Of a DNA stretch of 26,024 bases, positions 1 through 26,024 are shown piece by piece (within the stretch, counting starts at the first letter, position 1; every line of letters begins with the position of its first letter). The stretch is taken from positions 1-26,024 of IMG/VR virus record IMGVR_UViG_3300044742_000079. One strand, written 5' to 3'. The translations under genes and the position numbers were made by a program. Under the pieces are notes generated by a model, which saw only the letters and a program-made list of their open reading frames with translations, was not told the DNA's origin and did no database searches. This DNA is from a virus.

Positions 1-293
1 CCGGCAATCTTCAAGGCCATACCCTTTTTGTAAACCTTGTCCCCGATCTTGAGCTTAGAGGACTTGGCTGCTACCCCACCCTTCTTCTTAGGCGCTTCAG
101 GGTCAACGGCAGGGGTTTGTTCCTCTAGCCGATTAAGCGCATCCTCTACAAGTGCCCCATAGTCATGGCATACACACTGGCAAGGGGCTTCATGGGTAGG
201 TTGGGGGTTAAGGTTAGCCTCAGACTTCTTACGGTACTTGATAATAATGCCACAACCGTTATGGTCGTCAGCGGTACACTGTTTGCTTTCCAT
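1..293 (-). CDS. Small Cys-containing protein, C-terminus cut off by the window edge
   Basis: The reading frame is open from an ATG at 293-291 to the window edge, giving 97 residues with no stop. The N-terminal half has five cysteines: a single one near residue 6, one near residue 14, and a CQCVC cluster around residues 38-42, which suggests a metal site. The second half is charged and ends in a Lys-rich stretch (PKKKGGVAAKSSKLKIGDKVYKKG) where I recognise no domain; the GDKVYKKG part would fit a small beta-barrel but this is weak. The start overlaps the stop of the metalloprotease gene by one base (TAATG), with GAGGGGA 11 bases upstream, so the two are probably translated together. Function unknown. 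Confidence 0.75.
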   Translation of the reverse strand, partial: MESKQCTADDHNGCGIIIKYRKKSEANLNPQPTHEAPCQCVCHDYGALVEDALNRLEEQTPAVDPEAPKKKGGVAAKSSKLKIGDKVYKKGMALKIA

Positions 294-832
294 TAGTGTG
301 CTCCCCTCAAAGCGGCAAACCCATCGAGGTCACCGGACCGCCACGGCAAATCCATTGGCGTTGACGACATTACCTGTACGGTGCTTGTCGGGTGTTGCAA
401 ACCGACGACGTGCCCCATTTCGTGATAAGCGAGCTTCTCGAAGTCGAAGACTTCGGGCGGGTATCCCTGGTTGAAGAAGTTGGCGTTGAAGATGACGATC
501 GCACCCTTGTACTCATCACCGATCCAATGCTGATCGGACCACGCCTGAGCACCCGGGGGACCTGACCAGTTCTCGCCCTGGGCGTACACGAACAGGTCGG
601 TAGCGCCCTGCTCTTCCAGCCACACGTCCTGTCCCGAGGCGGGCTTCTTGGTTGTCTGCCCGTCGTTCGTGTTACCCGACCCCACCCTCGGGCACACATC
701 CTCGATGGCCTGGCGGATAATAAGCCTTTGCTGATCGGAGAAGTGCTGCCAGTTGATCCGGTAATGAATAGGTTTGCCGTTCCAGCTTATAATTCGGTGA
801 TCGCCGGTACGTCTAACTGACCATGTACTCAT
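293..832 (-). CDS. Metzincin-type zinc metalloprotease (matrixin-like)
   Basis: The 179-aa protein carries HEMGHVVGLQH at residues 137-147, an exact HExxHxxGxxH zinc-binding motif, with E138 as the expected catalytic base and H137, H141 and H147 as zinc ligands. M155 in VQVMSS lies 8 residues further on and fits the Met-turn of metzincins. Family knowledge: this clan cleaves peptide bonds in proteins, and matrixin-like (M10/M57) members are usually secreted. No signal peptide or membrane segment is seen here, so it may act in the cell, at lysis, or as a virion part. Length fits a bare catalytic domain without a propeptide. The start has AGGAG 8 bases upstream, and the ATG overlaps the stop of the 42-aa membrane peptide gene. 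Protease class is fairly sure; target is unknown. Confidence 0.85.
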   Translation of the reverse strand: MSTWSVRRTGDHRIISWNGKPIHYRINWQHFSDQQRLIIRQAIEDVCPRVGSGNTNDGQTTKKPASGQDVWLEEQGATDLFVYAQGENWSGPPGAQAWSDQHWIGDEYKGAIVIFNANFFNQGYPPEVFDFEKLAYHEMGHVVGLQHPTSTVQVMSSTPMDLPWRSGDLDGFAALRGAH

Positions 833-957
833 CGGTTAATCTCCTTTAGGATTTCTTCGGTCCGCTTTAGACTTCTATTGGTTGCAACGGTAAACCCAAT
901 AGTTATGAGGATAGACAAAACACTTATGGCAATAGCTAGTAGTAGAATCTCGTTCAT
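829..957 (-). CDS. 42-aa single-pass membrane peptide
   Basis: This short gene starts at an ATG at 957-955 preceded by AAGGGGAAATTGCG, which resembles the ribosome-binding leader of the leftward gene block. Residues 4-25 are a hydrophobic stretch (LLLAIAISVLSILITIGFTV) and residues 27-42 are charged and basic (RSLKRTEEILKEINR), so the tail is probably cytoplasmic by the positive-inside rule. Its stop overlaps the metalloprotease start (ATGA) and its start overlaps the stop of the 38-aa membrane peptide gene. This tight coupling supports a real gene. A holin, spanin-like or membrane-modulating role is possible for a phage peptide of this shape, but nothing in the sequence decides it. Confidence 0.7.
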   Translation of the reverse strand: MNEILLLAIAISVLSILITIGFTVATNRSLKRTEEILKEINR

Positions 958-1070
958 CGCAATTTCCCCTTAAAGTCGTGGATTACGTTAACTGCTGCAT
1001 AGACCAGTAGAGCAAGCGCCACGATAGCTAGAGTGGCACCGAATACAAAGGTAACCGGGTCATTTAGCAT
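954..1070 (-). CDS. 38-aa single-pass membrane peptide
   Basis: The frame ATG 1070-1068 to TGA 956-954 encodes 38 residues. Residues 7-27 are hydrophobic (TFVFGATLAIVALALLVYAAV) and the C-terminus is basic (HDFKGKLR). The start lies inside the end of the 74-aa gene (11-base overlap) and the stop overlaps the next start as ATGA, so it sits between coupled genes exactly as a translated frame would. It is the first of two consecutive one-segment membrane peptides ahead of a metalloprotease. Small hydrophobic phage proteins in such tandem pairs are sometimes holin/antiholin partners; that is inference here. Confidence 0.65.
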   Translation of the reverse strand: MLNDPVTFVFGATLAIVALALLVYAAVNVIHDFKGKLR

Positions 1071-1284
1071 TATACATCTTTCGTTCACAGTATGCCGCTA
1101 TCTCGATTGCCATAGCAGCGTCTACCTCGTGACCGTTTACGACAAACTCATTGTCAAGGCCCCATAGACTCGGCCTACGGGTCCACGATTCAACATATCC
1201 CTCGGCCCGTCCACGCTGTAAGTCTTTGATTGCTCGCATGGTATTGGCGTGGATATCCGGCATTTCTCGGTGCCCAAACGGCAC
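1060..1284 (-). CDS. 74-aa hypothetical protein
   Basis: The start is taken as GTG at 1284 because GAGGGAG lies 9 bases upstream; an internal ATG at residue 8 is the alternative. The protein is mixed helical and charged, with a central ESWTRRPSLWGL segment and a C-terminal amphipathic helix (EVDAAMAIEIAAYCERKM). I recognise no family. It heads the lower leftward group (74-aa protein, two membrane peptides, metalloprotease, cut-off gene), and a candidate extended -10 element at 1318-1326 lies at the right distance to start its transcript. The overlapping frame at 1137-1322 on the same strand is treated as a shadow. Confidence 0.6.
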   Translation of the reverse strand: MPFGHREMPDIHANTMRAIKDLQRGRAEGYVESWTRRPSLWGLDNEFVVNGHEVDAAMAIEIAAYCERKMYNAK

Positions 1285-1317
1285 GGCTCTACTCCCTCTC
1301 TAGGCTCACTTGGAGTG

Positions 1318-1326
1318 ATCATAGCA
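1318..1326 (-). promoter_or_regulatory. Candidate leftward extended -10 promoter (TGCTATGAT)
   Basis: On the minus strand the sequence reads TGCTATGAT, which matches the extended -10 form TGnTATAAT at 8 of 9 positions with the n ignored. Transcription would start near 1310, about 26 bases before the GTG start at 1284. No good -35 box is seen at 16-18 bases, which extended -10 promoters can tolerate. The conserved repeat at 1334-1359 lies where a regulator could act on it. Confidence 0.4.
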
Positions 1327-1333
1327 CGGCACT

Positions 1334-1359
1334 CGACAACCTAAAAGAACGTTTCTCCC
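1334..1359 (-). repeat. Inverted copy of the control-region repeat at 3951-3976
   Basis: Read on the minus strand, this 26-base stretch matches the plus-strand stretch 3951-3976 at 24 of 26 positions. Both contain GAGAAACGTTCT followed by TTAGGTTGTC. The core AACGTT is palindromic. The two copies face each other across the leftward gene block 1391-3824. Confidence 0.7.
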
Positions 1360-1364
1360 TGTGG

Positions 1365-1391
1365 CTAGCCTGCCACTTAGCGTGATTTGGC
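1365..1391 (+). repeat. Direct copy of the control-region repeat at 4366-4392
   Basis: Twenty-seven bases match 4366-4392 at 22 positions; the core is CTGCCACTTAGCGTG at 1370-1384 against CTGCCACTGAGCGTG at 4371-4385. It also forms a small hairpin (GTGGC 1361-1365 with GCCAC 1372-1376). It touches the end of the gene at 1391-2077 and adjoins the repeat at 1334-1359. Confidence 0.6.
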
Positions 1392-2077
1392 TAATCTTCT
1401 GTATGCCGACTATAGGCACTCCACTTAATGTAAAACTGTGAAGACTCATCAAGTAGAAAGACAACCTGTAAAGTCTCTTCGTCGTCATCCCACTTACGGA
1501 TAACCTCTAGCACTTTCTTAGGGTCGTCATCCTGTCCAGCGTGCCAACCACTTTCGTAAGTCTGTGGATTGCCCGGAATGTACTGGACAAACCCTAAGCC
1601 CTCTAGATCGCTCCCTGAGCACCACGTAACGCAGTTAGCGCTATTATTAATGTAGTCCTCTAAGGAACTCTCTAGGTCGCCTCGCAAGCACTCTGAGCAC
1701 ACATACCCGGCATCTTCTACCCATGCTCCATTCATCTTCCATGAGTAACTGTTCTCGACTGTTCGCATTGCCCGGTAGCAGTCAGCACAGTTAGTCCATT
1801 CGTCTAACCATTCAAGGTCGGCACCGACGTTGCTTAGAGCATCGGCCAACCTAACTGGCAGGCTTTCGGCTTTGGTCAAGGGTGGTTCACCATCCCTAGG
1901 GAATCGCTTAGGATTCCAATTACCAAAGACAACCAAACCATTCTCGCTAGACAAACGGTAACCGGGTTCTGCGTAATCGTGGGCGATTTCGGTAACTAGT
2001 TCACCGTCACCGTATTCCTCACCGCACACAGTACGGATAAGACGTTGTGCCTTATCGCTAACAGTAGTTGTAGCCAT
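1391..2077 (-). CDS. 228-aa hypothetical protein with a four-Cys zinc-finger-like site
   Basis: The start ATG 2077-2075 carries the standard leader of this block (AAAGGGGAAACGTA directly before ATG). The most telling feature is NCADC around residues 96-100 and CSEC around residues 127-130, a CxxC pair set that could bind one zinc ion; a third CVTWC follows near residue 148. The protein is acidic and Trp-rich, with a C-terminal beta-rich stretch (LQVVFLLDESSQFYIKW). The N-terminus MATTTV resembles that of the next gene (MATVTL). I recognise no family. It is the last and largest gene of the upper leftward block. Confidence 0.8.
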   Translation of the reverse strand: MATTTVSDKAQRLIRTVCGEEYGDGELVTEIAHDYAEPGYRLSSENGLVVFGNWNPKRFPRDGEPPLTKAESLPVRLADALSNVGADLEWLDEWTNCADCYRAMRTVENSYSWKMNGAWVEDAGYVCSECLRGDLESSLEDYINNSANCVTWCSGSDLEGLGFVQYIPGNPQTYESGWHAGQDDDPKKVLEVIRKWDDDEETLQVVFLLDESSQFYIKWSAYSRHTED

Positions 2078-2167
2078 TACGTTTCCCCTTTACATTGATT
2101 TAGTGATACCTGTTAGCACCACTACCAAACCCACCTAGTTAAAGATGGGTAAGGTACTGATTCTAAC
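2078..2167 (-). promoter_or_regulatory. Intergenic hairpin and conserved ribosome-binding leader (element 6)
   Basis: The leader 2078-2091 reads AAAGGGGAAACGTA before the ATG. Upstream, ACCCACCT 2129-2136 pairs with AGATGGGT 2143-2150 (one G.U pair in the leftward RNA) around a 6-base loop, and GTTAG 2112-2116 can pair with CTAAC 2163-2167 as an outer stem. The irregular core of elements 2, 3 and 5 is not present, so this is a looser member. Confidence 0.55.
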
Positions 2168-2169
2168 TG

Positions 2170-2526
2170 TTAAATCTCTTCCCACGACTCTTGTGACCAT
2201 AGGAAGTATTCGCCATCGTGCCAACCCCAGCTAAAGCCATCGGGAGTAGCAGCGTTTAAAGCCTCTTCTGCCCGGTTGCTTACCCATAGGATTTCTTCCA
2301 ACCTGTCCATATCGATAACAGGGTAAGAAGAATGAGTGTTCTCTGCTTTGAACTCTTCTGGCACTTTGGGAAGCTCACCCATAAAGTCAGTACTGAGCAT
2401 TTCGTCGGTAATCTCGATTTGACGAATAGGTCCGTACTGACCCCAATGGCCATCTACGTAGCAACCTGTTTCCACAGTAGTCTTACTAACGGTAGTGGTT
2501 GTGATATTGAGCGTGACAGTTGCCAT
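2170..2526 (-). CDS. 118-aa acidic hypothetical protein
   Basis: The gene opens with ATG 2526-2524 behind the full block leader. The protein starts with a Thr-rich beta-prone segment (MATVTLNITTTTVSKTT), has an acidic middle, and ends in an aromatic stretch (GFSWGWHDGEYFLWSQESW) that resembles a compact beta fold. No cysteine pair, membrane segment or signal peptide is visible. The similar opening of the 228-aa neighbour (MATTTVSDKA) could mean shared ancestry or just similar translation-start choices. Function unknown. The downstream gap carries element 6, the upstream gap element 5. Confidence 0.75.
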   Translation of the reverse strand: MATVTLNITTTTVSKTTVETGCYVDGHWGQYGPIRQIEITDEMLSTDFMGELPKVPEEFKAENTHSSYPVIDMDRLEEILWVSNRAEEALNAATPDGFSWGWHDGEYFLWSQESWEEI

Positions 2527-2623
2527 TACGTTTCCCCTTTACGTTGTAGTTGTATTGTGTATTGATGTAACCATAGAACCACTAAACACGACATTGTGTT
2601 TAGTAGCTCTAGCTTGCATCAAT
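2527..2623 (-). promoter_or_regulatory. Irregular long intergenic hairpin with conserved core, plus leader (element 5)
   Basis: Outer stem ATTGATG 2561-2567 pairs with CATCAAT 2617-2623; inner stem ACTAAACAC 2581-2589 pairs with GTGTTTAGT 2596-2604 around a 6-base loop. Between them the strands pair as CATAGA/TCTAG with A2573 bulged and C2571 opposite C2613 (a bulged U and a G.G mismatch in the leftward RNA). The leader AAAGGGGAAACGTA is at 2527-2540. No U-run follows the hairpin, so it does not look like a terminator. The outer stem includes the stop codon of the upstream gene. Confidence 0.75.
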
Positions 2624-2759
2624 GCCTAATTAACTCCTTACTTGCTGCTTTCCATGAAAACTCACACCAGCAATACTTGCACCTAAACCATAACCGCTGG
2701 CCTAGGGTCCCCAAGCATTCGGGGTTTGGTGACTCGCAAACTGGACAGTCGTTATCCAT
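2619..2759 (-). CDS. 46-aa zinc-ribbon protein
   Basis: This gene is too short for most gene finders but is well supported. It starts at ATG 2759-2757, overlapping the stop of the 73-aa gene by one base (TAATG), and ends at TGA 2621-2619 just inside the outer stem of element 5. The protein has CPVC at residues 5-8 and CKYC at residues 27-30, the spacing expected of a one-zinc ribbon, with an aromatic strand (LWFR) before the second knuckle. Such ribbons in phages bind nucleic acid or protein partners; no specific role can be named. It has no leader of its own and depends on coupling to the gene upstream. Confidence 0.75.
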   Translation of the reverse strand: MDNDCPVCESPNPECLGTLGQRLWFRCKYCWCEFSWKAASKELIRH

Positions 2760-2980
2760 TAGTTGATCCCCTTAATGCTATCCAAGCTCATTACGCAAGC
2801 TTCCACAAACGTACCGGGCTTGAAATTAGGGTTAGTGTGCTTAAGCTCATCGGTAAACTTTTGGACAAGCTGAACTCGGTTCCGATAGTTGCTTGCGCCA
2901 TCCTCAAAACAAAGCTCAGCAATAACGTCAGCAATAAACTGGAAGTGCTGCCGTGTCATGGTTGGATATTTGTCTTGCAT
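2759..2980 (-). CDS. 73-aa small helical phage protein
   Basis: The start ATG 2980-2978 sits behind the full block leader. The protein reads as two or three amphipathic helices (TRQHFQFIADVIAELCF, then RVQLVQKFTDELKHTNPNF) and ends in VEACVMSL. From general knowledge this pattern, TRxxFxxIAxxI followed by a LxxxFxxxLxxTNPxF segment, recurs in small phage proteins of unknown role; I cannot name the family firmly. It is followed by the 46-aa zinc ribbon with a one-base overlap. Confidence 0.8.
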   Translation of the reverse strand: MQDKYPTMTRQHFQFIADVIAELCFEDGASNYRNRVQLVQKFTDELKHTNPNFKPGTFVEACVMSLDSIKGIN

Positions 2981-3071
2981 TACGTTTCCCCTTTACGTTG
3001 ATTGTCCTACTAGTTAGTAGGTTGCTATTCATAAACCCTAGAGCTTATGAATAGCCATCTAGCAACTAGTA
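2981..3071 (-). promoter_or_regulatory. Long intergenic hairpin plus leader (element 4)
   Basis: GCTATTCATAA 3024-3034 pairs perfectly with TTATGAATAGC 3045-3055 around a 10-base loop, and TACTAGTT 3008-3015 pairs with AACTAGTA 3064-3071 as the outer stem. Between them the leftward RNA has GCUAGAUG opposite AACCUACU, where UAG/CUA can pair; this partly recalls the core of elements 2, 3 and 5. The stop codon of the upstream gene (3066-3068) is inside the outer stem. The leader is at 2981-2994. Confidence 0.7.
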
Positions 3072-3227
3072 ATCTTCAGCGCTCGTACGGTCAACCATCC
3101 TACGCTGATCTTCAGCGTAAATTGGGTTCTCTTCGTAGTCATCTTCGTACTCAGCGCAGTTAGAGCAATATTGCCCCATGTACTCTACTTGAGCGCTACA
3201 CACTCGGCATTCGGGCTTGATCCGCAT
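3066..3227 (-). CDS. 53-aa zinc-ribbon protein with acidic tail
   Basis: The gene runs from ATG 3227-3225, directly behind the block leader, to TAG 3068-3066. Residues 7-10 (CRVC) and 21-24 (CSNC) form a CxxC pair with 10 residues between, the size of a rubredoxin- or ribbon-type knuckle. The second half is acidic (EYEDDYEENPIYAEDQ), which may suit binding to a basic partner. The leader and the hairpins on both sides support translation. It is one of at least four small Cys-pair proteins in this block. Confidence 0.75.
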   Translation of the reverse strand: MRIKPECRVCSAQVEYMGQYCSNCAEYEDDYEENPIYAEDQRRMVDRTSAEDY

Positions 3228-3326
3228 TACGTTTCCCCTTTATTAGTGGTTTGAGTAAACCATAGAACCAACCAGTTAACCAAGCCTTAAGCTCCATTAA
3301 CTGATTGACCCTAGCTGTACTCAAAC
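3228..3326 (-). promoter_or_regulatory. Irregular long intergenic hairpin with conserved core, plus leader (element 3)
   Basis: Outer stem GTTTGAGTA 3249-3257 pairs with TACTCAAAC 3318-3326; inner stem CAGTTAA 3273-3279 pairs with TTAACTG 3297-3303 and extends by further G.U and Watson-Crick pairs. The core has CATAG 3261-3265 opposite CTAG 3311-3314 with A3262 bulged and C3260 opposite C3315, the same irregularities as elements 2 and 5. Leader at 3228-3241. The outer stem differs in sequence from element 5 but still pairs. Confidence 0.75.
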
Positions 3327-3538
3327 TAAGCGAAGTAACCATCGCAGGTTAAATACCGTGTATCCCTGTGCCAATCAACAGTATGTCCACAATCGGCACA
3401 ACAGTCCTCTGTGACAGGATAAAGTGTTCGCCCTAGTCCCCTACAAAATGCACAAGCGTTAGTGACGTTACTACTTGGCATAAAGCCGGTAGAAGTAACT
3501 TGGCCACTACCGTTACAGTTGGGGCAGGTATAATGCAT
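3326..3538 (-). CDS. 70-aa DnaJ-type zinc-finger protein
   Basis: I start this gene at ATG 3538-3536 because the block leader ends there; a longer frame reaching 3580 would run through the leader. Residues 5-12 (CPNCNGSG) and 29-36 (CAFCRGLG) are two CxxCxGxG repeats, the signature of the DnaJ Cys-rich domain, which binds zinc. A third set, CCADCGH, follows near residue 46. Family knowledge: such domains bind unfolded protein or act as small zinc modules; here there is no J domain, so a chaperone role cannot be assumed. Small stand-alone versions are common in phages. Confidence 0.8.
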   Translation of the reverse strand: MHYTCPNCNGSGQVTSTGFMPSSNVTNACAFCRGLGRTLYPVTEDCCADCGHTVDWHRDTRYLTCDGYFA

Positions 3539-3620
3539 TACGTTTCCCCTTTGTTGTGATTGATGTAACCATAAAACCAACCCAGCTACTAACCGGATTG
3601 GCTCTAGCTTGTATCAATCA
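3539..3620 (-). promoter_or_regulatory. Irregular long intergenic hairpin with conserved core, plus leader (element 2)
   Basis: Outer stem TGATTGAT 3557-3564 pairs with ATCAATCA 3613-3620 (which contains the stop codon of the upstream gene). Inner stem ACCAACCC 3576-3583 pairs with GGATTGGC 3595-3602 with two G.U pairs in the leftward RNA. The core repeats the pattern of element 5: A3571 bulged, C3569 opposite C3608, then AA/TT. Leader at 3539-3552. Confidence 0.75.
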
Positions 3621-3824
3621 GTAATTATGTAACTCTTGATCTTTCTTGTACTCATCAAACTCGGCCATGGTGCTTATCGTGCGTTTCATCCATGCACGAT
3701 TCATGGCAACCACTCGCATGGTTCCATCGGGATACTCTTCTACTATCTCGATAGCGTGATAACCCCATGAGTCCAGCTTTTTAGCAACTTGCCTAGCTTG
3801 TGGCTTGGTAAGTGTGTCAGTCAT
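3618..3824 (-). CDS. 68-aa hypothetical protein, first gene of the leftward block
   Basis: The ATG 3824-3822 follows AAAGGGGAAACACA, a variant of the block leader (CACA instead of CGTA). The protein has an N-terminal helix with basic residues (KPQARQVAKKLDSW), a beta strand (AIEIVEEY), then RVVAMNRAW and a Lys-rich end. This alpha-beta-beta outline is compact but I do not recognise a family. As the gene nearest the control region it should be the first expressed in the leftward transcript. Its stop codon lies inside the outer stem of element 2. Confidence 0.7.
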   Translation of the reverse strand: MTDTLTKPQARQVAKKLDSWGYHAIEIVEEYPDGTMRVVAMNRAWMKRTISTMAEFDEYKKDQELHNY

Positions 3825-3918
3825 TGTGTTTCCCCTTTGTTGTTGTTCTTACCTACTCCTACTCACTTATGAGCAGACACAGAGAAGCGGCAACACAGCT
3901 AGGCCATGCCACCGCTTC
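3825..3918 (-). promoter_or_regulatory. Leader and hairpin ahead of the first leftward gene (element 1)
   Basis: The leader 3825-3838 ends in CACA rather than CGTA. Upstream, GAAGCGG 3884-3890 pairs with CCGCTTC 3912-3918, and CTCA/TGAG forms a small stem at 3862-3873. A third perfect stem, TCTGGC 3925-3930 with GCCAGA 3940-3945, lies just beyond. The irregular core of elements 2, 3 and 5 is absent. This gap is the 5' untranslated region of the leftward transcript. Confidence 0.5.
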
Positions 3919-3950
3919 CCCAAGTCTGGCAATAAGGTAGCCAGATAAAG

Positions 3951-3976
3951 GGGAGAAACGTTCTCTTAGGTTGTCA
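3951..3976 (+). repeat. Control-region repeat, plus-strand copy
   Basis: This copy contains GAGAAACGTTCTC (palindromic arms GAGAA/TTCTC around ACG) followed by TTAGGTTGTC. It matches the minus strand of 1334-1359 at 24 of 26 positions. It lies 127 bases upstream of the first leftward gene. Confidence 0.7.
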
Positions 3977-4035
3977 AGGTACTCAGCGCCACACCAGCTA
4001 AGCCGAGATCGTCGGTCCCCCGTTGGGGTGCTAGT

Positions 4036-4075
4036 GCTTACACTTGTTGTGATGTAAGCGTATCATGCCTGTCAA
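4036..4075 (-). promoter_or_regulatory. Inverted repeat next to a leftward TTGACA box
   Basis: GCTTACA 4036-4042 and TGTAAGC 4053-4059 form a perfect 7-bp inverted repeat with a 10-base spacer. On the minus strand TTGACA (4075-4070), a perfect -35 consensus, lies 10 bases upstream of it. No -10 box of fair quality sits 16-18 bases downstream; the inverted repeat occupies that place. This would suit a repressor operator or an activator-dependent leftward promoter. Confidence 0.4.
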
Positions 4076-4171
4076 GTGGTGGATAAGGGTGTTGATGATT
4101 AAGGGTGAATAGCTAAGCGTATTAATAGGTACACATTAACGGTACATCAAACAGTGGCTAAGCGTATTGAT
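4056..4171 (+). repeat. Three AAGCGTAT motifs
   Basis: AAGCGTAT occurs at 4056, 4115 and 4160, and the latter two share a longer form, GCTAAGCGTATTRAT. Spacings are 59 and 45 bases, so they are not a regular iteron array. They could be regulator sites near the leftward promoter. Confidence 0.5.
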
Positions 4172-4202
4172 GAGTGTGTATTAATGTAGTGCATTAGAGG
4201 AT

Positions 4203-4231
4203 AAGGGTATAAGGGGAAGGGTATAAGGGGA
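4203..4231 (+). repeat. 14-bp tandem repeat, two copies
   Basis: AAGGGTATAAGGGGA occurs at 4203-4217 and again at 4217-4231, a period of 14 bases. A third half copy (GGATAAGGGT) lies at 4081-4090 and again at 4199-4208. Purine-rich on this strand. Role unknown. Confidence 0.6.
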
Positions 4232-4274
4232 CAGGTTGGCTGCTTTGTCGGCAGTCCTCACTCACTCGCCCTAT

Positions 4275-4298
4275 TAGGTACAATAGATAGGGTACCTA
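4275..4298 (+). promoter_or_regulatory. Inverted repeat overlapping a TACAAT box
   Basis: TAGGTAC 4275-4281 and GTACCTA 4292-4298 form a perfect 7-bp inverted repeat. TACAAT at 4279-4284 resembles a rightward -10 box, but no -35 box is found at a proper distance. Confidence 0.35.
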
Positions 4299-4340
4299 CT
4301 CATCATATGTACTAGTGATGTGTGGTCGAGGTCACCCAGC

Positions 4341-4377
4341 GTGGCAGCTTGACGTAACCTATCTTCTAGGCTGCCAC
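4341..4377 (+). promoter_or_regulatory. 8-bp perfect hairpin or operator
   Basis: GTGGCAGC 4341-4348 pairs with GCTGCCAC 4370-4377 across a 21-base loop; both arms are next to AGCGTG-type sequence (CCAGC before, TGAGCGTGGG after). The long loop favours a protein site on DNA over an RNA terminator. Confidence 0.4.
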
Positions 4378-4392
4378 TGAGCGTGGGATGGC
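4366..4392 (+). repeat. Control-region direct repeat, second copy
   Basis: Matches 1365-1391 at 22 of 27 positions in the same orientation. It overlaps the right arm of the hairpin at 4341-4377. Confidence 0.6.
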
Positions 4393-4466
4393 AGGGGAGT
4401 GGTGCTCGGGATAGTGAAAGGTTTGACTAGGGCAAGTGCCTAGGCCGCCCCCCTCTGTTATGTATG

Positions 4467-4494
4467 TTCACCTTCACCTATGGTGGGTTACTAT
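4467..4494 (+). promoter_or_regulatory. Candidate rightward promoter for the late genes
   Basis: TTCACC 4467-4472 and TACTAT 4489-4494 match the -35 and -10 consensus at 4 of 6 positions each with a 16-base spacer. The transcript would start near 4502, about 55 bases before the terminase ATG. The match is modest and could be chance. Confidence 0.3.
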
Positions 4495-4556
4495 ATGGGC
4501 AGTATAGTAGTACGCAGTGTACTCTTATCCTATCGTTTTTAGCCCTTAGGATTTCA

Positions 4557-6428
4557 ATGCCTACGGTTACACCTATTCAGAAGAGACGGTTCATCAAGCT
4601 TCGGCAAGAGGGATACTCTATTCGGGCTACCTGTATGAAGTTAGGTGTGTCTTACTCGTGGGGTAAGGCTTTCGATAAGGGGATGAAGAATAACAGTGGA
4701 CAGGAGTACGCTAAGGAGAGGGAGCAAGAGGGTTTTGCTCAGCCGCTAGAGTTTGATGAGCTAACCCCTGAAGTTGTTGAGGCCCTAGAGGATATCCAGG
4801 TCTTCGCTCTCAGGTACTTTGGTATAACCCTGGCCCCGTATCAGGTCAAAGCGGCGAACCTTGTTGTCGAGCTACTGGAAACCCATGACGAAGAGTATGT
4901 GTGTATTAACTGGCCGCCCGGTACAGGAAAGTCAACGTTTACAACCCGAATTTTGACTTCATGGTTAACTTGTAAAAATCGGGCCATTAGAGGTTTGATT
5001 GGTTCGGTGAGTGAACGTTTGGCTAGCAAGTACACGGCGGCGCTTAGGGATGACTTCGAGCGGCCGTACCCGATAGCTGCCTCACTTGCCGATAAGCGGT
5101 CAGGGTTGGTTGAAGATGCCATTTCCTCTATGCCGCTTGACTTTGGAGTGTTCAAAGGCACGGGTATATGGCGGGCCAACGAGTTTAGGATTGTGCTCCC
5201 GGCCGGTATTACAAGTGGTAACAAAGAGCCGACGTGGAGTGCATTCGGAACCGATACAAGCTTCATTGGTACACGGTCGGATATCTGTGTTTGGGACGAC
5301 CCGTGGGACCCGAGAATGAAGGACCCGGATCAGATTGAGGAATACTACCGGCAGTGGGATCAGGTTTGCGAAACGCGCCTTGAACCCGGTGGTTTGTTTC
5401 TACTTCAAATGCAGCGGTTGGCGGCACAGGATGTTTCACGGTATTGCTTGGATAAGAATACGCTGATTATAGATGACGATGGGAATGAGAAATGGAAGAG
5501 TAAGTATCATCATATTAAGTTTCCGGCACACTTTAAAGAGAAGTGCCAGGGGGACCACGGGAGGGACGCAAAAGCCTGGCCCGACGGGTGCCTGCTGTTC
5601 CCTCAGCGCCTCGGGTGGGAGAAGCTAGAAGGGATCAGGCAGGACTCAGAAGAGAACTTCATGGTCACATATCAGCAAGAGGACGTGGACCCTGAGGACG
5701 TGCTGTGTCGGCAACTGTGGATTGATGGCGGGATAGATGATGACGGTTCAATTGTGCCTGGTTGCTGGGATGAGGAACGGGTGCTTGGGGAGATTCCCAC
5801 TGGCCTAACCCGGCCGATCTATTCTTACATGACGGTTGATCCGAGTGGTAGCAAGTTTTGGGCGCTACAATGGTGGGTGTATCACCCGGCCACACAGCAG
5901 CGTTTCCTTGTTGATGTGATCAGGAAAAAGTTACGTGCCCCCAACTTCCTCGGCTACACCCCTAGCACGAAAGAGTACACGGGGATTGCTAACGATTGGG
6001 TGCTTAGAGGCGAGAAAACTAAGTTCCCGATTCGTTGGTTGATTGTCGAACAAAACGCCGCCCAGCGCTACCTGTTGCAATATCAGCATGTGTTGGAATG
6101 GGCACGAGCACATCATGTTCGCATCATCCCCCATGATACATACGGGAATAAGACAGACCCGGATTATGGGGTTATGGCGCTGTTACGTCCGTTGTATAAG
6201 CATGGGCTGGTCCGCTTGCCGGGGGGTGACCGTCAGAGTAAGATACAGTCCCAACACCTAATTAACGAAGTCACACAGTTTCCGGGTGGGGTTTACGAAG
6301 ATCAGACAATGGCCCAATGGTTCGGGGAAAACCGGTTGCCGAGTCTTGTAAAGCGTCAGGAAGCGGATAAGACTCCTAGGCAATGGCGTCCCGACTTCGC
6401 CCATGATCCGTTAGGGGTTTCGGTATGA
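4557..6428 (+). CDS. Terminase large subunit with N-terminal helix-turn-helix
   Basis: This is the ATP-driven DNA packaging motor and nuclease. I start it at ATG 4557 (623 aa), where AGGA lies 6 bases upstream; the frame is open to 4464 but that part encodes an unlikely hydrophobic lead and overlaps the promoter region. From this start, PPGTGKST at residues 120-127 is the Walker A motif and ICVWDD at 243-248 the Walker B with its catalytic acid. The RNase H-like nuclease follows, with candidate metal-binding acids D428 (TVDPSGS), E499 (LIVEQ) and a C-terminal Asp near 613-617. Residues 5-40 (IQKRRFIKLRQEGYS, then CMKLGVSYSWGKAF) read as a helix-turn-helix, a fold usually found in small terminase subunits. 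No separate small subunit gene is visible nearby. Confidence 0.93.
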   Translation: MPTVTPIQKRRFIKLRQEGYSIRATCMKLGVSYSWGKAFDKGMKNNSGQEYAKEREQEGFAQPLEFDELTPEVVEALEDIQVFALRYFGITLAPYQVKAANLVVELLETHDEEYVCINWPPGTGKSTFTTRILTSWLTCKNRAIRGLIGSVSERLASKYTAALRDDFERPYPIAASLADKRSGLVEDAISSMPLDFGVFKGTGIWRANEFRIVLPAGITSGNKEPTWSAFGTDTSFIGTRSDICVWDDPWDPRMKDPDQIEEYYRQWDQVCETRLEPGGLFLLQMQRLAAQDVSRYCLDKNTLIIDDDGNEKWKSKYHHIKFPAHFKEKCQGDHGRDAKAWPDGCLLFPQRLGWEKLEGIRQDSEENFMVTYQQEDVDPEDVLCRQLWIDGGIDDDGSIVPGCWDEERVLGEIPTGLTRPIYSYMTVDPSGSKFWALQWWVYHPATQQRFLVDVIRKKLRAPNFLGYTPSTKEYTGIANDWVLRGEKTKFPIRWLIVEQNAAQRYLLQYQHVLEWARAHHVRIIPHDTYGNKTDPDYGVMALLRPLYKHGLVRLPGGDRQSKIQSQHLINEVTQFPGGVYEDQTMAQWFGENRLPSLVKRQEADKTPRQWRPDFAHDPLGVSV

Positions 6429-6649
6429 GAAATTTGGGTCTAGATGATGTGGTTAGGATTAGGGCGCTGAGCAAGAATTGGCCCAGCAGGGAGATAGGTC
6501 CGCCGCCCCCAATCCTGCCTGCCCCTATAGTACGTGTCATCGGCAAGGTTGTTTGCCAGAACTGTGGTGGCCGTGCCCGTCGTGTCGAGATTGTTACCCA
6601 TGTACCCAACTCGACCCCTGTTGTGCTAGTCGAATGTGAGGCTTGCTAA
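6425..6649 (+). CDS. 74-aa zinc-knuckle protein between terminase and portal
   Basis: The ATG overlaps the terminase stop (ATGA) and the stop abuts the portal start (TAAATG), so translation is coupled on both sides. The protein has a basic N-terminus, a Pro-rich hinge (GPPPPILPAP) and a C-terminal half with CQNC near residue 44 and CEAC at residues 71-74, which together can bind one zinc. The beta strands between (RVEIVTHVPNSTPVVLVE) fit a small zinc ribbon. Short Zn proteins next to terminases are common in phages, but I know of no settled role. Confidence 0.75.
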   Translation: MRNLGLDDVVRIRALSKNWPSREIGPPPPILPAPIVRVIGKVVCQNCGGRARRVEIVTHVPNSTPVVLVECEAC

Positions 6650-8530
6650 ATGGATTACTGGCCGAATGGGCTAGACCCCGATACCGTCTGTACGGTTAGT
6701 CCACAAGGCATCCATCTGTTGTGGAAAGAGCGGTCACAGGTTTTCGGTAAGCAGACAGACCGGATGAACCGTGTTGCCGCCGCCTACACGAACGATATCA
6801 AGCTAGCCGTTACCAACCTATATCAAGGTGCCGAGGAACCCGCTGTTGTTAACTTGATCTATCAGGGTATTAACGGCATGGGGATGAGGACCGCTTCACC
6901 GGACCCGGTTATTCGCACATATCCGACAAACCCCGGCAGTGAAGAGGAACAGGAAAAGGCGGCTGATAGAAGGCGGGCATTTTATGGAATGTGGGAAGCC
7001 AATGACCATTATTCTCTCCGACTCCAACGAGCCTTATGGTACTACGGATTTGCCAACGCTCCTGTTACTCTCTATCCATCAAAGACAATGGGAGGACCAA
7101 AATGGACTGTCCGTGACCCACGCTTTTTCTTCCCTTCCGATCCTACAATGGTCCCAGCTAATTACATTGTTGAGTCTGCCGAAACCTACGGGAACCTCAA
7201 GCGGAAATATGGGGTTGACGTTTTCAAGGGGTTAAACAAGCAACTCCCTTCAGGCGGGGAATGGAAAGACTCTACCCTTGTTTCGGTATTGGAGTATTGC
7301 GACTCTAAGTGTGTGATGATCTTTGCATTGTCGCAGAAGGCCGAAACCCCTGGCGTTGTTGCCGCTAATGCCCCGTCGATGGGTAACAACAAGCCGGATC
7401 AGATTTGCATGTTGGACTTCTACCCCAACATGGCCGGTATCCCAATGGCTGTTAACCCGAGCATGATTACCCTCGACCCGAATATGCCACGCAGTCAGTT
7501 TGACGGTATGCTTGGCTCGTTCCAGATGCGCTCACGGTTGATGGCGCTAAGTTACATTGCCACGTTTAAGGGTGTGCTACAGGGTTATTGGCTTGAAGGT
7601 AGGGAAGATGAAGAGCCAGTGGTACATACAACCCCCGACCCGACAACTGGAGAGATTGGAAAAACTAGTGGTGGAAAGCTCATTCCCGAAGTCACCAATC
7701 CCCAATACTCTCAAGGCCAACTCTTGTCAATCCTTGAAGGACAAGAGCGACAGTCAGGAAGCGTCCCCGCTGAAATGGGCGGTGTTTCTCCCACTAATAT
7801 CAGAACCGGCAAGCGGGGGGGTCAAGTATTCGGAAACGCTGTTGATTTCTACATTGAAGCGGCTCAGCTAGCCTTTGCCCGTTCAGGTAAGCATGAAAAC
7901 AAGATCGCTGTAGCCATCGACAAGGGTTGGTTCGGCTCAACCAAGAAGACGTTTTGGGTTGAGTGGAAAGGTGCAGCCGGGCATATCGAATACACGCCCA
8001 ACAAGCTTTGGACAACCGATCAGAACGAAGTGGTCTACCCCTTTGCCGGTGTAGACCTTTCTAATCAAACGCTGGAAATGGCTCAGATGATCGGGCTTGA
8101 GGCATACAGTCGTCGTAGCTTTATGGAAAACCACCCTCTCGTCCGTGACGTGGAGCTAGAGGAAATGCGTATCCAGTCTGAGGCTATTGACCGTGCCGGG
8201 TTTGCCAGTATCCAAACCCTCGCCGCCGACCCTACCGGCCCTTACAAGCCCACGGAGATTGCCCGCATGAAAGAGTTGATCAATGAGGGTTTACCGTGGG
8301 AAAAGGCCGTGATGAAGGTTGATGAGGAAATCGCCGAGAAGCAGTCGGAAGAGACACAAGGCATGGTTGACCCAATGTCGCCAGAAGCCATGCCGGGACT
8401 TGATGGCGCTGCTACCGGTGGACCGATTGCTCCCCCGGCCGAAACCATTCCTGGTGCTATGCAATTGGGTCAGACGTTGTTGGCTACCCGAGCGCCACGG
8501 ATGACCGTTGGGAATGAGGCACCGGCATGA
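6650..8530 (+). CDS. Portal protein
   Basis: The 626-aa product directly follows the terminase pair and has the usual size and outline of a portal, the dodecameric ring through which DNA enters and leaves the capsid. The N-terminal quarter is helical (MNRVAAAYTNDIKLAVTNLYQG), followed by a mixed middle, and the C-terminal part has the acidic helical segments expected of wing and crown (VELEEMRIQSEAIDRAGF, then KAVMKVDEEIAEKQSEE), ending in a flexible Pro/Gly-rich tail. There is no short catalytic motif for portals, so the call rests on position, size and outline. The start follows the previous stop immediately; the stop overlaps the next ATG. Confidence 0.8.
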   Translation: MDYWPNGLDPDTVCTVSPQGIHLLWKERSQVFGKQTDRMNRVAAAYTNDIKLAVTNLYQGAEEPAVVNLIYQGINGMGMRTASPDPVIRTYPTNPGSEEEQEKAADRRRAFYGMWEANDHYSLRLQRALWYYGFANAPVTLYPSKTMGGPKWTVRDPRFFFPSDPTMVPANYIVESAETYGNLKRKYGVDVFKGLNKQLPSGGEWKDSTLVSVLEYCDSKCVMIFALSQKAETPGVVAANAPSMGNNKPDQICMLDFYPNMAGIPMAVNPSMITLDPNMPRSQFDGMLGSFQMRSRLMALSYIATFKGVLQGYWLEGREDEEPVVHTTPDPTTGEIGKTSGGKLIPEVTNPQYSQGQLLSILEGQERQSGSVPAEMGGVSPTNIRTGKRGGQVFGNAVDFYIEAAQLAFARSGKHENKIAVAIDKGWFGSTKKTFWVEWKGAAGHIEYTPNKLWTTDQNEVVYPFAGVDLSNQTLEMAQMIGLEAYSRRSFMENHPLVRDVELEEMRIQSEAIDRAGFASIQTLAADPTGPYKPTEIARMKELINEGLPWEKAVMKVDEEIAEKQSEETQGMVDPMSPEAMPGLDGAATGGPIAPPAETIPGAMQLGQTLLATRAPRMTVGNEAPA

Positions 8531-8673
8531 ACAAAAAGGATGAGGACGAACTAGCTTGGTGGCGGAAAGAGTTTAGCTGCCGCATCGAACCCAATTCAGT
8601 TAAATGGGTTAAGCCGGGGCAATCACTTCTCGGTGTTAGGCTTGAGATAAAAGAAGTGTCTAATGCGGGATAG
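8527..8673 (+). CDS. 48-aa hypothetical protein
   Basis: This short frame starts at an ATG that overlaps the portal stop (ATGA) and ends 11 bases inside the methyltransferase gene. The protein is charged at the N-terminus (MNKKDEDELAWWRKEF) and has a short beta-prone tail (SLLGVRLEIKEV). The gap between portal and methyltransferase would otherwise be 132 empty bases in a densely packed region, and the coupling on both sides supports translation. No family recognised. Confidence 0.6.
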   Translation: MNKKDEDELAWWRKEFSCRIEPNSVKWVKPGQSLLGVRLEIKEVSNAG

Positions 8674-9136
8674 CCTCAACATAGCTTGTGGCGATGACTA
8701 CCGGAGAGGGTGGGTTAATGCAGATATCCGCACAGGGGATGTTAACTGCTCAGTCGATTCCTTGCCCTTTCCCGACAATTCGTTTAGACTTGTTTATGCC
8801 CTTGACATTCTGGAACATTTCTGGCGGGATTACACTTACGCTGTTCTTAGAGAATGGAGACGAGTTTTACGAGTGGGCGGAACTCTTGCTATCCGAGTGC
8901 CAAACCTTAGAACTTTGGCCCGTGTCCTCATTGACCCCACTTCTCCAAAAGACCGCCTCCACGCCGTTATAACCAATATCTATGGAGGCCATCGTTGGGG
9001 CGATGATGGAAGCTTAGATACCCATCATTGGGGCTGGACCCCCGAAACCTTTACAGACCTTCTTACATCTAACGGCTTTACCATCGACAAGATGAACGAT
9101 AATGCCAACATGACCGCACTGGCAATTAAGGAGTAG
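8663..9136 (+). CDS. Class I SAM-dependent methyltransferase
   Basis: The 157-aa product has the motif order of a short Rossmann-fold methyltransferase: LNIACGDDYRRGWVNAD at residues 5-21 (motif I glycine-type loop and the acidic end of strand 2), LPFPDNSFRLVYALDILEHF around residues 34-53 (motif for the strand 4 acid), and LRVGGTLAIRVPN around 68-80 (post-motif III). It resembles the Methyltransf_11 type, which often methylates small molecules, sugars or lipids. The C-terminal part is short (HHWGWTPETFTDLLTSNGF). There are no DNA methyltransferase motifs (no DPPY or PC), so DNA is an unlikely substrate. Its place among virion genes and the glycosyltransferase further on make glycan or virion modification plausible. 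Confidence 0.85.
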   Translation: MRDSLNIACGDDYRRGWVNADIRTGDVNCSVDSLPFPDNSFRLVYALDILEHFWRDYTYAVLREWRRVLRVGGTLAIRVPNLRTLARVLIDPTSPKDRLHAVITNIYGGHRWGDDGSLDTHHWGWTPETFTDLLTSNGFTIDKMNDNANMTALAIKE

Positions 9137-9143
9137 TGTAACC

Positions 9144-9221
9144 GTGTCTTTAACCCAAGTTCTCGTAGTCCTCGTTATCGTGTTTATCGTCTTACTTCTT
9201 CTCGGGACTATTCGGATTTAG
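9144..9221 (+). CDS. 25-aa membrane peptide
   Basis: A GTG at 9144 lies 10 bases after AAGGAG, a good ribosome-binding site, and opens 25 codons ending at TAG 9219-9221. Nearly the whole peptide is hydrophobic (VLVVLVIVFIVLLLLG at residues 6-21) with a basic end (RI). It sits between the methyltransferase stop and the end of the leftward gene at 9223. The ribosome site and clean hydrophobic composition support it, but a peptide this short cannot be certain. Confidence 0.45.
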   Translation: MSLTQVLVVLVIVFIVLLLLGTIRI

Positions 9222-9222
9222 G

Positions 9223-9570
9223 TTAACCTTTCCCCACCCCTGTAATCTCGTCAACCCCTATCCGCCAAGCACCATGCTTCTGACCATGTTCCCCCGCTTT
9301 TAACAACGCTTTCCGCCGCTGGTGCCTTATAGAATATTTGTTGGGAATGATGTTGTGACTTCCGCATTGCTCACACTTCCAACCCCAGGATATTGTGTCG
9401 AAGGTAAGATTTACTACTGCTACTTGTACGTTTATGGCACTTACTGTGGGTTTGTTATGTATGTGTGAGGTTGTGGCTGGTAATGGAGGTTGGTTATGGG
9501 TTCCCGTACTAGCGGTTGATACCAAGGGTTGACTTTTACTCAGCTTTTTCTTAGTCAAAGGAACGGACAT
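9223..9570 (-). CDS. 115-aa leftward zinc-finger-like protein inside the late region
   Basis: This is the only leftward gene in the right arm. Upstream of its ATG (9570-9568) the sequence reads GGGGCATCGTAATG, close to the leader of the left gene block (GGGGAAACGTAATG, 12 of 14 bases). Without it the interval 9222-9574 would be an empty gap. The N-terminal half is low-complexity and Thr/Pro-rich, the middle beta-prone, and the C-terminal half has GWKCEQCGSHN near residues 62-72 followed by the basic segment IRHQRRKALLKAGEHGQKH, an arrangement that could bind zinc and nucleic acid. Similar CxxC plus RR.A..A..H patterns occur in small actinobacterial and phage proteins. Function unknown. Confidence 0.6.
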   Translation of the reverse strand: MSVPLTKKKLSKSQPLVSTASTGTHNQPPLPATTSHIHNKPTVSAINVQVAVVNLTFDTISWGWKCEQCGSHNIIPNKYSIRHQRRKALLKAGEHGQKHGAWRIGVDEITGVGKG

Positions 9571-9574
9571 TACG

Positions 9575-10252
9575 ATGCCCCGTACATCTGAAAATCGTGG
9601 AGGCTCAAGACAGGGAACTGCCGGGAAGGCTTATCCTCAGCGTACTGATTTGAATGAAAAAAAGAAAGTACAACCGGCTCGCTCCCCCAAGGGTTTGCCT
9701 CAAGGTGAAGCAACACGACGGATATCTGCACAACAAGCTCTCCCTCTCCCCGCCGCCACTGATCCTTCTACCTTACCTAGCCTATCTGCCCCTTCTCAGC
9801 GCCCCGGAGAGCCGGTTACCGCTGGCCTTCCTATCGGCGCTGGTCCCGGCCCCGAGGCTACTGTATTAGGGGGGGCGAGTCCAGAGGACTCAGTGATCCA
9901 GCTTTTGCAACAACTGTACGCTGAATTTCCTACACCCGAGCTACAGAAGTACATTGAAACGGCTCAGGCTGCTAATCATCCCACTACCGTTACTGGTGCT
10001 CAGGGGTTTAGCCCGTATATTCCACGGGCGCAGAGAGCACGATTCATTCCCCCGCCTCCAGGAGATAAGGGAGGGGGACCTATGACTGGTATGGCTAGTG
10101 GTAGGGACACTGGACATTTTGGTGAACAGCGTCCCCCTACTAATGCGGATAATTGGGAAGGTTATGGTTCAACCGGTCGTAAGGGTGGACCTAATTCCCC
10201 ACGTCGTTCTTACGGTTCGGCTCCTGGCAACCTTACACAGTCGGCGGATTAA
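9575..10252 (+). CDS. 225-aa disordered protein following the portal module
   Basis: The protein is rich in Gly, Pro, Ser and Thr and looks mostly disordered. Its basic start (MPRTSENRGGSRQGTAGKAY) is a pattern I associate with proteins in the same position in phages of Actinobacteria; this is recollection, not a search. One short helical segment stands out (EDSVIQLLQQLYAEFPTPELQKYIETAQ, about residues 104-131), which may be the only folded part. The C-terminus is Gly/Pro-rich and basic. The ribosome site is weak (AAAGGA 12 bases upstream). The stop abuts the start of the 1742-aa gene. It may be a virion or assembly protein. Confidence 0.7.
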   Translation: MPRTSENRGGSRQGTAGKAYPQRTDLNEKKKVQPARSPKGLPQGEATRRISAQQALPLPAATDPSTLPSLSAPSQRPGEPVTAGLPIGAGPGPEATVLGGASPEDSVIQLLQQLYAEFPTPELQKYIETAQAANHPTTVTGAQGFSPYIPRAQRARFIPPPPGDKGGGPMTGMASGRDTGHFGEQRPPTNADNWEGYGSTGRKGGPNSPRRSYGSAPGNLTQSAD

Positions 10253-13200
10253 ATGTCTATTGATGGTATCACCACTGGTGCTCTGGCCCGTATGGTTGCG
10301 GCCAACAATACCCGTTATGAAGCCCAATCCAACCTTTCAGCTTCATGGATGCAGCGTTTCGCAACTACAGCCCATGCGACACGAGCGGCCCAAAACGCTT
10401 CTTCTCTAGTTTCGGCTTATCCGTGGATGAAGCCATCCCTTGTAACCGCTCTTGCTTCTTTCGGTATTTCGGCCAATGACTCCACTGAGCTTGCCGCATT
10501 AGCCGCCGCCGAACGTTCCCGCACCCCTACCGGCTGGACACGACCGGGTTCTAGAGTTAACGCCGCAACCCTAGCTCAGCGTATCAAGTCTCCGTTCAAA
10601 CTGAATGAGCAGGGAATCCCGATAGATGCTTTGAGCCAGATTCCCGGCTACAAAACTCTTGACGGTCAAACTCCTACCCCCGGTTTTGAACAGCCTTCCC
10701 CTACCAACGTTTCCGATTCCGGCCGGTATTTCAGTGTTGGGGAACAGAACTATCAGTATGTCAACGGTCGACTTCAATACACCACGGGTCCTCGGGCTGG
10801 CCGTCCTACCGTTCCCGCAACCTCCCCCGAGTCCTTTGGTTTTGACCCTGGTTCCCCTGAAGAAATGGCTCAATACCAAGATCTTGTACAGTCAGGCGGG
10901 CTTGCAGCGTTAACAACTCAGCGTGACGCTATTGTTGAGGGTGGGTTGCTGGTAAATGGGCAAGTCCCGGTTCCTGGTGGCAACTTTCCGCTCCGTGATA
11001 TCCTGTCATTCTACCAAGCAATAGCGCCATCCCAGCGTCAGGACTATTTAGATCAGCTTCAAACCCATGCTGACGGGATTATTGACCAATATGCGGGCCG
11101 AACTGCCGATGAATCCGCTGATCGTCGGCAATTGGCACTCGATAATGCCCCATATGGTGAAGCCCGAATGTTACGTGGCATTCTTGAGCTACAAGACGCA
11201 ATTATGCGGCCCGAAATTCAGTCTAATCAAGCTGCAGGACTCACGGGTGCGGTATTAGGTGGTGTTGGGGAAGCGGCTAAAGACACTATCCGGTTTACCT
11301 CTACCATGCTGGACACTATCCCCCAAGAGATTCAAGGCTCCTACCGTAAACTCCGTAACGCTCTCCTTCCTGGTGGTCCCGGTACTCCCAACAGTGGGGG
11401 TCTACAGGCTTTCAACACTATTCCCTCTGGCGGTAACCCCTTCGCTGGTGCTTCTGAATCTGATTTCGGTATTGCGGTCGAGAACGCTGTTGCTGGTCAA
11501 GGTCTATCCGCCTTCGACTTTGGTAACGGCTTCTTCCGTGGCTCAAACACAGAGATTGCGGCCGAACGTTACCGGCGTGAAATCTATCACGGCACAACCA
11601 ACGGTCATGTTATCACTATTGGCCGTGACGTTGCCGACGTAGCACCCGTCAAGCCCAACACCTTACCCTACGACCTTATCTCGGGGGTAATTGACGCTTC
11701 TGTATACCTCGCCGACCCTGCCTCTAACGCTGGTTTTGACAACGCTATTGCCGGTCTACGCAACGCTCGGTTAACGGCCCGCACCCGTTCTATTGCCCCT
11801 CATATTGCCGATGCTGAACTCCGATCCAATCCCCTTGCCCGTCGGATGATTCAATACTTCGCCGATGAGGTTAACGTTGGGGCCGTCGGTACAGCGGAAC
11901 ATCAGCCCGGCCGTATAGCTCAAGCATGGGTTGAGTCTGGCCGGTCTATCCGTCCCGACATTTTCATGGACTTGGCAATAGGCGCTCCGGGCGATTACCG
12001 CTATGTGGAGAACACTTTACGCTCCCATCTTGGCGTGGGTATTTCGGCCGATGGAGTACGTTTGCCCGGCCGTCCGTCTATGGCGTTCTCTCGCAATCTG
12101 GGAGAGCATCGTCTAGGTCAAATGATGCCCGCCCGTTCTATCGGTGAATCCCCTACCGATATTGTTTCTAATATTGAACGGTGGTCTAGGAACTTTAACG
12201 CTTCAGATGAAGCTACCTACGGCCTAATGGAAAGGGCAATGGACGCCTTTACTGTCCGTGGCCGTCAAGTAGACGATGTTGGGGACCTTATCTCCCGTGG
12301 CGGGGTTCCTGTCCCCGATCAGAACGCTATTTTCGACATTTGGTCGGATATGCTCAATATGGGTAAAGAGCATCTAATCCAATCAGGTGTTCCCCGACCG
12401 GTAGCACAGGACCTTACCTCTGGCTTTATTCGTGAAGTCGGGGATACAGGCATGTTCTTCCTTGACGAGACTGGTCAGGGTAACGAGATTTGGTCGGTTA
12501 TGAAGAACGGGGAACAGGTTGCCATGCCCGGCCCCCAACTCATTTCCGAATACCTGTCACACAATCTCCCCCTACCCGATGCCCGCCGTATCCGTCGCCT
12601 CTCTAGCTCACGTTCGATGTTAGCCTTAACCGCTAATGAGAACCTTCCCGAAGCTGTACGTGCATCGGTTCGTGAACTTGGTGGGCTAAACCTCTGGCAT
12701 AGCTCTAAGGGTGATCTTCGTGCCCTCGGAACTCTCACCGAATTCGCCATGAATGACGTGTGGAAGCCCATGACTCTTCTCCGTGTGGCTTGGCCTATCC
12801 GGGTTATTGCCGAAGAACAATTACGCCTATCCGCCGAAGGTCTAGCTTCAGCATTCAACCATCCCATTTCTTACCTCTCATGGCTCATTGGCAATAAGGG
12901 TAACGTCGACGCTTACGGCAATGTGTTTGATGAGGGTATGGACTCTTTCGCTGACGCTATGTCACACGGTACGGCTGGGTGGGCGGGCGGTATAGAGGAA
13001 GGTGTACGTAACAACCGGTGGAAGGTGTTTGCCCGAGCCGATGATGGTCGGTCCCGTGCCTACGCTTTTGAAATCAACAAGCTCACTAACGACCCTATTG
13101 CTCGTGTCCTGTCCGACATAAAGATGGGTGTAGCTGATCGTCGCTTCAACACTATTAATGACGTGATTGAGGCTGGCGAGGAAGGTGGCCCCCTCTACGC

Positions 13201-15481
13201 CGCCCGCCTCAAGATGGCTTCCGCCCGTAACCGTGAAGTCCTTCTCAATCGTCGTGTTCCCGGCACCATGCCTTTCCCGGCCCGGTTCGCTCAGGAAGCA
13301 GCCACTATCGACTCGTGGGATGATCTTGTTGAGTCGATTGATATGCGGGTAACAACAGCGGCTTCCGGGGATAACAGAATCCTATATGCCATTTCTTCCG
13401 GTCTTTTAGATGACGGTGACCCGACTAACACTGTAAAGCTCCGCAACAACCCCAATGCTGTAGATGAAGCCGGGGACCTTATCCGCACAACCGATCTAAA
13501 CGACCTTGGCCCCGACAAGCTCCCAGGGTTGGGTAGATTTACGGACCAAGAATACCTCAAGCCTTCTTCAGCGGCCCAGGTTGCCGACCGTACAGTCTCT
13601 TGGCTGTTCTCTCACCTAATGTCCAAGCCGACCAACTACCTTTCTCGTTCCCCCGCTTTTCGTCAATACTACTGGCGCAGGGTTGAAGAGCTAATTCCTT
13701 ACATGGACTCGGCTCAGCGGGCAAAGATGGTCCGTAATGCCGATGCTGCCCTATCCGTAGATATTCCCTTTATCCACGTCAATGTCCCGTCCGCCGATGC
13801 ACGCCGTATTGCCCAAGCGGCTGACCGTAGTGTCGATAATGCAACCCTTACCTTTGACGATATTGACGAACTGGCAAAGGCCCATGCCCTCGAAAACACC
13901 CGTTGGCTGCTATATGACCTCGCCAACAAGTCCCAATTCTTCGATCAGTTTAACCTTTTCTTCCCATTCGGCGAGGCGTGGAAAGAAGTTATCACCCGTT
14001 GGGGCGAGCTAATTGCTCGTCGGCCCTCTTCATTCCGCAAGCCGGTACTGATTACCCGTGAACTCTCACAAAACGATGTTCTCCCTCACCCTCCTGACGC
14101 TGAAGGGTTCTTCTGGACTGACGAGAACGGCGAAGAGGTATTCATTTACCCCGGTACAGGGTGGTTGAACGAACAGCTTATCGGTATTCCCGTTCCCTTT
14201 ACCGGCCGGGTGCAGGGTCTATCTCTTGCTACAGAAATCATGCCGGGTTTAGGGCCGGTACTCCAAATCCCCCTTTCCCACATCATCCCCAACAAGCCCT
14301 CATGGGATGCTGTATCCGAAATCATCTTCCCCTTTGGTCGACAGGCTGGCTATGAAGCTCTTATGCCGCCCGCATGGCGTCGTGGGGCCGAGACAATCAA
14401 CCGTTGGCTGGACAACGGAGAGGTTATTGCCACTTCTCCACAGTCCGATACAGCCTATGCCAACACTGTTGCCGATGTTATTCGTTGGGGTGTGTCCTCG
14501 GGCCAAATCTCTTTAGACTCACCCGACGAAATACGGGAAGCTCAGGCGTGGGCGCAGGAACGAGCAACACAGTTCTATGCAATCCGTACCGTTGCCCAGC
14601 TAGCCGGTCCTTTCCCAGCTTCCCCAGCGCCCGAATGGGTGGTCGAAGATGAGGACGGGCACGTTCTTATGGCTCAAGCACTTATTGGGGAATATCAAGA
14701 AATGGTGGCCGAGGACCCTCGTGGTGCTCCCCAACGGTTCCTTAACCACTACGGCGACGACCTTTACCCCTTACTTCAAGGCAAGTCGGTTTCCAACACC
14801 ATTGACGTACCGGTAACTATTGAAGGTGACAATTGGGTACGGGAGCATGGTGACGTGGTGGAAGAGTTTCCCTACGTCTATGGCCTCTTTGCTCCGCATG
14901 GTGGAGAGTTTGATTTTGCCGCTTGGACTCGTTCTATCGAGAGGGGGGACCGGACAACCATTGACCGGCTCGGTGGGAATATGGATCAGGGGATCAACAA
15001 CTGGATCAAACTGGCTAATGATTCCCGTGCAAGCCAACTCTACTATGCCGAGTTTGATGATCTTATTGAGGAACACGGGGAAGAAGCAGCAACCGAGATA
15101 ACCAACTACCTGCACGACGTTAGAGTACCCGAGTTAATGGAAGAGTTTCCGGGCTACCGTGACACCTACAACATTCCCCAAGGTTTGTCCCGTACTCAAC
15201 TCCAAACAACCGTTCTCGACCAACTCCGTGAGGCGGCTCGTGATCCCCGACTTCGGGACCTTGACGTGTCTAGCGCTATCCGCCGGTACTTTGAGTACCA
15301 TGATCAAGGCATCGAATTGGCACTTGAGCGGGGAGAGGCACAAACGTATTATGAGGCTGATTCTATGGCAGACTATCGCTCATGGTTAAGGGGTGTAGCT
15401 GCGCCTGAATTGATTGACCAGTTCCCCGATTTCGCTCCTGTGTTTGAGCGATACTTTGATCGTTTAATGGAGAGTGACTAA
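10253..15481 (+). CDS. 1742-aa giant virion protein (candidate internal or ejected protein)
   Basis: This is the largest gene in the window, about 20% of its length. It lies between portal and capsid, where short-tailed phages often place internal proteins that enter the cell with the DNA. No polymerase, protease or lysozyme motif was recognised. An N-terminal region (about 1-330) is Pro/Gly-rich with short helices. The middle has long helical stretches such as the one near WKPMTLLRVAWPIRVIAEEQ. A hydrophobic, aromatic segment near FFDQFNLFFPFGEAWKEVI precedes a stretch with PGLGPVLQIPLSH. The C-terminus repeats a short unit: VPELMEEFPGYRDTY near 1625 and APELIDQFPDFAPVF near 1717. A tape measure is less likely because it precedes the capsid genes and lacks long heptad repeats. 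Stop and next start overlap (TAATG). Confidence 0.75.
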   Translation: MSIDGITTGALARMVAANNTRYEAQSNLSASWMQRFATTAHATRAAQNASSLVSAYPWMKPSLVTALASFGISANDSTELAALAAAERSRTPTGWTRPGSRVNAATLAQRIKSPFKLNEQGIPIDALSQIPGYKTLDGQTPTPGFEQPSPTNVSDSGRYFSVGEQNYQYVNGRLQYTTGPRAGRPTVPATSPESFGFDPGSPEEMAQYQDLVQSGGLAALTTQRDAIVEGGLLVNGQVPVPGGNFPLRDILSFYQAIAPSQRQDYLDQLQTHADGIIDQYAGRTADESADRRQLALDNAPYGEARMLRGILELQDAIMRPEIQSNQAAGLTGAVLGGVGEAAKDTIRFTSTMLDTIPQEIQGSYRKLRNALLPGGPGTPNSGGLQAFNTIPSGGNPFAGASESDFGIAVENAVAGQGLSAFDFGNGFFRGSNTEIAAERYRREIYHGTTNGHVITIGRDVADVAPVKPNTLPYDLISGVIDASVYLADPASNAGFDNAIAGLRNARLTARTRSIAPHIADAELRSNPLARRMIQYFADEVNVGAVGTAEHQPGRIAQAWVESGRSIRPDIFMDLAIGAPGDYRYVENTLRSHLGVGISADGVRLPGRPSMAFSRNLGEHRLGQMMPARSIGESPTDIVSNIERWSRNFNASDEATYGLMERAMDAFTVRGRQVDDVGDLISRGGVPVPDQNAIFDIWSDMLNMGKEHLIQSGVPRPVAQDLTSGFIREVGDTGMFFLDETGQGNEIWSVMKNGEQVAMPGPQLISEYLSHNLPLPDARRIRRLSSSRSMLALTANENLPEAVRASVRELGGLNLWHSSKGDLRALGTLTEFAMNDVWKPMTLLRVAWPIRVIAEEQLRLSAEGLASAFNHPISYLSWLIGNKGNVDAYGNVFDEGMDSFADAMSHGTAGWAGGIEEGVRNNRWKVFARADDGRSRAYAFEINKLTNDPIARVLSDIKMGVADRRFNTINDVIEAGEEGGPLYAARLKMASARNREVLLNRRVPGTMPFPARFAQEAATIDSWDDLVESIDMRVTTAASGDNRILYAISSGLLDDGDPTNTVKLRNNPNAVDEAGDLIRTTDLNDLGPDKLPGLGRFTDQEYLKPSSAAQVADRTVSWLFSHLMSKPTNYLSRSPAFRQYYWRRVEELIPYMDSAQRAKMVRNADAALSVDIPFIHVNVPSADARRIAQAADRSVDNATLTFDDIDELAKAHALENTRWLLYDLANKSQFFDQFNLFFPFGEAWKEVITRWGELIARRPSSFRKPVLITRELSQNDVLPHPPDAEGFFWTDENGEEVFIYPGTGWLNEQLIGIPVPFTGRVQGLSLATEIMPGLGPVLQIPLSHIIPNKPSWDAVSEIIFPFGRQAGYEALMPPAWRRGAETINRWLDNGEVIATSPQSDTAYANTVADVIRWGVSSGQISLDSPDEIREAQAWAQERATQFYAIRTVAQLAGPFPASPAPEWVVEDEDGHVLMAQALIGEYQEMVAEDPRGAPQRFLNHYGDDLYPLLQGKSVSNTIDVPVTIEGDNWVREHGDVVEEFPYVYGLFAPHGGEFDFAAWTRSIERGDRTTIDRLGGNMDQGINNWIKLANDSRASQLYYAEFDDLIEEHGEEAATEITNYLHDVRVPELMEEFPGYRDTYNIPQGLSRTQLQTTVLDQLREAARDPRLRDLDVSSAIRRYFEYHDQGIELALERGEAQTYYEADSMADYRSWLRGVAAPELIDQFPDFAPVFERYFDRLMESD

Positions 15482-16323
15482 TGGGTTTTGGAGGAAATCA
15501 ACTCTTTACGAATCATCAGGGTAGTGGCACTAGCTTTGATGATTGGAGTAGTTCAAACGATGATACGGGTAGTGGAAATGACGATGACTTTAACACCCGT
15601 AACCGTTCTCAAGACGATAAGTATCTTTTCCCTGACAACGTCCAATACGGCCAAACCCCTCTTTCCGGCGTTCCCGGTCTAGGCCAAGATTACAAGTTCT
15701 TCTACTCCCAAGCCGACCTTTCTGCCCTTACTTCTCTTCCTGCCGATATGATGGCGGCGTTACAACAGGGTCTAGTAGCGGGCGGATTCTTAAACGGTGA
15801 CTTCCAGCTTGGTGCATGGTCGGAAAAGGTTTCTAATGCCTATAAGAACCTCCTACAGTTTGCAAACGTAAACGGGGTTCAGTGGCAAGAAGCTCTTCAA
15901 TTAGCCATCAACCAAGGGGGTAACACGGAGTCTGGATTTGGAGCGAGTGGTGCAGGAGGTTCCGGTTCACAGTTACCCCCACTCCAAATCCAGCTTCCAA
16001 ACGAGGATGATACCCGTAAGGCTTTTCAAAACGCTGCTCTTTCCTTAACTGACCGGGCCGACCCTGACGTTATCGACCGGCTTACCTCACAGTATCTCGA
16101 CTATGTGAGGGACCTTCAGGAACAGGATTACGCCGAACAGGTAAGTGTAGCCGGTGGTGGTGCTCCCCGATCAACCATCGAAGAACCTCCCACCCTGGAA
16201 ACTTTTACCGAGAATCGCCTTAACTCCCGAGAGGTTGTTGCCGCTAATTCCCGGGACGCTATGGAGATTCTGCTTGGTTCATTAGGCCAGCTACAGCCCT
16301 CTCAAAGAACGTTTGGGGACTGA
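15481..16323 (+). CDS. 280-aa probable virion protein
   Basis: The N-terminal 55 residues are low-complexity, Gly/Ser/Asp/Asn-rich (SSNDDTGSGNDDDFNTRNRS) and probably disordered. A helical part follows (LPADMMAALQQGLVAGGFLNGDF), then a Gly-rich linker (GFGASGAGGSGSQ) and an acidic helical C-terminal part with DRLTSQYLDYVRDLQEQDY. The start shares a base with the previous stop and GGAGAG lies 9 bases upstream. The place in a run of coupled genes between the giant protein and the capsid suggests a virion component, perhaps a partner of the giant protein. No family recognised. Confidence 0.7.
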   Translation: MGFGGNQLFTNHQGSGTSFDDWSSSNDDTGSGNDDDFNTRNRSQDDKYLFPDNVQYGQTPLSGVPGLGQDYKFFYSQADLSALTSLPADMMAALQQGLVAGGFLNGDFQLGAWSEKVSNAYKNLLQFANVNGVQWQEALQLAINQGGNTESGFGASGAGGSGSQLPPLQIQLPNEDDTRKAFQNAALSLTDRADPDVIDRLTSQYLDYVRDLQEQDYAEQVSVAGGGAPRSTIEEPPTLETFTENRLNSREVVAANSRDAMEILLGSLGQLQPSQRTFGD

Positions 16324-16327
16324 GTAG

Positions 16328-17428
16328 ATGGGAACATCAATAGCCGAATTCCCCCAAGCCTTCCAGTCGGCCATACAGCAACTTATGGCCCGCTGTCCTG
16401 GCGTCACGATCAACTCTGGCTTTCGGACAATGGACGAACAGCGGGCACTCTACAACGCTTATCTAGCCGGTCAGGGTAATCTTGCCGCTGCTCCCGGTTC
16501 TTCCAACCATCAGGACCCTAACCACGGGGCAGTAGACATTGGGGGAGATAAGGCTTGCGCCCATCGTGTAGCGGCTTCTCTAGGCCTTGGCTTTCCGGTC
16601 GATGGGGAGGATTGGCATATCGAGTTAATTGGATCGGCTACAGAGCAAACCCAAGCCAACAACACCAATTATGTAGCTCAGAAGGAAAACCCCCTAGAGG
16701 TTGCTAACCGTCTTCTCTATGGCGGGGTCGTCTTTGATATGGACGATCCAGAAGCCAACAAAGCGGCGGTCACTCAACAGACAACCGGTCAAGTCCCCGC
16801 CGACGAACCAGCCTCAGGTTTAGCGGCACCACAACCCGGTTTGGTTCAAAGTGGTGGGGCCGTTACCCCCATGCCAACCATTCTTGCCACTCTTGCTGCA
16901 GCCGGGTTTTCCGGCGATGCGCTTGTCACTGCTGCTGCTGTTGTTATGGCTGAGTCCGGTGGTATCCCTAACCGTCCCGGTCCAATCATTCCCCCCGACG
17001 GTGATCTCGGGCAACCGCTTGGTTGGTTCCAGATTCGTGAAGCCTTCTCCCAAAATGGTACGGGGGGATGGAGAGATAGGGCACAACTGTATGACCCAGC
17101 CTTTAACGCCCGTGCAGCGTTCTCTATTTCCAATGGAGGCACCAACTGGCAACTGTGGGAAGCGTACACGAATGGGAACTATCAGCAGTATGTAGATGAC
17201 GCTCGTGCGGCTTTGGGACAAATGGGTGGGGTAATCCCCGGCCCTAACGCTCGTGACCTTCCCGCCTTACAGGACCCTAACGAACCGGCCGACCCAATCC
17301 AAGATTTCACAGACCTAACCGGCATGTTTAGTGAACCCGATATCAGTCAGTTTGAGAAGCCACTAATGCCTACACTCGGATCTACTGATGTAGCGGTGCA
17401 AGAAACCAAGCCGGAGGATTTGGTCTAA
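16328..17428 (+). CDS. Two-domain virion peptidoglycan hydrolase (M15-like peptidase plus lysozyme-like domain)
   Basis: The N-terminal domain (about 10-105) fits the D-Ala-D-Ala carboxypeptidase/VanY (M15) family: NSGFRTMDEQRALYNAY at 29-45, then SNHQDPNHGAVDIG at 59-72 and EDWHIEL at 94-100. Likely zinc ligands are H61 or H66, D70 and H97. Two extra residues separate H61 from D70 compared with the usual SxHxxGxAxD. The second domain (about 183-300) resembles a soluble lytic transglycosylase: AAAVVMAESGG with E209 as candidate catalytic acid, GQPLGWFQI at 228-236, and NARAAFSISNGGTNWQLW at 260-277. Together they would cut peptide and glycan bonds of the wall. Placement among virion genes suggests wall penetration at entry instead of lysis. 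The Asp/Pro-rich tail may anchor it in the particle. Confidence 0.85.
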   Translation: MGTSIAEFPQAFQSAIQQLMARCPGVTINSGFRTMDEQRALYNAYLAGQGNLAAAPGSSNHQDPNHGAVDIGGDKACAHRVAASLGLGFPVDGEDWHIELIGSATEQTQANNTNYVAQKENPLEVANRLLYGGVVFDMDDPEANKAAVTQQTTGQVPADEPASGLAAPQPGLVQSGGAVTPMPTILATLAAAGFSGDALVTAAAVVMAESGGIPNRPGPIIPPDGDLGQPLGWFQIREAFSQNGTGGWRDRAQLYDPAFNARAAFSISNGGTNWQLWEAYTNGNYQQYVDDARAALGQMGGVIPGPNARDLPALQDPNEPADPIQDFTDLTGMFSEPDISQFEKPLMPTLGSTDVAVQETKPEDLV

Positions 17429-18336
17429 TGCCTGTTGACCTGGGTGCCGCTGCTGCCGGTGGTTATGTTGCCATTATCCGCCGTGACTATCCTCAGCTTG
17501 CCGTATTCTTAGATGACCCTGAAATCGGTCCCCTACTGTTGAAGTTGGCGGCCCAACGTATTACCCCATCCCTCTTCCAAATACGGCTACGGCAAACCCG
17601 ATTCTGGCGAACCCATTCCGACACTACTCGGCAGTGGATAATGACCTCTGCCCTTGATCCGGCTTCCGCTAGACAACAAGTCAATCAGCGGATGCTTCGA
17701 GTACAGCAACTTGCCGGTCAACTCGGCGTGCATTTCCGTACCGGCCAGAACACGGCTAGGCAAATCGCTGACTGGTCTCTACGTGGGGACTGGAATGAAG
17801 ATCAGATGCTTAACTGGATTCTCCGGTTTGCCACGTACCGGGATGAGGGCCGGGACCAGTCGGCGGGCCTTGGTGCCCAAATGAATACTCTCCGAACCGT
17901 TGCCAACCAATTTATGATTAACGTGGGAGACAGACAGCTTTTTCGTGATGCTAGAAGAGTGGCGGGTGGGCAAGCTACCGATGACTCTATTGCTCAGCGT
18001 TATCGCCAATTAGCCCTTGACCGTTGGGCCGGTAATGATGTACTGCAAAACCTTATCAAGCAGGGTGGGAACCCGGCCGACTTCTTTGATCCTTACAAGC
18101 AGATGATTGCTGAAGAACTTGAAACGTCGCCCGAGGGTATTGACTTTATGCGAGATAATCGGTTCACGCCTATTACCTCTAACGTGCGGCCAGATGGCAC
18201 AGTCGGCCCAATGTCTATTACTGAAGCCACTAAGCATATCCGCAGCATGAACGAATGGGGCAACACACATCGTGGCAAATCTGAAGGGGCCACTCTTGTT
18301 AACACCTTGTCTAAGATATTTGGAGCTAGACGATAA
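17428..18336 (+). CDS. 302-aa probable virion protein
   Basis: The ATG shares its first base with the previous stop; GGAGGA 10 bases upstream is a good ribosome site. The protein is helical and Arg/Gln-rich. Residues 20-62 (PQLAVFLDDPEIGPLLLKLA, then LFQIRLRQTRFWRTHSD) form a pattern of an acidic helix followed by a basic aromatic TxFWR unit that I associate with repeated modules in large phage virion proteins. The C-terminal part carries TEATKHIRSMNEW and ends basic (SKIFGARR). It probably belongs with the giant protein and the 282-aa neighbour in an internal or tail-end complex. No catalytic motif seen. Confidence 0.7.
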   Translation: MPVDLGAAAAGGYVAIIRRDYPQLAVFLDDPEIGPLLLKLAAQRITPSLFQIRLRQTRFWRTHSDTTRQWIMTSALDPASARQQVNQRMLRVQQLAGQLGVHFRTGQNTARQIADWSLRGDWNEDQMLNWILRFATYRDEGRDQSAGLGAQMNTLRTVANQFMINVGDRQLFRDARRVAGGQATDDSIAQRYRQLALDRWAGNDVLQNLIKQGGNPADFFDPYKQMIAEELETSPEGIDFMRDNRFTPITSNVRPDGTVGPMSITEATKHIRSMNEWGNTHRGKSEGATLVNTLSKIFGARR

Positions 18337-19184
18337 TGGTCTTCGATAACGCCACTTGGGCCCAAGTCCAAACTCTTCTAACCCAATACGGTTTATCTTC
18401 CCTCGCCGATTGGGCATACGATATGCTCATCAACTCTAAAACCCCTGACGAGATTGAGCTTGAGCTAGAAGGTCAACAGGAATTCCAGACCCGGTTTAGT
18501 GGTATCTTCCGTCGCCGCCAAGCCGGTCTGCCCGCAATGTCAGTTGACGAGGCTCTACAGTGGGAGAAACAAGCTGCCTCGTTAATGCGCCTCTATGGTT
18601 TCCCTCCCACTTTCTATGATTCCCCTGACGACTTTCAGGACTTCATTGCACGGGACTGGTCTATTGTCGAGTTAGAGCAAGTTGCCACAATGGCCGCCGA
18701 GACTGCCGAAAATCAGCGCCCACTTCTACGTGAAGAGCTTTCACGCCTATACGCTGGACAGGGTATAGAAGAAGCTGTGGACGTGATGACTACCGGAGAG
18801 CTAGCTGCCTTTTTCCTTGACCCCGAGCGTGGACTTCAGGCAATCCAGAAAACCTTTACACAAGCCAAGCTGTCTGCCGAAGCTCGCCAACAGAACTTTG
18901 GTGCTCTTACTTCTGCCGAATCACAATCCCTTATTGACGCTAATGTTGATGTTGATACCGCCCGTCAACGGCTTGCCGAACTACAGCAACAGAAGCAACT
19001 CACAATGGCCCTTCCTGGTGAACGTGATGCTGGGATTGACCGTGAAGCACAACTCGGAATTATAGCCGGACAGGTTGAATCAATTCGGAAGCTTCAACAG
19101 GCTCAGCGCCGCCGTACTGGCGTTTTCGGTGGTTCCACTCAATTCGGTGGCACCCGAGAAGGGTTTGCACTCGGGTCCTCCTAG
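18336..19184 (+). CDS. 282-aa helical probable virion protein
   Basis: The start overlaps the previous stop by one base (TAATG). The N-terminus has LLTQYGLSSLADWAYDMLIN and IELELEGQQEFQTRFSGIF, followed by the basic RRRQAGLPAMSVDEALQWEK, an outline similar to units in large virion proteins of other phages (family-level recollection). The rest is long amphipathic helix, Gln/Glu/Ala-rich, with likely coiled coil near residues 205-255 (ARQRLAELQQQKQ; IAGQVESIRKLQQAQ). The C-terminal 20 residues are Gly-rich and basic. It is the last gene before the 239-base spacer ahead of scaffold and capsid. Confidence 0.7.
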   Translation: MVFDNATWAQVQTLLTQYGLSSLADWAYDMLINSKTPDEIELELEGQQEFQTRFSGIFRRRQAGLPAMSVDEALQWEKQAASLMRLYGFPPTFYDSPDDFQDFIARDWSIVELEQVATMAAETAENQRPLLREELSRLYAGQGIEEAVDVMTTGELAAFFLDPERGLQAIQKTFTQAKLSAEARQQNFGALTSAESQSLIDANVDVDTARQRLAELQQQKQLTMALPGERDAGIDREAQLGIIAGQVESIRKLQQAQRRRTGVFGGSTQFGGTREGFALGSS

Positions 19185-19423
19185 CTATACACTCCCTACC
19201 ACCAAGAGGCATGGCCCGTCCGTGAGCTATCAACATGGCCGGATGGTGAGCTAGCAGCTTGGGGTTCCTCAGTATTCTCCGGTCGAATACATGAGCGTTA
19301 GTTGCCAAAGACCGTGGACAGTCCTAGTAAACCTGACGACTTTGTGCTGTCCGCATACCCATATTGTCAGAACCAACCGGGCTAGTGAACCTGTTAGCTA
19401 GTCCGAGCAAAGGAACAGAGACA
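19185..19423 (+). promoter_or_regulatory. Spacer ahead of scaffold and capsid genes, with a 20-bp direct repeat
   Basis: This is the longest gap in the right arm apart from the control region. CATGGCCCGTCCGTGAGCTA (19210-19229) and CATGGCCGGATGGTGAGCTA (19234-19253) match at 16 of 20 positions, period 24. GGACAG 19316-19321 can pair with CTGTCC 19347-19352. TTGCCA at 19302 and TAGTAA 17 bases on make a weak promoter. A second promoter here would let capsid proteins be made in larger amounts. Confidence 0.4.
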
Positions 19424-19897
19424 ATGGCTGATGATGAATTGAACGATGACAGCGACCCACTTGAACAAGCGATGAAGGATGAATCCAACCCCCTTCGTTC
19501 GGTTGTTCGGGATTTGGAGAAGCAGATTAAGGGTAAGGATAAGGCGCTAAATACAGCTAATGAGCGAATTGAATCTTTAGCTGTTATTGAGCGTGAGACA
19601 GTTTTCAAGGAAGCTGGTATTCCCGATGAGGGTCCTGCCAAGTTCTTCCGAGCGAACTATCAGGGTGATTTAACCGCCGAGGCAATCAAAGCAGCAGCCT
19701 TGGAGCACGGTTTCATTACTCCCCCTTCCGATCCTGATACCGATGCTGGCCTAAATGCCGGTGACGGTATTGCTGAAACCACTGGTGGGCAACAGCCTGC
19801 CGGGCCTGACATTGGACAGTTGATCAGAGATGCCGAAACTCCTGAGCAGGTTGCTGAGATTATGTCTAACGCCGGTCTTAGTTCTGCTCCCCAATAG
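19424..19897 (+). CDS. Capsid scaffold-like protein
   Basis: I start at ATG 19424 because AAAGGA lies 9 bases upstream; the frame is also open from a TTG at 19364, which has no such site. The 157-aa protein is acidic and helical at the start (MADDELNDDSDPLEQAM), has a coiled-coil-like helix (LRSVVRDLEKQIKGKDKALN, then ANERIESLAVIERETVF) around residues 24-60, a Gly/Pro-rich linker, and a short C-terminal helix pair (IGQLIRDAETPEQVAEIMSN). This outline and the place 13 bases before the capsid gene are typical of scaffolds that guide procapsid assembly. There is no protease motif, so scaffold removal by a separate enzyme or by exit is left open. Confidence 0.75.
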   Translation: MADDELNDDSDPLEQAMKDESNPLRSVVRDLEKQIKGKDKALNTANERIESLAVIERETVFKEAGIPDEGPAKFFRANYQGDLTAEAIKAAALEHGFITPPSDPDTDAGLNAGDGIAETTGGQQPAGPDIGQLIRDAETPEQVAEIMSNAGLSSAPQ

Positions 19898-19910
19898 CTA
19901 GGGAAAGGAT

Positions 19911-20882
19911 ATGGCAACTAACACAACTGCTAACCAAACTGCTCATGTTGTAGCGGCTTATGATCAGGCGATGTATATGGCGCTTAGGCCCCATCTGCAT
20001 TTCGATCAGATTGCCGACGTTGAGCCGACAATGCAGACCCAGCCGGGTGCGGTGGTTACTTTCACCTTCAACTCGGACCTTGCTGTCGCTACAACCCCAC
20101 TAGACGAGTCCACTGACGTTTCTCCTGCCACCCTGTCATCGACTACCGCTTCTGTAACCATTCAGGAATACGGTAACGCTGCTGAGGCTACAGAGAAGCT
20201 TCTTGGAGTCGCTTTCGATGCGCCGCCTTTCGATAAGGGCGCTGCTGAGCGAATTGGTTGGAACGCTGGACTTTCCCAGGATGCCATTGCGGCTGCCGTG
20301 CTTTACGGTGGAACCAATGTGATCTACGGAACCGGCGGTACTACCGATCCAACCTCTACAGCCACAATCCAGACTGACGACATTATCACTGCACACGATG
20401 TACGTGTTGCTGTCGCCCGTCTTTACACCCTGTCTGTTCCTACTTGGTCGGATGAGTTTTATCGTGGGTATATCCATCCCCACGTTGCTCTTGACTACCG
20501 AGAGGAAACGGGTGCTGGCAACTGGCGTTCATTCGCTCAGGCTTTTGCTGCTTCCGGTAATGCCTCTACTATGATCAAGGGTTTCCTTGGCGAGTATGAA
20601 GGTGTTGCTTGGATTCAGACTCCCCGAGCGCAGCTTGTTGCTGATGCCGGTTCGGATAACGTTGACCAGTACGGAACCCTTATTGTCGGCCGTCAGGCTC
20701 TCGCTAAGGCGTACTCAAAGGCCGTGTCTGGCCCTCATCCGAATGTCCGAATTCGTCCCCCTGTTGACCGGCTGATGCGTTTCCATTCAGTTGGCTGGTA
20801 CTGGCTTGGTGGATATGGTCGTTTCCGTGAGGATTCAATCATCCGCATCGAGTCCTCTTCCTCAATCGGGGCTAACGTCTAA
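19911..20882 (+). CDS. Major capsid protein, N4-gp56-like
   Basis: The 323-aa product starts 6 bases after GGAAAGGA, a strong ribosome site. It has the outline of an HK97-fold capsid protein: an N-terminal arm (about 1-30), a beta-rich E-loop/spine region with VVTFTFNSDLAVATTPLDE at 48-66 and ASVTIQEYGNAAEATEKL at 79-96, long helical parts (AERIGWNAGLSQDAIAAAVL, about 110-130), and a C-terminal beta strand set (RLMRFHSVGWYWLGGYGRF). The text TIQEYGNAAEATEKL and the following aspartate-rich helix look like the N4-gp56 capsid family. The scaffold immediately upstream supports the call. No N-terminal prohead-protease signal is apparent. Confidence 0.85.
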   Translation: MATNTTANQTAHVVAAYDQAMYMALRPHLHFDQIADVEPTMQTQPGAVVTFTFNSDLAVATTPLDESTDVSPATLSSTTASVTIQEYGNAAEATEKLLGVAFDAPPFDKGAAERIGWNAGLSQDAIAAAVLYGGTNVIYGTGGTTDPTSTATIQTDDIITAHDVRVAVARLYTLSVPTWSDEFYRGYIHPHVALDYREETGAGNWRSFAQAFAASGNASTMIKGFLGEYEGVAWIQTPRAQLVADAGSDNVDQYGTLIVGRQALAKAYSKAVSGPHPNVRIRPPVDRLMRFHSVGWYWLGGYGRFREDSIIRIESSSSIGANV

Positions 20883-20905
20883 ATAGGAAAGGAGGTAATA
20901 CACCT

Positions 20906-21091
20906 ATGGCTGCCAACAACAACCCTACTCAGGGAAGTGGTCGGTCTAAGGCCGAAGCTGCTGGTGGTACTCATGTTAAGCCATCTGGAACCCCTGAAGG
21001 TGGGGGAGCTAAGCTGGACCCTGCTCAGACGAGTAATACCCGTATGAGCGCCGAAACCCCTGCCGAGCCACAGGTTACGACTCGCCACTAG
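20906..21091 (+). CDS. 61-aa disordered hydrophilic protein after the capsid gene
   Basis: AAAGGAGGT, the strongest ribosome site in the window, lies 8 bases before the ATG, which predicts high synthesis. The protein is fully hydrophilic with no predicted core (Gly, Pro, Thr, Ala, Lys-rich; GTPEGGGAKLDPAQ in the middle) and ends in a basic VTTRH. High expression beside the capsid gene suggests a virion or capsid-associated peptide, but it is too short and disordered to look like a known decoration protein. Function unknown. Confidence 0.7.
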   Translation: MAANNNPTQGSGRSKAEAAGGTHVKPSGTPEGGGAKLDPAQTSNTRMSAETPAEPQVTTRH

Positions 21092-21118
21092 AAGAAATTG
21101 CTAAACCAGTGGCGGTTG

Positions 21119-21217
21119 TACCCGAGGCGAGAGTAGGCCATACTACCTACGGGTAGCCTTCCTTCGGGGAGTGTGAGTTTGAGGGTATTTCCCTCTCCCC
21201 CAAACTTGCACTCCCCG
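21119..21217 (+). terminator. Two consecutive strong hairpins after the capsid group
   Basis: The first hairpin pairs TACCCG 21119-21124 with CGGGTA 21150-21155, extended inside by AGG/CCT and GTAG/CTAC. The second pairs CGGGGAGTG 21165-21173 with CACTCCCCG 21209-21217 and continues through eight more pairs (two G.U) to AGGG/CCCT near a 5-base loop. The tail after it is GTTGGTTGT, only partly U-rich. It may act as a partial terminator that lowers tail-gene expression, or as mRNA end protection. Confidence 0.6.
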
Positions 21218-21250
21218 TTGGTTGTATCAGGAGAAAGGGTAACGGTAAAA

Positions 21251-21562
21251 ATGGCTCATACCTTTATGACTCCCACTCATCCTTCCGGGGTAAATTACCG
21301 TACTGATGCAGATGCGGTAGTCAAAGGCCTTTGGGGACATTTTGAATCTCACCAAGAGGGTATTTGGGTTGTATTAGATGGAGACACCTTTCGTGAGTTT
21401 GATGCTCTCTACGGCGACGATATGGCACTCTACGATAGGGTGTATCAGGGTGGGCGAGTGTATGAGCTTACGGACCAAGAAGCCCTTGATCTTATAGAGG
21501 CAGGATATGAGGTAGGTATGTCATCAGGGTTTAGTTCTGGCTTCAGTGGAGGATTCGGGTGA
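21251..21562 (+). CDS. 103-aa hypothetical structural-region protein
   Basis: I start at ATG 21251, after GAAAGGGTAACGGTAAAA, because the in-frame GTG at 21173 lies inside the hairpin. The protein has a beta-alpha outline (GIWVVLDGDTFREFDALYG, then GRVYELTDQEALDLIEAGYE) and a Gly/Ser/Phe-rich tail (SSGFSSGFSGGFG) that looks like a flexible peptide. The stop overlaps the next start as GTGA. It could be a small head-completion or tail protein, but there is no motif to show it. Confidence 0.7.
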   Translation: MAHTFMTPTHPSGVNYRTDADAVVKGLWGHFESHQEGIWVVLDGDTFREFDALYGDDMALYDRVYQGGRVYELTDQEALDLIEAGYEVGMSSGFSSGFSGGFG

Positions 21563-22479
21563 CCGCAAAGTCTAAAACGGTACTTGCTACCGATCTACTA
21601 ACTGCTATAAATGATAACATTAACGGGGATATTCTTCCGGTTGATCTTCGTACTGTCCTCACAGACTATCTAGATTCTCTACAGTCTGAGACTTCTCTTC
21701 TACCCACTCTCGATACCCCGCCCGATGGTACGGAGACTATTACTATCCTTCAGGGTGGAGTACAAAAACAGGGGGCTGTTGAAGATGTTGCGGCCCCTCG
21801 TTACCAATGGTGGACAAACCAATCGGCCGGAATGATTATCGCTACCGGTGTCTGGACACCGATTGATTGGACGCACCCGATTACCGATCTCGATGGTTTG
21901 CATGGCGGGCTAACCGGTACAACCACAATTGCCGCCGGTTCAAACGGTGCTGCTTTACCCCAAGCCACGATTAATGTAGTCGATACTTCCACATTTATTG
22001 CTGCTAGTGCTAGTGATCCGGCGTGGATTGCCATCCGCCTAGCCGATGGTAAAGACCGGGTTATCCAGTACACCGGTATGACGGCAACGACATTCACCGG
22101 CTGTACTCTTGGGGTTGGTTCTCTAGCAACTAGCCAGGCAGTACGTCAAGCTAACTGTAAAGTCTTTACCGGCCCCAAGTTCCATGCCTCAATTGCTGAA
22201 TGTGCATTTGCGGCAAATGCAACCGGTGGACGGGGCATCCGGTTCCGGGACACCGGTTCGCCGTTCTTCTTCGTCGGCGGTCAAACCGGCCCGGTCGCCG
22301 TCCCCAACGTTATCACCCACCTTCAGGTTTGTATGCAAACCGTCGGTAATATAGACGGCACCGGTGCGAACACCGTTGAGGTTTTCCAGTCTTCAGGTGG
22401 TGCGCTTGAAGTAATCCTAGAGGGTATCTCGTCGCCGTCGCTTATGGCTATTCCCCTCGGCACCAGACTACACCCGTAA
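21559..22479 (+). CDS. Fibre- or decoration-like structural protein with C1q-like C-terminal domain
   Basis: The GTG start overlaps the previous stop and has GGAGG 8 bases upstream. The N-terminal part (about 1-60) is helical, followed by a Trp-rich linker with QWWTNQSAG. A beta module (about 130-190) contains INVVDTSTF and the DGKDRVIQYTGMTATTF segment, a pattern found in phage tail-associated proteins. The last 110 residues (FHASIAECAFAANATGGRGI to the end, with VEVFQSSGGALEVILEG) fit a C1q/TNF-like jelly-roll, a fold that forms trimers and binds surfaces. Together this suggests a trimeric fibre, head spike or decoration protein. Confidence 0.65.
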   Translation: MTAKSKTVLATDLLTAINDNINGDILPVDLRTVLTDYLDSLQSETSLLPTLDTPPDGTETITILQGGVQKQGAVEDVAAPRYQWWTNQSAGMIIATGVWTPIDWTHPITDLDGLHGGLTGTTTIAAGSNGAALPQATINVVDTSTFIAASASDPAWIAIRLADGKDRVIQYTGMTATTFTGCTLGVGSLATSQAVRQANCKVFTGPKFHASIAECAFAANATGGRGIRFRDTGSPFFFVGGQTGPVAVPNVITHLQVCMQTVGNIDGTGANTVEVFQSSGGALEVILEGISSPSLMAIPLGTRLHP

Positions 22480-22501
22480 AAACAAGACTGAGGTTTTACT
22501 A

Positions 22502-23437
22502 ATGGGTCGAGAGCTACAAGGTGAACTAAACAGATTAGCAGGCACGGTTGGGCTAGAGGCTCAAGGTGCAGCTAACGTGATTGCCGGTACAACCGATCTT
22601 GATATGCTTGGCGCTCTTAACGTTAAGGCCGGGGTTAGGGGTATGGGGCTTAACGGTGTTTGTAAACTCTTGGCATCACAGTTTGGTGGTAATAGTGGTC
22701 TAGATGCACAGGGGGCTTTGGCTTCAATTACTGCCTTTTCAACCTTTAACCCAATTACTGCTATTGGGTGGGCACGAGCTTATTGGACGGGGGGACCAGA
22801 ATTTCTTGCTCTTGGTCTGACCGACGGTGCAGCGGTTAGCACATGGCCGGATGAGATTAGTACCGGTGACTTGGTACAGGCAACCGGTACTAAACAACCT
22901 GCCTATCGGACGACCGACGGCCCGAACTCTAAGCCGTGTATTGATTTCGATGGGGTATCGGATTCGATGGCGGCGACGATTACTAGTATTACCCAACCGG
23001 CGTCAGTGGTAATACTGTTTACATTCGATACGAATCCACAGTCGGGAACGAGTCAACGAGTTATGGGGTCTGCGAATTGGCTTCTCGACAACGCCGATCC
23101 GCCGACCGGGAAACTCAGAATTTTCGCTGGGACGGTCGACACGTCCGACAACGTTGTGTTTGCTACCGGTGCAACCCATCTTGTTACCGGCTATTACAAC
23201 GGGGTCAGTTCTGTTGTTGATTTTGATGGAGCGTTGATTTTGTCTGGTGCTGGCTGGTCACCGTCAACCAATGCTATCAACTCGTTTACTCTGGGTGCTG
23301 ACCCTACTGGTGTTTCCCTTTTTGCTGATATTGACGTTATGTTTATCGGGCTTTACTCGGGGAATGTTCGTCTTCATGCTCAGTGGACCGGGTTTAAGTC
23401 GTGGGTTGCGTCATTCTATGGATTGGCAATTGCATGA
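22502..23437 (+). CDS. Fibre-like protein with N-terminal repeats and LamG/ConA-like lectin domain
   Basis: TGAGG lies 11 bases upstream of the ATG. Residues 1-80 consist of about five units of 14-18 residues with the pattern LxxxGxxNxxAGTxG, for example LQGELNRLAGTVG and LEAQGAANVIAGTTD; such units probably mediate attachment to the particle. The C-terminal 220 residues look like a concanavalin/laminin-G beta sandwich (ISTGDLVQATGTKQPAYRTT, CIDFDGVSDSM, ASVVILFTFDT, KLRIFAGTV, DIDVMFIGLYSG), a fold that commonly binds sugars. This makes it a good candidate for host-surface recognition. The stop overlaps the next ATG. Confidence 0.75.
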   Translation: MGRELQGELNRLAGTVGLEAQGAANVIAGTTDLDMLGALNVKAGVRGMGLNGVCKLLASQFGGNSGLDAQGALASITAFSTFNPITAIGWARAYWTGGPEFLALGLTDGAAVSTWPDEISTGDLVQATGTKQPAYRTTDGPNSKPCIDFDGVSDSMAATITSITQPASVVILFTFDTNPQSGTSQRVMGSANWLLDNADPPTGKLRIFAGTVDTSDNVVFATGATHLVTGYYNGVSSVVDFDGALILSGAGWSPSTNAINSFTLGADPTGVSLFADIDVMFIGLYSGNVRLHAQWTGFKSWVASFYGLAIA

Positions 23438-23811
23438 TACTCACTATAGTGGTTGTAGCTTCCGTCCGTGATGCGGCTAACGCTTTAACTGCAACTCGTG
23501 ATGGGGGAGAAACGTTTACTGCGGCACTTGCTTTACCGGCGTCTCCTACCGTACCCACTGCTTATTGGACTTCTTGGGATACGGCCGCTTATGTTGGAAC
23601 TCGTTGGGCAAATGCTGGGGTATTTGATCTTCGTGATGAGTTGGAGGGCCATCCTTGGCTAGCTGGTAAAGTCAGGATTGCATTTGATGTGGATAATACA
23701 ATAACTGTTATTCGTTTAGCTGCTCGTATTGCTAAGATATACAGAAATTGGAATCCAGATTTAGTGCTTACCGATCTAGGGCTTGTGCGACTGCAAGGTC
23801 CACCACTATGA
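23434..23811 (+). CDS. 125-aa hypothetical protein downstream of the lectin-like fibre
   Basis: The start is ATG 23434, which overlaps the previous stop (ATGA). The first residues (MILTIVVVASVRDA) are hydrophobic but too short for a membrane anchor. The rest is mixed alpha-beta with a Trp-rich middle (AYWTSWDTAAYVGTRWANAG) and a C-terminal segment IRLAARIAKIYRNWNPDLV. No cysteine, catalytic motif or repeat is seen. Tight coupling with neighbours supports translation. It may assist or form part of the fibre. Confidence 0.65.
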   Translation: MILTIVVVASVRDAANALTATRDGGETFTAALALPASPTVPTAYWTSWDTAAYVGTRWANAGVFDLRDELEGHPWLAGKVRIAFDVDNTITVIRLAARIAKIYRNWNPDLVLTDLGLVRLQGPPL

Positions 23812-24098
23812 AACGTACACACGGAATAGATCATTACACCCCTAATTCCTGCTTTGGCTGCCAAGTGTTAACCGTTTCATTTTCGGCCGACGCTATGCCT
23901 TCCCGCAATCCCCAAGTAGTTGAGTCGAATGCAATGGAGAAGCAATGGGCACGGGACCATCCCGCCTATAAGCGTCTCGTGGCCGACGGAATACAACCCA
24001 ACTCACTCGATGGTGCTGCCAATATCGAGCAGATGGCTAACTCCAAATGGGAAGCTGAACACATCACTCTTGAAGATGCAACTACCTACAATACATAA
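23808..24098 (+). CDS. 96-aa small phage protein with CxxC
   Basis: ATG 23808 overlaps the previous stop. The protein starts basic (MKRTHGIDHYT), has CFGCQ near residue 15, then a SADAMPSRNPQVVESNAMEK segment and a helical AYKRLVADGIQPNSLDGAAN. From general knowledge, small proteins with this order (Cys pair, AMPxR segment, AYKRLxxDGxQPxxIDG) are frequent in phages of Actinobacteria and have no established role. Only two cysteines are seen, so a zinc site would need a partner or a dimer. Confidence 0.7.
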   Translation: MKRTHGIDHYTPNSCFGCQVLTVSFSADAMPSRNPQVVESNAMEKQWARDHPAYKRLVADGIQPNSLDGAANIEQMANSKWEAEHITLEDATTYNT

Positions 24099-24107
24099 GA
24101 GGGAAAC

Positions 24108-25454
24108 ATGAATCCAGAACTATCACTCCTGTATACCAACTCGGATCGTATCGGGTATGGCCGGCTCGGGGTTAAGCTTAATGAAGCCCTAACCAAACTA
24201 GGGGTAAATGTCCATACCGTTCACGCCGGTGGACACGATATGCCCCCGCCAACTAACGTTCTCGGATATGTTTCCTTGCCAACCCATACCCGGAGATGGT
24301 ATGATGGGCAATACAAGTTTATGTATACGATGTGGGAGACTGACAAGCTTCCTGATATTTTCACAAGTCTACTTTATAACTTTGACTTGCTTATTGTACC
24401 TTCAGAGGAAAACCGTGAACTCTACTCGCAACATCATCCAAACGTGCATTACGTACCTCTTGCTATTGATTCTACTGATTGGGCTTTTCTACCTCGCACT
24501 CCTGATCGGCGTTACTTCCGATTCCTCATCAGTGGCTCAGGCGACCGTAAGGGTTGTGATCTAGCGTACAAAGCCTTTAATGCTGCTTTCCCCTACCCAG
24601 GCTCTATGTCTCGTATTCCTATTCTAATGATGAAGGCCAATAGGATTATGAACTATGACGGGGAGTACATTGAGAATTTCGTGGGCAAGGTGTCGATGGA
24701 AAGGGAGATTGAGATTTACTCTATGGCTGACTGTTATGTGCAGCCGAGTCGTGGGGAAGGTTTTGGTTTCCAGCCACTACAGGCTATCGCACAGGGTATC
24801 CCCACTATTCTGACTGACGCCCACGGACACAGGGCGTACAGCCATTTAAGTCCGTGGAAGCTGTCGGCGGTTAAGGCACCGGTCGAGTACAACATGCTTG
24901 GTTATGCGGATAATCAACACTGGTGGGAACCTGATTTTGATGAATTGGTTGACGCTATGCGAGACGTTTATGAGGTTGCTGAAACCGTGGTAACTCAGCA
25001 GATATGTAGAGAAGCTTCTTCTCTGGCTCATATGATGTTTAATTGGGAAACTACAGCCTTAAACGTTAAGACCCTTCTAGCTGAACGGGTGTGTATTCCA
25101 TATTCAGGCACCGGTGAGATTCAGGAAATGGAGCAGCCTAAATACCTCATCCGAGTTAACCGGGACTATACACTCCACGCCGCCGGTGATACTCTTGTCT
25201 TTGAACCGGGCAAGGACTATTACGAAATCGTTGACATTAAGAGGGTGATGTATGAGTCCGATCTTCTCGACCCATCATGCCTTTCCCCTGACGCAGAATC
25301 AGGGTTAACAGATGCACAAATCGCTGAACTTCCACATTACCTTTCCCGCAATGCTTTCTGCCCAACCTGCGGCACACAATACAATACGGGCATACACAAG
25401 TCCCAAGCTTTCCTCAATGGTAACCTTACTCGTGAGGATTTAAAGATCGAATGA
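24108..25454 (+). CDS. GT4-type glycosyltransferase with C-terminal zinc-knuckle extension
   Basis: The 448-aa product has the GT-B outline: N-terminal lobe with DRIGYGRLGVKLNEAL (13-28), a lobe boundary near VPLAIDSTDW (116-125), and the nucleotide-sugar binding lobe with SGSGDRKGCDLAYKAF (142-157) and QPSRGEGFGFQPLQAIAQG (212-230). In GT4 enzymes the second glutamate of EX7E binds the nucleotide sugar; here it is Q225 (E217 to Q225). A C-terminal extension (about 340-448) contains CPTCG near 423. It would transfer a sugar from a nucleotide donor to an unknown acceptor, perhaps virion proteins or a host-surface glycan. AGGGAAAC lies just before the ATG, like the leader of the left block. The stop overlaps the next start. 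Confidence 0.85.
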   Translation: MNPELSLLYTNSDRIGYGRLGVKLNEALTKLGVNVHTVHAGGHDMPPPTNVLGYVSLPTHTRRWYDGQYKFMYTMWETDKLPDIFTSLLYNFDLLIVPSEENRELYSQHHPNVHYVPLAIDSTDWAFLPRTPDRRYFRFLISGSGDRKGCDLAYKAFNAAFPYPGSMSRIPILMMKANRIMNYDGEYIENFVGKVSMEREIEIYSMADCYVQPSRGEGFGFQPLQAIAQGIPTILTDAHGHRAYSHLSPWKLSAVKAPVEYNMLGYADNQHWWEPDFDELVDAMRDVYEVAETVVTQQICREASSLAHMMFNWETTALNVKTLLAERVCIPYSGTGEIQEMEQPKYLIRVNRDYTLHAAGDTLVFEPGKDYYEIVDIKRVMYESDLLDPSCLSPDAESGLTDAQIAELPHYLSRNAFCPTCGTQYNTGIHKSQAFLNGNLTREDLKIE

Positions 25455-26024
25455 CAACCCTAAACGACATTGTAGAAGAAATCCGGTCTGACTATCTCCT
25501 AACCGGAGATGTAGAAGTTCGTAATCGACTAGGGGCAGTTGTTGACGATACGGTTACAACCCTTAACCTTGCTCGTTCTAATGCCGGATTTACAGAAGGT
25601 ACACGGGTAGAGGTTGGTTATGAGGACGTGTATGTAGTAACCGGTACTCAGGCCTCTTCTGATCTTACGGTAGAACGTGGACAGTTTGGTTCAGTGGCTC
25701 AAGCTCATCTTGACGGTGAACTTATGCTAGCCAGTCCCAAGTATTCAAAAGCTAGTATCGCCCGTGCATTGAACCGGGAACTTCAAGCCCTTAGTGGTAA
25801 TAACCGGCTGTATCAGATGAAGTCGCTTGCCATAACCTTCAACTCTTCTCAGGCCGGTTATGACTTTACAGACAAAGACGCTGCAACCCCAACAGACCCT
25901 AATGATGTGTATTCCATTTGGGAAATTAGGGCCAAGATGCCCAACCCTTTACACGACTGGCCGTTACTAGAACACTACAAGCTCTCACGTAATATGCCCG
26001 CTGCTGATTTCCCTTCAACCCTAG
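25451..26024 (+). CDS. Cut-off structural protein, 191 residues visible
   Basis: ATG 25451 overlaps the glycosyltransferase stop (ATGA), and the frame stays open to the window end. The N-terminal helix (TTLNDIVEEIRSDYLLTG) leads to a beta module with AVVDDTVTTLNLARSN, RVEVGYEDVYVVTGTQAS and DLTVERGQFG, then a helix (SIARALNRELQALSG) and a further beta region (SLAITFNSSQAGYDF). This beta module recalls the one in the protein at 21559. A head-tail connector or tail-associated role is plausible, but unproven. Confidence 0.65.
   Translation, partial: MTTLNDIVEEIRSDYLLTGDVEVRNRLGAVVDDTVTTLNLARSNAGFTEGTRVEVGYEDVYVVTGTQASSDLTVERGQFGSVAQAHLDGELMLASPKYSKASIARALNRELQALSGNNRLYQMKSLAITFNSSQAGYDFTDKDAATPTDPNDVYSIWEIRAKMPNPLHDWPLLEHYKLSRNMPAADFPSTL

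Follow-up and report, generated by a model that had tools for sequence, protein, structure and literature searches.

The window analysed here, a virus record of 26,024 bases with a GC content of 51%, carries three long imperfect hairpins in the RNA of its leftward early genes, each located between a stop codon and a 17-nt start element. The first-pass annotation had proposed selection on RNA structure, and this is supported, mainly by the strand bias found when whole gaps are folded and by the same architecture in relatives with other sequences. Our favoured reading, which we hold with about even confidence, is that the hairpins may be sites where host RNase III processes a polycistronic early transcript. 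Start-associated repeats have been on record in actinobacteriophages since 2011, and their function was never settled; here, the upstream partner of the start element looks like a structured RNA rather than a DNA site. Streptomyces phages of cluster BF, which are sequenced and can be cultured, have this architecture too, so that RNase III-type processing of phage early messages, with T7-like coliphages as its best-known case, is directly testable in an actinobacterium. The exact core is represented by three copies in one phage.

The terminase large subunit is encoded by a rightward gene at 4557–6428 (PHROG 38) and the major head protein by a rightward gene at 19911–20882 (PHROG 1357). The head protein is 35–42% identical to those of Streptomyces phages of the subfamily Beephvirinae, and phages of this type are podoviruses of actinobacteriophage cluster BF (PMC9753666, PMC13097060). 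Small leftward genes form a block to the left of the terminase gene, an arrangement that is also present in the relatives. Single-protein pattern scans with the terminase, the capsid and a 228-aa protein found no close relatives, and blastn against phages gave no meaningful match with the region or hairpin 1 as the query. The features of the block are collected in Table 1; its 70-aa gene shows a weak DnaJ-type zinc-ribbon likeness, under the Pfam cut-off.

Table 1. Genes, start elements and hairpins of the leftward block.
Feature	Coordinates	Strand	Remarks
118-aa gene, downstream of hairpin 1	2170..2526	-	no family match
46-aa cysteine-rich ORF, upstream of hairpin 1	2619..2759	-	stop codon inside hairpin 1
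53-aa gene, downstream of hairpin 2	3066..3227	-	no family match
70-aa gene, between hairpin 3 (its upstream side) and hairpin 2 (its downstream side)	3326..3538	-	
68-aa gene, upstream of hairpin 3	3618..3824	-	no family match
Start element AAAGGGGAAACGTAATG	2075..2091	-	exact
Start element AAAGGGGAAACGTAATG	2524..2540	-	exact
Start element AAAGGGGAAACGTAATG	2978..2994	-	exact
Start element AAAGGGGAAACGTAATG	3225..3241	-	exact
Start element AAAGGGGAAACGTAATG	3536..3552	-	exact
Start element variant AAAGGGGAAACACAATG	3822..3838	-	2 mismatches
Hairpin 1	2561..2623	-	ATG at 2526 follows after 34 nt
Hairpin 2	3249..3326	-	ATG at 3227 follows after 21 nt
Hairpin 3	3557..3620	-	ATG at 3538 follows after 18 nt
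Other-core hairpin before gene 2077	2108..2170	-	A.G, 4 bp, G.G, 4 bp, UU/UU, 8 bp, loop
Other-core hairpin before gene 2980	3004..3072	-	10 bp, C.C, 3 bp, AUG/AAC, 14 bp, 4-nt loop
Un-notched hairpin before gene 3824	3881..3921	-	perfect 19 bp, GC-rich

Folding of slightly larger segments confirms long imperfect hairpins in the leftward RNA at exactly the three positions first annotated, with minimum free energies of -31.4, -39.0 and -29.6 kcal/mol for hairpins 1, 2 and 3, z scores of -7.46, -6.16 and -6.75, and 0 of 200 shuffles folding as well. Hairpin 1 consists of a 7-bp lower stem, a C.A mismatch, two A-U pairs, a G.G mismatch, a C-G pair and a bulged U, topped by 16 further upper-stem pairs and a 6-nt loop. 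The build of hairpin 2 is a 9-bp lower stem, C.U, one A-U pair, G.G, C-G, the bulged U and the longest upper stem, and it begins with the final base of the stop codon upstream. Hairpin 3 begins on the upstream stop codon and has an 8-bp lower stem, AC/AC, two A-U pairs, G.G, C-G and the bulged U, followed by 16 further upper-stem pairs. Read inwards, the core common to all three copies is the G.G mismatch, the C-G pair, the bulged U, a U-A and an A-U pair. A descriptor of this arrangement (core with at most three mismatches, inner stem of at least 6 bp, outer stem of at least 6 bp) finds these three hairpins and nothing else in the window, and two matches in total in 40 Markov-1 windows scanned on both strands.

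The core had been described as invariant inside stems that change sequence while staying paired. The G.G mismatch and the bulged U are indeed present in all three copies, but CUAUGG belongs to copies 1 and 2 only, and copy 3 has UUAUGG, in which the pair is retained as G-U. As for the outer stems, copy 2 differs from copies 1 and 3 by two-sided changes at most positions, but the lower stems of copy 1 (ATTGATG/CATCAAT) and copy 3 (TGATTGAT/ATCAATCA) have nearly the same sequence; these two are therefore not independent, copy 2 is the sole independent test of the lower stem, and the three copies alone are insufficient to establish covariation. The inner stems retain their pairing, but the first nine upper-stem pairs differ only one-sidedly, with wobble or Watson–Crick pairing kept, and two-sided changes occur from pair 10 on.

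Hairpins 1–3 are not alone. Six leftward genes between 2077 and 3824 start with the element AAAGGGGAAACGTAATG (five exact, one with two mismatches; 0.05 expected), and a strongly folding gap precedes every one of them. Beside the hairpins, the start element is mostly or half open, with unpaired values of 0.48–0.92, so sequestration of the ribosome site gets no support. At 17 nt, the element exceeds what a ribosome-binding site needs, and AAAGGG(G)AAA forms of it are kept in relatives.

Complete gaps were folded with no hairpin preselected, as the transcribed strand and as its complement. The transcribed strand is more stable in all six gaps of the window, with z scores of -3.5 to -6.6 versus +1.4 to -3.2 for the complement. 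It is also the more stable one in 29 of 35 gaps of four BF phages, compared with 16 of 40 in the coding control. G-U pairs, converted to A.C on the complement, account for much of this polarity, which speaks for RNA and makes a DNA palindrome less likely. The three hairpin gaps hold no sigma-70 promoter. No U-run follows the hairpins, as was annotated at first, and no intrinsic terminator (a GC-rich hairpin and then a U-run) was found on the leftward strand in 1–4500. Rfam 15 gave no family at the gathering threshold and one chance-level match on the other strand (E 0.35).

A lack of related copies elsewhere had been named as a refutation. This applies to the exact core, which was found in no other genome, but not to the architecture, which recurs in cluster BF phages and in an IMG/VR contig, L258. 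The architecture consists of a variable lower stem, a 1x1 mismatch (often G.G), a short helix, a second interruption and a variable upper stem. The exact-core scan of viral contigs gave four contigs, by estimate about the chance number, in which the outer stems are not formed, and the two matches to the core pattern among 37 capsid relatives both lack the fold. A scan for the start element gave 105 contigs with single matches each, which we took as chance, and a generic notch scanner was set aside as too strict.

In addition to the capsid, the cluster BF phages have the same layout as the window and notched hairpins in early-gene gaps. In 12 BF-type genomes, leftward genes carry a start element rich in purines, AAGGG[G]AGAGA, and hairpins often precede it. 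The motif GG-UU-[stem]-UU-CC occurs in the BF genomes 22 times in sense and 0 times in antisense, and GG-U-[stem]-U-CC 10 times and 0 times (some of either being common to near relatives), compared with 0–3 sense and 0–8 antisense for ten control motif pairs. Elements of type A (7 bp, 1x1, 2 bp, 1x1, 3 bp, UU/UU, 10 bp, mostly a UNCG loop) and type B (7, 1x1, 1, 1x1, 6, U.U, 8), both chosen on the sense strand and both with variants, measure 25–26 layers although their notches lie in different places. A covariation count of the BF elements is partly circular, since the sequences were selected for a paired inner stem and the 100% pairing is thus by construction; the motif strand counts and the unselected gap folding are the fairer evidence. 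The BF hairpins differ from those of the window in their UU/UU or U.U notches, mostly UNCG loops and GC-rich stems. The open-licence papers that we found on BF-type phages do not mention the hairpins, and no published description of notched gap hairpins was found among open-licence papers, although an earlier one is possible.

In L258, which is 47,069 bases long and whose terminase shows 39% identity, a start element with AAGGGAG comes shortly after each of three hairpins built from G.G, 2 bp, a tandem mismatch and a free upper stem. Two other relatives, L220 and L223, have AAAGGG(G)A-type start elements, and their gaps are mostly without such hairpins. Some gaps between their leftward early genes instead hold TTGACA-17-TACAGT or TACACT promoters directly ahead of the start element, so the hairpins are one of at least two ways to serve early cistrons.

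The T7 gaps R0.3, R0.5, R1.1, R1.3, R3.8 and R4.7, which hold known RNase III sites, served as a yardstick. Folded in the same way, R0.3, R0.5, R1.3, R3.8 and R4.7 give imperfect hairpins of 22–34 layers that are more stable on the sense strand and begin early in the gap, at an offset of 0–6 nt in the folded segment. The R1 segment as folded gave no hairpin of at least 10 bp, and the R1.1 and R6.5 segments were folded only partly. Side by side, the T7 precedent that had been invoked fits in anatomy: both sets are imperfect hairpins between a stop and the next start, similar in layer number and in sense-strand bias, and those of the window span at least about two helical turns on the transcribed strand. 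Both sets also share an irregular core between sites within variable stems, AAGGUC...GGCCUU in R0.5, R1.1, R1.3 and R4.7 and the G.G mismatch with the bulged U in the three copies here. By this yardstick, a set of phage RNase III sites can have one irregular core in common while the stems around it are free to vary. T7 differs in its other core sequence, in a larger asymmetric internal loop, as in the RNase III substrate R1.1 (PMC6121014), and in having no fixed-sequence start element. Cleavage is shown in T7, whereas the hairpins of the window are known from their sequence and folding.

The nearest described arrangement is the SAS/ESAS of cluster K mycobacteriophages, in which a highly conserved start element lies at non-structural genes, some with a repeated element upstream in the gap (PMC3203893). 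The 13-bp SAS consensus GGGATAGGAGCCC of that work is not matched by the element of the window. The same study found RNA pairing unsupported by the arms of the ESAS (PMC3203893), and the ESAS was later read as a SigA promoter, with SigA-like hexamers, plus an inverted repeat (PMC11373665). In contrast, the elements of the window keep their pairing, on one strand and without a promoter; no SigA-like -35/-10 pair was found in the three upstream elements. In Microbacterium phages of clusters EC, EF, EG and EI, start-associated repeats lie in small gaps 14–30 bp upstream of starts (PMC7302621); these differ in being conserved sequence motifs or perfect short palindromes, with no RNA structure described.

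If the hairpins are RNase III processing sites, the leftward early genes would be transcribed together, and the RNA would fold into an imperfect hairpin of about 25–38 layers at each stop codon or directly behind it. A double-strand-specific endonuclease, most likely host RNase III, would cut this hairpin, giving shorter messages with 3' ends that keep part of it and 5' ends that lie shortly before the following start element. The cut may be placed or restricted by the notches (G.G, bulged U, tandem U.U), and the stem sequence would be free as long as it stays paired. This reading draws on the strong, sense-biased folding of whole gaps, on the location between stop codon and start element and on the likeness to T7. 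Variable loops and stems with fixed notches are what one would expect if the helix is recognised and the loop is not, the lack of sigma-70 promoters in the three gaps fits one long transcript, and the constant layer number of the BF hairpins despite shifted notches counts for processing. Against it, conservation of the exact G.G/bulged-U core goes beyond the expected needs of RNase III, this core was found in no other genome, and several relatives with a like start element have promoters and no such hairpins. No phage-encoded RNase III (PF00636) was found in 13 relatives, with a control positive in 8 of 14 genomes.

Because of this excess conservation, the main rival is an RNA-binding protein, from phage or host, that recognises the G.G/bulge pocket and coordinates the early genes, with the notched helix serving as translational operator or as antitermination signal; we regard this as possible but doubtful. 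An identical small core in three copies, next to other cores in other gaps of the same phage, would suit such a protein, and the lineage-specific notches of the BF phages and L258 have the look of recognition sites that co-evolve. However, two or three core types per genome would require several readers, none was identified among the genes tested, and the uniform length of the BF hairpins better fits a length-measuring dsRNA enzyme. Somewhat more doubtful still is a class of start-associated notched hairpins across related podoviruses, in which the architecture, at about 25 layers or more, is conserved, the notch is lineage-specific and a phage-specific RNA-binding or RNA-cutting factor does the reading, rather than a T7-like host RNase III arrangement.

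Insulators of translation, keeping upstream coding RNA off the start element and parting stop from start with no dedicated reader, would explain why every hairpin lies exactly between the two and why the start element is mostly unpaired, but a plain perfect stem would suffice and the conserved notches are left unexplained, so we consider this unlikely. The notches are equally unexplained if the hairpins shape the early operon as terminators or attenuators, a reading that we rate slightly lower again. Strong hairpins do follow the stop codons, and actinobacterial terminators may lack the U-run that is missing here; yet stopping after nearly every gene would silence those beyond unless each had a promoter, and the three gaps have none. 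It is highly improbable that these are DNA sites, namely promoters or operators with inverted repeats as in the current reading of the ESAS (PMC11373665). Their place relative to a start-associated sequence is the same, but the sense-strand bias arises from G-U pairs, a sigma-70 hexamer pair is absent from the three gaps, and arms that vary with pairing kept are the opposite of how a DNA site behaves.

Elsewhere in the early block, a Peptidase M10 (matrixin-type) metalloprotease encoded at 293–832 (-) exceeds the Pfam cut-off. The 228-aa protein at 1391–2077 (-) belongs to PHROG 35561, with no function assigned, and has relatives in Rhodococcus phage ChewyVIII, Mycobacterium phage DrLupo and a Bacillus phage at 32–38% identity.
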